DNA of 64,000 nucleotides, taken from contig CACNFA010000001.1 of assembly GCA_902619675.1 (NCBI GenBank), forward strand, positions 1 through 64,000, written 5' to 3'. A program made the position numbers and the translations under genes. This document shows, in pieces, positions 1-64,000 of the stretch (its first letter is position 1; each line of letters starts with the position of its first letter). The notes under the pieces were generated by a model, which saw nothing but the letters and a program-made list of their open reading frames with translations, was not told the DNA's origin and did not search any database. The stretch is from an uncultured Pelagibacteraceae bacterium (GTDB lineage: Bacteria > Pseudomonadota > Alphaproteobacteria > Pelagibacterales > Pelagibacteraceae).

Positions 1-40
1 AACAAAAAAATGTTATAATTAAGATAATTTGTTTTTTCAT
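1..40 (-). CDS. Start of a gene downstream of dxr (partial, signal-peptide-like)
   Basis: Reading leftward from position 40 there is ATG followed by 12 codons (MKKQIILIITFFC) before the window ends. The ATG overlaps the dxr stop codon in an ATGA arrangement, which is typical of translational coupling in this operon. Two lysines followed by a hydrophobic stretch look like a signal peptide or membrane anchor. In alphaproteobacteria dxr is usually followed by the site-2 protease rseP and then bamA. A signal-peptide start would suit bamA or another exported protein, but 13 residues cannot decide. Confidence 0.5.
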   Translation of the reverse strand, partial: MKKQIILIITFFC

Positions 41-1200
41 TTTTTTATTTTTTTCATAGTTAGTTCACTCGCCCAATTAGCTATAGTATTTATTTGGGAT
101 ATGTTTTTAGGCTCTCTTATAGCATATTTTAAATAATTTCTATCGTTTAGAATGGCCATAATGATTTTTGAAATACTCAAAAAAGGTATCTTTTTTTGGA
201 GAAATTGATCAACTAATATTTCATTAGCTGCATTGATAATGATTGAGGTTGATGGATACTCATTTACCCTGTTTTTAATCTTAATAATTGGAAATATACT
301 TTTAGGAACTTTTTGGAATGACAAGTTTTCAATATTTAGTTTCTTTCCTTTTCTATGTTTTAGAAAATCATCAATATTTATTTCACCATCAAAAATCGCG
401 TTTGCGAGTGGAATAATCATAGAAGTATCATGATAAATTAATTTATATAAACCATTATTCAATTGCACAATAGCATGCACTAAAGACTCAGGGTGTATTA
501 AAATCTCCAATTTTTTATTAGGTAAATTAAATAATTTTTGAGCTTCGATTAATTCTAAGATTTTATTCATCAAAGTAGAAGAGTCGATTGTAATTTTTTT
601 TCCCATTTTCCATTTGGGATGTTTTAATGCGTCTTTTGGTTTAATTAATTTTAATCTCTTTATCTTGTAATTTAAAAATGGTCCACCAGATGCAGTAATA
701 TAAATTTTTCGAATTTGATTTGAATTAAGATTTTCTAACAGCTTTAAAATTGAAAAATGTTCTGAGTCTACAGGAAGGACTTCAGTTTTAAATTTTTCTG
801 ACATTTTTTTAATTAATTCCCAACCACAAATTATTGACTCTTTATTTGCAATAAGAATTTTTTTACTTACTTTTATTAAATTTAATGTTGGCTCAAGACC
901 TTTCAAACCAGGTATAGCGGATATGGTAATATCATTTTTTTTTATTCTTAAGGTATCAAAATTATTTAAAATCTTAACTTTTTTTCTTTTATATTTAAGT
1001 TTTACTTTTTGAAAAATTAAAGGGTCATTGATTACAAAAAATTCAGGCTTATATCTTTTTATTTGTTTACAAATTAAACTGTAGTTCTTATTTGCTGAGA
1101 GCAATCTAACTTTAAAATAAAATTTTTTTTTATCTATTATACTTAAAGATGATAAACCAATAGAACCTGTAGAGCCTAAAATTGAAATTGTTTTTTTCAT
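37..1200 (-). CDS. dxr: 1-deoxy-D-xylulose 5-phosphate reductoisomerase
   Basis: Dxr makes 2-C-methyl-D-erythritol 4-phosphate from DXP with NADPH, the committed step of the MEP isoprenoid pathway. The 387-residue protein is full length. It begins with the nucleotide-binding motif GSTGSIG (residues 9-15) and carries the family blocks NKES (near 118) and VDSEHFS (near 144), the latter holding the metal and substrate acidic residues. It follows cdsA directly and ends in an ATGA overlap with the next gene. The isoprenoid product would feed the undecaprenyl synthase encoded two genes upstream (uppS). Confidence 0.96.
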   Translation of the reverse strand: MKKTISILGSTGSIGLSSLSIIDKKKFYFKVRLLSANKNYSLICKQIKRYKPEFFVINDPLIFQKVKLKYKRKKVKILNNFDTLRIKKNDITISAIPGLKGLEPTLNLIKVSKKILIANKESIICGWELIKKMSEKFKTEVLPVDSEHFSILKLLENLNSNQIRKIYITASGGPFLNYKIKRLKLIKPKDALKHPKWKMGKKITIDSSTLMNKILELIEAQKLFNLPNKKLEILIHPESLVHAIVQLNNGLYKLIYHDTSMIIPLANAIFDGEINIDDFLKHRKGKKLNIENLSFQKVPKSIFPIIKIKNRVNEYPSTSIIINAANEILVDQFLQKKIPFLSISKIIMAILNDRNYLKYAIREPKNISQINTIANWASELTMKKIKK

Positions 1201-1851
1201 TTAATAAAAAATAGTGAAAGCAATAAAGCCTGTTGGTAAACCAAAAAATATACTATCTAATCTATCTAGAGCGCCACCATGCCCAGGAAAAATATTACCA
1301 GTGTCTTTAATTCTTGCCTTTCTTTTTAGATAAGAAAAAAATAAATCACCAATTTGACAAGCTAAAGATGTAATAAAAGCTATTAAAAATAAATTAAGGT
1401 TTAATTTATTTGTAAAATAAAATGTGACTGATAAAAATAAAATTGATGTAAATATAACAGATCCTACAGCGCCTGAAATTGTTTTGTTAGGGCTAATTTT
1501 GGTTAATTTCGGACCTTTAAAATTTTTTCCTATTATGTACCCGCCTAAATCAGATGCAATACATCCTAAAAGCAATAAATAAATTATAATTTTTACTTTT
1601 GGTATATATGAGAAAAAGATGAATAAGAAACAAAATAAGAAAATATAAATTAAAAAATTTATATTAATAAAAAATTGTAGGAGTAAATTTTTAGAAAAAA
1701 TTTTTTTTATCATGTTAAAAAACTCTAAAGATGAAAAAACACTTAATAATAAAAGAGTAAATATAAGGACAAAATCTGATTTAAATATTAAAAATACTAA
1801 TACCAATAAACTCATTGAAGTAAAAAATCTCTTTTTTAAATTATTTGTCAT
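1201..1851 (-). CDS. cdsA: Phosphatidate cytidylyltransferase (CDP-diglyceride synthase)
   Basis: CdsA makes CDP-diacylglycerol from phosphatidic acid and CTP in the inner membrane, the branch point of phospholipid synthesis. The protein is a 216-residue polytopic membrane protein. The C-terminal signature is clear: GDLFFSYLKR followed by KD, then PGHGGALDRLDS with its catalytic aspartates. It is shorter than the E. coli enzyme (about 285 residues); the loss lies in the N-terminal membrane helices, not the signature. It overlaps the uppS stop by 1 bp and abuts dxr. Confidence 0.93.
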   Translation of the reverse strand: MTNNLKKRFFTSMSLLVLVFLIFKSDFVLIFTLLLLSVFSSLEFFNMIKKIFSKNLLLQFFININFLIYIFLFCFLFIFFSYIPKVKIIIYLLLLGCIASDLGGYIIGKNFKGPKLTKISPNKTISGAVGSVIFTSILFLSVTFYFTNKLNLNLFLIAFITSLACQIGDLFFSYLKRKARIKDTGNIFPGHGGALDRLDSIFFGLPTGFIAFTIFY

Positions 1852-2519
1852 TATATTGCTCCAAAGTTTCTTTTAATCTTTTTATATTTTAATATTATTT
1901 TTCGTAAATCTTGAGAATTAAAATCTGGCCATAGTTTATTTAAAAAAAATAATTCTGCATAAGCTAATTGCCACAACATAAAATTACTTAATCTTTGTTT
2001 ACCACCTGTTCTTATTAAGATATCCGGATTAGGCATACCTTTTGTATATAAATTGTTTTCAAAGGTTTTAAGGTTCGACTTGTTATTTAATTTTTTGGCA
2101 ACACTAAAGATTTCTTGTTTCGAACCATAATTTAGGGCTAAATTAACAATTATTCTTTTATTTTTTTTTGTGAGAACAAGACTCTTTTTTAAAGTTCTTC
2201 TTAGGTTGCTTGAAATTTTCTTTATATCTCCGAGTATATTTATCCTAACGCCTTGCGAAACCACATTGTCAATTTCTTGGTTAAAGTAATTTTTTATTAG
2301 ATTGAATAAAAAACTCACTTCTGTTTTTGGTCTTTTCCAATTTTCTGAAGAAAAAACAAAAAATGTTACTATTGGAATTTTATATTTAATTGAACTTTTT
2401 ACAATTTTTTTTACGGTTTCAACTCCTTTTAAATGACCATAATTTCTTCCCTTATTTCTCTTTTTTCCCCACCTTCCATTGCCGTCCATGATAAAGGCAA
2501 TATGGTTGAGTTTATTCAT
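1851..2519 (-). CDS. uppS: Undecaprenyl diphosphate synthase (cis-prenyltransferase)
   Basis: UppS condenses isopentenyl diphosphate onto farnesyl diphosphate to make the C55 lipid carrier for peptidoglycan and surface glycans. The 222-residue protein opens with HIAFIMDGNGRWGKKR, whose Asp12 is the expected catalytic residue. It continues with the GH..G block and the SSENWKRP motif, and ends with the RTGGKQRLSNFMLWQLAYAE-type block, all family signatures. Its start overlaps the end of frr by 4 bp. The carrier it makes is used by the penicillin-binding protein and the sugar-phosphate transferase encoded elsewhere in this window. Confidence 0.95.
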   Translation of the reverse strand: MNKLNHIAFIMDGNGRWGKKRNKGRNYGHLKGVETVKKIVKSSIKYKIPIVTFFVFSSENWKRPKTEVSFLFNLIKNYFNQEIDNVVSQGVRINILGDIKKISSNLRRTLKKSLVLTKKNKRIIVNLALNYGSKQEIFSVAKKLNNKSNLKTFENNLYTKGMPNPDILIRTGGKQRLSNFMLWQLAYAELFFLNKLWPDFNSQDLRKIILKYKKIKRNFGAI

Positions 2520-3076
2520 ATCTGGCTGATCTCTTTTTCTTTATTAGTTAATATTTTTTCAATATTTTCAATACTAGAATCTGTAATTTTTTGTATATTT
2601 TTTTCATAATTTTTATTTTGATCCTCAGATATAATTTTTTCTTTAAGTTTTTTTTTTAATTCTTCATTTGCTTCTCGTCTTATGTTTCTAATTGAAACTT
2701 TTCCTTTCTCACCCATATTTTTTAAAATTTTAATAAGATCTTTCCTTCTTTCTTCAGTAAGATCTGGTATTCTTAGTCTTATTATTTGGCCATCAATTTG
2801 TGGGTTAATTCCTAATTCTGATTTTTGAATCGCGGACTCTATTAAGTTCGTATTAGACTTATCCCAAACTTGTATTGATATTAATCTTGCTTCAGGAACG
2901 CTTACAGTCGCTAATTGTTCAATGGGCATCATTTGTCCATATACATCTACTTTAATTGTATCTAGCATATTAGTATTTGCTCTACCAGTTCTTAATGTTG
3001 AAATATCTTTTTTTAAAGATGAGATACTTTTGTCCATTTTTTGCAAATAATTTTTTTCATTAAATTCGCTGCTCAT
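2516..3076 (-). CDS. frr: Ribosome-recycling factor
   Basis: RRF splits post-termination ribosomes together with EF-G. The 186-residue protein has the usual length and the conserved LRTGRAN block near residue 30, plus the RIPDLTEERRKDL segment of the three-helix bundle. It lies 2 bp downstream of tsf. In most alphaproteobacteria pyrH (UMP kinase) sits between tsf and frr; here it is absent from that position. Confidence 0.96.
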   Translation of the reverse strand: MSSEFNEKNYLQKMDKSISSLKKDISTLRTGRANTNMLDTIKVDVYGQMMPIEQLATVSVPEARLISIQVWDKSNTNLIESAIQKSELGINPQIDGQIIRLRIPDLTEERRKDLIKILKNMGEKGKVSIRNIRREANEELKKKLKEKIISEDQNKNYEKNIQKITDSSIENIEKILTNKEKEISQI

Positions 3077-3078
3077 AC

Positions 3079-3939
3079 TTAAATACCCTCGCCAACTTTG
3101 TATCTAACAAAATCAATTATCTTAATTTCATCTTCTTTCGAATTTTCTTTCAAAACATCAGAAACTTTCTTTTTAGGATCCATAATCCAAATTTGATTTA
3201 AAAGTGAATTATCATTTAAAAATTTAGATATCTTACCTTTTGATATTTTGTCCGCTATTTCTGCAGGCTTTCCTGAATTTATAATTTCAGCTTTAATAAT
3301 TTCTATTTCCTTATCAACTATTTTTTTCTCAATCCCATCTTTATCTAAAGACAGTGGATTTAGTGCTGCTATATGCATTGCTAGTTTAGAACCTAATTCT
3401 GCATTATTCTCTGCTCCCTCTAATTTAACGATTGAGATAATTTTTCCAATATTTTTTTCTATTGATGAATGAACATAATAAAAATTACTTCCTTTTTTAT
3501 TATCAAAAAAATTAGCTCTTCTGATTGTAATTTTTTCACCAATTTTTGCTATTAAGTTTACTAGATTATCTTTTACACATTGTCCGTTAGCCATATTGGT
3601 GGATAAAATTTTATCAAGATCTGCCTCTTTTAAAAAATTAATTTCTGATATTTCTTTACAAAAATCTATAAAATCTTTATTTTTAGCAACAAAATCGGTT
3701 TCGCTGTTAATTTCAATTATTGAAATCTTTCCTTTAAGTTCCTTAACTAGAGCTAGCCCCTCTGACGCAGTTCTACTCATTTTTTTTGTAGCTTTTGCTA
3801 TGCCTTTTTTTCTTAAAAATTCTACTGATTTTTCAATATCACCTTTAGTTTCATCTAAAGCAATCTTACAGTCTTTAAAACCAACACCTGTCATTTCTCT
3901 TAGTTTTTTTATGTTATCTAAAAGATCTTTGTTTGACAT
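3079..3939 (-). CDS. tsf: Translation elongation factor Ts
   Basis: EF-Ts is the guanine-nucleotide exchange factor for EF-Tu. The 286-residue protein starts with the UBA-like N-terminal domain, where LREMTGVGFKDCKIAL matches the family LR..TGAG..DCK block. It carries the TDFVA motif (in SETDFVAKN) that contacts EF-Tu, then the core and the coiled-coil dimerisation part. It follows rpsB by 17 bp, the near-universal rpsB-tsf pairing, and probably shares its leader-controlled transcript. Confidence 0.96.
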   Translation of the reverse strand: MSNKDLLDNIKKLREMTGVGFKDCKIALDETKGDIEKSVEFLRKKGIAKATKKMSRTASEGLALVKELKGKISIIEINSETDFVAKNKDFIDFCKEISEINFLKEADLDKILSTNMANGQCVKDNLVNLIAKIGEKITIRRANFFDNKKGSNFYYVHSSIEKNIGKIISIVKLEGAENNAELGSKLAMHIAALNPLSLDKDGIEKKIVDKEIEIIKAEIINSGKPAEIADKISKGKISKFLNDNSLLNQIWIMDPKKKVSDVLKENSKEDEIKIIDFVRYKVGEGI

Positions 3940-3956
3940 TTTAATTTTAGGTTTAA

Positions 3957-4700
3957 TTATTTTTTTTTATTTTCTGGCTCTTTTTTCTCAGACGCTTTCT
4001 CTTCTGGAATTTTAATAAACTTTTCAGCGTCTTTAATTGTATTCTTCAATAATTCACAATAAAGATTTATTGATCTTCTTGCATCATCGTTTCCGGGAAT
4101 AGGGAAATCAATGTCTGTTGGATCAGAATTGGTATCAAGTACAGCGATTATTGGAATACTTAGTTTTTTAGCCTCGGCAACTGCAAGTGCCTCAATATTT
4201 GTATCTATTATGAAGATAAGATCAGGGGTTTTTTTCATTTCTGAAATTCCACCTAAAGATCTTTGCAATTTTTCTCTTTCTTTGCCAAATTTTAAAATTT
4301 CTTTTTTTGTAAAGCCTAAGTTTTCTTTGGATAGTTGATTATCTAATTTTTTTAATCTTTTAATTGAATTTTGAATTGTATTCCAATTAGTTAACATTCC
4401 CCCGAGCCATCTATAATTTACATAATATTGTCCTGTATCTTTTGCTAATTCTTTAATTTGTTCAGAAGCTTGTTTTTTTGTAGATACAACAAGTAACTTG
4501 CCTCCACCTGATATAACTTTATGAACTTGAACTAATGCGTTTTTGATAAATTCTACAGTTTGTGTTAAATCGATAATATGGATTGAGTTTTTTTCACCAA
4601 AAATAAATTTCTTCATTTTTGGATTCCACCTCAAAGTTTTATGTCCAAGGTGAACACCTGCTTCTAATAATTGTTTAATATCTACTTTTGGTACGTTCAT
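3957..4700 (-). CDS. rpsB: 30S ribosomal protein S2
   Basis: S2 belongs to the small ribosomal subunit. The 247-residue sequence shows the family opening [19 protein letters not shown], the [10 protein letters not shown] block and the [17 protein letters not shown] block. The C-terminus is a Lys/Glu-rich tail. The start at 4700 is supported by the usual N-terminus and by the structured leader just upstream, whose pseudoknot would cover a GGGA Shine-Dalgarno-like stretch 8-11 nt before the ATG. Confidence 0.97.
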
Positions 4701-4709
4701 ATTTTTTTC

Positions 4710-4773
4710 CCGGTTAATCCACCACAGTTATTCCATTATTATGGACCGGTAGGGTAACGCCCTTGCAACTGTG
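4710..4773 (-). promoter_or_regulatory. Structured 5' leader of rpsB with a pseudoknot (probable autoregulatory element)
   Basis: In the transcript sense there is a 7-bp stem CACAGTT/AACTGTG (4773-4767 with 4729-4723). It encloses two short hairpins: AGGG/CCCT with a 5-nt loop (4763-4751) and TCCA/TGGA with a 6-nt loop (4745-4732). CCGGT (4749-4745) then pairs with ACCGG (4714-4710), crossing the outer stem and so forming a pseudoknot. The 3' pseudoknot strand overlaps the GGGA before the rpsB ATG, so folding would block ribosome entry. Ribosomal protein leaders of this type usually bind the encoded protein; S2 binding is inferred. Confidence 0.75.
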
Positions 4774-4789
4774 TGCGAAATTAGTAACT

Positions 4790-4817
4790 GATATATACAA
4801 ACAAATTAAAAAATCAA
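4790..4817 (-). promoter_or_regulatory. Candidate sigma-70 promoter for rpsB-tsf
   Basis: In the minus sense TTGATT (4817-4812) is followed after 16 bp by TATATC (4795-4790). Initiation would fall around 4784, just ahead of the structured leader, so the whole pseudoknot would be transcribed. It begins only a few bases after the dnaE stop. The call rests on sequence resemblance alone. Confidence 0.4.
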
Positions 4818-4821
4818 CTAT

Positions 4822-7800
4822 CTATACCAATATTTTTGCCACATATTTCTTGGCTTTTAGCGCTTTAAGATGTGTTAAGTCAAATTTTCTATTATTTTGA
4901 AGCAAATATTTAGCTTTTTTATTTTTATTTTTTATAATCAAACTAATTTGGGTCTCCCCTGCAACGGCTAAAATTTTTTTTACCTCATTAATCTCAAAAT
5001 CATCTTTTAATTCAATTTCAACCCTTTCATATGGCTTATTTATCATTTCATCCAAGCTTAAAATTTTTCTAACATTTACTCTTCTTTTAGTGGTATCAGT
5101 CAAAAATTTATCTTTTTGTAATGTTATTATAAATGACTCGGACTCTTTTAATTTTTCTCGATTAGCAGTAAGGATTTCAGAAAATAGAAATAACTCAAAT
5201 TCTTCGCGTTTGTCACTTAATTTCACTATTCCATAGGGAGTGCCCTTTGCACTTTTTTTTTCTACTATTGACATGATAGTACCAGCGACTAACCCTTCGG
5301 TCTCATTATTTTCATAAAATTGATTGTAAGATATTATGTTAAGCTCTTTAAATATTTCTTCATACTCATTTAAAGGATGATCTGAGACGTAGAAACCTAA
5401 GGATTTAAATTCCTCATTCAATAATTGCTTTTGAGTCCAAGGTATTGCATCTAAATATTCAAACTCTTTATTTAAATTCTCATCATTTTCGAATAGGTTC
5501 GATTGATTATTCGTTTTATCATCATTAATATTTTTAATTTTTTGTATTATTTTTGGTATTGATATAAAAATTTTATTTCTGTCTTTGTCAAATTCATCAA
5601 ACACACCAGCCTTAGTTAGGCCTTCTAATTGTAATTTATTGACATCTTTTGAGTTTACTCTTTGAATAAAATCTAAAAATGATTTGAACTCACCTTTTTT
5701 TTCTCTTTCGTTGATAATATTTGAAATTGCTTCAAATCCAACGTTTTTTATCGCTCCTAAACCGTAAAAGATTTTTCCATCTAAGGCTTTAAATTCTGCA
5801 AAACATTTGTTTATCGAAGGCCTTACTATTTCAACCTTTAATCTTTTTAATTCTTCGACGAATTCTCTTAATTTTGAAGTATTTGTAAGTTCTGTCGACA
5901 TGGTAGCAGCAATGAAATCTTCTTTGTGATAGGTTTTTAAAAATGCAGTCTGATAAGCTATTAATGCGTAAGCTGCTGCGTGACTTTTGTTAAAGCCATA
6001 TTGGGCAAATGGCTCAATTTTTGTAAAAACAAAATTTGCCACTTCTTTTGAAATTCCATTTTTAATTGCACCATTAATAAATCTCTCTTTTTGTTTATCT
6101 AATTCTGCTTTTTTCTTTTTCCCCATTGCTCTTCTTAAAATATCAGCTTCTCCAGCGGTAAAACCAGCAAGAGTTTGAGCTATTTGCATAACTTGCTCTT
6201 GATAAATAATTATTCCATATGTAGGTTCTAATATTTCTTTTAAGATTGGATGAATATAGTCAGGTTCTTTGAGCCCATTTTTACAATCATTGTAAATTGG
6301 AATATTGCTCATTGGCCCAGGACGGTATAATGCTACCAGAGCTATGATGTCATCAAATTTATTTGGTTTCATTTGTTTTATAGCTTCTCTCATCCCAGCG
6401 CTTTCTAATTGAAATAAACCTGTTGTCTCACCGGTTGCTAAAAGAGAGAAAACTTTTTCGTCATTTTGATTTATTTTACTGATATCAAGATCAATTTTTT
6501 TAGATTTTAATCTTTTTAAAGTTTTATCGATGACTGTAAGTGTTTTCAGACCTAATAAATCAAATTTAACGAGACCAGCATTTTCAGATGAATACATATC
6601 AAATTGGGTTGAGGGCAAGATTAAATTTGAACTATGATCAACATAAAGGGGAAATTGTTCTGCCAATTTCTCACCAGCAATTACCACTCCTGCAGCATGT
6701 GTGGCCATGTTTCTATTAAGCCCCTCAAGCTTTAAAGAAAGTTCAATTAATTTTTGAACTTTTGGATTATTTTTTACCTCATTTTTAAATCTTGGTTCTC
6801 TATCAATCGACTCTTGAAGCGTTAATGGTCGTGAAGGGTCAAACGGTACCATTTTACAAATTCTATCAACATGTCCATATGAAAGGCCGAGCACTCTTCC
6901 AACATCTCTAAGTGCCATTCTAGCTTTCAGTTTTCCAAAAGTTATGATGTGTGCAACACCATCTTTATATTTTTTTTTTAGATATTCAAAAACTTGATCC
7001 CTTTTTTCCTCACAAAAGTCGATATCAAAATCTGGCATCGAAATTCTATCTGGATTTAAAAATCTTTCGAAAATTAAATCATACTCAATTGGATCCAAGT
7101 CTGTAATATCTAATGAATAAGCAACTAGTGATCCTGCGCCAGAACCTCGGCCAGGCCCGACAGGAATAGAATTGTTCTTAGCCCATTTTATGTAGTCAGA
7201 GACTATCAAAAAATAACTTGCATAATCCATGGAATTGATAATTCTTATTTCGTGCTCAAGTCTGTCAAAGTAAATTTTTTTTATTTGGTCCTCAGTTCTT
7301 TTTTTACTTTTCTTCAAAATAAAATTTTGAATTCTATTAACTAAACCCTCGTTTGCAAGTCTTGTTAGTTCTTGTTCGGGAGAATTCTTATGATTGTTTG
7401 CTATAGAAGGTAATATCGGTTTTGACCTTTTAGGTTTAAAATTAAATCTTAAATGAAAATTATAGTTATTTTCTAGAGCTTCTGGAATATCAGAATATAA
7501 TTTAAGTAATTCGTCATTTTTTTTTAAAAAATGTTGATCACTGAATTTTAATCTATTTTTATCCGCTACAAAGTTTTTTTGTCCGATACATGTCAAAGCA
7601 TCGTGGGCTTCGTACATATCTTTTTCAACATAAAAAACTTCCTGGGTGGCAATTAAAGGAATATCGAGAATTTTTGAACTATTTAATATTTGAGTTTCAA
7701 AACTTTTCTCATTATTCTCGTTATGTCGTTGAATTTCAATATAAATTCGTGAGTTAAAATATTTCTTTAATAGAGTTAAAGTATCGTTTAGTTCTTTTAT

Positions 7801-8238
7801 TTTATTTTTTTGAAAAAGTTTTCCAAAATAATTCCTATGATTACCTGTGAGTAAAATTAAATCCTGATTATTTTCTATTAAATCTTTAGTTTCACAAGCG
7901 GGTTCTTCCATTTCATTGCTTTTAAGATAACTTAAAGATGACAACTTTGTTAAATTTTTGTATCCAGTCTCTGATTTTGCATACAATGTTAATTTACCAA
8001 TAGTGTTATGCTCTCTAAGATTGATTTGAGTACCAATTATAGGATGAGTTCCAATTTTAGATAGCTTTTCAGAAAACTCTAAAGCACCGCACAAATTAAA
8101 GCTATCTGCGATACCCATAGTTTTAATGCTATTCTCTTTACAATAGTTTACTAATTCATCGATTTTTACTGCACCCTCACAAATAGAATATTGAGTATGA
8201 ATTTTTATATTATTAAAATTTTTGGAGTTAACGAGCAT
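4822..8238 (-). CDS. dnaE: DNA polymerase III alpha subunit
   Basis: This is the replicative polymerase of the chromosome. The 1138-residue protein has an N-terminal PHP domain beginning near residue 12 with KIHTQYSICEG, a degenerate version of the HxH metal motif. The C-family polymerase core carries the active-site motif PDFDIDFCEEKRDQV around residues 400-413 and the GPGRGSGAGSLVAY block. It also has helix-hairpin-helix and OB-fold regions (near residue 1000, GTIMSIVEKKSAKGTPYGIVKL). The start overlaps lolD by 11 bp, and it is the last gene of the long nuo-lol run. lolC-lolD-dnaE is a familiar alphaproteobacterial order. Confidence 0.97.
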   Translation of the reverse strand: MLVNSKNFNNIKIHTQYSICEGAVKIDELVNYCKENSIKTMGIADSFNLCGALEFSEKLSKIGTHPIIGTQINLREHNTIGKLTLYAKSETGYKNLTKLSSLSYLKSNEMEEPACETKDLIENNQDLILLTGNHRNYFGKLFQKNKIKELNDTLTLLKKYFNSRIYIEIQRHNENNEKSFETQILNSSKILDIPLIATQEVFYVEKDMYEAHDALTCIGQKNFVADKNRLKFSDQHFLKKNDELLKLYSDIPEALENNYNFHLRFNFKPKRSKPILPSIANNHKNSPEQELTRLANEGLVNRIQNFILKKSKKRTEDQIKKIYFDRLEHEIRIINSMDYASYFLIVSDYIKWAKNNSIPVGPGRGSGAGSLVAYSLDITDLDPIEYDLIFERFLNPDRISMPDFDIDFCEEKRDQVFEYLKKKYKDGVAHIITFGKLKARMALRDVGRVLGLSYGHVDRICKMVPFDPSRPLTLQESIDREPRFKNEVKNNPKVQKLIELSLKLEGLNRNMATHAAGVVIAGEKLAEQFPLYVDHSSNLILPSTQFDMYSSENAGLVKFDLLGLKTLTVIDKTLKRLKSKKIDLDISKINQNDEKVFSLLATGETTGLFQLESAGMREAIKQMKPNKFDDIIALVALYRPGPMSNIPIYNDCKNGLKEPDYIHPILKEILEPTYGIIIYQEQVMQIAQTLAGFTAGEADILRRAMGKKKKAELDKQKERFINGAIKNGISKEVANFVFTKIEPFAQYGFNKSHAAAYALIAYQTAFLKTYHKEDFIAATMSTELTNTSKLREFVEELKRLKVEIVRPSINKCFAEFKALDGKIFYGLGAIKNVGFEAISNIINEREKKGEFKSFLDFIQRVNSKDVNKLQLEGLTKAGVFDEFDKDRNKIFISIPKIIQKIKNINDDKTNNQSNLFENDENLNKEFEYLDAIPWTQKQLLNEEFKSLGFYVSDHPLNEYEEIFKELNIISYNQFYENNETEGLVAGTIMSIVEKKSAKGTPYGIVKLSDKREEFELFLFSEILTANREKLKESESFIITLQKDKFLTDTTKRRVNVRKILSLDEMINKPYERVEIELKDDFEINEVKKILAVAGETQISLIIKNKNKKAKYLLQNNRKFDLTHLKALKAKKYVAKILV

Positions 8239-8914
8239 TAACTCGTTTTATAGTACCTTCAGAAATAAACAACTTGTAATCAGCCCTGTTAGCAAGTTCT
8301 CTATTGTGAGTTGCAAATATAATTGTTTTTTTGAGTTTTTTTAATTTTAAGAAAAGTGAGAATATTTCTTTTGAAGTTTTAAAATCTAAATTTCCAGTTG
8401 GTTCATCAGCTAGAATTAAATTTGTTTCTGCGATAAGAGCTCTAGCAATAGCAACCCTTTGTTGTTCTCCTCCAGATAATTCATTTGGAAAATGATTAGA
8501 TCTATTTAAAATCTTCAACTCATTTAATATTTTCTCTGCTTTTTTTTGTATGGCTTGCTTGTTATCATCTCTAATAATCAAAGGCATCATCACATTTTCT
8601 ATAGCAGTGAAATCATTTAATAAGTTATTATCTTGAAATATAATTGAAATATTTTTTTTTCTTATCTCATCTTTTTGAGTGTTAGAAAGTTTTTTTGTTA
8701 CCTCTCTATTTAACGTTATGTTTCCTTTAGTTGGTTGATCAAGAAGTCCTAGTAAATGGAGCAATGATGATTTTCCAGAACCTGAGGGCCCTACTAAAGC
8801 GACAAGCTCTCCCTCTTTAAACTTAATATTGAAATTATTGAATAAAGTAATTGAACCGTTAACATGGTCAAAGCTTTTTTTTAAGTTAGTTGTTTCCAAT
8901 AAAATTTTACTCAT
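8228..8914 (-). CDS. lolD: ABC transporter ATP-binding protein, lipoprotein release (LolD)
   Basis: LolD powers transfer of outer-membrane lipoproteins from the inner membrane to LolA. The 228-residue protein has Walker A GPSGSGKS (residues 42-49), the Q-loop IFQDNNLL, the signature LSGGEQQRVAIARAL and Walker B LILADEPTGNLD, followed by the switch histidine in FATHNREL. The neighbouring permease lolC overlaps it by 8 bp, which separates it from other MacB-type ATPases. No second permease (lolE) is adjacent, as is common in alphaproteobacteria, where one LolC/E-type permease probably acts as a dimer. Confidence 0.93.
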   Translation of the reverse strand: MSKILLETTNLKKSFDHVNGSITLFNNFNIKFKEGELVALVGPSGSGKSSLLHLLGLLDQPTKGNITLNREVTKKLSNTQKDEIRKKNISIIFQDNNLLNDFTAIENVMMPLIIRDDNKQAIQKKAEKILNELKILNRSNHFPNELSGGEQQRVAIARALIAETNLILADEPTGNLDFKTSKEIFSLFLKLKKLKKTIIFATHNRELANRADYKLFISEGTIKRVNAR

Positions 8915-10139
8915 ATCTTAATGCTCTAAATGTACTCATATTTGATATTTTCATTGCTGGTAAATAAGATGCGATAGCTGAAATAATTAATGAAATAATA
9001 AAAACAATTAAGATAGAATTTAAGTTAATCTCACTTGGCAATTTATCTAAAAAATAGATGTCAGCTGGAAAAATTTCGAGATTGAAAACTGATGATAAAA
9101 CTATTCTTAATTTTTCAATATTTAACGAAAATAGAATACCTAATACAATTCCACTTAATGTTGCAAAAAAACCAATGGTTAAACCAGTTAAAAAAAATAT
9201 TTTTTTAATTGATTTATTGCTTAAGCCCAATGTTTTTAAAACAGCAATTTCTTTAGTTTTATTTTTAATAAGTATAGTTAAACCAGAAATAATATTAAAA
9301 GCGGCCACAACTATGATCAGAGAAAGAATTATAAACATTACATTTCTCTCTACCTTTAAGGCGCTAAATAAAGACTTGTTTAAGTCTGACCAAGTGTATA
9401 CGAAATAATTCTGGTTTATCTTTTGTATCTTGTCTTTATAAAAGTCGGCTTTTAAAGGATCGTTTAAATATATCTCGATGTTCTCATCTTTTTTTTCTTT
9501 GTCAAAAATTGACAAAGCATCTTCAATATTTAAAAAAATAACGTTTTGGTCAAACTCTAAAAAGCCAGTATTAAAAACTCCGGCTATTTTAAAACTTTCT
9601 TGCTTTGGTAAGCTTCCCAAAGGAGTAGCCACAAATGCTGATGACATTAAATTTAAAGTATCACCTTTTTTTAAATTTAAATCAAAGGCTAGTTCAGAGC
9701 CAATAAATACTTTGTTAGATTTAAAATTATTCAAATTTTCAGTAGAAGTAAAATTTTTAAAAAATTCTTTGATACTTTTTTCATTTTTATTAATTCCTTT
9801 AAAAATTACACCTTTGGCTGTATTATTACTTATTATAATTCCTTCTCCACTGTATGATTTACTTAAAGTAATGTCCTCAAAATCATTTTTTAATTTTAGA
9901 ATAAAATTATCGTCAATTTTAAAACTGTTTGGTTGTATTACAATATGGGGATTTAAGCCTAAAATTTTATTTGTTAAATCTGTTTTGAATCCATTCATAA
10001 CTGACATAACAATAATCAATATTGCAACACCTAGCATTATTCCAAAGAAGGAAAATAAAGAAATTATTTTAAGAAAACCTTCTTTTTTTTTAGGTCTTAG
10101 ATTTCTTAATGCTATGAGTCTCTCAGCTCTAGTAAACAA
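8907..10139 (-). CDS. lolC: Lipoprotein-releasing system permease (LolC/LolE family)
   Basis: This is the membrane subunit partner of LolD. The 410-residue protein opens with RLIALRNLRPKKKEGFLKII and a first membrane segment near residues 20-45 containing MLGVAILIIVMSVMNGF. It continues with a large periplasmic domain and ends with three membrane segments in the C-terminal FtsX-like domain (AVLKTLG motif near residue 300, then YLPAMKIS). This topology and the opening block are typical of LolC/E. It lies 4 bp after proS and overlaps lolD. Confidence 0.93.
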   Translation of the reverse strand: MFTRAERLIALRNLRPKKKEGFLKIISLFSFFGIMLGVAILIIVMSVMNGFKTDLTNKILGLNPHIVIQPNSFKIDDNFILKLKNDFEDITLSKSYSGEGIIISNNTAKGVIFKGINKNEKSIKEFFKNFTSTENLNNFKSNKVFIGSELAFDLNLKKGDTLNLMSSAFVATPLGSLPKQESFKIAGVFNTGFLEFDQNVIFLNIEDALSIFDKEKKDENIEIYLNDPLKADFYKDKIQKINQNYFVYTWSDLNKSLFSALKVERNVMFIILSLIIVVAAFNIISGLTILIKNKTKEIAVLKTLGLSNKSIKKIFFLTGLTIGFFATLSGIVLGILFSLNIEKLRIVLSSVFNLEIFPADIYFLDKLPSEINLNSILIVFIISLIISAIASYLPAMKISNMSTFRALRYE

Positions 10140-10143
10140 TGTT

Positions 10144-11457
10144 TTAAATTTTTAATTTTGATTTTATTTTTTCAAGACTTAATAATTCACTCTTTGAGTT
10201 TAATTCCTTAAATTCAAATTTATCGCCGTCGGATTTAGAACCTATAATAATTTGATAAGGTATTCCGATTAAGTCATGCTTTTTAAATTTGTTAGACATA
10301 TTTTCATCAACATCATCTAACAATACGTCAATATTTTGTTTTTTAAGATTTTGGTATATTTGCACACCTTTTTCAAAGTTTTCTTTGTTATTTTTGCTTA
10401 TGCTTGGGATGATTACCACATCAAAAGGAGAGATAGATTTGGGCCATTTCATTACATTGTTATTATAATTTGCTTCAATAGTGGCTCCAACCAGTCTTGA
10501 AACACCAATACCATAAGAACCCATTTTAACAGAATTTTTTTTTCCGTTTTGATCATCAATAAGGCAATTCATTGGCTTAGAATATTTGTCACTGAAATAA
10601 AAGATGTGACCAACCTCAATACCTTTAGTGGTCATTTGGTTTTCTTTTTTAACATTTTTATCAAAATCTTCCTTTTTGTATTTTTCATCTGTTACAGCAT
10701 ATATTTTTGTAAAATCACCTCTCATCTTTTTAAGAGATGCATCATTTAATTTATATTGAGTAAGATCAATCTCAAAAATATTTTTATCAGCATAAATTTT
10801 ACTCTCTCCTGTTTCAGCTAAAATAATAAATTCATGTGAGAGATCTCCTCCAATAGGTCCTGTGTCTGCTGCCATCGGAATAGCTTTTAAACCTAATCTA
10901 TTAAATGTTTTTAGGTAAGAATAAAACATTTTATTATAAGATTTTTTTGCATCCTCATCAGATAAATCAAAAGAGTATGCGTCTTTCATATAAAATTCTT
11001 TACATCTCATAACTCCAAATCTTGGTCTTATCTCATCTCTAAATTTCCACTGAATATGATAAAGAAGTTGCGGTAGTGATTTATAAGATTTTATACTTGA
11101 TCTAAATACGTCTGTAATTAGTTCTTCATTAGTTGGTCCATAAAGCATTTCTCTACCTTGACGATCTTTTATTCTTAACATTTCTTCCCCATAATCATCA
11201 TACCTGCCACTTTCTTTCCATATTTCTGATGATTGTATAGTAGGCATAAGCATTTCTTGAGCACCAATAGAATTTTGTTCTTCTCTTACAATTTGTTCAA
11301 TTTTTTTCATTACTTTAAAACCCAAAGGAAGCCATGAGTATATGCCTGCGGAGGATTGTTTAATCATACCCGTTCTTAGCATTAATTGATGTGATTTTAT
11401 TTTTGCCTCTGCAGGTAGGTCTTTTGTGATAGGTATAAATAATTTTGAAAGATACAT
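10144..11457 (-). CDS. proS: Prolyl-tRNA synthetase (short alphaproteobacterial type)
   Basis: ProS charges tRNA-Pro with proline. The 437-residue protein has the class II motifs: the motif 1 region LPLGFKVMKKIEQIVREE, the motif 2 region GPTNEELITD...QWKFRDEIRPRFGVMRCKEFYMKDAYSFD (read in parts), and motif 3 GSYGIGVSRLVGA. It is much shorter than the E. coli enzyme (about 570) because the editing insertion between motifs 2 and 3 is reduced. That reduction is normal in alphaproteobacteria. It overlaps the DUF1467 gene by 1 bp. Confidence 0.95.
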   Translation of the reverse strand: MYLSKLFIPITKDLPAEAKIKSHQLMLRTGMIKQSSAGIYSWLPLGFKVMKKIEQIVREEQNSIGAQEMLMPTIQSSEIWKESGRYDDYGEEMLRIKDRQGREMLYGPTNEELITDVFRSSIKSYKSLPQLLYHIQWKFRDEIRPRFGVMRCKEFYMKDAYSFDLSDEDAKKSYNKMFYSYLKTFNRLGLKAIPMAADTGPIGGDLSHEFIILAETGESKIYADKNIFEIDLTQYKLNDASLKKMRGDFTKIYAVTDEKYKKEDFDKNVKKENQMTTKGIEVGHIFYFSDKYSKPMNCLIDDQNGKKNSVKMGSYGIGVSRLVGATIEANYNNNVMKWPKSISPFDVVIIPSISKNNKENFEKGVQIYQNLKKQNIDVLLDDVDENMSNKFKKHDLIGIPYQIIIGSKSDGDKFEFKELNSKSELLSLEKIKSKLKI

Positions 11458-11711
11458 TACTGTAAAAATTCTCTTAAATTTAGCAAATCAATTTTAACAA
11501 GATAATATATCACTATAAAAATTATAGAAGTAATTATAGTGGTAATTAAAAATTTTTTTGCTATTTTTGGATTTTTTGGAGCTCCAGGATCTGCTCCTTC
11601 TATTTTTTCTTTAAAAACTTCTTTATTTGATTGAATTCCCACTGGTAAAACTGAAAAAAAAATTATCCACCAGATTAAGACATAAACAATAATAGAACCT
11701 GTTATCCCCAT
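11457..11711 (-). CDS. DUF1467-family small membrane protein
   Basis: This is an 84-residue protein with two predicted membrane segments (about residues 6-26 and 52-73). Between them is a short loop containing GADPGAPKNPKI, the hallmark of the DUF1467 family of alphaproteobacteria. The function is unknown. It sits between the RNase J gene and proS, sharing 1-bp overlaps with both, so it is almost certainly co-transcribed and translationally coupled. The same position next to proS is common in the class, from memory of the family. Confidence 0.8.
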   Translation of the reverse strand: MGITGSIIVYVLIWWIIFFSVLPVGIQSNKEVFKEKIEGADPGAPKNPKIAKKFLITTIITSIIFIVIYYLVKIDLLNLREFLQ

Positions 11712-13372
11712 CAGATTCTTGCAATATTTACATTTGTAAAAGGTTTTTTTCCAGTTTTTTCTCTTACGATTCTTCTACAATTTTGTTTAAGTGTATCTAT
11801 AAAGTTTTTTTGCTGTTTTTTATTGTCCATTGAAAAGGTTCTGCAAATACTAAGTATTTCATCCTCTATGTCAAAAATGAAATTATGATCTTCATTTTTT
11901 TCAGGTATACCTCGATAAGAAATTATTGGTTTTTTTATTTTGCCGTTATTAGAAATTATTAAAGTAATTTCTAAATATCCATTAATTGAAATATTTTTTC
12001 TATCTTTTATTGATGGAGAGTCTGTTTCCACATTTACATTTCCATCTAAATAAATTTTTCCAGATGGAGCTTTGTCAATTATTTGAGGTTTGTCTCCAGG
12101 TAAAATCTTAATAACATCTCCATTTTCAATTAATAGAGTTTTTGGAACTTGCATTTCTTTTGCAAACGCTACGTGCTCGGCCATATGTCGGTGTTCCCCA
12201 TGCACTGGTATTACGCACTGTGGTTTTACCCAGTTATACATATCTTTAAGATCATCTCTATTAGGATGGCCTGAAACATGAACAAATGCATTTTCTTCAC
12301 TTATCATTTCTATTTTATTTCTTACGATTAAGTTTTGTAAGTGATAAAGTTTTTTTTCATTACCTGGAATAATTTTTGATGAAAAAATAACACAATCACC
12401 GCTTTCTAAGTTTACATCTGGATGAATACCATTTACTATTCTGTTCATGGCTCCCATTGGTTCACCCTGACTACCAGTAGCCAAATATAAAATTTTATTT
12501 TTAGGTATTTTTTTTGCGTCTTTAGGCTCTAATGGTTCAATGAGGCCTTGAAGATAACCACATTTTCTTGCAGCCTTATATATTCTCTGCATTGACCGCC
12601 CAACTAGGCAAATGCTTCTCCCAGTTTTTTTTGCGCAGTAAAAAATGGTCTCCATTCTCGCTACGTTTGAAGCGAAAGATGTTACGAGAATTCTATTAGT
12701 TTTTAATTCCATAATTCTTTGCAGACTATCTCTAACTTCAGATTCTGATCCTGCTCTTCCTGGGCTAAAAATGTTTGTGGAGTCGCAAATCATTGCCGAG
12801 ACGCCTTTTTTTCCAATCGATTTTAGTTTTTGTTCATCGATTTGAGTTCCAATCAATGGGTTGGGATCTATCTTCCAGTCTCCAGTATGAAGTATTGTAC
12901 CTAGGGGTGTTTTTATACTTAAACCATTAGGCTCTAAAATTGAGTGAGTTAAACTTACAAAGTCGATCTCAAACTCACCTAATTTAATTTTACCATTAAG
13001 TGGTACCACTTCTAAAAATGAGGAAATGTCAATTTTTTTTTCTTTAAACTTTTCTAATAAAAGCGCAGCTGTAAAAGGTGTTGCAAAAATTTTACATTTT
13101 AACGATGGCCATATGTGAGCAACTGCACCAATATGATCTTCATGGGCATGTGTTAAAACAATTCCAAGTAAATCTTTCTTTCTATCAATAATAAATCCTG
13201 CATCTGGCATAATCAAATCTATACCTGGAACTGAGTCATCTGCAAAAGAAACACCCATATCAACTATTATCCATTTTTGATTATCTTCTTTCCCATAAGC
13301 ATACAAATTCATATTTCCTCCTATCTCACCTGAACCGCCTAGGGGGCAGAAAATTAACTCTTCATTATTCAT
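11711..13372 (-). CDS. rnj: Ribonuclease J
   Basis: RNase J is a metallo-beta-lactamase/beta-CASP nuclease with endo- and 5'-3' exonuclease activity in RNA maturation and decay. The 553-residue protein has the zinc motif HAHEDH at residues 75-80. Further family blocks are LTHSILEPNG, HTGDWKIDP, CDSTN, the beta-CASP VTSFASNVARMETI, and SGHPNRDDLK..Y and PVHGEHRHM. A second decay enzyme, RNase E, is also encoded in this window; alphaproteobacteria commonly carry both. Its start overlaps coaX by 4 bp. Confidence 0.94.
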   Translation of the reverse strand: MNNEELIFCPLGGSGEIGGNMNLYAYGKEDNQKWIIVDMGVSFADDSVPGIDLIMPDAGFIIDRKKDLLGIVLTHAHEDHIGAVAHIWPSLKCKIFATPFTAALLLEKFKEKKIDISSFLEVVPLNGKIKLGEFEIDFVSLTHSILEPNGLSIKTPLGTILHTGDWKIDPNPLIGTQIDEQKLKSIGKKGVSAMICDSTNIFSPGRAGSESEVRDSLQRIMELKTNRILVTSFASNVARMETIFYCAKKTGRSICLVGRSMQRIYKAARKCGYLQGLIEPLEPKDAKKIPKNKILYLATGSQGEPMGAMNRIVNGIHPDVNLESGDCVIFSSKIIPGNEKKLYHLQNLIVRNKIEMISEENAFVHVSGHPNRDDLKDMYNWVKPQCVIPVHGEHRHMAEHVAFAKEMQVPKTLLIENGDVIKILPGDKPQIIDKAPSGKIYLDGNVNVETDSPSIKDRKNISINGYLEITLIISNNGKIKKPIISYRGIPEKNEDHNFIFDIEDEILSICRTFSMDNKKQQKNFIDTLKQNCRRIVREKTGKKPFTNVNIARI

Positions 13373-14115
13373 AATAGTTTCTCATAAACTTTTGAAATTC
13401 CTTTAATCGTAATATTTTGATCTACTAAAACTTTTTTTTTAATTATGTTTTTAAAAAAAATTGCATATCCACCAGTAAGTATTATCTTATAATTCATCTT
13501 CCATTTTAAGGTTATCTTATTTATTATATTATTTATTAAGCCTTCATACCCCCAAATAAACCCTGCATTTAATGCATCTTTTGTATTTTTACCATAACTC
13601 TTTTGTTTATTTTTAAGATTAAACATAGGAAGAAGTGCAGTAGATTGACTTAAATTTTTCATTGATAATTTAACACCTGGTGCAATTACTCCACCTTCGT
13701 ATACTCCATTTTTTATAATATCAAAAGTAGTTGCTGTACCAAAATCAATAATTAAACAATTTCTAAACTTTTTCCCTTCTATTGAATTGACTATTCTATC
13801 TGAGCCCAATTGACTCAGGTTCTTGATGTTGATTTTAATTAGTTTTTTTAAATTAAATTGTTTAATCTCATATAATTTATATTTTTTTCCTTTCAAATTA
13901 TGTTTAATCTTTTTAAATGCTGAGGGCACAACGCTTGAAAATAAGATTTCTTTTTTAACATTTTTATTTATAAGATTTTTAAAGATTTTTTTAATATCTT
14001 GATTAGAAAACATCTTTTTTGTGTCTAAAATTATCGATTTTACGATTTTAGATTTTTTATTTAATAAACAAATTCTTGTGGATGTATTTCCAATATCGCC
14101 TACGATGTATTGCAT
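13369..14115 (-). CDS. coaX: Type III pantothenate kinase
   Basis: CoaX phosphorylates pantothenate, the first step of coenzyme A synthesis. The 248-residue sequence has the phosphate-binding DIGNTSTRI block at residues 7-15. It also has LGSDRI before VNSIEGKKF, the IIDFGTATTFDII block with its catalytic Asp, and GGVIAPGVKLSM. These are ASKHA-fold type III signatures, unlike CoaA. The order birA, coaX, rnj after the nuo genes is a familiar alphaproteobacterial arrangement. It lies 3 bp after birA and overlaps rnj by 4 bp. Confidence 0.94.
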   Translation of the reverse strand: MQYIVGDIGNTSTRICLLNKKSKIVKSIILDTKKMFSNQDIKKIFKNLINKNVKKEILFSSVVPSAFKKIKHNLKGKKYKLYEIKQFNLKKLIKINIKNLSQLGSDRIVNSIEGKKFRNCLIIDFGTATTFDIIKNGVYEGGVIAPGVKLSMKNLSQSTALLPMFNLKNKQKSYGKNTKDALNAGFIWGYEGLINNIINKITLKWKMNYKIILTGGYAIFFKNIIKKKVLVDQNITIKGISKVYEKLL

Positions 14116-14118
14116 TTT

Positions 14119-14682
14119 TTATCTATACATCCTTTTAAGTTCTAAAAAAGACATTTTCTTAATTTGATCTAATAATTTCTCATACGCATCCAAAATAATC
14201 TTTAATATTTTTTTATTACTAATTTTCTTATTAATTATATTTTTTAAACACGTAGATTGAAAGCTTTTGTTTTGTGGTGCAAAATTAGTATTTAATCCAA
14301 TACCTATGATTAAATAATCAAATTCTTTAAATCTTATTAATTCTTGTAATATTCCGCAAAATTTATTTTTTTTAAAAAACAAGTCATTAGGCCATTTTAT
14401 TTTTATTTTTTTTTTAATTTTCTTTGAGATCAATTTTTTAAGTAAAAATGCATTTAAAATTGCAAATTGTCTAAAGTTAATCTTTTTTTGATCTAATCTA
14501 AAAAATAAAGTAATAAATAGATTTCCTTTTTGTGAGATCCACTTTTTGTTTATTCTACCTCTTCCGCCTGTTTGTTTTTCTGACATAATTAAAGTTGGTT
14601 TAGAATAATTTCTTTTAATTAACTTAATTGCAATATCATTAGTGCTTTTCACTATTTTAAATTTTTTAAGCTTTATTTTCAT
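14119..14682 (-). CDS. birA: Biotin--[acetyl-CoA-carboxylase] ligase, catalytic domain only
   Basis: BirA attaches biotin to the carboxyl carrier protein; the likely target, AccB, is encoded at 60675-61100. The 187-residue protein shows KSTNDIA, the biotinyl-AMP loop GGRGRINKKW, KWPNDLFF with the catalytic Lys, and GIGLN. There is no N-terminal helix-turn-helix, so it should not act as a repressor. It also stops after the helical segment ending LKRMYR, without the C-terminal SH3-like domain found in most family members. The nuoN stop overlaps its start by 1 bp. Confidence 0.9.
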   Translation of the reverse strand: MKIKLKKFKIVKSTNDIAIKLIKRNYSKPTLIMSEKQTGGRGRINKKWISQKGNLFITLFFRLDQKKINFRQFAILNAFLLKKLISKKIKKKIKIKWPNDLFFKKNKFCGILQELIRFKEFDYLIIGIGLNTNFAPQNKSFQSTCLKNIINKKISNKKILKIILDAYEKLLDQIKKMSFLELKRMYR

Positions 14683-16097
14683 TAATTCACAAACAAGGAA
14701 GTAACAAAATTATTAAATATTGAAGGATATAAAAAAAATGTTACTAGTATTACGCAACTAACAAGCACCGAAAATTGAGCGCTTTTATTTTTTGTAGACT
14801 CAAAAGAAATGACGCTATCGTCGAAATAAACCGTTTTTATAATCTTAAGATAATAAAATGCTGACATCACAGTAGTTAATAATCCAATTATTGCTAATGG
14901 ATACATTTTTTGCTCCAATACAGAAGCAAAAACATAAAATTTTGCAAAGAACCCCCCTAAAGGTGGTACCCCAGCTAAAGAAAATAAAATTATTAATAAA
15001 GATATAGCTAATATTGGATGCTTTTTTGAAATTCCTGATAAATCTGAAATATTTTCTTTATATTGACCATCTTTTTTTAATAAATAAAGACATGAAAAAG
15101 CACCTATATTCATAATTACATAAATTGATATATATGTAATTGCGCTTTGGTATCCCGAAATAACCCCTGTTGCTACGCCAGCTAATGCATATCCAATGTG
15201 CCCTATTGAGCTATAAGCTAACAATCTCTTCAGATTTTTTTGGACCATGGCAGCTACTGCGCCTAAGATCATTGAGGCAATTGATAAAAAAATTATAATT
15301 GTTTGCCACTCAAGTAAAATATTTGAAAACGGTATAAACATGAATTTAATTAGTAAAGCTAGTCCAGCCACTTTTGGAACCACTGCAAAATAACTAGTAA
15401 TAGAAGTTGGAGCACCCTCGTATACATCTGGTGTCCACATATGAAAAGGAACCGCTGAAACTTTAAATGCAAGACCAACTAAAATGAATACCATTGCAAA
15501 TACCGCTCCTTTGTTATCTTTATAAAGTTGATCCGCTATTAAATCAAAATTTGTTGAGCCGGTAAAACCATAAAGAAGTGAACATCCATATAACAATAAA
15601 CCAGATGATAATGCGCTTAAAACAAAATACTTTATTCCAGACTCAGTTGATCTTAAATTATCTCTATCAATTGAGGCTAGAATATAAAGCGACAAAGATT
15701 GAAGCTCTAAACCTAAATAAAAAAGTATTAAATCATTTGCACTCACCATAAAAAACATGCCAAGTATTGAAAGCAAAATAATTATTGGATATTCAAATTT
15801 ATCTAATTTATTATCCATTATAAAAGTCTTTGATGAATTCAGAACAAAAAAAGATGAAACAAGTATTAAAATTTTAAAATAATTTGAAAAAGCATCTCTA
15901 GTGAAACTATCTAAGAATATTTTAACCTCATTATTTGAATTACTTAAAATAATTACAATAGTTGTAATAATAATTAAAGAAGTGAGATTAAATATAATAT
16001 TAAAACTTTTTTTAATAAAAACTCCAAGCATAAGTATAATGAAAATAGAGAGTGATAAAAAAATTTCAGGAAACAATATGTTGAGATTAAAAATCAT
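14682..16097 (-). CDS. nuoN: NADH-quinone oxidoreductase subunit N
   Basis: NuoN is one of the three antiporter-like proton-pumping membrane subunits of complex I. The 471-residue protein is entirely polytopic. It carries the conserved LGLELQSLSLYILA block (key Glu), the FKVSAVPFHMWTPDVYEGAPT block (key Lys and proline kink) and LKRLLAYSSIGHIGYAL. It is the last of the fourteen nuo genes, separated by 2 bp from nuoM and overlapping birA by 1 bp. Confidence 0.96.
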   Translation of the reverse strand: MIFNLNILFPEIFLSLSIFIILMLGVFIKKSFNIIFNLTSLIIITTIVIILSNSNNEVKIFLDSFTRDAFSNYFKILILVSSFFVLNSSKTFIMDNKLDKFEYPIIILLSILGMFFMVSANDLILFYLGLELQSLSLYILASIDRDNLRSTESGIKYFVLSALSSGLLLYGCSLLYGFTGSTNFDLIADQLYKDNKGAVFAMVFILVGLAFKVSAVPFHMWTPDVYEGAPTSITSYFAVVPKVAGLALLIKFMFIPFSNILLEWQTIIIFLSIASMILGAVAAMVQKNLKRLLAYSSIGHIGYALAGVATGVISGYQSAITYISIYVIMNIGAFSCLYLLKKDGQYKENISDLSGISKKHPILAISLLIILFSLAGVPPLGGFFAKFYVFASVLEQKMYPLAIIGLLTTVMSAFYYLKIIKTVYFDDSVISFESTKNKSAQFSVLVSCVILVTFFLYPSIFNNFVTSLFVN

Positions 16098-16099
16098 GT

Positions 16100-17578
16100 T
16101 TAATTTGCATTAAGCGCTGACTGATAATTATCAATCAAACTATTAACTGAAACACTAAAAGTCTCCATTAAAGGAGCGGGGAAAAAACCAAAAAAAATTA
16201 CGAAAAAAGCTAAAGATGCTAGCATAGCAATTTCAGACTTATTTACATCATTTAGTTTTTTTATTTCAGAATTATTTGTTACTCCAAAAATTATTCTTTT
16301 AGTAAGCCAGAGCATATATGCTGCTCCCAATACTACACCAAACGTTCCTAACATTGCAGCTAAATAGTTTTTTTGAAAAGCACCTGTTAAAATAAGAAAC
16401 TCTCCCAGAAAACCTGATGTTCCAGGCAAACCTAGCGCAGCCAAAGCGAAAACTAGAAATAGAAAAGAATATTTTGGTAAATAATTAACTAAACCTCCAT
16501 ATGTGCTAATCATTCTAGAGTGAAGCCTGTCATAAACAACTCCAACACATAAAAATAAAGCAGCAGATATAAGACCGTGGCTTATCATTTGATAAATACT
16601 TCCTTCAATACCTTGTTTTGTTAGAGTAAAAATTCCTAAAGTTACATAACCCATGTGGGCTACTGATGAGTAGGCAATTAATTTTTTCATATCATCTTGC
16701 ATTAATGCTACTAATGAGGTGTAAATTATTGCAATAATACTTAATATATAAATTAGAGGAGTAAAAAACTCTGATGCTAATGGAAACATTGGAATTGAAA
16801 ATCTTAAAAAACCATAGCCGGCCATTTTTAATAGAATAGCCGCAAGTATTACAGAGCCTGCAGTTGGTGCCTCTACATGAGCATCTGGCAACCAAGTATG
16901 GACAGGCCACATAGGCATTTTTACAGCAAAAGAACTTAAAAAAGCTAGCCATAATAAATTTTGGTAATCTTTTGGTATTTTTATCTCATAAATTTCTGTT
17001 ATATCGGTCGTTCCGGTAAGCCAATAAATGACAATTATAGCTGCTAACATTAAAACTGATCCAAGCAGTGTAAATAAAAAAAATTTAAATGCTGAATAAA
17101 CTCTTCTTGGGCCTCCCCATACTCCTATGATTAAAAACATTGGGATTAAACCTGCTTCAAAAAATAAATAAAAAATTACTAAATCAAGCGAGCAAAATAC
17201 TCCAATCATAAATGTCTCAAGAATTAAAATGGCTATTAAAAATTCTTTTAATCTTAATTTAATACTGTTGACACAAGAAATTATGCATATAGGTGTAATA
17301 AAAGCGGTTAAAACTATGAACAAGATTGATATTCCGTCCACACCCAATTTAAATTTTATAAAATTATTTATCCAAGATTTTTCCTCTATAAATTGAAATT
17401 CAGGAGTATTAATGTCTAGTGAATACCATAAAAAAAGTGATAGTGTTAAAGTTGCTATACTACTAAACAAAGAAATATAAATTGCACTGTAATTGTTTTT
17501 TTTTTCTTTTGATAAAAATATAAAAAAAGAACTTATTAATGGTAAAAAAATTAAAGTTGATAAGATAGGAAAATTCAT
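16100..17578 (-). CDS. nuoM: NADH-quinone oxidoreductase subunit M
   Basis: NuoM is a proton-pumping membrane subunit of complex I. The 492-residue polytopic protein shows YLFFEAGLIPMFLIIGVWGG (key Glu), SFAVKMPMWPVHTWLPDAHVEAPTAGS and MKKLIAYSSVAHMGYV, the standard antiporter-like signatures. It lies 1 bp after nuoL. No cytoplasmic extension or truncation is apparent. Confidence 0.97.
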   Translation of the reverse strand: MNFPILSTLIFLPLISSFFIFLSKEKKNNYSAIYISLFSSIATLTLSLFLWYSLDINTPEFQFIEEKSWINNFIKFKLGVDGISILFIVLTAFITPICIISCVNSIKLRLKEFLIAILILETFMIGVFCSLDLVIFYLFFEAGLIPMFLIIGVWGGPRRVYSAFKFFLFTLLGSVLMLAAIIVIYWLTGTTDITEIYEIKIPKDYQNLLWLAFLSSFAVKMPMWPVHTWLPDAHVEAPTAGSVILAAILLKMAGYGFLRFSIPMFPLASEFFTPLIYILSIIAIIYTSLVALMQDDMKKLIAYSSVAHMGYVTLGIFTLTKQGIEGSIYQMISHGLISAALFLCVGVVYDRLHSRMISTYGGLVNYLPKYSFLFLVFALAALGLPGTSGFLGEFLILTGAFQKNYLAAMLGTFGVVLGAAYMLWLTKRIIFGVTNNSEIKKLNDVNKSEIAMLASLAFFVIFFGFFPAPLMETFSVSVNSLIDNYQSALNAN

Positions 17579-17579
17579 T

Positions 17580-19487
17580 TTATTTCAAAATCAGATAAGT
17601 AAGAAGAATAGATAAACCTAATAGCATTACGAAAGCATAATCATAAATAAATCCAGTTTGAAGACGGCCAGTGCGATTAGATAAAATTTTTATTAATTTT
17701 GAAATACCATCGGGTCCAAATTTATCTATAATACCGACGTCACCTATCTTCCAAAAAAATGAACCTATCTTTTTTGCAGGGTTTACAAAAATTTTTTCAT
17801 ATAATTCATCTATATACCATTTATTTAACAGAAAGTTATATAATGGAGTGTTTGTATTTTTTAAATCCATTAGAACTTCGGGTTTTAAAATATAAAAATA
17901 ATAGGAGATAGGTATTGTTATTAAAACTAATATAGGAGTAAGTAATAAGAACCAAAAAGGAATAGCATCATGTTTTATTTCATTTAAAAAAAAGATTGAA
18001 GTCTGCCAAAAATCATTACTGTGATGCCCGATAAAGATGTTTTTGAAAATGTATCCTGATAGGACCGCACCAGCACTTAAAAATACCAGAGGTAATAACA
18101 TTATGAGTGGTGACTCGTTAGTTTCATTAATGGAAAATTTTTTGTTGTTATAAGGACCATGAAATACTTTAAAAAACAATCTCCATGAATAAATTGAAGT
18201 AAGAACTGCTGTCAGAATACCTATTGTTGCGGCGTAATTTCCTAAAGAAGAATTTTTTAGATATGCAAACTCAATAATAGCATCCTTTGAATAAAACCCC
18301 GATAGAAAAGGAAATCCAGTTAAAGCTAAAGTTCCTATCAACATGAACAAATAAGTAAAAGGTAATTTCTTTCTTACTCCTCCCATATTTCTAATATCTT
18401 GTTCATCCTTGAATGCATGAATAACAGAGCCAGCACCTAAAAATAAAAGTGCCTTAAAGAAAGCATGAGTGAATAAATGAAACATCGCTACATGGTATGC
18501 TCCTATACCTGTAGCAAAAAACATATATCCTAATTGACTACAAGTTGAATAGGCAACAATCTTTTTAATATCATTTTGAACTAAAGCAACAGAAGCGGCA
18601 AATAAAGCTGTTATCATTCCAATAATAGTTACCAGGTTTAAAGCTAAATGAGAGTATTCAAAAAGAGGAGAGCATCTTACAACAAGAAAAACGCCTGCTG
18701 TTACCATTGTTGCAGCATGAATTAAAGCTGAAACTGGTGTTGGACCTTCCATAGCATCTGGCAACCATGTATGAAGTAAAAATTGTGCAGATTTGCCCAT
18801 CGCTCCAATAAATAGAAAAATACAAATCAAAGTGATTAAATTTATTTCAATTCCTAAAAAAAATAACTTCTTCTCAGCAAAATTTTCAGTGGCTTGGAAG
18901 ACCTCTTCAAAATTAATTGTGCCAAAATAGTAGAATATTAAAAATATTCCAATTGCTAACCCGAAATCTCCAATTCTATTTACGATAAAAGCTTTAATTG
19001 CAGCATTATTTGCAGTTTCTTTTTTATACCAAAAACCTATTAAGAGATACGAGCATAAACCAACTCCTTCCCACCCAAAAAATAGTTGTAAAAAATTATC
19101 TGAAACTACCAATGCTAACATAGAAAATGTGAAAAGCGATAAGTAAGACATAAATCTTGGCTTATAAGGATCGTGGTTCATATATCCAATTGAATAAATG
19201 TGAACTAAAGCAGAAACAAAAGTCACTACCACTAACATTACAGAAGTTAAAGGATCGATGTTAATAGACCAATTAGCTGTAAAGCTTCCTGATGAAATCC
19301 ATTCAAATATTAAATAATTAGCATATATATCATTTTGGTATCCATTCCAAAAAACTAGTAAAGAAAAAATTGCTGAGATAACTACAAATAAACTTGTTGT
19401 AATTTCTGAGAAATATTTTGAGATAGATTTTCCAAAATATCCTATAAAAGCTCCAGCTAGCGGTAAAAATAATATAGCGTATTCCAT
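17580..19487 (-). CDS. nuoL: NADH-quinone oxidoreductase subunit L
   Basis: NuoL is the distal antiporter-like subunit of complex I, with the long lateral helix along the membrane arm. The 635-residue protein contains FFGWEGVGLCSYLLIGFWY (key Glu), KSAQFLLHTWLPDAMEGPTPVSALIHAATMV (read in parts) and KKIVAYSTCSQLGYM. A C-terminal extension of about 150 residues corresponds to the lateral helix and final membrane segment. It directly abuts nuoK with no spacer. Confidence 0.97.
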   Translation of the reverse strand: MEYAILFLPLAGAFIGYFGKSISKYFSEITTSLFVVISAIFSLLVFWNGYQNDIYANYLIFEWISSGSFTANWSINIDPLTSVMLVVVTFVSALVHIYSIGYMNHDPYKPRFMSYLSLFTFSMLALVVSDNFLQLFFGWEGVGLCSYLLIGFWYKKETANNAAIKAFIVNRIGDFGLAIGIFLIFYYFGTINFEEVFQATENFAEKKLFFLGIEINLITLICIFLFIGAMGKSAQFLLHTWLPDAMEGPTPVSALIHAATMVTAGVFLVVRCSPLFEYSHLALNLVTIIGMITALFAASVALVQNDIKKIVAYSTCSQLGYMFFATGIGAYHVAMFHLFTHAFFKALLFLGAGSVIHAFKDEQDIRNMGGVRKKLPFTYLFMLIGTLALTGFPFLSGFYSKDAIIEFAYLKNSSLGNYAATIGILTAVLTSIYSWRLFFKVFHGPYNNKKFSINETNESPLIMLLPLVFLSAGAVLSGYIFKNIFIGHHSNDFWQTSIFFLNEIKHDAIPFWFLLLTPILVLITIPISYYFYILKPEVLMDLKNTNTPLYNFLLNKWYIDELYEKIFVNPAKKIGSFFWKIGDVGIIDKFGPDGISKLIKILSNRTGRLQTGFIYDYAFVMLLGLSILLTYLILK

Positions 19488-19799
19488 TTAACCCTTCATG
19501 CCGTGGATATCCTCAACTCTGATTGAACCTCTATTTCTGTAATAAACTACAATTATAGCAAGACCAATTGCTGCCTCAGCAGCTGCAACAGTTAAGATAA
19601 GCATAGTAAAAATTTGACCAACAATATCATTAGAAAAAATAGAAAACGATATCAAATTAATATTTACAGCTAGCAAAATAAGCTCAATAGACATCAAAAT
19701 AACTATGACGTTTTTTCTATTTAAAAAGATTCCAATAACTCCTAAAAAAAAGATTATTGCACCTAGTGATAAATAATGGCCTAAACCTATTTCAATCAT
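19488..19799 (-). CDS. nuoK: NADH-quinone oxidoreductase subunit K
   Basis: NuoK is a three-helix membrane subunit at the junction of the proton pathway in complex I. The 103-residue protein has the conserved glutamates in [14 protein letters not shown] and in [16 protein letters not shown], which are essential for proton transfer in the family. The length is standard. It overlaps nuoJ by 8 bp and abuts nuoL. Confidence 0.96.
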
Positions 19800-20418
19800 C
19801 TATCTTTACCCCTTCGTTAAACTTTACATCCTTAAGTTCTACTGCAGTAGATGGGCTTCTTGAAACTTGTTTAAAATAACTTTGCTTTTTTACTCCTATT
19901 CTCTCTCTAAAAGTGAGAAGAATAGCTCCTATCATTGCTAAAAGAAGAACTATTCCTGCTAATTGAAAGTATAATATGTAATCTGTATACATCACTAAAC
20001 CTAGTTGGTGAGTATTTGAGATATTTGAAAATACAAGTGAACTACTAGACATTACATCCTCTTTATATTTCCATCCACCTACTACAACTAACAGTTCAAG
20101 TAAGATTAATACACTGACTATTAAGCCAGTTGGTATATGAGTTGATTTTTTTCCTATAAACCATGACTGTTTTTGCTCTGCAACATTAAGCATCATAACA
20201 ACAAATAAAAATAAAACTGCAACAGCTCCAACATATACTATCAAAAGTATCATTCCCAAAAATTCAGCTCCTACCATGATAAATAAACACCCGACTGAAA
20301 TAAAATCTAGTATTAAAAAGAAAACTGAATTAATTGTGCTTCGTGACGTTATCACCATTAAAGAAGAGAAAATAGCTATAACTGAAAAGAAATAAAAAAA
20401 AATTGAGTGAACAATCAT
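19792..20418 (-). CDS. nuoJ: NADH-quinone oxidoreductase subunit J
   Basis: NuoJ is a five-helix membrane subunit next to NuoK and NuoA in complex I. The 208-residue protein has the conserved [28 protein letters not shown] region in its third helix (read in parts). The hydrophilic C-terminus ends in an acidic tail. Its start directly follows the nuoI stop. Confidence 0.95.
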
Positions 20419-20904
20419 CTATCTATATGGTTTATCTAGCTTAATGTTTTTCGCTAAAACAGACTCCCATCTATCACCATTATCTAAAAGTTTTTCTTTG
20501 TTGTAATAGAGTTCCTCTCTTGTCTCTGTAGCAAATTCAAAATTCGGTCCTTGAACTATGGCATCTACAGGACAAGACTCTTGGCAAAGTCCGCAATAAA
20601 TACATTTAAGCATATCTATATCATACCTAGTTGTTTTCCTGCTTCCATCTGCTCTCTCGCTCGACTCAATTGTTATAGCTTGAGCAGGACAAACGGCCTC
20701 ACACAATTTACAAGCAATACATCTTTCTTCACCATTAGGATATCTTCTTAAAGCATGTTCCCCTCTCATCCGAGGACTTATTGAGCCTTTTTCAAAAGGG
20801 TAATTAATAGTTTTTGATTTCTTGAATAATTCTTTTATAGCCATATATAACCCTGAAATAAATTCTACTAAAAAAATGATTTTCAAAATTCTATTTAGAC
20901 TCAT
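20419..20904 (-). CDS. nuoI: NADH-quinone oxidoreductase subunit I (2 x [4Fe-4S])
   Basis: NuoI carries clusters N6a and N6b that pass electrons towards N2. The 161-residue protein has two ferredoxin motifs, [12 protein letters not shown] (near residues 60-71) and [12 protein letters not shown] (near 99-110). Between them is [12 protein letters not shown] spacing typical of NuoI. The N-terminus is an amphipathic helical segment. The length matches alphaproteobacterial and mitochondrial TYKY-like subunits. It overlaps nuoH by 1 bp. Confidence 0.97.
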
Positions 20905-21911
20905 TAAAGATTCCCCTTTGGTAGTTTGTCAAAATAAAATAAAAAGCTAGCTGTCAATACTAAATAAATTAATGAGAATGGTAAAAATACTTTCCAGCCA
21001 AGTCTCATAAGTTGATCATATCTATATCTAGGAACAATAGCTTTTACCAAAGCAAATAATAGGAACAAAAATAAAATTTTCACTATCATCCATATTGGAG
21101 CAGGAATAACATTTAGCGGATAAATATCCATAATAGGTAACCAGCCTCCAAGAAAAAGTATTGCTCCCATAGCACACATTAAAAGGATATTTGCATACTC
21201 GCCAAGCCAAAACATTGCATACATCATTCCTGAGTATTCAGTTTGATAACCTGCAACTAATTCTGCCTCCGCCTCGGGTAAATCAAATGGTGGTCTGTTT
21301 GTTTCCGCGAGAGCGGATATGAAGAAGATAACAAACATTGGGAAAAGAGGAATTACATACCATAATTTTTTTTGAGCTAAAACAATGTCTGTTAAGTTTA
21401 ACGAACCAACGCACAAAAGGACGTTTATAATTATTATTCCAATCGATACCTCATAGGATACCATTTGGGCTGCAGATCTAATTGCTCCTAGAAAAGGATA
21501 CTTAGAATTAGAAGCCCACCCACCCATTATTATTCCATAAACACCAAGTGATGAAACTGCAAACAAGTACAAAATTCCAACATTTATATCTGATAAAACT
21601 AAATTTTCACTAATTGGTATTACGGCCCAAGCTACTAATGCTAAAGTCATTGTAACAATAGGTGCGAGAATAAAAACTATTTTGTTAGCACTAGCTGGAA
21701 TAATGATCTCTTTAAAAATATATTTTAATGCATCGGCTAATGTTTGAAGAAGTCCAAAAGGACCGACTACATTTGGGCCTTTTCTTTTTTGAACTAAACC
21801 CCAAACCCTTCTGTCTAGCCATACAATCATAGCCACAGAAACAAGTATTGGAACAAGAACGAAAACTATTTTGTAAACTTCTTGACCTAAAATTTGTAGA
21901 TATTCAATCAT
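20904..21911 (-). CDS. nuoH: NADH-quinone oxidoreductase subunit H
   Basis: NuoH is the membrane subunit that forms the quinone-binding chamber with NuoB and NuoD. The 335-residue protein shows [31 protein letters not shown] (read in parts) and [31 protein letters not shown], the charged loop signature. It also has the C-terminal [18 protein letters not shown] block. All are strongly conserved family hallmarks. It overlaps nuoG by 4 bp. Confidence 0.97.
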
Positions 21912-23965
21912 ATATTATTTGTCCCATTTTTTTTAGAATAAATTTTAATTTGACGACATTCGCTCATTGTCTTTGATGCTCTCGAAATAGCGTTTGTATA
22001 AAAATAATCTAATTCTTTTATTGAAAAAACTTCACTTATAAAACCCATAGAAGATTTTTTTAACTCTTCGTCTTTATGACTTGGAAGCTCATTTAATTTT
22101 GTAAAATTAGGAATTAAATTTAAAACTTCCATTCTTAAATTTTCAAAATTAAATAAATCTTGTTTTTTTTCCAATCTTTTTAAAATTAGATTGAATATTT
22201 TCCAATCTTCTAACGCTTCACCTATTGGATATGACGCTTTTTTACATGCTTGAACTCTTCCCTCCAAATTTTCATAAAGTCCATTTTGCTCCGTAAATGT
22301 AGCGCTTGGAAGAACTATATCTGCAATCTCTGCGCCTCTATCTCCGTGGCTACCTTGATATACAACAAATTCATTATTTTTTTTGATTTCCAAATTATCA
22401 GATCCCAAAAGATATAATAATTTAAATTTATTACTTTTTAATTTTTCAAAAAAAGAAAAATTTTCTTCGTCGTTTTTAGGTAAAATTTTTAAATCGATCA
22501 AACCTACTGTTGATGCATTTTGTGGTAAGAAATTGAAAGCATTCCAGTCTTTGTTTATAAAATTTTTATTTTTTAAAAAGTTTTTCAATTCCTCAAGAAT
22601 ATATCTGCTACTTTTTAATTCGAATGCTGACTCTCCAATTATAAAAATCGGTTTTTTTGAATTAGATAATTTTTTTGAAAATTCTCCTTCATTGTCAAAA
22701 ATTTTTTTTAAATCATCTGTTTTGTTTCCAATTATAGTATAATCATAAGTAAGATCTCCGGGATTACCTATTGAAAAAATTGGGATACGTTTTTGCGAAA
22801 AAACCTTTCTTATCCTTGCATTTAACATAGTAGCCTCATGTCTGGGATTGGTTCCAATTAAAAGAATTAAGTCAGAGTCTTCTATCCCTTTTATTGATGA
22901 ATTGAAAATATAATTACTTTTTTCAGATGAATTAATATAAAATTTTCTCTCTCTAAATTCCAGGTTTTGGCTTTTTAAAACTTCAAAAAACTTTTTAAAA
23001 CTTAAAGCGTTTTCTAAATTAATCATATCTCCAATATGACCGCCTATTTCTTCTGGATCTACAGCTTTAATCTTATCTACTAATAGAGTAATAGCTTCAT
23101 CCCAAGTTGATTTTTGTAGTTTATTGTTTTTTTTTATATAAGGAACGTCCAACCTCTGTTTAAGCAATCCATCACAAGAATATCTTGTTTTATCAGAGAT
23201 CCATTCTTCATTAATTTCATTATTAAGTCTGGGTAAAACTCTTTTTACTTCCCAATTATAAGTGTCAACTCTTATATTGGAACCAACTGCGTCCATTACA
23301 TCAATGGTCTCAGTTTTTTTTAACTCCCAAGGTCGCGCTTCGAAAGCGTACGGTTTTGATGTTAGAGCTCCCACTGGACATAAATCTACTACGTTAGCCG
23401 ACAATTCGGACTCCATAGCTTCCTCTAAATAAGTTGTGATCTCCATATTTTCTCCTCTACCAATAGCCCCTATTTCTGGAACACCAGCGACCTCAGTTGC
23501 AAATCTTACGCATCTTGTACAATGAATACATCTTGTCATTTGTGTTTTTATCAATGGTCCCATATATTTTTCTTTAACTTGTCTTTTGTTTTCAACAAAT
23601 CTCGATTTATCTACTCCGTAATACATTGACTGATCTTGTAAATCACACTCTCCTCCTTGATCACACACTGGGCAATCTAAAGGGTGATTTGCTAATAAAA
23701 ATTCCATAACGCCTTTTCGCGCTTTTTCCACAAATTTGGTATTAGTTTTAATATTCATTCCCTCTGCAGCAGGCATTGCACAAGATGCTACGGGTTTTGC
23801 TGATTTATCCATTTCAACAAGACACATTCTGCAATTTCCAGCTATTGATAATTTTTCATGATAACAAAACCTTGGTATTTCTACATCAGCAAGCTCACAA
23901 GCTTGTAGTATTGTCATCCCTTTTTCAAATTCTATCTCTTTTCCGTTAATTATAATTTTAGGCAT
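21908..23965 (-). CDS. nuoG: NADH-quinone oxidoreductase subunit G
   Basis: NuoG is the largest peripheral complex I subunit. The 685-residue protein begins with a [2Fe-2S] domain (Cys in [17 protein letters not shown] and CAMPA). It has the His/Cys N5 motif [17 protein letters not shown] and the N4 motif [12 protein letters not shown]. The remainder is a molybdopterin-oxidoreductase-like domain without cofactor function. The C-terminal half is divergent and Lys/Asn-rich compared with the N-terminus, as expected for this less constrained region. Its start overlaps nuoF by 8 bp. Confidence 0.96.
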
Positions 23966-25301
23966 TTTTATTCTCCATGAGATGTTGATCTACCAAATAA
24001 GGATTGTTTGTTTTCTTCTTGATTAATGGTTCTTCTCTGCATCGGCTTTCGATTTCTTTTCTAAAGTGTCGCAACAAACCCTGAACAGGCCATGCCGAAC
24101 CTTCTCCAAAGGCACAAATAGTGTGACCTTCTATTTGTTTTGTAACGTCTGATAGTAAATCTATATCGCTAAAAGTGGCTTTCCTTTTAACTACCCTATC
24201 AAGTATTCTCCACATCCATCCTGCTCCTTCTCGACAAGGAGTACATTGACCGCAACTTTCATGTTTATAGAACCTAGCTATTCTAGCCATACAAGCTACA
24301 ATGTCTTGATCTTTATTGATTACAACTATTCCGGCTGTTCCGAGCCCACTTTTATTTTCTATTAGTGAGTCAAAGTCCATGTTGATTTTATCACATATTT
24401 TTTTTGATAATAAAGGCATTGATGAACCTCCTGGAATTACGGCTTGTAAATTGTCCCAACCTCCAACTACACCGCCAGCATGTTTCTCAATTAAATCTTT
24501 GAGAGGTATTCCCATTTCTTCTTCTACGTTACAAGGTGAATTGACATTACCAGAAATGCAAAATATTTTTGTACCTGTGTTTTTTGGTCTACCAATTGAA
24601 GCAAACCATTTGGCACCTCTTCTTAAAATCGTTGGAACAACCGCAATAGTTTCAACATTATTTACAATAGTTGGGCAACCATATAAGCCTACTAATGCAG
24701 GAAAAGGTGGTTTCAATCTTGGTTGACCCTTGTTTCCCTCAATACTTTCCAATAAAGCAGTTTCTTCTCCACATATATAAGCTCCAGCTCCATAATGAAT
24801 ATGAATATCGAAATCCCATCCTGATCCACATGCATTTTTTCCTAAGAAATTTTTTTTGTAAGCTTGATCTAAAGCCTCTTGTAATCTTTTACCCTCAGTT
24901 AAATACTCCCCTCTTATGTAAATATAACAAATATGTGCATTTACTGCGTAGCCAGCTATCAAGCATCCCTCAATTAGTTTTTGAGGTTCAAATCTTAATA
25001 TGTCTCTATCTTTACAAGTTCCAGGTTCAGACTCATCAGCATTAATTACCAAATAGTGTGGTCTTGAACCGACTTCCTTAGGAGCAAAAGACCATTTAAG
25101 GCCAGTAGAAAAACCTGCACCTCCTCTACCTCTTAGTTCAGATGTTTTTACTTCATTTATAATCCACTCTCTTCCTTTTGAAATTATATTTTTTGTATCC
25201 TTCCAGTCATCTCTATCTATAGCGTTTTCAATTTCCCATCCAAATTCGTTATAAAGATTTTTAAAAATTCTATTTTCTTTTTTAAGCATGCTTTTCTCCA
25301 T
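23958..25301 (-). CDS. nuoF: NADH-quinone oxidoreductase subunit F (NADH/FMN)
   Basis: NuoF oxidises NADH through FMN and cluster N3. The 447-residue protein carries the NADH-binding [15 protein letters not shown] block near residue 60. It also has the FMN region [13 protein letters not shown] and [14 protein letters not shown], plus the cluster motif [10 protein letters not shown] with the fourth Cys in HTICAFGEG. An internal start four codons later (MLKKEN) is an alternative that would cut the overlap with nuoE from 20 to 8 bp. Confidence 0.97.
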
Positions 25302-25887
25302 TAATAGGTTGTTTTATTTCTGGAGAAGTATTCTTTCTTCCTCTGAATGAACCTGGTTTTAAAGGTTTGTCTTTAATTAATGAATCTAAAATATCTTTTG
25401 TATTTTTCTCGTCTAAATCTTCATAATAATCTTCATTTATTTGTATCATCGGTGCGCTAACACATGCTCCTAAACACTCTACCTCCATCCAAGAACATTT
25501 CCCATTTTGGGAGACAATGTTTTCTTTAGGTGAAATCTTTTCTTGACATAATTTAACAATTTTATCAGCACCGCGAATTAAGCACGGTGTTGTAGTACAT
25601 ACTTGAACAAAATATTTCCCTACTGGTGCTAGATTATACATTGTATAAAAAGTAGCTATTTCGTAAACAGAGATATATGGCATTGATAAAAAGTTAGCTA
25701 TATATTTCATAGCAGCTAAGGGAATCCAATTCTCATTTTGTTTTTGAGCTAGATATAAAAAAGGCATAACAGCGCTTTTTTTATTTTTTTCGGGGTATCT
25801 TCTTAAAATTTCCTGAGCTTTTTTTAAATTCTCGTCTGAAAATTTAAACTCTTTAGGTTGATTGTCGTGCACTTTTTTTAAACTCAT
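25282..25887 (-). CDS. nuoE: NADH-quinone oxidoreductase subunit E ([2Fe-2S])
   Basis: NuoE carries cluster N1a beside NuoF. The 201-residue protein has the thioredoxin-like domain with the four cluster cysteines in VCTTTPC and in [11 protein letters not shown]. It is preceded by the helical bundle containing the [12 protein letters not shown] and FYTMYNL blocks. The C-terminal tail ends in a basic [13 protein letters not shown] segment. It overlaps nuoD by 4 bp. Confidence 0.96.
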
Positions 25888-27059
25888 CTGTCTACCTCTC
25901 CAAATACAATATCCAGAGAGCCAAGAACTGCTGGAACATCTGCTAACATATGACCACGTATTAAATAATCCATAGCTTGTAGATGAGAAAAACCTGGAGC
26001 TCTAATTTTACATCTATAAGGCTTATTGGTCCCGTCTGATATCAGATATACTCCGAACTCTCCTTTAGGCGCTTCAACTGCAGTGTAAACATCACCTTTG
26101 GGTACTCTATAACCTTCAGTAAATAATTTGAAATGATGAATTAAAGCTTCCATAGATTGTTTTAAATCATCTCTATTTGGGGGGGATATTTTTCCATCAA
26201 TAGATTTTATCGGTCCTTTGGGAAGCTTCTCAATACATTGTAAAATTATTTTGACACTCTCTCTCATTTCTTCAATTCTACAAAGATAACGGTCGTAGCA
26301 ATCTCCATTTTTTCCAACAGGTATCTTAAAATCCAAGTCTTTGTAAATTTCGTAAGGTTGCGATTTTCTTAAATCCCAAGCAACTCCAGAACCTCTAAGC
26401 ATAACACCGGAAAAACTATGATCTAGCGCCTCTTGTTTTGAAACAATTCCAATATCAACATTCCGTTGCTTAAAAATTCGATTATCAGTTAGCAAACCCT
26501 CAAGATCATCTAAAATTTTTGGAAATGATTTACAAAATTTTTCAATATCTTCAACTAATTTAAGAGGAATATCTTGATGTACACCACCAGTCCTAAAATA
26601 ATTTGCGTGTAATCTCGAACCAGAAGCTCTTTCATAAAAAGTCATTAATGTTTCTCTCTCCTCGAAACCCCATAATGAGGGCGTTAAAGCACCTACATCA
26701 AGCGCTTGGGTTGTGACGTTTAAAATATGGCTGAGAATTCTTCCTATTTCACAAAAAATTACTCTTAAAAATTTAGCTCGAATTGGCACCTCTATCTTTA
26801 ATAGTTTTTCTGCAGCTAGAGCAAAAGCATGTTCTTGATTCATTGGAGCAACATAATCTAATCTATCAAAGTAAGGTAAAGCCTGGGTATAGGTTTTTTG
26901 TTCAATAAGTTTTTCCGTGCCTCTATGCAACAATCCTATATGTGGATCGGCTTTTTCAACGACTTCTCCGTCTAATTCTAAAATTAGTCTTAGCACACCA
27001 TGTGCCGCAGGATGTTGGGGCCCAAAGTTTAAATTCAATGATTTAGTTTTCTTTACCAT
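25884..27059 (-). CDS. nuoD: NADH-quinone oxidoreductase subunit D
   Basis: NuoD is the 49-kDa-type subunit lining the quinone site opposite NuoB. The 391-residue protein opens with [24 protein letters not shown] (read in parts), whose HPAAHG contains the quinone-pocket histidine. It shows [13 protein letters not shown] and the C-terminal [11 protein letters not shown]. It is not fused to NuoC, unlike in E. coli; separate nuoC and nuoD genes are the alphaproteobacterial and mitochondrial state. Confidence 0.97.
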
Positions 27060-27657
27060 CTTTTTCTATATTTTTTACTTCTTTAATATAATTTGTTCCC
27101 TCCCAGGGACTTTCAAAGTCAAAATTTCTGTAGTTCTGTTCTAATTTTACTGGTTCATAGATTACTTTTTTTTCTTTCTCGCTATATCTAACTTCATTAA
27201 AACCAGTCAATGGAAAGTCTTTTCTTAACGGATGACCTTTAAACCCGTAATCAGTCAGTATTCTTCTTAAGTCAGGGTGATTTTTAAACTTTACACCGTA
27301 CATATCAAACACTTCTCTTTCCATCCAATTAGCAGATGGAAAAATTTTGGTTATTGAATTAATAAGTTGCTTCGCTTCAAAATTTATTGAAAGTTTAATT
27401 CGATTGTTATTTTCGTGAGAAAGAAAAAGATATACAAGTTTAAAACGCTTCTCTTCTTGAGGATAATCAACACCTGCAATATCAATTAATTGTTTGAATT
27501 TACATTTTTCGTTAGATTTCAAAAATTGCACTATCTCAATTAAATTATTCTCATTAATTTCAATTAAAAGTTCGTCATCTTTTATAGATGAATTTAAAAT
27601 CTTACTTGAAAGTTCAGAATTTAATAACTTTTCTAGTTTATTTAAATTTTCCAACAT
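27043..27657 (-). CDS. nuoC: NADH-quinone oxidoreductase subunit C
   Basis: NuoC is the 30-kDa-type peripheral subunit of complex I. The 204-residue protein has the signature [19 protein letters not shown] near residues 107-125. This is followed by [21 protein letters not shown] and a C-terminal [12 protein letters not shown] segment. It overlaps nuoD by 17 bp and nuoB by 1 bp. Confidence 0.96.
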
Positions 27658-28214
27658 TATCTTTGTAAATTTCCCTCTCTTCTTATTTTCTTTTGTAATT
27701 GTAAAATTCCGTAAAGCAAAGACTCTGCAGAGGGAGGACAGCCTGGAATATAGATATCGACTGGAACAATTTTATCGCATCCCCTAACAACAGAGTAAGA
27801 ATAATGATAGTAACCCCCGCCATTTGCGCAGCTACCCATAGAAACAACATATCTTGGCTCTGGCATTTGATCATAAACCTTTCTTAGAGCTGGTGCCATT
27901 TTATTTGTTAAAGTTCCAGCAACTATCATCACATCTGATTGCCTTGGTGAAGCTCTGGGAGCGGCTCCAAATCTTTCTAAATCATATCTGGGCATAGAGG
28001 TCTGCATCATCTCGACAGCACAACAAGCTAAGCCGAAAGTCATCCAGTGCAGTGAACCAGTTCTAGCCCAATTAATTAAATTCTCTGATGAAGTTGTTAT
28101 AAAACCTTTTTCTGCAAAATCTTTTGCTAGCTCCTTAAACTCTTCTGGGATTTTTTTTTCTTTCTCAGGATTCAAATTAAATTTTACTCCCATTCCAAAG
28201 CTCCCTTTTTCCAC
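27657..28214 (-). CDS. nuoB: NADH-quinone oxidoreductase subunit B (cluster N2)
   Basis: NuoB holds cluster N2, the immediate electron donor to quinone. The 185-residue protein contains the tandem cysteines of N2 in [11 protein letters not shown] (Cys64-Cys65). The remaining ligands are in [13 protein letters not shown] and in [12 protein letters not shown]. The annotated start overlaps nuoA by 31 bp. A second ATG seven codons later (MGVKFNL) would reduce the overlap to 10 bp and is a reasonable alternative. Confidence 0.97.
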
Positions 28215-28552
28215 TCATAAATAAAACCAATCGTTAAAATTCCTAAAAAAATCATCATAGACCAAAAACCTAGAGCGCCTAAACTCCCAAGTGAAATTGC
28301 CCATGGAAAGAGAAAAGCAATCTCTAAATCAAATATTATGAATAATATTGCAACTAAATAAAACCGGACATCGAATTCCATTCTAGAGTCGTCAAAAGCT
28401 TCAAAACCGCATTCATAAGCAGATAATTTTTCAGGATCTGGATTTGAAGGTGAAGCTAAAAAATTAGCAACAACAAACCCTATGCTCAGAAACAAAGCAA
28501 TGAACAAAAAAATTATTATAGATAAATATTCTGATAAAAAGTTATAAATCAT
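28184..28552 (-). CDS. nuoA: NADH-quinone oxidoreductase subunit A
   Basis: NuoA is a three-helix membrane subunit and the first gene of the operon. The 122-residue protein shows the conserved loop [42 protein letters not shown] (read in parts), including the Cys that reports the active/deactive state in relatives. No gene lies between it and the tRNA pair upstream, so the operon promoter is expected in the 164 bp between 28553 and 28716. Confidence 0.96.
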
Positions 28553-28716
28553 GTTTTTTATTAATATCTACCCCAATACCGTAGTTTGAGGATTCTTATA
28601 CTAATGAATTCTATTTATAACATTTATTTACAAAGTGTACAGGACAGAAGGAAGCATTAATGTTGATCAATAAATGCATAATCACAACTATCTAGATGAA
28701 AATGATTATCAACTAA
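28553..28716 (-). other. Spacer between tRNA-Asp and nuoA; likely holds the nuo promoter
   Basis: No coding sequence or strong hairpin is seen here. Read on the minus strand, TGTACA followed after 16 bp by TATAAA is a weak candidate promoter, and other AT-rich hexamers are equally plausible. No rho-independent terminator is visible after the tRNA genes, so readthrough from the tRNAs into nuoA is possible. With the tRNA genes and the 100 bp before the zinc-ribbon gene, this makes up the longest protein-free stretch of the window (28553-28978). Confidence 0.35.
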
Positions 28717-28794
28717 TGGCGGGAGTGACGGGACTCGAACCCGCGACCTCCTGCGTGACAGGCAGGCGCTCTAACCAAGCTGAGCTACACCCCC
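28717..28794 (-). tRNA. tRNA-Asp (anticodon GTC)
   Basis: The minus strand folds into a complete cloverleaf. The acceptor GGGGGTG pairs with CACTCCC, the D arm contains GCTCAG...TTAGAGC, and the anticodon stem CCTGC/GCAGG frames the loop CTGTCAC, giving anticodon GTC. The T arm has GGTTCGAGTCC, and CCA is encoded at the 3' end. It lies 8 bp downstream of tRNA-Val, so the two are surely co-transcribed. Confidence 0.96.
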
Positions 28795-28802
28795 TTATTT
28801 AA

Positions 28803-28878
28803 TGGTGGGCGGTAAAGGACTCGAACCTATGACCCTCTCGGTGTAAACGAGATGCTCTACCAACTGAGCTAACCGCCC
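28803..28878 (-). tRNA. tRNA-Val (anticodon TAC)
   Basis: This is a 76-nt cloverleaf on the minus strand. The acceptor GGGCGGT pairs with ACCGCCC, the D arm has TAGCTCAGTTGGTAGAGC, and the anticodon stem TCTCG/CGAGA frames TTTACAC, giving anticodon TAC. The T arm is AGGTTCGAGTCCT, and CCA is encoded. It precedes tRNA-Asp in the direction of transcription, and its promoter must lie between 28879 and the divergent gene at 28979. Confidence 0.96.
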
Positions 28879-28978
28879 TAATTAAATAAAACCGAGATAT
28901 ACAATAAAAACTTTATAAAGTAAAAAAGTATTTAATTTCTAGTGTAATTTATATAAATAGCAGTATTATTGAAATATT

Positions 28979-29509
28979 ATGATTATAACTTGTAATTGTG
29001 GTGAAAAAAAATTTACGCTTCCTGATAACTCGATTCCAGCATCTGGTAGATTGGTACAATGCGGTTTTTGTGGTTTAAAATGGAAACAATTTCCTGTAGG
29101 TGAAGTTACAAAACCTCAATCAATCTCAAGACTGCAAAAAGTAGCTTCGAAACCTCAACCGACAGAACAAAAAATACAAAAACCAAAAAATGTAAAAAAA
29201 ACTGCTCCAAAAAAACCAAGAGAAATCAGTTTATACTCACCCGAATATTTAGCAAAAAAACATGGGATTAAAATTAATGAAACAGAAACAACGAAAACTG
29301 CGAAAAAAACAGAAAAAAATAAAGTTTCTTTTGGTTTTTATAACTCTTTAATTGTATTTATAATTTTTATTATTGCTATTTCGCGAATTTTATATTTTTC
29401 ACAAAATTTTTTAATATCTCTTTTTCCAATGTCTGAATTTTATTTAAATTATTTTTTTGAAAGTATTAGAAATATCTTTGAGATCTGGAAAAATCTAATT
29501 ACGTATTAG
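28979..29509 (+). CDS. MJ0042-type zinc-ribbon protein with one membrane segment
   Basis: The 176-residue protein begins with a small zinc ribbon, CNCG at residues 5-8 and CGFCG at 28-32, in the MJ0042 style common at the N-terminus of alphaproteobacterial envelope proteins. A Lys/Pro/Thr-rich linker follows, then one strongly hydrophobic segment near residues 119-148. The overall form is cytoplasmic ribbon, linker, membrane anchor. The specific function is unknown. It runs plus-ward, divergent from the tRNAs, and its last 11 bp overlap the convergent fusion gene. Confidence 0.75.
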   Translation: MIITCNCGEKKFTLPDNSIPASGRLVQCGFCGLKWKQFPVGEVTKPQSISRLQKVASKPQPTEQKIQKPKNVKKTAPKKPREISLYSPEYLAKKHGIKINETETTKTAKKTEKNKVSFGFYNSLIVFIIFIIAISRILYFSQNFLISLFPMSEFYLNYFFESIRNIFEIWKNLITY

Positions 29510-32051
29510 ACTCTAAATCTTTAATATTAATTATATTATCAGATAGATTGTGATTATTTTTTTTAATATCATTGAAAAAATTCCATGCTAACACGATTAA
29601 AACATTATCTTTACTCTTTATTTTAGACTTGTTTTTTATTGGTATTCCTACACCGGGTATAAATTTATTGTGTTTTAATTTATTATCTTCAACAACATAA
29701 TCAATTTCATTTGATATACCGAAAAAATTCAAAGCAGTTGTAGCTTTAGCAGGCGCACCATATCCAATTACCAAATTATTTTGATCTTTTAATTTTTTTA
29801 AATTTCTTCTTACGTTCTGCCTTATCTCATAAACTTTTTCACCAAATGTTTGATATGTTTTAAATTTTTTTATGCCAAAGTTTTCTTCTTCCTTAAGCAT
29901 TTTTTTAACACTATTATCTATTTTTGCTTTTTTATCTTTTTTTATATAAACTCTTAATGATCCACCGTGAGTATTCACTCTTTCTGATTTTACAATTTTT
30001 GCATCGAATTGATTAAAGAAATTTACTAGTGATGTTAGCGACCAATAATTATAGTGTTCGTGGTAAATGTTATCAAAAGTTAAATCTTTCAAAGTATTCA
30101 TTAGATACTGAACTTCAATAATTATAACCCCTTTTTTTGCTAGTAATTTTAACATACAGTCAGCCATTTCTTTTAACTTATCAGAATGAGCAAATACATT
30201 TGATGCTAAAATTAAATCTGCATTTTTTTTAATCTTTGAAATATTTTTTTTCTCTAAAAACCCATTAAAAGTTTTAATCTTATTTTTATTTGCCAGTTTT
30301 GCTAAATTTTTTGCAGGTTCAATACCTTGAATTTTTTTGAAACCAGAATTTAAAAATGGCTTTAATGCTATACCATCATTACTTCCAACATCTATAATAT
30401 ATGATTTTTTTTTGTTTAATTTTAACTCTTTAATATATTTTTTAGCTGCATTTATAAAATGTTCTCTAAATACTTTTGATGTTGAAGAGGTATATAAATA
30501 ATTAGAAAACATTTTTTTTGGGTTAACTGAGACAGAAAGTTGACAATTATGGCATTTATTACAATAATTTAGTTCTAGAGGATATAAATCACATTTCTCA
30601 TTTTCATTATTAAGTAAATTATTAGCAAGTGGTTGGTAACCTAAAGATACTACTCTTTTTAAATCAGAATTTCCGCATGATCTACATTCAAACTTATAAC
30701 ATTCTAATAATAATTTTTTTTCTTTTTCATCTACAAAAACGTGCTTGATCGTATGTGTGATACCATAATTCTCGTGGTCTCTTTCTCCTCTTACTAAATT
30801 TAAAAATGTTGTGTCTTTTGTAAACACCATAGTATGAGCAACATTAGGTTTAATAACAGAGAGTTGCCCCTCATTAACGACTTGAGTAATTTTGGGCGCA
30901 TATGGATTCACAATATCTTGAAATATCTCTATAATTTGACCTTTAGTAAATAAACATTTTTGTTCTTGTTGAGGGTGATAATGATTGGCCCTAATTGTTC
31001 CTTTTTTTGAGTCTATTAATCCGATTAAGTTGATTGGCTCTGTTAATTCATGGTTACTAATTTTGCCTCTTTTATCAACAAACAGATTTTCCCCATCTTT
31101 TACATATTCCAAATCTTTTTTAATTTTTTGTTTTGACCATTTCTCAATCATTTCTTTAATATTTTGATCTAAATTATAAAGAAATTCAAAACCAGTTTTT
31201 TTTAACTTTTTATTTGATAATGAAAAACCTAAATTTGGAATTTCATCATTAGTTTCTTTTAAAGTTACTTTGGGATTATGTTTTTTACAAATTTCAGCTA
31301 CTTCTTTAACTGTTAATGTATCTTTTGTTAAATTAAAAATTGTTGATCGAATATCCTCTTTTTCCTCCATAAATTTAAAACATCTTGCCACATCAATCAG
31401 AGGGACAAGACTTTTAATTTGCCTTCCAGAGGCAAATAACTTTAAAGTACCATTTTGAGAAGCAATTTTAGAGAATAAATTTGGCATAATATCAATACGC
31501 ATCGAGTCAGTTGAGAAACCATATACAGACCCTAATCTTAAGATAATGTAATTTTTTCCAGACTCCTTTAGCTGTTTTTCATTAATAGCTTTTGAAGATG
31601 AGTAAGATAGAACTGGTTTTGTTAACTCATCTTCTGTAATATCTAGTTTTACTTCTTTTATCCCTTCATAAACAACGTGTGTTGAGGGAAAAATTATTTT
31701 ACATTTGTCACTTATGTTTTCTAAAATATTTTGAGTCCCTTCAACTCCCACAAGCCTTATTTTTTCATCCTTTAAATTATTAGAGTCACTTTTAGTTCTT
31801 GGAACGTCTGTAATACCTGCTAGATGATGAACTATATCCGCATCTTTAAAATGTTTTTCAACTAATTTATTATCTAGAATGTCGCCATGGATAAAATCTA
31901 TATTCCAATTTCTAAGTTGATTTACTCTTTCAGATATAAATCTATTATCAATAACAATTATGCTGTGATGCCAGCTGATACCTGAATAAATTTTACAAAG
32001 TTCGGTTCCAATATAGCCTAAACCTCCAGTTATAATGATTTTTTTTTTCAT
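29499..32051 (-). CDS. Trimodular fusion: NAD-dependent sugar epimerase, cupin, zinc-binding C-methyltransferase
   Basis: This 850-residue protein joins three enzyme-like modules. Residues 1-310 form an extended SDR epimerase/dehydratase with GGLGYIG at the start, a Ser/Thr in FPSTHVVY and YSSSK as the catalytic YxxxK. Residues 320-445 look like a sugar-nucleotide cupin (RANHYHPQQEQKCLFTKG and PNVAHTMVF). From about 450 it has the architecture of NovU/TylCIII-like sugar C-methyltransferases: four zinc Cys (CRSCG and CNKCHNC), the SAM motif IIDVGSNDG near 550, then HGGSLRVYI and YGAPAKATT. Probable role: making a branched, methylated nucleotide sugar for a surface glycan. The order of reactions and the sugar are inferred. 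Confidence 0.85.
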   Translation of the reverse strand: MKKKIIITGGLGYIGTELCKIYSGISWHHSIIVIDNRFISERVNQLRNWNIDFIHGDILDNKLVEKHFKDADIVHHLAGITDVPRTKSDSNNLKDEKIRLVGVEGTQNILENISDKCKIIFPSTHVVYEGIKEVKLDITEDELTKPVLSYSSSKAINEKQLKESGKNYIILRLGSVYGFSTDSMRIDIMPNLFSKIASQNGTLKLFASGRQIKSLVPLIDVARCFKFMEEKEDIRSTIFNLTKDTLTVKEVAEICKKHNPKVTLKETNDEIPNLGFSLSNKKLKKTGFEFLYNLDQNIKEMIEKWSKQKIKKDLEYVKDGENLFVDKRGKISNHELTEPINLIGLIDSKKGTIRANHYHPQQEQKCLFTKGQIIEIFQDIVNPYAPKITQVVNEGQLSVIKPNVAHTMVFTKDTTFLNLVRGERDHENYGITHTIKHVFVDEKEKKLLLECYKFECRSCGNSDLKRVVSLGYQPLANNLLNNENEKCDLYPLELNYCNKCHNCQLSVSVNPKKMFSNYLYTSSTSKVFREHFINAAKKYIKELKLNKKKSYIIDVGSNDGIALKPFLNSGFKKIQGIEPAKNLAKLANKNKIKTFNGFLEKKNISKIKKNADLILASNVFAHSDKLKEMADCMLKLLAKKGVIIIEVQYLMNTLKDLTFDNIYHEHYNYWSLTSLVNFFNQFDAKIVKSERVNTHGGSLRVYIKKDKKAKIDNSVKKMLKEEENFGIKKFKTYQTFGEKVYEIRQNVRRNLKKLKDQNNLVIGYGAPAKATTALNFFGISNEIDYVVEDNKLKHNKFIPGVGIPIKNKSKIKSKDNVLIVLAWNFFNDIKKNNHNLSDNIINIKDLESNT

Positions 32052-32103
32052 AAGATTTTAATTAACATTTACTTATATTATATTTTATTATAACTCAAAT
32101 ATC

Positions 32104-32994
32104 ATGAATATATATGATTGCTTTATGTATTTTGATGAAGATTTACTTTTAGATTTAAGGCTAAATTATTTGGATAAATACGTAAAAAAATTTGTAATTA
32201 CCGAAGCTACTTATACCCATAATGGTAGTAAAAAAAAATTAAAATTTAATATTAATAATTTCAAGAAATTTAAGGATAAAATTACTTATATAATTGTTGA
32301 TGAACAGCCCAAAAATATCATGAATTTAGTAGATGGTGAGTCAAAACTAAAAAGAGGTGAAAAATTAATTCTTAATGGAATGGCTAGAGATTATTTTCAA
32401 AGAGAAAATTTAAGAAAAGGATTAAATAATGCTTCTGATGAAGATTTAGTTTTGATTAGTGATCTCGACGAAATTCCTAACATAAAAAATATAGATTTTT
32501 CGAAGATAAAAAATAATATTCTAATATTTCAGCAAAAAATGTTTTATTATAAGCTTAATTTATTTTACAATGATTTCATTTGGCAGGGTACTAAAGGGGT
32601 AAAAAAAAAATATTTTGTATCGCCTCAATGGTTAAGAAATATTAAAGGTAAAAATTATTCCTCCTGGAGAATAGACACTTGGTTTTCAAAAAAGAAGTAC
32701 TCAAATTTATTTTTTATTGATGATGGTGGATGGCATTTTACCTGTCTTAGAACACCAGAAGAACTTGAAAAGAAACTGCTTAATTTTGCTCATCATTACG
32801 AATTTGAAGAAAGCGGCTTAAAAATTAATGATTTAAAAAAATTAATTGATGAAAAAAGAGTAATGTATGATCACAACGTTGATCAAAAGGGATATAAGTG
32901 GTCTGGAAAATCTGTCTTAAGAAAAATTGATGTTAGTCAACTTCCTGACTACGTTGTATCAAATAAAGATAAGTATAAAGATTGGTTAGATTAA
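32104..32994 (+). CDS. Glycosyltransferase family 17-like protein
   Basis: The 296-residue protein begins YDCFMYFDEDLLLDLRLNYLDKYV followed by FVITEATYTHNGSKK (each read in parts). This is the characteristic opening of family 17 transferases, named for the eukaryotic beta-1,4-mannosyl N-acetylglucosaminyltransferase. An SDLDEIPN motif near residue 120 supplies the DxD-like metal site, and DDGGWHFTCL follows near residue 206. It is divergent from the fusion gene with 52 bp between starts and ends 3 bp from the convergent lon gene. Together with the fusion it suggests a small surface-glycan module; donor and acceptor are unknown. Confidence 0.85.
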   Translation: MNIYDCFMYFDEDLLLDLRLNYLDKYVKKFVITEATYTHNGSKKKLKFNINNFKKFKDKITYIIVDEQPKNIMNLVDGESKLKRGEKLILNGMARDYFQRENLRKGLNNASDEDLVLISDLDEIPNIKNIDFSKIKNNILIFQQKMFYYKLNLFYNDFIWQGTKGVKKKYFVSPQWLRNIKGKNYSSWRIDTWFSKKKYSNLFFIDDGGWHFTCLRTPEELEKKLLNFAHHYEFEESGLKINDLKKLIDEKRVMYDHNVDQKGYKWSGKSVLRKIDVSQLPDYVVSNKDKYKDWLD

Positions 32995-32997
32995 TCG

Positions 32998-35382
32998 CTA
33001 ATGAGTACTTATTTCCTCTTTAGTGCCACCTTTTTTTGTTATTTGGTTTACATCAACCCACTCTACTCTTTTAAGAGGTTTTGTTAGAGCCACTTTTAAA
33101 ACTTCATCAACGTTTTTAACTGGAATTATTTCCATTGATTTCAAAATAGTTTTTGGTACCTCTACAAGGTCTTTCTCATTTTCAATAGGTATTAAAACTT
33201 TCTTTATACCAGCTCTGTGTGCAGCCAAAAGTTTTTCTTTTAGACCTCCAATAGGCAACACTAAACCTCTTAAAGTAATTTCACCAGTCATAGCAACATT
33301 TTTGTTTACTGGTATCTCTGTTAAAGCAGAAATTATTGATGTTACCATTCCAATTCCTGCAGAAGGTCCGTCTTTTGGGGTTGCACCTTCTGGAACATGA
33401 ATATGAAAATCTTTTTTATCAAATACAGGAGGAATTACTCCATAGTCTAAGCTTTTCGATCTAATATACGACTTAGCTGCTTTAACTGACTCTTGCATGA
33501 CATCACCAAGCTTACCTGTAATTTGCATCTTGCCCTTACCAGGCATTACCACAGACTCAATTTTTAAAATTTCTCCTCCAACTTCGGTCCAAGCTAATCC
33601 AGTAACAACTCCAACACGATTTTCCTCTTCAATCTCACCATAATTAAATTTTTGTACTCCAAGTAAATCTTTTAAGTCTTTTTGATTAATTGGGTTGTTC
33701 ACTTTTTCCTTGTTATCTATTTTTTTAACCAACTTTCTTGCAATTTTTGAAATTTCTCTTTCAAGATTTCTTACGCCTGACTCTCTTGTATAATGTCTAA
33801 TAATTTTTCTATTAATATCTTCATCAATACTCCATTCTTCTTTTTTAAGACCATTATTTTTACTTTGATTGGGTATTAAAAATTTTTGAGAAATATTGAC
33901 TTTCTCATCCTCTGTATATCCTGATAATCTTATTACTTCCATTCTATCTAATAATGGAGGCAGTATGTTTAATGTGTTGGCAGTTGTTACAAACATAACA
34001 TCAGATAGATCATAATCAACTTCAAGATAATGATCATTAAATTCTTTATTTTGTTCTGGATCTAAAGCCTCCAATAAAGCTGAGGAAGGATCTCCTCTAT
34101 AATCATTGCCGACTTTATCTATTTCATCTAATAGAAAAAGTGGATTTTTTGTTCCAGCTTTTTTCATCATTTGAATTATTTTTCCAGGTAATGATCCGAT
34201 ATAAGTTCTTCTATGACCTCTAATTTCAGCCTCATCTCTTATACCTCCTAAAGAAATCCGTATAAATTTTCTATTAGTTGCTTTAGCAATTGATTTTCCT
34301 AAAGAAGTTTTACCAACTCCTGGTGGGCCAACAAGACACAATATTGGTCCTTTCATTTTTTGTATTCTTTTTTGAACTGCTAAAAATTCAATAATTCTCT
34401 CCTTTACTTTTTCTAAACCATAGTGATCCTCATCAAGAATTTTTTGGGCGTTTTTTAAATCTGTATTAATTTTTGATTTATTAGACCAGGGTAGCTCCGT
34501 CATCCAATCAAGGTAATTTCTTACGACTGTAGCCTCTGCGGACATAGGGCTCATAGATTTCAATTTTTTTAACTCAGATAAACATTTTTCTTTAGCAAAT
34601 TTTGGCATTTTGGCTTCGGTTATTGCTTTAGATAAGTTAGTCAACTCATCTTTGCCTTCATCTATTTCTCCAAGTTCCTTTTGAATTGCTTTTAATTGTT
34701 CGTTTAAATAGTACTCTCTTTGTGTTTTTTCCATTTGATTTTTAACTCTTCCACGAATTTTTTTCTCTACAGACAGTACACTTGTTTCTTTTTCAATAAT
34801 CCCGTGTATTTTTTCTAATCTTTTTTTTAGATCTATTATCTCTAATAATTCTTGTTTTTCAAAAATTTGAATGTTTAAATTTGCAGATAAGTTATTAGAG
34901 ATTTGCGATGCATTTTTTAAATGTTTAATGTTTCCAGATCCCTCGTTTAAATCTTTTTTACTGAGGACTTGCAATCTATCAAATTTTTTTATCAATCCTA
35001 GAGCTAGTTGATCAAGTTCAGCTGAGACATTTTGATCTTCAACAGTCTCAACTTCGCAAGTTAAATATTTTTCACTATTTTCATTATGTTTGACAATTTT
35101 TACTCTTTTTTCTCCCTCAACTAATACCTTTACTGTGCCGTCAGGTAGTTTTAGAAGTTGAAGAACTTTACTCAAACACCCGAATTGATAGAGATCTTTA
35201 CTATTTGGATCGTCAATTTCAGAATTTTTTTGAGTGACAAGAACAATTGATTTGTCAGATTTCATTACCTCTTGTAATGCTTTAATTGACTTTTCTCTTC
35301 CCACAAAAAGTGGGACTACCATTGATGGAAATATCACAATATCTCTAAGTGGTAATAATGGTTTAAGATAAGTTGTTTTCAT
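32998..35382 (-). CDS. lon: ATP-dependent protease La (Lon)
   Basis: Lon degrades misfolded and regulatory proteins. The 794-residue protein has the N-terminal LON substrate domain ([23 protein letters not shown]), a coiled-coil region and AAA+ Walker A GPPGVGKT near residue 350 with FLLDEIDK. The serine protease domain has the catalytic Ser in [11 protein letters not shown] (about 673) and the Lys in [10 protein letters not shown] (about 715). Length and motifs are standard LonA. It follows clpX after 50 bp that contain a heat-shock-like promoter candidate. Confidence 0.97.
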
Positions 35383-35390
35383 TAACTATT

Positions 35391-35419
35391 AATATCGCAA
35401 TTAATACAGTAATTTCAAG
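35391..35419 (-). promoter_or_regulatory. Candidate heat-shock (sigma-32-like) promoter for lon
   Basis: In the minus sense CTTGAAA (35419-35413) resembles the sigma-32 -35 element, and CGATATT (35397-35391) lies 18 bp after CTTG as a -10-like element. Initiation would be only a few bases before the lon ATG at 35382, giving a nearly leaderless message. lon is a classic heat-shock gene, which makes the match plausible. The -10 resemblance is weak. Confidence 0.3.
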
Positions 35420-35432
35420 AAACAAATTTAAT

Positions 35433-36686
35433 CTATGCTACAGATGTTGATGTTTTTTTACCATATGTGACAATGGGTTCTGAATTGCCTTTGACTGCAG
35501 AACTGTCGACAGTAACTTTTTCCACATTTTCCATATCAGGCAATTCAAACATCGTTTTTAGAAGAATATTTTCCAATATAGATCTTAAACCTCTTGCTCC
35601 AGTTTTTTTAGCAATAGCCTTTTTAGCAATTTCTGTAATTGCATCATCTTTAAATTCAAGAACTACATTTTCAAATTCAAATAATCTTTGATATTGTTTT
35701 ATTAGAGAATTTTTTGGTTCTTTTAATATTTTTATTAATGAGCTTTCATCTAAATCATCTAAAGTTGCGATAATAGGCATCCTACCAATAAATTCAGGTA
35801 TTAATCCATATTTTATCAAATCTTCAGGTTCTAACATTTTCATAATTTCAGAGAGAGGTTGTTCCTTATAATTTTTTACATTTGCTCCAAATCCAATTGA
35901 ATTTCCTTTCCCTCTGTTATCAATTAATTTATCTAAGCCTGCGAAAGCTCCACCACAAATAAACAAAATGTTTGTGGTATCTACCTGTAAAAATTCTTGT
36001 TGAGGATGTTTCCTGCCACCCTGAGGAGGCACGCTTGCAATTGTTCCCTCCATAATCTTTAATAACGCTTGTTGAACTCCCTCACCTGAAACATCTCTTG
36101 TTATAGATGGGTTTTCAGATTTTCTACTTATTTTATCTACCTCGTCGATATACACGATACCCCTTTGCGCTTTTTCGACATTATAATCAGCCGATTGAAG
36201 TAATTTAAGAATAATATTTTCAACGTCCTCACCAACATATCCAGCTTCAGTTAAAGTTGTTGCATCAGCCATAGTAAAAGGGACATCTAATATTCTAGCT
36301 AGTGTTTGTGCCAAAAGAGTTTTTCCACATCCAGTAGGCCCAACTAATAAAATATTCGATTTAGAAAGTTCTACATCTTTATTATTTTTTGTTTCATGGT
36401 TTAATCTTTTATAATGATTATGAACTGCTACAGACAAAATTTCTTTAGCAAGTTTTTGGCCAATCACATAATCATCGAGCACATTGCATATTTCTTTAGG
36501 GGATGGAACTCCGTCTTGATGTTTTACTAGAGAACTTTTGTTTTCCTCTTTTATGATATCCATACATAACTCTACACACTCATCACAAATAAAAACTGTT
36601 GGACCAGCAATAAGTTTTCTAACTTCGTGCTGGCTTTTTCCGCAAAATGAACAATAAAGTATGTTTTTGTTATTTTTTTCTGACAT
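35433..36686 (-). CDS. clpX: ClpXP protease ATP-binding subunit ClpX
   Basis: ClpX unfolds substrates and feeds them to ClpP. The 417-residue protein has the N-terminal zinc finger with Cys12, Cys15, Cys34 and Cys37 (CSFC and CDEC), Walker A GPTGCGKT near residue 119 and Walker B VYIDEVDK. It also has the pore loop GYVGEDVE and the ClpP-docking loop region in [12 protein letters not shown]. All expected elements are present. It lies 79 bp downstream of clpP, with a promoter candidate between. Confidence 0.97.
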
Positions 36687-36702
36687 AACGAATCAATAGT
36701 CT

Positions 36703-36732
36703 ATAATATAATCTCAAATAATTGCTTATCAA
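36703..36732 (-). promoter_or_regulatory. Candidate sigma-70 promoter for clpX
   Basis: On the minus strand TTGATA (36732-36727) is followed after 18 bp by TATTAT (36708-36703), which is itself embedded in TATATTATAG. It lies about 17 bp upstream of the clpX ATG. This would allow clpX to be expressed separately from tig-clpP. The evidence is sequence resemblance only. Confidence 0.45.
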
Positions 36733-36765
36733 GTTGAAGTTGTACTAACTGCTATATCTTGTGCT

Positions 36766-37377
36766 TTATTTCCTTTTTTCCACAACAGAGTCTATAAGCC
36801 CAAATTTTTTGGCTTCCTCTGCGGTCATAAAGTTATCTCTTTCTAAAGCTATCGAAATTTCGTTTATGGATTTACCTGTATGCTTAGAATAAATCTTATT
36901 CAACCTTTCTTTTAATAACAAGATTTCTTTTGCATGAATTTGAATATCTGTTGCTTGGCCTTGAAATCCAGCTGACGGCTGATGGACCATAATTCTAGAA
37001 TTAGGTAAAGAATATCTTTTTCCTTTTTCACCAGCAGCTAATAAAAAAGAGCCCATAGAAGAAGCTTGACCAATACATAAAGTAGATACAGGAGAATTAA
37101 TATATTGCATTGTATCATATATACCTAGGCCTGCTGTCACTAAACCACCCGGGCTGTTAATATAAAAATTTATTTCTTTATTAGGGTTCTCAGACTCTAA
37201 AAACAATAGTTGGGCTGTAACTAATGAGGCAACCGCGTCATTAACTGGACCTACTAAAAAAACTATTCTCTCTTTTAATAGCCTTGAGTAAATGTCGTAA
37301 GCTCTCTCGCCCTTGCTTGTCTGTTCCACAACCATAGGAATTAGACTATTCATTTTTTCTTCAAAATCGCGACTCAT
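36766..37377 (-). CDS. clpP: ATP-dependent Clp protease proteolytic subunit
   Basis: ClpP is the serine peptidase barrel partnered by ClpX. The 203-residue protein has the catalytic Ser107 in GQASSMGS and His132 in [13 protein letters not shown]. It also has the YINSPGG block near residue 72 and the C-terminal [18 protein letters not shown] that supplies the Asp and hydrophobic groove. Its length is standard. It follows tig by about 20 bp; tig-clpP-clpX-lon is a conserved order across proteobacteria. Confidence 0.97.
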
Positions 37378-37398
37378 ATTTGTTTATACAACTATTGA

Positions 37399-38772
37399 TT
37401 ACTTTTTACTAATTTTTTTTGGTTTAGTTTTTTGTCTCTCGGAAGATTTAGGTTTTAAATTCTGGTTATTTTCTATATTTGGTTTATTAAAATCAGCAAT
37501 TATTTTTTCTGCCTCTTTAGTTTCTATTTCTTTAGAATTAATTTTAATTTTTGTTTTAATTAAATTAATAATTTTTTCCTCATATAACGAGCCTTTCAAG
37601 CTTTGAGTAGCACTAGGGTTTTTTTTGTAATAATCTAGGATCATTTTTTCTTGTCCAGGCATACCTTTAATTTGCTTTTGAATCTCTGCCTGGATCTCCT
37701 CATTTGAAATTTTTAAATTATTTTTTTCCCCAATTTCATTTAAAATTAGTCCAAGTTTTATTCTCGATTTAGCAATTTTTTCATTTTTTTCTTTATATTT
37801 TTCTCTATCTTCAGGTTTTAAATTTCTTGTCATTAAATCAATTTCTTGTTCAATTAAATTTATTGGTAGATCTAATACATAATTTTTCTCTATTTGGTCC
37901 AAAATTTCTTTTTTTGTAATTGAACTTAAAGCTTGAGAATATTGACTTGAAATTTGTTTTTCTACTAAAGATTTAAGATCAGAAAGATCTTTAGCACCCA
38001 TCATTTTTGCAAAGTTATCATCAATAATGCTTTTTTTAGATTTTTTAAGACTTAAAATTTTACATTCAAAAATCGTTTTTTTATTAGCTAATTCTTTTTT
38101 GGGATGGTTTGCAGGTAAAATTGCATTGACAATCTTTATTTCTCCTTTTTTTACTCCAACTAATTGTTCATCAAATCCTTTTAAAAACAGATCTTTTCCT
38201 AGCTCTATTTGAACTTTTTTTCCCTCGCTTCCATCAAATTTACTTCCATCGATAGTAGCAGAATAATCAAAAGTTACTTGATCACCGATAATTGATTTTT
38301 CATTATCTTTTTTATCTTCGAACTGCTTATTTTGCTCAGAAATTTCTTTTAGTTTATTTTCAATTATTTTTTTTTCAATCTTTATCTTGTATTCGTTTGC
38401 TTTAAATTTGTTTAAGGGTTTTAGTTCAATATTCGGCAAACAATCTATTTGTAATTCATAATTTAGATCTTTACCCTCGCCAAATTGTTTTAAATCTATT
38501 TTGGGTTGACCTGCTATTTTTAATTTTTTTTCTGAGATAGCTTTATTTGAGGTCTCTCTTAAAACTTTATCTATCACTTCTCCATAAATTGATTTTCCAA
38601 ATTGACTTTTTATAACTGATGGAGGAACCTTTCCAGGTCTAAAACCTCTAATAGCTACTTCTTTTTGTAGCTCTGAAAGTCTTTCGTCTATTTTTTGTTG
38701 AATTGTTTTTTTATCAACTACAATTGTCAAGGTAGTTCTTAAGCCTCTTTTTTTTTGAACTTCAATTTTCAT
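37399..38772 (-). CDS. tig: Trigger factor
   Basis: Trigger factor is the ribosome-bound chaperone and peptidyl-prolyl isomerase. With the start at 38772 the protein is 457 residues and begins MKIEVQKKRGLRTTLTI, as in the family. It contains the ribosome-docking loop GFRPGKVPPSVIKSQFG, an FKBP-like domain (VTFDYSATIDGSKFDGSEG) and a Lys-rich C-terminus. A longer frame starting at 38823 would run through the tRNA-Leu gene and is rejected. The ATG is only 9 bp from the 3' CCA of that tRNA, leaving no room for an ordinary leader if the tRNA is cleaved out. Confidence 0.95.
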   Translation of the reverse strand: MKIEVQKKRGLRTTLTIVVDKKTIQQKIDERLSELQKEVAIRGFRPGKVPPSVIKSQFGKSIYGEVIDKVLRETSNKAISEKKLKIAGQPKIDLKQFGEGKDLNYELQIDCLPNIELKPLNKFKANEYKIKIEKKIIENKLKEISEQNKQFEDKKDNEKSIIGDQVTFDYSATIDGSKFDGSEGKKVQIELGKDLFLKGFDEQLVGVKKGEIKIVNAILPANHPKKELANKKTIFECKILSLKKSKKSIIDDNFAKMMGAKDLSDLKSLVEKQISSQYSQALSSITKKEILDQIEKNYVLDLPINLIEQEIDLMTRNLKPEDREKYKEKNEKIAKSRIKLGLILNEIGEKNNLKISNEEIQAEIQKQIKGMPGQEKMILDYYKKNPSATQSLKGSLYEEKIINLIKTKIKINSKEIETKEAEKIIADFNKPNIENNQNLKPKSSERQKTKPKKISKK

Positions 38773-38781
38773 ATTTATTTT

Positions 38782-38866
38782 TGGTGGGCAAGAAGAGACT
38801 CGAACTCTTAAGCCTTGCGGCACTGGTTTCTAAGACCAGCGCGTATACCAATTCCGCCACTTGCCC
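38782..38866 (-). tRNA. tRNA-Leu (anticodon TAG)
   Basis: This is an 85-nt class II tRNA on the minus strand. The acceptor GGGCAAG pairs with CTTGCCC, and the D arm is GTGGCGGAATTGGTA. The anticodon stem CTGGT/ACCAG frames CTTAGAA, giving anticodon TAG, and a long variable arm TGCCGCAAGGCT follows. The T arm is GAGTTCGAGTCTC, and CCA is encoded. It sits between the sugar-phosphate transferase gene and tig, both on the same strand. Confidence 0.96.
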
Positions 38867-38892
38867 AATTAATCGTTGTTTTATATATCAAT

Positions 38893-39954
38893 TTAATTTT
38901 TTGTTAAACGGTAAAGTCTAGAATAAATTATCATGTAAATTAACAATAAGGTAAAGAACCAATATTTACTTAATGTAGGATTTTCAGATAAATACAACCC
39001 AGGCATTATAAGAATAAAATAAATTAAATTTATTATTAGTGAATTTAAATAATTTCCATTTATATTTCCATAAATTTTTGAAATTCTATAAAAACTTAGC
39101 ATGTGTAAATGTTTATTGTCTGGATATATAGGTGATTTTTTTTGTAAGATTTTTCTAAAAAAAGAGAAAAAAACTTCAAAAAAAAGATAAAACAAAAGTG
39201 TACAAAAGAAAAATGAAGAAATATTTGGATTTAAGTTATTAGTAATAATTGTATTTAAACCTATTAAAGCTCCTAGTGTATATGCTCCGCTATCCCCAAG
39301 AAAAATTTTGGCCTTTGGAAAATTAAATAATAAAAATGATAATAAAATTATAATTTGCGAAATTAACAAAATTGAAAATTCTGTATTTCCAGAATTCATA
39401 TTTATATATGTCAATATTATATTAATTATAATCAAATTAATTGTTAAAAGACCATTAAAACCATCGATTAAATTAGCTCCATTTATTACAAACAAAAAAC
39501 ATATTAAAACAAATATTGATGAAAATATATGGCTCGCCATTAAATTAATTAAAAACGGTATGTCGATATTAAAAATTTTTATTGGCAGGATGTAAATAGA
39601 TGTAAAAAGTAATAATATCATGATTATCAATCTTTTTAATGGTTGTAAGTTAATTCTCAAATCTTCTAAAAAACCAATTAAGAACATCGAAAAGCTGACA
39701 AATATATAATCATACAAAATTTTTGAGTAAAGCAGATTGTAGATTATAAAAAAGATACTTAGAGAAAAAAGTATGGCTAATCCTCCACTCCGAGTGACGG
39801 GTAAATCATGAAAAGCTTGAGGTTTAGAGAAATCTCTATCAAGCAAAACACCGTTTTTAATTTTATCGGAATACTTGCTTATTAACAAAAAAATGAAAAA
39901 ACTTATCAAGGCAAAAATCGACAAAAAACTTGCTTCGATTGACTCTGTTCCCAT
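38893..39954 (-). CDS. Polyprenyl-phosphate sugar-1-phosphate transferase (MraY/WecA family)
   Basis: The 353-residue polytopic membrane protein belongs to the glycosyltransferase 4 superfamily, which transfers an amino-sugar phosphate from a UDP-sugar to undecaprenyl phosphate. It shows FLEDLRIN (metal-binding Asp) after membrane segment 3, then NGANLIDGFNGL and FLGDSGAYTLGALIG, then the HLHMLSFYR motif resembling the cytoplasmic HIHH-type loop of WecA rather than that of MraY. It lies outside any mur cluster. It therefore probably starts a surface glycan such as O-antigen, not peptidoglycan. Its exact sugar is unknown. Confidence 0.82.
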   Translation of the reverse strand: MGTESIEASFLSIFALISFFIFLLISKYSDKIKNGVLLDRDFSKPQAFHDLPVTRSGGLAILFSLSIFFIIYNLLYSKILYDYIFVSFSMFLIGFLEDLRINLQPLKRLIIMILLLFTSIYILPIKIFNIDIPFLINLMASHIFSSIFVLICFLFVINGANLIDGFNGLLTINLIIINIILTYINMNSGNTEFSILLISQIIILLSFLLFNFPKAKIFLGDSGAYTLGALIGLNTIITNNLNPNISSFFFCTLLFYLFFEVFFSFFRKILQKKSPIYPDNKHLHMLSFYRISKIYGNINGNYLNSLIINLIYFILIMPGLYLSENPTLSKYWFFTLLLIYMIIYSRLYRLTKN

Positions 39955-40842
39955 TTAATTAACGCTTCCTTTATTATTTTTTTTAAATATATAAATTCCA
40001 ATCAGAATTATAACTAATGAAACCAAAACTCTCCATGTAATAATTTCATCCATTAAAAAATATCCAAAAATAATTCCAAAAATTGGAATTAAATATGCTA
40101 CCTGAGTTTGAAAAACCAAGCCATTAACAGTCAATATTCTAAATCTAATTAACCACGCTAGACCAGTAGCTATTGTGCCTAAGTACAATAAAGATAAAGT
40201 TGAAGCAAAAGTAGGGTCAGAATTCCAAGGTGTTTCAATAATTAAAGAGAACGGAAGTAAAAAGATGACAGACCATAAAGTTGTTGAGGTTGTAACATTT
40301 TCATTTTTTTCTTTTCTTAACTTCAATGTTAATAAACCCCCAATACAATAAAATGTTGATCCTAAAATTGTAATTAACGCATAAACATAATTTTCACTAT
40401 TTATTATTACTTTATCGAAAAATAGAAGAACTATTCCACTAAAACCAATTAAAACGCCTATGGATTTAAAAAAAGAGAGTTTTTCATCCTTTGTGAAAAT
40501 GTGTGCTAAAATCGATCCACTCAGCGGGGTGGTGCTCATTAGTATTGCCGCCAGATAACTATTAATTTTAGATGTTCCAATAGCAATTAAGACAAAAGGT
40601 ATAGCTATATTACATAAGCCAATAATTGCGTACCACTTCCAATTTTTGCTGAACGCCTCAATTTTTATTCCACTTATTTTACAAAGTATTAGAAGAGGTA
40701 TGCTTGCAAAAATAACTCTTACAAGAGCTAACGTTATTGGTTCATAAGAGTAAGTAGCAATCTTGATATTAAAGAAAGATGATCCCCAGATTACTGCTAA
40801 TAGAATTAATAGTGATAAATCAAAGGTATTTGCTTCTCTCAT
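39955..40842 (-). CDS. EamA/DMT-family membrane transporter
   Basis: The 295-residue protein has about ten hydrophobic segments in two homologous EamA halves. The first half begins with LLAVIWGSSFFNIKIA, which matches the family opening WGS.F, and the second half contains TIATGLAWLIRFRIL. Such carriers export amino acids, metabolites or nucleotide sugars; the substrate cannot be told from sequence. It is adjacent to the sugar-phosphate transferase on the same strand (0 bp spacing) and divergent from glnA. Confidence 0.85.
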   Translation of the reverse strand: MREANTFDLSLLILLAVIWGSSFFNIKIATYSYEPITLALVRVIFASIPLLILCKISGIKIEAFSKNWKWYAIIGLCNIAIPFVLIAIGTSKINSYLAAILMSTTPLSGSILAHIFTKDEKLSFFKSIGVLIGFSGIVLLFFDKVIINSENYVYALITILGSTFYCIGGLLTLKLRKEKNENVTTSTTLWSVIFLLPFSLIIETPWNSDPTFASTLSLLYLGTIATGLAWLIRFRILTVNGLVFQTQVAYLIPIFGIIFGYFLMDEIITWRVLVSLVIILIGIYIFKKNNKGSVN

Positions 40843-40960
40843 TTCAAGTTTAAATTGTATGTATGTGATAAATGCATAGCTGATATATATTTTTAATTAT
40901 ACTATAAAAGAGTTCCTTATATATGTTCGGGACAATTTTAAAAACTTATATTATTTACTA

Positions 40961-40966
40961 AAGGAG
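40961..40966 (+). promoter_or_regulatory. Strong Shine-Dalgarno of glnA
   Basis: AAGGAG lies 4 nt before the glnA ATG at 40971. Most genes in this window start by overlap with the preceding gene and lack a clear ribosome-binding site. This strong site marks glnA as independently and heavily translated, and it fixes the start. The 128-bp divergent spacer upstream (40843-40970) also holds TATAAT-like boxes facing both ways near 40896-40903. Confidence 0.7.
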
Positions 40967-40970
40967 CAAA

Positions 40971-42377
40971 ATGAGTTCAAAAAACATCCTAAAGCTTATG
41001 AAAGATAAGCAAGTTGAGTTTGTTGACCTAAGATTTACAGATCCAAAAGGTAAACTCCAGCACTTAACTATGGATGCAACAGTTGTGGATGAAGATATGC
41101 TCGATAAAGGAGTGTTTTTTGATGGGTCATCTATCGCTGGATGGAAAGCAATTAATGAGTCAGACATGATTTTAAAACCTGATTTAGAAAAACCCATAAT
41201 CGATCCTTTTAATTCTCACACAACACTTAATATATTTTGCGATATTTTAGATGCTGTTAAAAAAGATCCTTACGAAAGAGATCCAAGAGGCACAGCTAAA
41301 AAAGCCGAGGCTTATCTTAAAAAAACTGGTATTGGCGATAAATCTTATTTTGGGCCTGAGCCTGAGTTTTTTGTTTTCGATGATGTAAGATACAAAAACG
41401 ATATGAATGAAACTAGCTTCAATATTGATAGCTCTGAAGGCCCTTACAACACAGGAAAAAAGTACGAAAATGGTAACATGGGCCATAGACCTGGAGTTAA
41501 AGGAGGATATTTCCCAGTTCCTCCAGTAGACAGCGCACAAGATATGCGAGGAGAATACCTTAAAGCACTCAAAGATATGGGTGTTAAAGTGGAGAAACAT
41601 CATCATGAAGTAGCTCCAAGTCAACATGAATTAGGAATGTATTTTGGAACATTAACAAATCAAGCTGATAACGTGCAACTATATAAATATGCTGTACAAA
41701 TGGTAACGCATTCGTTTGGCAAAACGGCTACATTTATGCCTAAACCTGTAAAAGGAGATAATGGCTCAGGTATGCATTGCCATCAATCTATTTGGAAGGG
41801 TAGCACTCCATTATTTATGGGAAAAGAATATGCTGGCTTATCTAAGGAAGCGCTATATTATATTGGTGGAATTTTAAAACATGCTAGAGCTATAAATGCG
41901 TTCGCTAACGCTACTACAAATAGCTATAAAAGACTAATACCTGGTTTTGAAGCACCTGTAATATTAGCCTATTCTGCTAGAAATAGATCGGCTTCTTGCA
42001 GAATACCAGTGATAATGAACCCTAAGGCAGCAAGAATGGAAATAAGATTCCCAGATGCAGCAGGAAATCCTTACTTAACATTTGCATCAATGTTAATGGC
42101 TGGTTTAGACGGTATTAAAAACAAAATTGACCCTGGAAAGCCTTTTGATCAGGATCTTTATTCATTATCTGAAGATGAAGTAAAAAAACTTCCAACAGTT
42201 TGTGGATCATTAAGAGAAGCTATGCAAAATCTTGATAAAGATAGAAAATTTTTAACAGAGGGCGGAGTATTTACTGATGATCAAATCGACGCCTATATTG
42301 AGTTAAAATTTCAAGAGATTTATAACTTTGAACACACGCCTCATCCAATCGAGTTTGAGATGTATTATAGCGGTTAA
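40971..42377 (+). CDS. glnA: Glutamine synthetase type I
   Basis: GlnA makes glutamine from glutamate, ammonia and ATP, the main ammonia-assimilation step. The 468-residue length is that of the dodecameric type I enzyme. Motifs include FDGSSIAGWKAINESDM, GPEPEFFVFD, HHEVAPSQHELG, NGSGMHCHQS (ATP-binding region) and IPVIMNPKAARMEIRFPD. The adenylylation site appears intact at Tyr397 in DLYSL, so control by GlnE is expected. It has a strong Shine-Dalgarno and interlocks its stop codon with the convergent sufA stop at TTAA. Confidence 0.97.
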   Translation: MSSKNILKLMKDKQVEFVDLRFTDPKGKLQHLTMDATVVDEDMLDKGVFFDGSSIAGWKAINESDMILKPDLEKPIIDPFNSHTTLNIFCDILDAVKKDPYERDPRGTAKKAEAYLKKTGIGDKSYFGPEPEFFVFDDVRYKNDMNETSFNIDSSEGPYNTGKKYENGNMGHRPGVKGGYFPVPPVDSAQDMRGEYLKALKDMGVKVEKHHHEVAPSQHELGMYFGTLTNQADNVQLYKYAVQMVTHSFGKTATFMPKPVKGDNGSGMHCHQSIWKGSTPLFMGKEYAGLSKEALYYIGGILKHARAINAFANATTNSYKRLIPGFEAPVILAYSARNRSASCRIPVIMNPKAARMEIRFPDAAGNPYLTFASMLMAGLDGIKNKIDPGKPFDQDLYSLSEDEVKKLPTVCGSLREAMQNLDKDRKFLTEGGVFTDDQIDAYIELKFQEIYNFEHTPHPIEFEMYYSG

Positions 42378-42709
42378 ACTTTAAAAGACTCCCCGCATCC
42401 ACACCTTTCTGTTTCATTCGGGTTTTTAAAGATAAACTGTGAGGAAAATTTTTCTTGTTTATAATCCATTTCAGTACCCAACAAGTACATTATTGCTTTT
42501 GGATCTATAAGCACCTTAACTCCTTTATCTTCAATCACCTCTTCATTAGGTTTAATTTCTCTCGCGTATTCCATGACATATGACATGCCTGCACATCCTC
42601 CAGTTTTTACACCTATTCTTACGCCTATCGCTGAGTCCTCAGCCTTAGACATTATATATTTTATTCTATCTGCGGCGTTATTACTTAATCTAATAATTTG
42701 TTTACTCAT
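42374..42709 (-). CDS. sufA: A-type iron-sulfur carrier (SufA/HesB family)
   Basis: This protein delivers assembled Fe-S clusters to targets. The 111-residue protein carries the three invariant cysteines, one in KTGGCAGMSYVMEY and two in the C-terminal RCGCGES. It is the last gene of the suf operon, overlapping sufT by 4 bp. SufA is preferred over IscA or ErpA because of the operon context. Its stop shares a 4-bp palindrome with the glnA stop. Confidence 0.93.
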   Translation of the reverse strand: MSKQIIRLSNNAADRIKYIMSKAEDSAIGVRIGVKTGGCAGMSYVMEYAREIKPNEEVIEDKGVKVLIDPKAIMYLLGTEMDYKQEKFSSQFIFKNPNETERCGCGESFKV

Positions 42710-43008
42710 AAATTTAATTCAATTTTAGCAGCTTCAGACATTTTGTCTTTTGTCCAGGGAGGATCCCATACTATTTTAAGTTCAACATCCTCAATTCCCT
42801 CAATCTTTAATATATTCTCTTTAACTGAATTAGGCAAACTTTCAGCAACAGGGCAATTTGGTGAAGTTAAGGTCATTTCTATTAAAACTTTTTTATCATT
42901 TTGAACCTCAATTTTATAAATTAATCCTAATTCATAGATATCAACTGGAATTTCTGGATCATAAATTTTTTTTATTTCTTTAATTATATTATCTTTTATT
43001 CCCGTCAT
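42706..43008 (-). CDS. sufT: SufT-like DUF59/MIP18 family protein
   Basis: This 100-residue protein has the DUF59 fold with IYDPEIPVDIYELGLIY at the start, and MTLTSPNCPVAESLP in the middle bearing the conserved Cys. VWDPPWTKDKMSEAAKIEL closes it. Members act in Fe-S cluster maturation, and the gene sits between sufU and sufA, which supports the SufT name. The gene starts 1 bp after the sufU stop. Confidence 0.92.
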   Translation of the reverse strand: MTGIKDNIIKEIKKIYDPEIPVDIYELGLIYKIEVQNDKKVLIEMTLTSPNCPVAESLPNSVKENILKIEGIEDVELKIVWDPPWTKDKMSEAAKIELNL

Positions 43009-43009
43009 T

Positions 43010-43453
43010 TTATTTTTTTTTTTCTATAGCTGATAATAATGTATGCCAAGCCATCGTAGCACATTTTATCCTCATAGGAAATTCTTGAACGCCAGATAGT
43101 GAAGATATAGTCGTTATTTGATTTTCCGATAAACTATTAAGAGTTATTTTTGATTTATTTTTTAACATACTCAAAAAATCATCTGTTAATTTTCTTGAAA
43201 AATTAAGATCTTTACCTTTCAATGTGTCAGTAAGAATCGAGGCTGAAGCTAAAGATATTGCGCACCCCTCGCCCTCAAAACTTAAAGCTGAAATATTTTT
43301 ATCTTGTTCTAATTTTAAAAATATATGTACTTTGTCACCACATAGTGGATTATGTGCTTTCGCATCATGGTTATAGCCCTCGCATTTTCCTTTATTCCTA
43401 GGATTTTTTGCGTGATCTAAAATAATCTCTTGATATAATTCTTTTAGATCCAT
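43010..43453 (-). CDS. sufU: SufU/IscU-type iron-sulfur scaffold or sulfur-transfer protein
   Basis: The 147-residue protein begins LYQEIILDHAKNPRNKGK, the SufU family opening. It has three conserved cysteines in NPLCGDKV, EGEGCAISLAS and MRIKCATMAW. It lacks the LPPVK chaperone-binding motif of housekeeping IscU, which fits SufU. In SufU systems the protein accepts sulfur from SufS through a zinc site. It overlaps sufS by 1 bp. Confidence 0.93.
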   Translation of the reverse strand: MDLKELYQEIILDHAKNPRNKGKCEGYNHDAKAHNPLCGDKVHIFLKLEQDKNISALSFEGEGCAISLASASILTDTLKGKDLNFSRKLTDDFLSMLKNKSKITLNSLSENQITTISSLSGVQEFPMRIKCATMAWHTLLSAIEKKK

Positions 43454-44682
43454 TAAACCTCAAACACTTTCTTGCATTTATTTATTGACTCACATAAAAC
43501 ATCCACATCTTCTTTTGTGTTATAAACTCCAATTGAAGCTCTTGCAGACGCAGGAATTCCTAACTTATCATGCAAAATTTGACAACAGTGATGTCCTGCT
43601 CTTATTGCAACTCCATCATCATCTAAAATTGTAGCTATATCATGCGGGTGAATTCCTTTAATCGTAAATGACATAATTGATGCTCTATTTTTTGGATTGC
43701 CAATTAAGCTAACAGAGTTATCTTTTCGTAATTTTTCTAAACCGTACTCCAATATCTGCCTTTCATGGTTTTCAATGTTTTTAATACCTAGGTCTTGAAT
43801 AAATTCAATGGACTTCGCAAAAGCTACTACCTCTGCTGTTTGCATTGTACCTGCCTCAAATTTGGTAGGCGAGTCTGCGTAGGATATTTTGTCTTTTTTT
43901 ACTTCGCTTATCATTCCTCCACCACCTTGATAGGGTGGTAATTCATCAACCCATTTTTTTTTAGCATAAAGAATACCAAGTCCATTTGGTCCGTACATTT
44001 TATGACAAGAAATTGCATAAAAATCACATTCTAATTCTTGCACATCTAGAAATGAATGTGGGGCACCTTGCGTCCCATCAATCAATACTGGAATATTTTT
44101 TGTTTTGGCTAAGTCAATAATTTTTTTTACAGGCATGATTGTACCAGTTACATTTGATATGTGAGTAAAAGCAATCATTTTAGTTTTCTTGGTGATCTGT
44201 TTTTTAAATTCGTTAATATCTATTTCTCCTTTATCGTTTACTGAAGCAAATTTTATTACTGCATCCTTTCTTTTTCTTAAATAATGCCAAGGAACATAAT
44301 TTGAATGATGTTCAAGTTCAGTGACAAGAATTTCATCGCCATTATTAATAAATTTCTCTCCATAAGTATTAGCTACTAAATTGATTGCTTCTGTAGCACC
44401 TTTAGTAAAAATTATTTCCTCTCTATGTTTGGCATTAATATAAGATTTGACTATATCTCTTGTTTCTTCGAACTTATTAGTTGCTTTCACTGCTAGCGTA
44501 TGTACGCTTCTTCCGACATTTGAAAATTCAGTTTCATAAAATCTCGATATTTCATCAATAACTATTTTTGGTTTTTGTGAAGAATTTGCACTATCTAGGT
44601 AAATTAAAGGTTTGCCCTTAATTTTTTGTTTAAAAATTGGAAATTTTGATTTTATATTATTAAATTCCATTGACCTGCTCAT
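43453..44682 (-). CDS. sufS: Cysteine desulfurase
   Basis: SufS takes sulfur from cysteine with PLP and forms an enzyme persulfide for cluster assembly. The 409-residue class V aminotransferase-like protein has the PLP Lys in SCHKMYGPNG and LTELEHHSNYVPW upstream. It also has FEAGTMQTAEVVA and the persulfide Cys region IRAGHHCCQ. An alternative start four codons later (MEFNNIK) would shorten the overlap with sufD from 23 to 11 bp. Confidence 0.95.
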   Translation of the reverse strand: MSRSMEFNNIKSKFPIFKQKIKGKPLIYLDSANSSQKPKIVIDEISRFYETEFSNVGRSVHTLAVKATNKFEETRDIVKSYINAKHREEIIFTKGATEAINLVANTYGEKFINNGDEILVTELEHHSNYVPWHYLRKRKDAVIKFASVNDKGEIDINEFKKQITKKTKMIAFTHISNVTGTIMPVKKIIDLAKTKNIPVLIDGTQGAPHSFLDVQELECDFYAISCHKMYGPNGLGILYAKKKWVDELPPYQGGGGMISEVKKDKISYADSPTKFEAGTMQTAEVVAFAKSIEFIQDLGIKNIENHERQILEYGLEKLRKDNSVSLIGNPKNRASIMSFTIKGIHPHDIATILDDDGVAIRAGHHCCQILHDKLGIPASARASIGVYNTKEDVDVLCESINKCKKVFEV

Positions 44683-45901
44683 TAATGCTCTTTTCGAGAA
44701 AGGTTTTTAATTTTGATTCAGATATATTTTCTAAAATTTCACTTAGAAAACCGTTTATTAAAAGTTTTCTTGCCACTGACAATTCAATTCCTCTTGTCAT
44801 TAAGTAATGAACTGAATTTTCATCTATGCTTCCCGAAGTTGAACCGTGCGAACATTTAACATCATCAGCATAAATTTCTAACTCTGGTTTAGCGTTGAAT
44901 TCAGCTTGATCATCTAAAATAAGAGCTTTACTCAATTGATATGCATCTGTTTTTTGTGCAATATCTTTAACAAATATTTTTCCTTGATAAATTCCATTGC
45001 TTTCATTGTCCAAAACATTTTTAATTTTTTGATAACTTTTACAATTCGGCGCCAAGTGATTTATTTGAGTTTTTATTTCCTGGTGTTCTCCTTTACCTAA
45101 ATTTAATCCAGATAAGATGTAACAATTGCTTTTTTCTTTTTCTAAATTCATGTTAATCTCAATTTTGTTAAATTTTATCCCAGAGCTTAATATAAAATTT
45201 TGATAACTAGAGTTATAATCTTGGTTCCCTGATATATTTTTATAAAAGAAACCATTGCTTTTTGTTTTTTGTAAAATTATATTTTTTAATATTGAGCCTT
45301 TACCAATCTTAATATTCTCGAATGTATTTTTTAAAAATTTACTTTTTTCTCCAATATTATACTCAATTAATGTTAGTTCAGAGTTTTGATTTAATCTAAT
45401 TTGATTTGAATTATTAATAATTTTATTTTCTAAAGCTGATGTAAAATAGTTATAAATTATAATTGGTTTTTTACACTTATAATCTTTTTGTATCTCTATA
45501 TTAAATCCACCTAAAGATAGAGCTTTATTCAGATTTTGAAGATTATTACCTGATTGATAATTAAAATTCTCATTTGATTTTAAATTTTCGATTTTTAATT
45601 TTTCCTTTTCTTCGAACTTTATGTCGAAAGACTTAAGTATTCCATTTACAAGAATAATGTTGTTATGATCAAAATCGTCAATTAATTTTATTTTTTGGTC
45701 GTATTTAAAGTCATCGTTATTCGTAATTTGCTTAAAATTCTTATTTATTATAAAGTTAAGGTCACTAAACTTCCAATTTTCATCCTTTTTATTTGGAAAC
45801 CCAGTTTTTAAAAATAGTTCAAAATTTTTTTTTCTCTCTAATGCCTCTTTTTTTGTTGAGGAAGATATTTTTTCTAAATCTATATTAAATAATTGTTCCA
45901 T
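44660..45901 (-). CDS. sufD: Fe-S cluster assembly protein SufD
   Basis: SufD is the non-catalytic partner of SufB in the SufBC2D scaffold. The 413-residue protein is divergent and Asn/Lys-rich through its N-terminal half. It has the conserved C-terminal beta-helix end: ALILDDQAEFNAKPELEIYADDVKCSHGSTSGSID (read in parts), with the conserved Cys-Ser-His, then YLMTRGI. It overlaps sufC by 1 bp. Confidence 0.93.
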   Translation of the reverse strand: MEQLFNIDLEKISSSTKKEALERKKNFELFLKTGFPNKKDENWKFSDLNFIINKNFKQITNNDDFKYDQKIKLIDDFDHNNIILVNGILKSFDIKFEEKEKLKIENLKSNENFNYQSGNNLQNLNKALSLGGFNIEIQKDYKCKKPIIIYNYFTSALENKIINNSNQIRLNQNSELTLIEYNIGEKSKFLKNTFENIKIGKGSILKNIILQKTKSNGFFYKNISGNQDYNSSYQNFILSSGIKFNKIEINMNLEKEKSNCYILSGLNLGKGEHQEIKTQINHLAPNCKSYQKIKNVLDNESNGIYQGKIFVKDIAQKTDAYQLSKALILDDQAEFNAKPELEIYADDVKCSHGSTSGSIDENSVHYLMTRGIELSVARKLLINGFLSEILENISESKLKTFLEKSINEQVNGI

Positions 45902-46635
45902 TATTTCAAATTTTCGTAGCCAGTTTTTTCTAATTCTTGGCCTAAATCAGCAGAGCCAGTTTTAATAATTTTGCCGTTCGATAAAACGTGAATAAAATCC
46001 GGTTTAATATAATCAAGCAGTCTTTGATAATGAGTAATGATCAAGAATGCATTATTTTTATTTTTATGAGAATTGACGCCATCAGCAACTATTCTTAATG
46101 CGTCAATGTCTAAACCTGAGTCTGTCTCGTCTAAAATAGCTAATTTTGGTTCTAAGAGTTTCATTTGAAGAATTTCATTTTTCTTTTTTTCACCTCCCGA
46201 GAAACCAACATTTAACTGTCTAGACAAAAATTTTTCATCAATGCTTAAATCAGAAGCTTTTTCTTTAATTAACTTCAAAAGAGTTAAAGTGTCCAACTCC
46301 TTTTCACCTTTGGCTTTTCTGATTGTATTTAGTGAGGTTTTAAGAAAATTTGTAGTATTAACTCCTGGGATTTCTAAAGGATATTGAAATGCTAAAAATA
46401 TTCCTTTTTGTGCTCGCTCTTCTATTGGAATTTCTTGCAAATTTTTGCCTTCGTATTTTAAACTTCCGCTAACTTCATAACCATTCTTACCCGATAAAAT
46501 ATTTGCCAAAGTGCTTTTTCCAGAGCCATTTGGGCCCATAATTGCATGTACTTCACCAGGTTGTATATTTAAATTTAATCCGTTTAAAATTATCTTATCT
46601 TTTACAGATGCTTTTAAATTTTGCAATTGAAGCAT
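45901..46635 (-). CDS. sufC: Fe-S cluster assembly ATPase SufC
   Basis: SufC is the ATPase that drives shape changes of the SufBD scaffold. The 244-residue protein has Walker A GPNGSGKS near residue 36, the SufC-type signature GFSGGEKKKNEILQM instead of a transporter signature, and Walker B LAILDETDSGLDIDAL. It is a soluble ABC ATPase without a membrane partner. It overlaps both neighbours by 1 bp. Confidence 0.96.
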   Translation of the reverse strand: MLQLQNLKASVKDKIILNGLNLNIQPGEVHAIMGPNGSGKSTLANILSGKNGYEVSGSLKYEGKNLQEIPIEERAQKGIFLAFQYPLEIPGVNTTNFLKTSLNTIRKAKGEKELDTLTLLKLIKEKASDLSIDEKFLSRQLNVGFSGGEKKKNEILQMKLLEPKLAILDETDSGLDIDALRIVADGVNSHKNKNNAFLIITHYQRLLDYIKPDFIHVLSNGKIIKTGSADLGQELEKTGYENLK

Positions 46636-48068
46636 TATCCAACGCTCCCCTCTAAACTGATAGAAACTAATTTTTGTGCTTCCACTGCAAATTCCATAGG
46701 AAGTTGTTGTAATACTTCTTTGCAGAAACCATTAACTATAAGACTTACTGCTTCCTCCTGATTAAGTCCTCTTTGATTACAATAAAATAATTGATCCTCA
46801 TTAATTTTAGATGTTGTAGCTTCGTGTTCTATTGTCGATGATGAATTTTTATTTTTTATATATGGTACAGTATGCGCTCCACATTTGTTACCCATTAAAA
46901 GTGAGTCACATTGTGTATAATTTCTAGAATTTTTAGCTTTAGTGCCAATATCTACGAGACCCCTATAAGTGTTATCTGCTTGACCTGCAGAAATTCCTTT
47001 TGAAATAATCTTACTTTTTGTATTCTTACCTAAATGGATCATCTTAGTACCAGTATCTGCTTTTTGATGATTATTTGTAATAGCTATCGAATAAAATTCA
47101 CCTACAGAATTATCACCTTGTAAAATACAACTAGGATATTTCCATGTTATTGCGGATCCAGTCTCGACTTGTGTCCATGAAATTTTAGAATTTTTACCTC
47201 TGCATGCACCTCTCTTTGTAACAAAGTTATATATTCCACCGACTCCATCCTTATCTCCCGGGTACCAATTTTGAACAGTCGAATATTTTATCTCAGCGTT
47301 ATCTAAAGCAACTAATTCTACATTTGCTGCGTGTAGTTGATTTTCGTCCCTCATTGGAGCCGTGCAACCCTCCAAATAACTCACATAACTGCCTTTATCC
47401 GCAATGATTAAAGTTCTTTCGAACTGACCCGTTTCAGATGCGTTAATTCTAAAGTATGTAGATAGTTCCATTGGGCATCTTGTATTTGGTGGAATATAGA
47501 CAAAAGACCCATCAGTAAAAACTGCTGAGTTGAGTGTTGCAAAATAATGGTCGCTTAAAGGAATAACAGAACCAAGATATTTTTTTACTAATTCAGGATG
47601 TTTTTGTATTGCTTCAGAGATTGGACAAAAAATTATACCCTTTTTATCTAACTCACCTTTAAATGTTGTCGCTACTGAAACTGAATCAAAAACAGCATCA
47701 ACTGCAACCCCACTCAGTCTTTTTTGTTCATTTAAAGGAATACCTAGTTTATTGTATGTCTCAATAAGTTTTGGATCCACTTCATCTAAACTTTTTGGTT
47801 TATCTTTCATGCTCTTAGGAGCAGAATAATAATATAAATCTTGGTAATTTATTTTTGGATATTTAGGTTTTTGCCAGTTTGGTTCTTTTAAAGCTTTAAG
47901 CCTATTGAAAGCTTTAAGTCTCCAGTCAAGCATCCACTTAGGTTCTTTTTTTACTTCAGAAATAAACTTAATAGTTTTTTCTGAAAGTCCTTTTGGTGCT
48001 TTAAAATTTTCAATATCAGTTGAAAACCCATACTTATATTCTTGATTTTTTAATTCACTACTTTTCAT
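46635..48068 (-). CDS. sufB: Fe-S cluster assembly protein SufB
   Basis: SufB is the scaffold subunit on which clusters are built. The 477-residue protein has DWRLKAF near the N-terminus, [24 protein letters not shown] (read in parts), and [25 protein letters not shown]. The C-terminal [10 protein letters not shown] and [21 protein letters not shown] follow, all strongly conserved. It lies 5 bp downstream of iscR. Confidence 0.96.
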
Positions 48069-48073
48069 ATTAC

Positions 48074-48484
48074 TTAATTAAGTTTCGTTAAATCTTGTAA
48101 TTTTACTTTTTCAAAAAAACCATTTATATGTTGATCCAATTGATCCCATAGATTATGAGTAATACATTTAGTCGATTTATTATTACATCCTCTTTTGGAA
48201 TTTTTTTTACAATTTAAAGTTTTAACCTCTTCATCAACAGCAAAAATTATATTAGATAGCTTAATCTCTGAAGCTGGTTTTTCAAGTACATATCCTCCAT
48301 TAGCCCCTCTTGAGCTTTTTACCAGCTTGTTATTTTTAAGTTTTAAGAAAATTTGCTCTAAGTAAGCTAAAGAAATATTTTGCCTGATAGATATTTCAGT
48401 AAGGCTTATTGGTCCGTCTTTAGCGTTTGATGCCAAGTCCGCCATAGCCATAACTGCATATCTTCCTTTATTTGTAAGCTTCAT
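48074..48484 (-). CDS. iscR: Rrf2-family iron-sulfur regulator IscR
   Basis: IscR is a [2Fe-2S] transcription factor controlling Fe-S biogenesis. With the ATG at 48484 the protein is 136 residues and begins [18 protein letters not shown], the Rrf2 opening. It has the winged helix with [23 protein letters not shown] and the RGANGGYVL wing. The putative cluster cysteines are Cys92, Cys100 and Cys107. A longer frame using TTG seven codons earlier would start inside the adjacent inverted repeat and is not favoured. It heads the suf operon and probably represses itself. Confidence 0.93.
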
Positions 48485-48512
48485 AAAATTATTGTTGTAA
48501 TACAATAATTTT
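48485..48512. repeat. Perfect 10-bp inverted repeat touching the iscR start codon
   Basis: AAAATTATTG (48485-48494) and CAATAATTTT (48503-48512) are exact reverse complements separated by 8 bp, TTGTAATA. The first base is adjacent to the iscR ATG at 48484. In RNA it would form a hairpin ending one base before the start codon; in DNA it could be an operator. No Shine-Dalgarno is evident between it and the ATG. Confidence 0.7.
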
Positions 48513-48517
48513 AAGTT

Positions 48518-48542
48518 AATTCCTACTCATTTAGTCAGGATT
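48518..48542 (-). promoter_or_regulatory. Type-1 IscR-binding site upstream of iscR-suf
   Basis: In the minus sense the 25-mer contains CCTGACTAAATGAGTAGG. It matches most positions of the E. coli type-1 IscR consensus as I recall it (SYYGACTRWWWYAGTCRG core), including the GACT...AGT half-sites and the AT-rich centre. It lies about 35-60 bp before the iscR ATG, where it would overlap the promoter -35 region. Negative autoregulation by holo-IscR follows by analogy. Confidence 0.65.
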
Positions 48543-48616
48543 AAAAAAAAATATTTGTCGCACAAAAACATGTTATAACTCAGTACTTTTTTTTTTAATA
48601 ATAATCATTATCAAGT

Positions 48617-49273
48617 ATGAAACCTAAAAGTTTAGAAATATTTATTCCAGGGCCTGCAGGAAGACTAGAAGCAAAATATTACAAAAATCCAAAGTTTGGT
48701 TCACCAGTGGCAATAGTATTACACCCTCACCCGCAATACGGTGGAACGATGAACAATCGTATAGTGCAACTTCTATACAATATTTTTGTAAACAATGGAT
48801 TTTCAGTTATAAAGGTAAACTTTAGAGGTGTTGGAAAAAGTGATGGAGTATTTGACAATGGACAAGGAGAATTATCAGATGCTGCGGCAGCTCTCGATTG
48901 GATAGAAAGACAAAATCTAGACTATAGCCAGTGCTGGGTTTCAGGTTTTTCTTTTGGATCATTAATTTGTATGCAATTAATAATGAGAAGACCGGAAGTA
49001 AATAATTTTATAGCCGTATCGCCTCAACCAAATGTTTATGATTTTTCTTTCTTAGCTCCTTGCCCGACATCTGGACAAGTCATTTACAGTGAAAATGATG
49101 AATTGGTTACTAATGAAAGTATAGTTGAACTTGATAATAGAATTAAAAATCAAAAAGGAATTGAAGTATTGTTTTCAAAGATAAAAAGCTCAAATCATTT
49201 TTTCAAAAATAAAGAAAATGAATTATCAAAAGAAATAGAAAAGTACATCAAAGACAAGACTTCTTTGATCTAA
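48617..49273 (+). CDS. Alpha/beta hydrolase (COG2945-like)
   Basis: The 218-residue protein is a compact alpha/beta hydrolase. It has the oxyanion-region HPHPQYGGTMNNRIV near residue 36, NFRGVGKSDG near 68, and the nucleophile elbow GFSFGS with Ser112. A late Asp is in YSENDEL and a His in SSNHFF, completing a plausible triad. Relatives are annotated as general esterases or dienelactone-hydrolase-like enzymes; the substrate is unknown. It is divergent from iscR and interlocks its stop with that of anmK. Confidence 0.85.
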   Translation: MKPKSLEIFIPGPAGRLEAKYYKNPKFGSPVAIVLHPHPQYGGTMNNRIVQLLYNIFVNNGFSVIKVNFRGVGKSDGVFDNGQGELSDAAAALDWIERQNLDYSQCWVSGFSFGSLICMQLIMRRPEVNNFIAVSPQPNVYDFSFLAPCPTSGQVIYSENDELVTNESIVELDNRIKNQKGIEVLFSKIKSSNHFFKNKENELSKEIEKYIKDKTSLI

Positions 49274-50385
49274 TTATCTACCACTTCTCCTCCTGTACAA
49301 GGTTTTTTACAATTGGTTGTGTTAGGAAATGTTATTGAGAGATTCTTTAATGCTCTTATTGCTAGATAAGCAAAAGCTTGTGACTCAACAAAATCTCCAT
49401 TGATGCCAAATTTGTCTATTGATTTTAAGCTAAATTTTGAAAAAAGATTCTTTTTAATTGCTTCAATTAAGACTTTATTTTTTCTTCCACCGCCACAAAT
49501 AAGAATTTCATTTAATTTTTTTTCTTTATTAAGTATTTTTGATAATGACTCTCCAATTATACTTGCAGTTAATTCTGTTAATGTGGTTGCTCCATCTTCA
49601 AGTGATAGTCCTCTTGAAAATGAGATATCAAAATCACTTGTGTCTAATGAAATCGATTCTTTATTTGCTCTATTGGAATAGAGTTCAATAGCTTGCTCAA
49701 AGATAATTTCATTTTTTTTTCCAATAGCGGCAAGTCTACCATCATTATCATATTTTTTGTTAGAGTTTGTTCTTACCCAATTATCTATCAAACAATTTCC
49801 TGGCCCTATATCTTTGCTTACAATCTCAGAAGTGCCCTCAGGTTTTCTTATGATTGATATATTTGTTATGCCACCAATATTCATAATACAAACAGGAAAT
49901 TTTGTATTAATTTTTCGAGACAGCAATTGATGAAATATTGGTGTTAATGGAGCTCCCTCTCCTCCATTTAAAATATCATTAGCTCGAAAGTTGAAAACTA
50001 TTTTCTTTTTTGTTAATTGAAAAAGTAATTTACCGTTACCTAATTGTCTCGAAATTTTCTCTTTAGAATTATGATAGATTGTTTGACCGTGGAATCCAAC
50101 AATATCGATGTTATCTGATTCAAATTCTTTTATTATTTTCGCATGGAATATAGTAATCTTTCTTTCCATATTTTTAAGTTGTTTTTCAAATTTTTTTAAG
50201 TCGCTTAGGTTTGAAATTTTTTCTTTTAAAAGGTGTAAGTTTTTATAAATTTCAGAATCGTACTCAAAATATTTATCTTTGATAACCTCAAATTGTTTAA
50301 TTCCATCGGAATATAGGATAGAAGCGTCAACACCGTCTCCCGATGTTCCGCTCATAAGGCCTAGAGATAGATATTTTTCCTGCAT
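49270..50385 (-). CDS. anmK: Anhydro-N-acetylmuramic acid kinase
   Basis: AnmK opens and phosphorylates 1,6-anhydro-MurNAc released during cell-wall turnover, giving MurNAc-6-phosphate. The 371-residue protein begins with LGLMSGTSGDGVDAS, the ATP phosphate-binding motif, and shows GFHGQTIYH, NIGGITNIS, the catalytic-Asp region DIGPGNCLIDNW and ICGGGRKN. The length matches the family. It is divergent from tyrS, with 57 bp between starts. Confidence 0.94.
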   Translation of the reverse strand: MQEKYLSLGLMSGTSGDGVDASILYSDGIKQFEVIKDKYFEYDSEIYKNLHLLKEKISNLSDLKKFEKQLKNMERKITIFHAKIIKEFESDNIDIVGFHGQTIYHNSKEKISRQLGNGKLLFQLTKKKIVFNFRANDILNGGEGAPLTPIFHQLLSRKINTKFPVCIMNIGGITNISIIRKPEGTSEIVSKDIGPGNCLIDNWVRTNSNKKYDNDGRLAAIGKKNEIIFEQAIELYSNRANKESISLDTSDFDISFSRGLSLEDGATTLTELTASIIGESLSKILNKEKKLNEILICGGGRKNKVLIEAIKKNLFSKFSLKSIDKFGINGDFVESQAFAYLAIRALKNLSITFPNTTNCKKPCTGGEVVDN

Positions 50386-50414
50386 ATTTTTTTATTTATT
50401 TATAACAATTTTCG

Positions 50415-50420
50415 TATAAT
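50415..50420 (+). promoter_or_regulatory. Candidate -10 element of tyrS
   Basis: TATAAT occurs 22 bp before the tyrS ATG, inside a 57-bp divergent spacer that must serve both tyrS and anmK. No good -35 hexamer is seen at the usual distance. The spacer also contains TTATAA-like boxes on the other strand that could serve anmK. Confidence 0.4.
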
Positions 50421-50442
50421 AGTAGTTATAACTTTTTGTACT

Positions 50443-51681
50443 ATGAAAAATAAATTTTTAGCTGAGATGCAGTCCCGTGGATATCTGCATCAATGTACAA
50501 ATTTAGCTAAACTTAGTGAAATTTGTGATAAAAAATCAATTTTAGGTTACATAGGATTTGATTGCACTGCAAGTAGTCTGCATGTTGGTAGTTTGATGCA
50601 AATAATGATCTTACGTTTAATGCAGAGACATGGACATAGGCCAATAGTACTTCTTGGAGGTGGTACAACATTAATAGGAGACCCATCAGGAAAAGATTCA
50701 ACTAGAAAAATATTAAAAAAAGAGGAAATAAAAAAAAACATTAAAAGTATAAAAAAAGTTTTTGATAAAATCTTAGATAATTCAAGCAATAAAACAAAAC
50801 CTATATATGTTGATAACGCCAAGTGGCTAGCAAAATTAAATTATATTCAATTCTTAAGGGATGTTGGAATGCATTTTACAATTAATAAAATGCTTACATT
50901 TGATAGTGTAAAATTAAGATTAGAAAGAGAACAATCACTCAGTTATATGGAGTTTAATTATATGATTTTACAGGCTTATGACTTTTATCAGTTATATAAA
51001 AAAAATAATTGTATTTTACAAATTGGTGGGTCTGATCAGTGGGGCAATATAATTAACGGTGTTGAATTAATTAGACGAATAATGCAAAAAGAGTCTTTTG
51101 GCTTAACTTCACCATTAATAACATTGGCCTCAGGTGCCAAAATGGGAAAAACTGAAAAAGGTGCAATTTGGCTTAATGAAAATTTATTTTCTCCATATGA
51201 TTATTGGCAGTTTTGGAGAAATACTGACGATAGAGATGTTAAAAGATTTTTAAATTTTTTTACTGAATTAGATACGAATAAAATAATTGATCTTTGTCAC
51301 AAAGAAAAAAATATTAACAATCTAAAAATTTTATTAGCTAATGAAGCTACAAAAATTCTTCATGGGGAAACTGCCGCAAAAAAAGCAGAACAGACGGCTT
51401 TGGAAACATTTGAGGGAAAAGGTGTTGGATCTAATCTTCCTGAAATTAAAATTAAATCAATTATTTTAAAAAATGGTATCAGTCTATTAGAGTTTTTATC
51501 TACTAATAAGATTATGTCGTCAAAAAGTGAGGCACGAAGAGCGATAGCTAATAAAGGTTTAAAGATAAATAATATTTTGATTAATGATGAAAAAAAAATT
51601 TTATATATAACAGATTTTAAAGAAAAGATTTTTAAAGTTTCGCACGGAAAAAAAAAGCATTATATAATTAAAATTATTTAA
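50443..51681 (+). CDS. tyrS: Tyrosyl-tRNA synthetase
   Basis: TyrS charges tRNA-Tyr. The 412-residue class I synthetase has GFDCTASSLHVGS, with the HIGH-like HVGS at residues 47-50. It also has QIGGSDQWGNI and KMGKT near 233-237 in place of KMSKS. A C-terminal S4 RNA-binding domain extends from about residue 345 (LLEFLSTNKIMSSKSEARRAI). It resembles the bacterial TyrRS type common in proteobacteria. Its last 8 bp overlap the convergent AsmA-like gene. Confidence 0.95.
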   Translation: MKNKFLAEMQSRGYLHQCTNLAKLSEICDKKSILGYIGFDCTASSLHVGSLMQIMILRLMQRHGHRPIVLLGGGTTLIGDPSGKDSTRKILKKEEIKKNIKSIKKVFDKILDNSSNKTKPIYVDNAKWLAKLNYIQFLRDVGMHFTINKMLTFDSVKLRLEREQSLSYMEFNYMILQAYDFYQLYKKNNCILQIGGSDQWGNIINGVELIRRIMQKESFGLTSPLITLASGAKMGKTEKGAIWLNENLFSPYDYWQFWRNTDDRDVKRFLNFFTELDTNKIIDLCHKEKNINNLKILLANEATKILHGETAAKKAEQTALETFEGKGVGSNLPEIKIKSIILKNGISLLEFLSTNKIMSSKSEARRAIANKGLKINNILINDEKKILYITDFKEKIFKVSHGKKKHYIIKII

Positions 51682-53854
51682 TATTTTTTTTTCTATCAAC
51701 AATTTTTTGTATAAATCTTGGAGTAATTGTTCTGATTGGATTAATAGTAGTTTTAATTTCACCTGGAGGACCCTTCATTTTGAAACTTATACCAAAAAGC
51801 CCTTCACCTACTTCTTTAGGAATTACAATTTCTCCAATTACAGGTATTTTAGAAATCATTTTATTTAAAGTTTTTGCTGGTACCAGGGTTCCCCTCAGGC
51901 TTGTAACATTTTTATCTTGATAACCATCCATTAATACAGAAATACTTGGTCCTAAAGCAAGTATCTCATTTAGTTTTAAAACATCGCCATTTTTTTCCAT
52001 AGTTATATCTAATACCTCAAAAGATATTCCTTCACCTTCGGCTAAGTCAGCCAAACCACCAAGATCGGCAAGAGACAAAAGCTTGACCATGCCAGGAGCA
52101 TTAATAACTTTAAAATTTTCAATTTTAAGTTTTGAGCTTGATGAGTTTTTATCAATAATAGATGAATATAATAATTTACCTCCGGTCAAACCTTTAAAAA
52201 ATTTGAACTCTGATAACAGAGGTTTTGTAATATCAGAGTAAATTTCCAAATATTTTTTCTTGTTTTCCTTATCATTTTTCATCGTTACATCTAAAAAATT
52301 ATTATTTCCAAAATCGCCTTTTGAAGAAATTTTTGAAAATTTTCCAGCTGTAATTGTTCCAATTAATTTAAAATTTTTTAATTTTTCTGATAAAGGGATA
52401 ATAATATTTGAAAGCTCAATCACTATTTCTTTGTTAATATTTAAATATCTATCTTCTTCATTAGTTTCATTAAAGATCTTTGGTAAATTGCTAGCGTCAA
52501 ACTGATTTCCTTTTATTTTTATATTCTTTCCATAACTTATTAAGAAATCATTATTTTTTAAGTCGTTTTTATAAGTTTTTACTAGAATTTTATCTAATGA
52601 TAAAAATTTATCTCTATTTAATTTAAGGCCTTCTATTGATATTTTGTTTTTACCTTCTGTAAATATAATTTTTTTTATTGAATAGTCGTTTTTTCTCTTA
52701 TTCAGATCGACAGAGATATTTGCAATTTTGTCCTCTTCTTTTTTATAATTAATAAAATTAAGATTTAATAATTTATCATAATCTACATCTATAAGAAAAT
52801 TACTTGAATCTTTTTTAATCACATTTTCAAAATTTATATTTAAAAATTTATCATCATTTATTGAATATTTTCCAGAAAAATTGGTGTTTCGTTTATTTGG
52901 ATCAATTTGAATTTTAATTGATGTATCTACAAGTGATAATTTAGACATTTGATTTTCTAAAAACTTTATTTCAATAGGATTTGATCTTTCTAATACTGCT
53001 TTTAAAATTTTCCCATTAACTTTATAGTCATAATTCATGACTTTATAAGTTTTATCAAATTGTAGTGACAAATTATTATTTAGTTCTGCGTTTAAATTCT
53101 TAAGATATTTTGCGTATTTGATATCATTTAGAAAATCTATTTTTTCAAGGTTATTGTCGAATTTGAGTATCGTTTTAAAATTTGACTGAAGATTTAATAC
53201 TGGAGATAATTTTAATTTAAGGTCTCCTTCTTTAATTTGTAAAAATTTAGACTCTCCAGAAAAATTTTTAATCAGAATATCAGATTTATCAGCAAAAAAA
53301 CTAAAATCTGTTTTTTCTAGTTTTAAATCCTTTGTAATTTTCGTTTTAAGGTCATTTGCAGATCCTCTGGCAATAAAATCTTTAAATTTGTTTTTATTAT
53401 CAAAATATAAATCCACATCTAGTAGTAAATGTCCCTGAACAATTTTATTGTTTATAAAACTTGTTAAATTTGAAGGTTTAAAGGCAATAGATAATTTTTT
53501 TAATTGTTTAACATCTATTTTATCTAACGATATATTTATTTTTTTAATTGATGGTTCAGATTTAATTAATGATAAAATATCGATATAAACTTTAATATTT
53601 TTTGAAGGAAATAAAATATTTCGATATTTAATTTTAGGATCGATTGTTTCTAAAAATAGACTTATATCCTTTACATCAAGTTTAAATTTTATGGTAGTAA
53701 ACTTTAAATTAATGTCATTATTGTTTTGACTTATTTTTTGGGAAATAAAATTATTAAATCTAGTTGTCTCAATTCCAAAAGTTGAAATAAAAAAAATAAA
53801 TAAAATTAAAGAAGCAATAATAATAAAAATAAATATCGAAAAAGCTTTTCTCAT
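51674..53854 (-). CDS. AsmA-like / DUF3971-type envelope protein
   Basis: The 726-residue protein starts with one N-terminal membrane anchor (about residues 5-28). A long beta-rich, Lys/Asn-rich extracytoplasmic region follows. The C-terminal part from about residue 560 shows the AsmA-like pattern (LKIENFKVINAPGMVKLLSLADLGGLADLAEGEG, read in parts, then ALGPSISVLMDGYQD and RGTLVPAKTLN). Such proteins belong to the repeating-beta-groove family thought to carry lipids across the periplasm. That role is inferred here. It overlaps the prfB stop by 1 bp. Confidence 0.8.
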   Translation of the reverse strand: MRKAFSIFIFIIIASLILFIFFISTFGIETTRFNNFISQKISQNNNDINLKFTTIKFKLDVKDISLFLETIDPKIKYRNILFPSKNIKVYIDILSLIKSEPSIKKINISLDKIDVKQLKKLSIAFKPSNLTSFINNKIVQGHLLLDVDLYFDNKNKFKDFIARGSANDLKTKITKDLKLEKTDFSFFADKSDILIKNFSGESKFLQIKEGDLKLKLSPVLNLQSNFKTILKFDNNLEKIDFLNDIKYAKYLKNLNAELNNNLSLQFDKTYKVMNYDYKVNGKILKAVLERSNPIEIKFLENQMSKLSLVDTSIKIQIDPNKRNTNFSGKYSINDDKFLNINFENVIKKDSSNFLIDVDYDKLLNLNFINYKKEEDKIANISVDLNKRKNDYSIKKIIFTEGKNKISIEGLKLNRDKFLSLDKILVKTYKNDLKNNDFLISYGKNIKIKGNQFDASNLPKIFNETNEEDRYLNINKEIVIELSNIIIPLSEKLKNFKLIGTITAGKFSKISSKGDFGNNNFLDVTMKNDKENKKKYLEIYSDITKPLLSEFKFFKGLTGGKLLYSSIIDKNSSSSKLKIENFKVINAPGMVKLLSLADLGGLADLAEGEGISFEVLDITMEKNGDVLKLNEILALGPSISVLMDGYQDKNVTSLRGTLVPAKTLNKMISKIPVIGEIVIPKEVGEGLFGISFKMKGPPGEIKTTINPIRTITPRFIQKIVDRKKNIK

Positions 53855-54943
53855 TATTTTATTTTAATCCCTTCCTCTATAAATTGATCAATATTACCGT
53901 CTAAAACACTGTTAGGATTTGTACTTTCAACTTTATTTCTTAAATCTTTTACAAGTTGATACGGTTGAAGAATGTAAGACCTGATTTGATGCCCCCAGCC
54001 AATATCTGTTTTATTATTTAATTCTTTTTGATTTTCTTCCTCTCTTTTTTGTGTTTCATGCTCAAATAACCTAGCCTTTAACATTTTAAAACACGTCTCT
54101 TTGTTTTTATGTTGTGATCTTTCATTTTGACATTGCACAACAATTTTTGTGGGTAAATGTGTAATTCTAACGGCGCTATCGGTCGTATTAACATGTTGGC
54201 CACCTGCACCACTTGATCTATAAGTATCGATTCTTAGATCTTTCTCATCAATTTTAATATTAATGTCTTCCTCTATTGCAGGATAAACCCAAACACTTGC
54301 AAAACTGGTGTGTCTTCTTGCTCCGCTATCAAAGGGTGATATCCTTACTAATCTGTGTACGCCTGACTCAGATCTTAATAAACCATATAAATATTCGCCA
54401 TCAACTTTAATTGTTGATGATTTAATGCCAGCCTCATCTCCTTTATGCTCACTTATAATTTGATACTTAAAATTTTTTTTATCAAACCACTTTAAATACA
54501 TGCGTCTTAGCATATCCGCCCAATCTTGGCTTTCGGTACCTCCTGCTCCAGCATGTATTTCTAGGTAAATATTTAGATCATCATTTTCACCAGATAAAAA
54601 ACAATTAATTTCTTGTTTTTTTATTTGTTTGTACACCTCATTAATTTTTAATACGCAATCCTCGATAATTTCTTCATTTTTCTCTTGCGAAGCTAAATTG
54701 AACAGTTCTTTAATATTGTTTATTTCCTTAATATGACCTTGATAAGAATTTAAAATTTCATCAAAAATATTTTTTTGTTTTATAGTCTTTTTAGCAATAT
54801 TTTTATCTTTCCAAAAATTTTCTTGAAGGAGAGTTTTTTCTAAATCTCTTACTTTTGACTCAATTTTATTTTTTTCAAAGATACCCCCTTACACTTTGAA
54901 GGGTCTTTTCTGTGTTCGCTAGTATTGTTTCAAAATTTTGCAT
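53854..54943 (-). CDS. prfB: Peptide chain release factor 2 with programmed +1 frameshift
   Basis: RF2 terminates at UGA and UAA. Translation starts at 54943 and reads 22 codons to CTT, meets TGA (54877-54875), and resumes in the +1 frame to 53854. The product is 362 residues, close to E. coli RF2 (365). The shifted frame carries the stop-codon-reading SPF tripeptide in VRISPFDSG and the catalytic GGQ in SSGAGGQHVN. Its ATG shares one base with the mrcA stop codon (TAATG). The window is not a broken gene; the shift site has all classical parts. Confidence 0.95.
54874..54889 (-). promoter_or_regulatory. Programmed +1 frameshift site of prfB
   Basis: In the sense strand the sequence is AGG GGG TAT CTT TGA A. 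An internal Shine-Dalgarno-like AGGGGG is spaced three bases before the slippery CTT, followed by the in-frame UGA. This is the same core as the well-studied E. coli prfB site. When RF2 is scarce the ribosome slips +1 at CTT and completes the protein, giving autoregulation. Confidence 0.93.
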
Positions 54944-57294
54944 TAGTAAAATTGTCTAAACTTTATAAGAGTATCACGATCATTTATTGAAATTAAATCA
55001 TTATTATCAATATTGTTAATATCTTTAATCTTTAATGACTCAATAATTGTATTTTTTTCGCCTGGTAGTGACTTTAAGCCAGTATCGTAATTAATTGAGG
55101 TTAAGTATAAGTTTTGTGGTATCTGGAAATCTTTGAAATCTTCCTTAAATAGGGCATTTTCTAAAAAATCTTTAAAAATAGGTAGAGCAGCTTTTGATCC
55201 TGTTTCAAACTTCCCAAGCGTTTTTGGATTATCAAAACCAATATAAACACCTACAACAAGATTAGAGGAGAAACCTATAAACCAAGCGTCGAAATTATTA
55301 TTTGTTGTCCCTGTTTTACCCGCTAGAGGAACCCTTAAAGATTTTAATTTTTTAGCAGTTCCTCTTTCTACAGCCCCACTTAAAATTGAGGTGATTTGAT
55401 AAGCTGTTTCCTCGCTTATAATTTGTTTGTTTGTATTTTTGATTTTAGGGTATTCAGAGGATTTATTTATAAACTTATCACACCCAATACATTCTCTATT
55501 TCTAATTTGAAAAATTGTTTTACCTCTTCTATCTTGAATTCTCGAAATTAAATTTGGATGAATTTTTTTTCCCCCATTTACAAAAGTGGCATAAGCAGAT
55601 GTTAAATTTAATAAAGTTGTTTCTGCCGCACCAAGGGAAACAGATAGCAACTCTGGTATCTCTTCATAAATTTCAAGACTTTTAGACAATTCTAAGATTT
55701 TTTTTAAACCTAAAATTTTTGCAATTCTTATAGTCATTAGATTTCTAGAATATTCTATTCCTTTTCTCAAAGTAGAAGGTCCATAAAATTTTTTACCATA
55801 ATTTTCGGGTTTCCAATTTTTTAGCCCCACACCTTGACTTTCAACGAATGGGGCATCCAAAATTATTGAGTTTGGTGAAAAACCATTTTCTAAAGCAGCT
55901 GCGTAAACTATTGGTTTAAAAGCAGAACCTGGCTGTCTATTAGCTTGCGTAACTCGATTAAATTCACTTGATTTAAAATTAAAACCACCAACTAAAGCTT
56001 TTACATCTCCAGTGTAGGGCTCAATTACAACAATACCACCATTTACTTTTGGATATTGTTTAATATCCCAAAGATTATTTTCATTTTTAACGAAAATGAC
56101 ATCTCCTATTTTATGTTTATCAGGTAACAATTTTTTTTTGGGAATGGTCCATTTAGCCTTTTGAAACTCAATGATACCTTTTTTATCTGTATCTAAAATC
56201 TTAAAAAAAATTCTTTTATCCTCCAAGCCTATAATCTCTGCAAATTCCCATTTTAAAGTTGGATCTAACTTAAATTTTTTTATTTTATCCTTCCACTTCT
56301 TATCATTAATTTTATTTGTAATTGCGCCTCTCCAACCATGCCTTCGATCATAATTTTCTATACCTTTTCTCAAAGATTTCAGAGCTTGAATCTGATAATT
56401 AATGTTTAATGGAGTTTTAATGCTTAATCCTTGAGAGTAAAGTTTTTCATAACCATAGTTTTCATTTACTGATCTTCTTACTTCCTCAGTATAAGAGTTA
56501 GCCTCATTAACTATCTCGATTACTCTTTTTTTTAAATTTAATTTAGAACTTTTAAGAGTTTTAAACTCTTTTTTTGAGATGAAATTGTTTTCTTGTAGAT
56601 TTTGTAGAACTAGATCTCTTCTAAATTTTGCTATCTCAGGATGCTTATAAGGGTTATATTTACTAGGAGCTTTTGGTAAAGCTGCTAACAAAGCTGCATC
56701 TTGATATTTTAGCTCTTTAATAGATTTGTCAAAATATTCTAAACTTGCTGCTGCAATTCCATAAGTACCTTGACCAAGATAAATTTGATTTAGATAAAGT
56801 TCTAAGATTCTTTCTTTGGTGTAAGCTCGTTCAATTCTAAACGCTAAAATAGCTTCTTTGATTTTTCTTTTAATAGAAACCTCATTTGTTAAAAGAAAAT
56901 TCTTAGCTACTTGTTGCGTAATTGTTGACGCACCTTCAAGTCTTTTATCAGAGTAGATGTTCTTAATATTATTTATTATCGCCCTTAGAATACCCTTTGC
57001 ATCAACGCCTGGATGAGCGAAAAAATTTTTATCCTCAGCAGAGAGGAAGGAATTTACAACAATTTCTGGTATTGACTCGTATGGCACAAATAACCTTTTT
57101 TGAATCGCGTACTCAGCTATTAGTTTACCATTATCTGAGTAAACTCTACTTGATATGGGAGGCTGATAATTAGATAGTTTTTTATAATCTGGCAGTCCAA
57201 TTGAAAAATACCAGAATGTCGAAAGTAAGAAAAATACGGTTACTACAAAAAATACAATTAAAAATTTTATCGAAAAATTGAGAAATTTAATCAT
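54943..57294 (-). CDS. mrcA: Class A penicillin-binding protein 1A
   Basis: This enzyme polymerises and crosslinks peptidoglycan. The 783-residue protein has an N-terminal membrane anchor and a GT51 glycosyltransferase domain (EDKNFFAHPGVDAKGI with the catalytic Glu, then GASTITQQVAKNF). The transpeptidase domain has the catalytic Ser in RQPGSAFKPIVYA (SxxK), SRN in EYSRNLMT, and KTGTTNN. A linker domain of about 150 residues lies between. The length is typical of PBP1a. It heads a mrcA-prfB-asmA run and is divergent from rne. Confidence 0.95.
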   Translation of the reverse strand: MIKFLNFSIKFLIVFFVVTVFFLLSTFWYFSIGLPDYKKLSNYQPPISSRVYSDNGKLIAEYAIQKRLFVPYESIPEIVVNSFLSAEDKNFFAHPGVDAKGILRAIINNIKNIYSDKRLEGASTITQQVAKNFLLTNEVSIKRKIKEAILAFRIERAYTKERILELYLNQIYLGQGTYGIAAASLEYFDKSIKELKYQDAALLAALPKAPSKYNPYKHPEIAKFRRDLVLQNLQENNFISKKEFKTLKSSKLNLKKRVIEIVNEANSYTEEVRRSVNENYGYEKLYSQGLSIKTPLNINYQIQALKSLRKGIENYDRRHGWRGAITNKINDKKWKDKIKKFKLDPTLKWEFAEIIGLEDKRIFFKILDTDKKGIIEFQKAKWTIPKKKLLPDKHKIGDVIFVKNENNLWDIKQYPKVNGGIVVIEPYTGDVKALVGGFNFKSSEFNRVTQANRQPGSAFKPIVYAAALENGFSPNSIILDAPFVESQGVGLKNWKPENYGKKFYGPSTLRKGIEYSRNLMTIRIAKILGLKKILELSKSLEIYEEIPELLSVSLGAAETTLLNLTSAYATFVNGGKKIHPNLISRIQDRRGKTIFQIRNRECIGCDKFINKSSEYPKIKNTNKQIISEETAYQITSILSGAVERGTAKKLKSLRVPLAGKTGTTNNNFDAWFIGFSSNLVVGVYIGFDNPKTLGKFETGSKAALPIFKDFLENALFKEDFKDFQIPQNLYLTSINYDTGLKSLPGEKNTIIESLKIKDINNIDNNDLISINDRDTLIKFRQFY

Positions 57295-57371
57295 TTTGAC
57301 TAATTATTAATAATAAATTTGACTTTCTTGAGGCATTAAAATTTAAATATGTGTATTTATTGATAAAATCG

Positions 57372-57377
57372 TATAAA
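57372..57377 (+). promoter_or_regulatory. Candidate -10 element before rne
   Basis: TATAAA (in GTATAAAATAAAAC) lies about 60 bp upstream of the rne ATG within the 144-bp mrcA/rne divergent spacer. A TTGACT at 57319-57324 is too far away to be its -35, but with an AT-rich hexamer near 57342 it could form a second promoter. An AAGGA about 11 nt before the rne ATG is a weak ribosome-binding site. Confidence 0.3.
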
Positions 57378-57438
57378 ATAAAACTATGTCAAATTTAAAA
57401 TTATCAGAATTCACAAAATCAAAAGGATTTCAATTAAA

Positions 57439-59238
57439 ATGGAAAAAAATTTATATATTGATGCTTCGCATCCAAACGAAACTCGCATTGTTCTTAAATC
57501 AGGCAACTCTATTGAAGAATACGAATTTGAGAATAAAAATAATTTAAACTTTAAAAATAATATTTATTTGGGAACAGTAAGTAGAGTTGAACCCTCTTTG
57601 CAGGCAGCATTTGTAAACTTTGGGAGAGAAAGGCATGGTTTTCTAGCTTTTAATGATATTCAATCAGATTACTATCAGGTACCCTCTGAAGATAAAGAAA
57701 AAATTAAAATTGCTGAAGAAAAAATAAGAGAAAATTTAAAGAATCAAAACCTAGAAAATCAGGATAATTCAGAAACTAATAACGATAATTCAGAAGAAAA
57801 TAATGATTCTAAAAAGAATAGTGAAATTGAAAAAAAAGAATTACGAGATGAAGTTAAAGCTTCTTTTGGTATAAAAAGATATAAAATTCAAGAAGTTATA
57901 AAACCTGGACAGGTTATTTTGATACAAGTAATAAAAGAAGAAAGAGGACAAAAAGGGGCAGCCCTAACAACTTTTATTTCTTTAGCTGGAAAATATATAG
58001 TTTTAATGCCAAACACTGCAAAAGGTGGCGGGATATCTAGAAAAATCTTTAATTCTTCTGATCGTCAAAAAATTAAAAATATTCTGAGTGAAATTGATAT
58101 TCCAAATAGTATGGGTGTAATTGTTAGAACTGCTGGTGCTAATAAATCAAGAAATGAAATAGAGAAAGATTTTCAAAATACGTTAAAAACTTGGGAAGAA
58201 ATTACCGATAAAGCCCTAGATTCCAATGCTCCATCTTTAGTATACGAAGAAGGTGATATTATTAAGAGGACTTTGAGAGATACACACGATAATGAAACTC
58301 AAAACATTTATGTAGAAGGTAATGAAGCTTATCAAAAAGCAAAAAAATTCATGAAGGAATTAATGCCTAGAAATGTTAAAAATATTAAGAAATATAGAGG
58401 CAAGATACCTTTATTTCATGATGCCAAAATTGAAAAAGAGCTAAATAATATATTTGAACCCACTGTAAAATTAAAATCGGGGGGGTATATAGTAATTAAT
58501 CCGACAGAAGCTCTAGTGTCAATTGACATAAATTCTGGTCAATCAACAAAACAAATTAATATTGAAAAAACAGCTTTGAATACTAACATGGAGGCGGCTG
58601 AGGAAATTGCTAGACAAATAAAATTAAGAGATCTTTCAGGGCTAATAGTGATAGATTTTATTGATATGATGAATTTTTACAATAGACGCACAGTCGAAAA
58701 AAAAATGAGAGAAAGCATTCGAAAAGACAGGGCAAGGATTCAAATTGGGAGGATTAGTAACTTTGGTTTATTAGAAATGACTCGTCAAAGACTTAGAGAG
58801 GGTTCAATTAAGTGGGAAACTCAATTGTCATTAGAGTCATTTTCTCAAAAAATACTTAAAAAAATTCAACATTTAGCCTTTACAGATAAAGTAAAAATTA
58901 TCAAATCTTATGTTCCTGAAAAAGTAAAACTTTATATTGAAAAAAATCTTTTAGAAGAATTAAAATATTTTCAAAAAAAATATTCTTTCAAAGTAGAAGT
59001 TTTATCTGATGAAAAGTTAATTATTCCAGAGTACAAAATTGAATTACTTAACAAATCAAAAAAAGTTATAAATAAGTTTGAAAATATAAATAATATTTTT
59101 GAAATTAAAAAAATTTATAAAGAGAAGATTGATGAAAAAAAAGATCTTAAAAAAGAAAAAAAAGATTTAAAAAAGAATAAATCTTCTAAGAAGTTAAGAA
59201 CTTTGTGGGTAAGAAAAAAAAAAAAGAAATTAAATTAG
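57439..59238 (+). CDS. rne: Ribonuclease E/G, short form lacking the zinc-link cysteines
   Basis: RNase E/G is the main endonuclease of mRNA decay and stable RNA processing. The 599-residue protein opens with [15 protein letters not shown] and an S1 domain ([29 protein letters not shown], read in parts). The S1 domain is interrupted by an acidic Asn/Glu-rich insert at about residues 84-142. Catalytic Asp363 (SIDINSGQ) and Asp406 (VIDFIDMMN) keep the 43-residue spacing of E. coli RNase E. The protein contains no cysteine, so the CPxC zinc link is missing. The C-terminus is a short Lys-rich tail, not a degradosome scaffold. Confidence 0.92.
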
Positions 59239-60003
59239 GCCTTTAGTAGGAGAACTTGGAGATGCAAAAAAGTTTTTTTTCATTCTTCCAGCTAAAAATG
59301 CATTACGACCTGAAATTACTGCCTCTTTGAAGGCTTTCGCCATCAAAATAGGTTTCTTAGAGTTTGCGATCGCGCTATTAATCAAAACTCCGTCACATCC
59401 TAATTCCATAGCTATTGTAGCGTCAGACGCTGTTCCAATTCCAGCATCTACAATAACAGGAACTTTAGATTGTTTTATTATTAAAGAAATGTTTATTTTA
59501 TTTTGTATTCCAAGCCCTGAGCCTATCGGAGACGCTAAAGGCATTATTGCTACTGCTCCAACATCTTCTAATTTTTTTGCAAGTAAAGGATCATCGGTAC
59601 AATAGACCATTACTTGAAAGCCTTCTTTGACTAGTGTTTTAGTTGATTTTAAAGTTTCGATCATATTAGGATACAATGTTTTTTTATCACCTAAAACTTC
59701 TAATTTCACTAACTTCCATCCACCCATTTCCCTTGCCAATCTCAGAGTTCTTAGAGCTTCTTCTGAATTAAAACAGCCAGCTGTATTAGGTAAATATATA
59801 ATTTTTTTTGGATTCAAGTAATCTGTTAGAAGAGGTTTTTTTTTATTAGTAATGTTTACTCGTCTTACAGCTACAGTAACCATATCTGCGCCAGATGCCT
59901 CAACTGCTTTTGCTGTTTGATCAAAATTTTTATATTTTCCAGTACCAACTATTAATCGGGACTTCAGTTTTTTATTAGCTATTTTTAAAATATCTTTTTT
60001 CAA
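59230..60003 (-). CDS. thiG: Thiazole synthase
   Basis: ThiG forms the thiazole phosphate of thiamine from DXP, a dehydroglycine source and ThiS thiocarboxylate. The 257-residue barrel protein has [13 protein letters not shown] at the start, [29 protein letters not shown] (Schiff-base Lys region) and [20 protein letters not shown]. It directly follows thiS. No thiF, thiO, thiH or thiC is in the window. The last 9 bp overlap the convergent rne gene. Confidence 0.95.
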
Positions 60004-60207
60004 TTAGCCTCCTCCAATGAAATGAACTATTTCTATTTTATCTTTATCCTTTAAAAATTTTTTTTTGTAATTCGTTTTTGGAATAATATTTCCGTTATAT
60101 TCAATTGCCACCTTTTTATGATTTAACTTATATTTTTTCAATAAACCAAGTATTGATAAGTTGCTCTTAATTAATATTTTTTTACCATTTAATTGTATTT
60201 TTGCCAT
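60004..60207 (-). CDS. thiS: Sulfur carrier protein ThiS
   Basis: ThiS carries sulfur as a C-terminal thiocarboxylate to ThiG. The 67-residue ubiquitin-like protein has the expected IQLNGKK start and IEYNGNIIPK centre. It ends in FIGGG with the terminal Gly-Gly needed for adenylation. It abuts thiG with no spacer and is divergent from aroQ with only 33 bp between. Confidence 0.93.
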   Translation of the reverse strand: MAKIQLNGKKILIKSNLSILGLLKKYKLNHKKVAIEYNGNIIPKTNYKKKFLKDKDKIEIVHFIGGG

Positions 60208-60240
60208 AATTCAGTTAATCAATGCTAATATTAAATATTG

Positions 60241-60678
60241 ATGAAAAAAATTATAATTCTTAACGGGCCAAATCTCAACCTTTTAGGTGAGAGAGAAGTA
60301 AAGCAATATGGAAAATTTACTTTGAACGATCTTGATAAAAATTGTAAGGAACATGCCAAAAAAATAAATGTCGATCTTTCTCTGTATCAAACAAATATTG
60401 AGGGTGAGATTGTAGAAAAAATACAAGAGTCTAGAAATACCCAAAACGGATTGATAATTAATGCGGGGGGTTATACTCATACCTCTGTAGCGATACATGA
60501 TGCATTAAAGATAATTAAAATACCGATTATTGAATTGCATATAAGTAATATTTATAATAGAGAGGAATTCAGACAAAAATCACTAATTAGCAAGATAGCT
60601 AAAGGAATAATTTGTGGTTTCGGGGCTGAAGGTTATATAATGGCAATGAACGCGATGAAAAACTTTTTAGAAGAATGA
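60241..60678 (+). CDS. aroQ: 3-dehydroquinate dehydratase, type II
   Basis: AroQ converts 3-dehydroquinate to 3-dehydroshikimate in aromatic amino acid synthesis. The protein of about 145 residues has IIILNGPNLNLLGEREVKQYG with the lid Arg and catalytic Tyr. It also has IINAGGYTHTSVAIHDAL and ELHISNIYNREEFR with the catalytic His, the type II dodecamer signatures. The ATG at 60241 is preferred over an in-frame TTG one codon earlier. Its stop overlaps accB by 4 bp; aroQ-accB-accC is a common proteobacterial order. Confidence 0.95.
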   Translation: MKKIIILNGPNLNLLGEREVKQYGKFTLNDLDKNCKEHAKKINVDLSLYQTNIEGEIVEKIQESRNTQNGLIINAGGYTHTSVAIHDALKIIKIPIIELHISNIYNREEFRQKSLISKIAKGIICGFGAEGYIMAMNAMKNFLEE

Positions 60679-61100
60679 AAATTGATAAAAAACTAATAAA
60701 AGAACTTGTGGAGCACTTAAAAGAATTCAATTTAACAGAATTAGAATATCAAGAAGATAAAACCAAAATTAAAGTCTCAAGAGCAAGTAAAGGAGTTGAA
60801 GCTCCTAAAACAAGTGCAGTTATATCTCAAAATAAAGCAGTTTTAAAAAACTCAGATGAAAACGATGGTGTAAGGGTTAAATCACCGATAATTGGGACAG
60901 CTTACTTAGCTCCTGAGCCTGGGGCAAAGAAATTTGTTAAAATTGGAGATAAAATTAAAAAAGGTCAGACTGTCATGATTGTTGAAGCAATGAAAACAAT
61001 GAATCATGTACCATCAACAAGTGATGGCGAAGTTGTGAAAATTTTAGTGGAAGATGGTCAGCCAGTTGAATTTGGTCAAACTTTAGTCATTTTAAAATAA
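60675..61100 (+). CDS. accB: Biotin carboxyl carrier protein of acetyl-CoA carboxylase
   Basis: AccB carries the biotin between the carboxylase and transferase parts of acetyl-CoA carboxylase. The 141-residue protein has an N-terminal helical domain, a charged linker and a C-terminal biotinyl domain with IVEAMKTMNHV, where the Lys is the biotinylation site. The usual EAMKMM reads EAMKTM here, a mild change. The ATGA overlap with aroQ suggests coupling. BirA from 14119-14682 should modify it. Confidence 0.95.
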   Translation: MKIDKKLIKELVEHLKEFNLTELEYQEDKTKIKVSRASKGVEAPKTSAVISQNKAVLKNSDENDGVRVKSPIIGTAYLAPEPGAKKFVKIGDKIKKGQTVMIVEAMKTMNHVPSTSDGEVVKILVEDGQPVEFGQTLVILK

Positions 61101-61105
61101 TCGTA

Positions 61106-62443
61106 ATGTTTAAAAAAGTTTTAATAGCAAATAGAGGTGAAATTGCTGTTAGAGTGATTAGGGCTTGTAAAGAATGGGGGATAGGTACTGTTGCCGTTCA
61201 CTCAGATGTGGACTCAGATGCGATGCATGTAAGACTAGCGGATGAAAGTGTATGTATAGGATCTCACCAGCCTCAAAATAGTTATTTAAATATTTCATCA
61301 ATCATGTCTGCTGTTGATCTTACAGGAGCAGAAGCGATACATCCTGGTTATGGTTTTTTATCTGAAAATGCAAAATTTTCAGATATAGTAAATAAACATG
61401 GAATAAAGTTCATAGGACCTAGTGCTGACATTATTTCTAAGATGGGAGATAAAATTGAGGCAAAAAGAATTGCAAAAAAATATGGTTTACCAGTCATCGA
61501 AGGCTCAGAGGGTGGAGTAAAATCTTTATCGGAAGCTAAAAGTATTTGTAAAGAAATTGGATATCCAATTTTAATCAAAGCAGCAGGAGGTGGAGGTGGA
61601 AAGGGTATGAAAATAGTTGAAAAAGAAAATCAATTAGAAAATCTATTTCTAACTGCAAAAAGTGAGGCTAAAAAATTTTTTGGAAATGATGAACTGTATA
61701 TTGAAAAATATTTTAAAAACCCAAGACATATTGAGGTGCAAGTTATGTCTGGAAAAAATAAAACAGTTCATTTAGGTGAAAGAGATTGTTCAATACAAAG
61801 ACGCCATCAAAAATTGATTGAGGAAACGCCAAGCCCGGTACTAACTGATCAACAAAGAAAAGATTTGTTAGATAAAACTGTAAAAATGGTGGAACAGATA
61901 AACTACGAAGGCGCTGGAACTGTAGAATATATTTACGAAAATGGAAAATTTTATTTTTTAGAAATGAATACAAGAGTTCAAGTGGAACACCCTGTTACTG
62001 AAGTTCAAACAGGAATTGATATTGTAAAAGAGCAACTATGGATAGCTTTTACCGGTAATACAGCTTTAAAACAAAACGATATTAGTCCAAGAGGCCATAC
62101 AATTGAGTGCAGGATTAATGCAGAAAATCCTGCTAAGGATTTTCTGCCTAGTCCGGGTACAATAAGTGTTTGTCATCAACCCTCTGGATTTAGAACGAGA
62201 GTAGATGGTTCAATTTTCCAAGGATGCAAAATTACCCCCTATTACGATAGTTTAATCGCAAAAGTTATATGTAAAGGTAGAAATAGGACAGAAGCAATCC
62301 AAAGAACTTTGCGATCCTTAGACGAATTTGTTCTTGAAGGTATTACCACAACTATTGATCTTCATAAAAAGATATTAAGACACAAAAAATTTGTTAATTC
62401 TGACTTTGATACTAATTGGTTAAGCAAAGAAAAATTTTTCTAG
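61106..62443 (+). CDS. accC: Acetyl-CoA carboxylase, biotin carboxylase subunit
   Basis: AccC carboxylates the biotin on AccB using ATP and bicarbonate. The 445-residue protein begins FKKVLIANRGEIAVRVIRAC. It has HPGYGFLSEN, the glycine-rich ATP loop AAGGGGGKGMK, ERDCSIQRRHQKLIEE, FLEMNTRVQVEHPVTE and GHTIECRINAE, all standard. It follows accB by 5 bp and interlocks its stop with that of the convergent DUF2155 gene (CTAG). Confidence 0.97.
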   Translation: MFKKVLIANRGEIAVRVIRACKEWGIGTVAVHSDVDSDAMHVRLADESVCIGSHQPQNSYLNISSIMSAVDLTGAEAIHPGYGFLSENAKFSDIVNKHGIKFIGPSADIISKMGDKIEAKRIAKKYGLPVIEGSEGGVKSLSEAKSICKEIGYPILIKAAGGGGGKGMKIVEKENQLENLFLTAKSEAKKFFGNDELYIEKYFKNPRHIEVQVMSGKNKTVHLGERDCSIQRRHQKLIEETPSPVLTDQQRKDLLDKTVKMVEQINYEGAGTVEYIYENGKFYFLEMNTRVQVEHPVTEVQTGIDIVKEQLWIAFTGNTALKQNDISPRGHTIECRINAENPAKDFLPSPGTISVCHQPSGFRTRVDGSIFQGCKITPYYDSLIAKVICKGRNRTEAIQRTLRSLDEFVLEGITTTIDLHKKILRHKKFVNSDFDTNWLSKEKFF

Positions 62444-62949
62444 ACGTTGTAACAATTAAGTAATTGTAAGTCGTAAATTGCATGATCAAAAGGTGTTAAG
62501 TTTGGGTCTGAAGAGAATGTCCATCCATTAAATATAAAAACCTGATCATTTGCACTTTTTGACAAATCTTTTACTTGCATATAAGCAACATCGTTTAATT
62601 TATCATTTACATTTACTTTCCCGCACTTTAAAATTTTAATTTCTAAAGGGCCATATTTTTTTGCTTCATTCAAATTGAGTATAATTTTTGATGACTTTGC
62701 AGTTATTTTATCAAGTCCTATAAGTACTGCATGTGAAAAGTTAATTGTGTTAGTTTCTTTTTTTTTATTTTTGAAATTGTTAGAAGATGTCGTAATATCA
62801 TTTTTTTCATCTATATCCTCAAAACTAGGTTTGATCTGATCTAGATTTAAAAGCGGGGATGTTGTAATTTTTTCTTCAGCTATTAAAAAAGTAGTGAACA
62901 TTAATGTCCAGGTGAAAAAAAAAACAAAAATACTACTTCCAAGTCTCAT
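62440..62949 (-). CDS. DUF2155-family exported protein
   Basis: The 169-residue protein has a hydrophobic signal segment at residues 5-24 followed by a low-complexity linker. It then has the DUF2155 domain: AVLIGLDKITAKSSKI, GPLEIKILKCG, AYMQVKDL, FNGWTFSSDPNLTPFDHAIYDLQLLNC (read in parts). Two conserved cysteines in the domain could form a disulfide in the periplasm. The family is alphaproteobacterial and of unknown function, often next to accBC and the NDUFA12-like gene, as here. It overlaps the upstream NDUFA12-like gene by 17 bp. Confidence 0.88.
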   Translation of the reverse strand: MRLGSSIFVFFFTWTLMFTTFLIAEEKITTSPLLNLDQIKPSFEDIDEKNDITTSSNNFKNKKKETNTINFSHAVLIGLDKITAKSSKIILNLNEAKKYGPLEIKILKCGKVNVNDKLNDVAYMQVKDLSKSANDQVFIFNGWTFSSDPNLTPFDHAIYDLQLLNCYNV

Positions 62950-63286
62950 ACTTTTTTTTTACCTCATCTTTTCTTATTTTTATAGGTTTGTAGCTATTTC
63001 TTGTTCCAGTTTTATTTTCCAAGTGTTTTTTTTGCCAAGAAAATTTTTTTGTTTCATTTTCAATGGGTGCTTTATCTACGGTATGATGCATCCATAAGAA
63101 CCAATCAGAAGTAATCTTGGATGGTTCAATTTTGTTTGAATATACAACCCACCTTTCGTTTTTAGAGTTCTTATAATACTTATTTCCTAATTCGTCTTTA
63201 CCAACAAATTTTCCAGTAAAAATTGTTTTAAGAAAAGTTCCAAAAGTTTGCTTATTCCACCAAGTAAAAATATATTTGAAGATCAT
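62933..63286 (-). CDS. NDUFA12-like (B17.2) complex I accessory subunit
   Basis: The 117-residue protein shows WWNKQTFGTFLKTIFTGKFVGKDELGNKYY (read in parts) and ERWVVYSNKIEPSKITSDWFLWMHHTVDKAP. This is the hallmark of the mitochondrial B17.2/NDUFA12 family, a supernumerary complex I subunit shared with alphaproteobacteria. It would bind the peripheral arm of the complex I encoded at 14682-28552, although the gene lies apart from that operon. It is divergent from the final gene of the window. Confidence 0.93.
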   Translation of the reverse strand: MIFKYIFTWWNKQTFGTFLKTIFTGKFVGKDELGNKYYKNSKNERWVVYSNKIEPSKITSDWFLWMHHTVDKAPIENETKKFSWQKKHLENKTGTRNSYKPIKIRKDEVKKKYETWK

Positions 63287-63315
63287 TTATTTTTTAAATC
63301 CACACAATTATTGAG

Positions 63316-63329
63316 TGTATAATTATACA
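63316..63329. repeat. 14-bp perfect palindrome in the NDUFA12 / TSCPD divergent spacer
   Basis: TGTATAATTATACA is its own reverse complement and contains TATAAT facing both directions, overlapping. It could be paired -10 elements for the two divergent genes or an operator. No clear -35 was seen at the right distance on either side. Confidence 0.45.
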
Positions 63330-63384
63330 ATAGACACATGATAAATTTAATATATATCTTTAATTATAAAGATTCCATTTATTT

Positions 63385-64000
63385 ATGAAAAAATTTATTG
63401 TTGAAACTTACTATACTTGTACCTTTAAAACTTTACATACTCTTGATGATTTAAACGATAATTCGTTATCAAAAATAGACAAAAGAACAGATGGAGAAGT
63501 TGAAATAATAGATGTGAAATTAAATAATAGAAAAACAAAAAAAATTGGGGAAAAAAAGAGAGAAAAGGCTCAATCCATTAATATTGATAATAAAATTTCC
63601 CCTGAAATAACAAAAAAGTTAACTCATACTAAAACTGAAGAAAAAAATGGGAATTTAAATAATTTTCAAATTAAAAATAAGGCTCGTTTTAAAATGCCAG
63701 ACAGACGAAAAGGTTATATTCAGAAAGCGCAAATTGGTGATCATAAAGTTTATCTACACACAGGCGAGTATGATGATGGGAAAATTGGTGAAATTTTTAT
63801 AGATACAAATAAAGAAGGCGAGCTTGTAAAAGCTATGATGAATAATTTTGCAATAGCTATATCACTTGGACTACAATATGGTGTTCCCTTGGATGAATAT
63901 GTTGATGCTTTTATTGACACTAAATTTGAGCCTTCAGGTAACGTGCTGGGAAATGACAGAATTCTTAGTGCGTCTTCAATATTAGATTATGTTTTTAGAG
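63385..64000 (+). CDS. Stand-alone TSCPD-domain protein related to the C-terminus of class II ribonucleotide reductase (partial)
   Basis: The frame opens with ATG at 63385 and runs to the window end (205 codons). An N-terminal part with [15 protein letters not shown] and [12 protein letters not shown] is followed by a charged linker. From about residue 115 it has a clear match to the tail of B12-dependent reductases: [37 protein letters not shown] (read in parts), [23 protein letters not shown] and KFEPSG followed by SILDYVFR. There is no reductase catalytic barrel upstream, so this is either a split subunit like NrdJb of Pseudomonas or a free regulatory domain. The C-terminus is outside the window. 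Confidence 0.8.

Follow-up and report, generated by a model that had tools for sequence, protein, structure and literature searches.

Genes and features at the locus

The DNA analysed (the window) is a stretch of 64,000 nucleotides from a SAR11 bacterium (Pelagibacteraceae) of the ocean. A leucine tRNA gene and the trigger factor gene tig adjoin each other on its minus strand, with the neighbouring genes, the promoter-like elements and a ribonuclease gene located as follows:

38893..39954, minus strand: upstream gene, glycosyl transferase family 4 (PF00953), its end 26 nt before the tRNA
38903..38908, minus strand: -35-like element TTTAAC, 17 nt from the -10-like element (read directly)
38880..38885, minus strand: -10-like element TATAAA, 13 nt upstream of the tRNA (read directly)
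38782..38866, minus strand: tRNA-Leu with anticodon TAG/UAG and encoded CCA (ARAGORN; Rfam RF00005, 61 bits)
38773..38781, minus strand: 9-nt spacer AAAATAAAT from the CCA to the tig ATG (read directly)
37399..38772, minus strand: tig, trigger factor, 457 aa, ATG start (NCBIfam TIGR00115; Pfam)
36766..37377, minus strand: clpP, 21 nt downstream of tig (Pfam)
35433..36686, minus strand: clpX, 79 nt downstream of clpP (Pfam)
57478..58806, plus strand: RNase E/G catalytic region (TIGR00757, 473 bits; PF10150)

On the minus strand, the letters of the junction run CTTGCCCACCA, AAAATAAAT and ATGAAAATTGAAG in succession, with the CCA end at 38782 and the ATG at 38772-38770. The nine positions between them (38781-38773) are A/T throughout, no Shine-Dalgarno (SD) sequence is present in this spacer upstream of tig, and an Rfam search of the junction region returned no structured element besides tRNA-Leu. 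This geometry, including the A/T leader devoid of a Shine-Dalgarno, had been described by an earlier sequence-only reading and was confirmed by direct reading, ARAGORN and Rfam. The spacer is presumed to be the 3'-processing region of tRNA-Leu as well as the 5' leader of the tig mRNA.

Conservation of the tRNA-tig gap

Conservation of the spacing had been put forward as a check, and the gap proved to be held within a narrow range, measuring 5-10 nt at 35 of 39 distinct Pelagibacteraceae loci, with an A/T content of 94% across the family spacers. The remaining loci comprise two with a 34-nt gap (L023, L063) and two in which 164 nt lie between the complete tRNA and tig, both with an integrated phage-like element. 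At 15 distinct loci of a sister family in this order, the gap is 7-21 nt. At the level of the class, tRNA-Leu(UAG) lies upstream of tig at 28 of 30 sampled alphaproteobacterial loci and no tRNA was detected there at the other two; the gaps are mostly 32-141 nt with outliers of 250 and 384 nt, excluding L217 and L227, where the start could not be placed. Since the class keeps the tRNA-tig order but with wider gaps, the synteny is, by this comparison, ancient, and it is in the SAR11 order that the gap was closed. Its recurrence in relatives likewise marks the tight spacing as non-random rather than a product of chance.

The two loci with phage-like elements (L013, L031) carry an integrase-bearing insertion within tRNA-Leu, which brings its own tRNA-Leu(UAG); integrase, tRNA-Leu and attR are located on the reverse strand upstream of tig in L013 and within positions 1-1055 of L031, and the integrase is recognised by PF00589 in L013 and as a homologous ORF in L031. 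The copies of the tRNA 3' part at attR are identical over 55 bp (L013) and 47 bp (L031), so that tRNA-Leu(TAG) serves as attB for integrative elements in these relatives, while the window itself is without an element. In both, the host tRNA 3' part (attR) sits 7 nt before an intact tig and the complete tRNA lies 164 nt away. Because tig is intact in L013 and L031, and the gap is 34 nt in L023 and L063, the exact tRNA-derived short leader appears to be dispensable. Integration of a pelagiphage at tRNA-Leu would amount to replacement of the tig upstream region. An open frame of 81-82 aa, probably fortuitous, runs through the element tRNA and attR in both genomes. A search of phage records with the attachment core returned other phages with tRNA-Leu sequences, among them no named pelagiphage.

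Start codon and transcription of tig

The tig product matches the NCBIfam tig model TIGR00115 with 341.5 bits and aligns over its whole length to trigger factor, with the Pfam domains Trigger_N, FKBP_C and Trigger_C. Trigger_N covers residues 1-144, corresponding to model positions 1-144, and hence begins at the ATG at 38772. The reading frame nevertheless stays open upstream into the tRNA, where a GTG lies in frame at 38823, and translation from this GTG, or from a later codon, would turn the short leader into an annotation artefact. Among the relatives, the relation of gap to frame falls into the three frames at 20, 15 and 2 loci, whereas 39 of 39 distinct family loci retain the ATG, and the residues that follow it are conserved too. 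As the gap varies across frames while the ATG is kept, GTG 38823 is ruled out as the tig start; a later one would cost conserved N-terminal residues, and the next in-frame start already does so. A start other than the ATG is thus highly improbable, and the choice of 38772 as the true tig start, made from the letters of the window, is upheld.

The promoter upstream of the tRNA is defined by consensus match only, with a TATA-type -10 element 19-27 nt before the tRNA at 33 of 38 distinct family loci and -35-like hexamers at about -40 to -46, a normal distance from the -10, in most relatives. The 9-nt spacer, like the equally short spacers of most relatives, leaves no room for a promoter between tRNA-Leu and tig on their common strand. 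A separate tig mRNA could otherwise arise from a promoter inside the tRNA-Leu gene, giving a longer leader that holds the 3' half of the tRNA. Promoters internal to tRNAs can escape judgement by sequence, and TATACG is present in the D-arm of tRNA-Leu; nevertheless, a consensus scan yielded no promoter-like site within the tRNA or the spacer, on which ground this candidate was rejected, and every other tight junction described below would require a promoter of its own, each time within an unrelated tRNA that is under structural constraint. Such an internal promoter is accordingly quite improbable, if less so than a misplaced start codon. As the promoter-like element lies directly ahead of the tRNA and the scan of the tRNA itself gave none, tig is most likely expressed from a tRNA-tig co-transcript. 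A literature search for SAR11 transcription-start maps or SAR11 tRNA-mRNA processing returned nothing direct.

Other tRNA-CDS junctions

Whether other junctions of the same genome are equally tight had also been asked, and they turned out to be as tight as that of tig or tighter. About 9 of the 22 tRNAs of the host genome, collected by Rfam search, are followed at no more than 15 nt by a same-strand ORF beginning with ATG:

tRNA-Met to typA, gap 2 nt
tRNA-His to hisS, gap 4 nt (contig 3, 76637-78049)
tRNA-Gln to cca (CCA-adding enzyme, tRNA nucleotidyltransferase), gap 7 nt (contig 2, 61937-63277)
tRNA-Leu to tig, gap 9 nt
tRNA-Pro to NDUFS4, gap 9 nt
tRNA-Glu to a phosphoglycerate-dehydrogenase-like gene, gap 9 nt
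tRNA-Gly to pterin dehydratase, gap 10 nt
tRNA-Leu(GAG) to a short ORF, gap 11 nt
tRNA-Leu(CAA) to a GDSL-like gene, gap 15 nt

A complete genome from another genus of the family gave a similar figure (about 9 of 29 tRNAs), and in one larger alphaproteobacterium, whose GC-rich DNA the ORF caller handles only crudely, none of 30 tRNAs had a convincing ATG within 15 nt. Across the family, the gap is 1-2 nt between tRNA-Met and typA (15 of 16 loci, L091-L106), exactly 4 nt between tRNA-His and hisS (27 of 29 distinct loci, L121-L150) and 5-7 nt between tRNA-Gln and cca (25 of 27 loci, L151-L178), while that between pterin dehydratase and its tRNA is looser (4-61 nt). A tRNA tightly preceding a start codon is therefore, as far as these genomes indicate, a family-wide, mitochondria-like layout, of which tig is no special case.

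Overlaps were found at none of the nine tRNA-CDS junctions of the genome and in 25 of 44 same-strand CDS pairs of the window (Fisher p = 0.002, resting on approximate gene calls). The lack of overlaps, a positive indication that these junctions are constrained, fits excision of the tRNA from a shared RNA, to which constraint on the tRNA sequence could also contribute.

Several of these loci show further features. At hisS, tRNA-His lies immediately ahead of its own synthetase gene, and at the typA loci L091-L106 the apparent upstream gene ends a few nt before tRNA-Met. A further typA homologue (L107) has no detected tRNA upstream, but a tRNA-Met-like 3' end, AGCAACCA, lies 5 nt before its ATG and is possibly that of a diverged or split tRNA.

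tRNA processing and the expected leader

The window encodes RNase E, as do most of the 61 genomes searched, and this enzyme is the most likely candidate in the host genome for a cut just 3' of the tRNA. The RNase Z model gave nothing above cut-off in the 61 genomes, and the family protein that it did match fits other metallo-hydrolase models better, including PhnP. RNase Z was therefore set aside as the 3' nuclease for want of a recognisable gene, with some doubt left by incomplete genomes and divergent enzymes. Although RNase Z is unrecognisable in the Pelagibacteraceae, the CCA is encoded in almost all of their tRNA genes and the CCA-adding enzyme is kept as well. In E. coli, RNase E is capable of tRNA 3' cleavage, and such cuts lie at most a few nt from the CCA (PMC4681348).

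The proposed course of events would begin with co-transcription of tRNA-Leu(UAG) and tig, probably on into clpP-clpX, from a promoter immediately ahead of the tRNA. The 5' end of tRNA-Leu would be cleaved by RNase P; on the 3' side an endonuclease, in all likelihood RNase E, would cut the A/T-rich sequence no more than a few bases away from the CCA, with exonucleases trimming the tRNA side thereafter. The resulting tig mRNA would start with a 5'-monophosphate and have about 0-9 nt of leader; 9 nt is the expected upper limit, because the tRNA has to be released from the RNA that it shares with tig. At typA, hisS and cca, the gaps are so short that no leadered mRNA would be possible after excision of the tRNA.

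The surroundings of the AUG in the excised tig mRNA are predicted to be unstructured and unpaired, so that the tig start combines the absence of a Shine-Dalgarno with a (predicted) accessible AUG, as a leaderless mRNA does. Initiation would then be of the leaderless or the unstructured-AUG type. Whether a 9-nt leader counts as leaderless depends on the definition, as it exceeds the cut-off of 5 nt used for Zymomonas (PMC7566282) and falls below the 10 nt applied to Streptomyces and E. coli (PMC4681348). Leaderless and non-SD mRNAs of Caulobacter are translated as efficiently as leadered ones (PMC4117421). The layout itself may have arisen from genome streamlining and been tolerated since alphaproteobacterial ribosomes accept leaderless and non-SD mRNAs.

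The sequence-only reading had proposed that processing of the tRNA creates a nearly leaderless tig mRNA and thereby links tRNA maturation to chaperone synthesis. The former part holds as a deduction from the layout, in which neither a promoter nor a Shine-Dalgarno has room in the spacer and a promoter-like element recurs upstream of the tRNA. Co-transcription, processing and a near-leaderless tig mRNA, as one case of a general SAR11 layout with gaps of 1-15 nt, are considered probable, though well short of certain.

Genome compactness and the wider reading

The latter part, a dedicated link between tRNA maturation and the chaperone, finds no support. The same layout stands ahead of typA, hisS, cca, pterin dehydratase, NDUFS4 and the phosphoglycerate-dehydrogenase-like gene, ordinary CDS-CDS spacers are equally conserved in length, a missing SD is common in the genome, and the two element-carrying genomes separate tig from the complete tRNA. 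The tig-clpP spacer measures 21-25 nt in most relatives and the clpP-clpX spacer 77-80 nt, which makes both as length-conserved as the tRNA-tig spacer. Because of this, conservation of spacer length alone proves no processing constraint, and conservation of the tig spacer was rejected as sole evidence of a regulatory switch. SD-like matches across the window are not clearly above shuffles; absence of a Shine-Dalgarno is normal for this genome. The median same-strand CDS-CDS gap in the window is -1 nt (by rough gene calls), and that of intergenic regions in P. ubique is 3 nt (PMC2704228). The tightness of tRNA and tig is what so compact a genome would give.

These observations also bear on the view that the junction is purely a by-product of streamlining, in which mixed, partly unprocessed RNAs are translated and the junction is without consequence for tig expression. 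It draws on the closely packed CDSs, the CDS-CDS spacers that match the tRNA-tig spacer in conservation, the general absence of SD sequences and the retention of an intact tig in prophage-carrying genomes despite their rearranged upstream region. However, the tRNA has to be excised even under streamlining, which at the 15 typA loci leaves the mRNA with 1-2 nt, and overlaps, common between CDSs, are avoided at tRNA-CDS junctions. A by-product of no consequence is thus somewhat unlikely, yet it deserves far more weight than an internal promoter or another start codon.

Beyond tig, processing into near-leaderless mRNAs would allow a broader and more tentative reading, in which tRNA excision acts throughout the Pelagibacteraceae as a general former of mRNA 5' ends, so that typA, hisS, cca and tig, which form a conserved group of genes related to translation, yield mRNAs with leaders of 1-10 nt only upon tRNA maturation and the supply of their proteins tracks processing. 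We regard this generalisation as possible, with the balance leaning against it. Under tRNA excision as a general process, tRNA-His would be tied to its own synthetase and tRNA-Gln to the CCA-adding enzyme. If true, tRNA maturation would be physically coupled to the synthesis of central translation proteins in one of the most abundant cell groups in the ocean, RNase E would become a gatekeeper for translation, and a layout resembling mitochondrial tRNA punctuation would have evolved in an alphaproteobacterium.

Comparison with known systems

The tRNA punctuation of mitochondria is reportedly due to Ojala, Montoya and Attardi (1981). As at part of the SAR11 tRNAs, tRNAs there abut CDSs, excision of the tRNA would create mRNA ends with leaders of 0 to a few nt, and, as at the SAR11 typA locus, only a few nt may separate the tRNA from the end of the preceding gene. 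In SAR11, however, the layout is found at about one third of the tRNAs, local promoters remain and cleavage is a prediction; furthermore, mitochondrial cuts are made by RNase P and RNase Z, whereas in SAR11 RNase Z is unrecognisable and the 3' nuclease is probably RNase E. The SAR11 layout may work like punctuation, but is not classed as the mitochondrial system.

The thrU-tyrU-glyT-thrT-tufB operon of E. coli is a tRNA-mRNA operon from which the tRNAs are excised by RNase P and a 3' endonuclease, and the gap before tufB is roomy enough for a leader with an SD. A tRNA and a protein gene share one transcript there, as they probably do in SAR11, but the SAR11 junctions leave 1-15 nt and no SD.

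The leaderless mRNAs of Caulobacter (PMC4117421) and Zymomonas (PMC7566282) resemble the one proposed here in a start codon at or near the 5' end, the absence of an SD and normal translation. Their 5' ends are mapped transcription starts, whereas the SAR11 end would stem from tRNA processing, and the tig leader may reach 9 nt.

As for the integrative elements, an attachment site of pelagiphages (Fonsiphage) at tRNA-Leu(TAG) beside the trigger factor gene is known from the passages of PMC6811365 that deal with the site. The phages described in those passages resemble the elements of L013 and L031 in their position within the tRNA, in flanking tig and in an element-borne tRNA-Leu; the account in these passages is of the attachment site, with no discussion of an effect on the tig leader.
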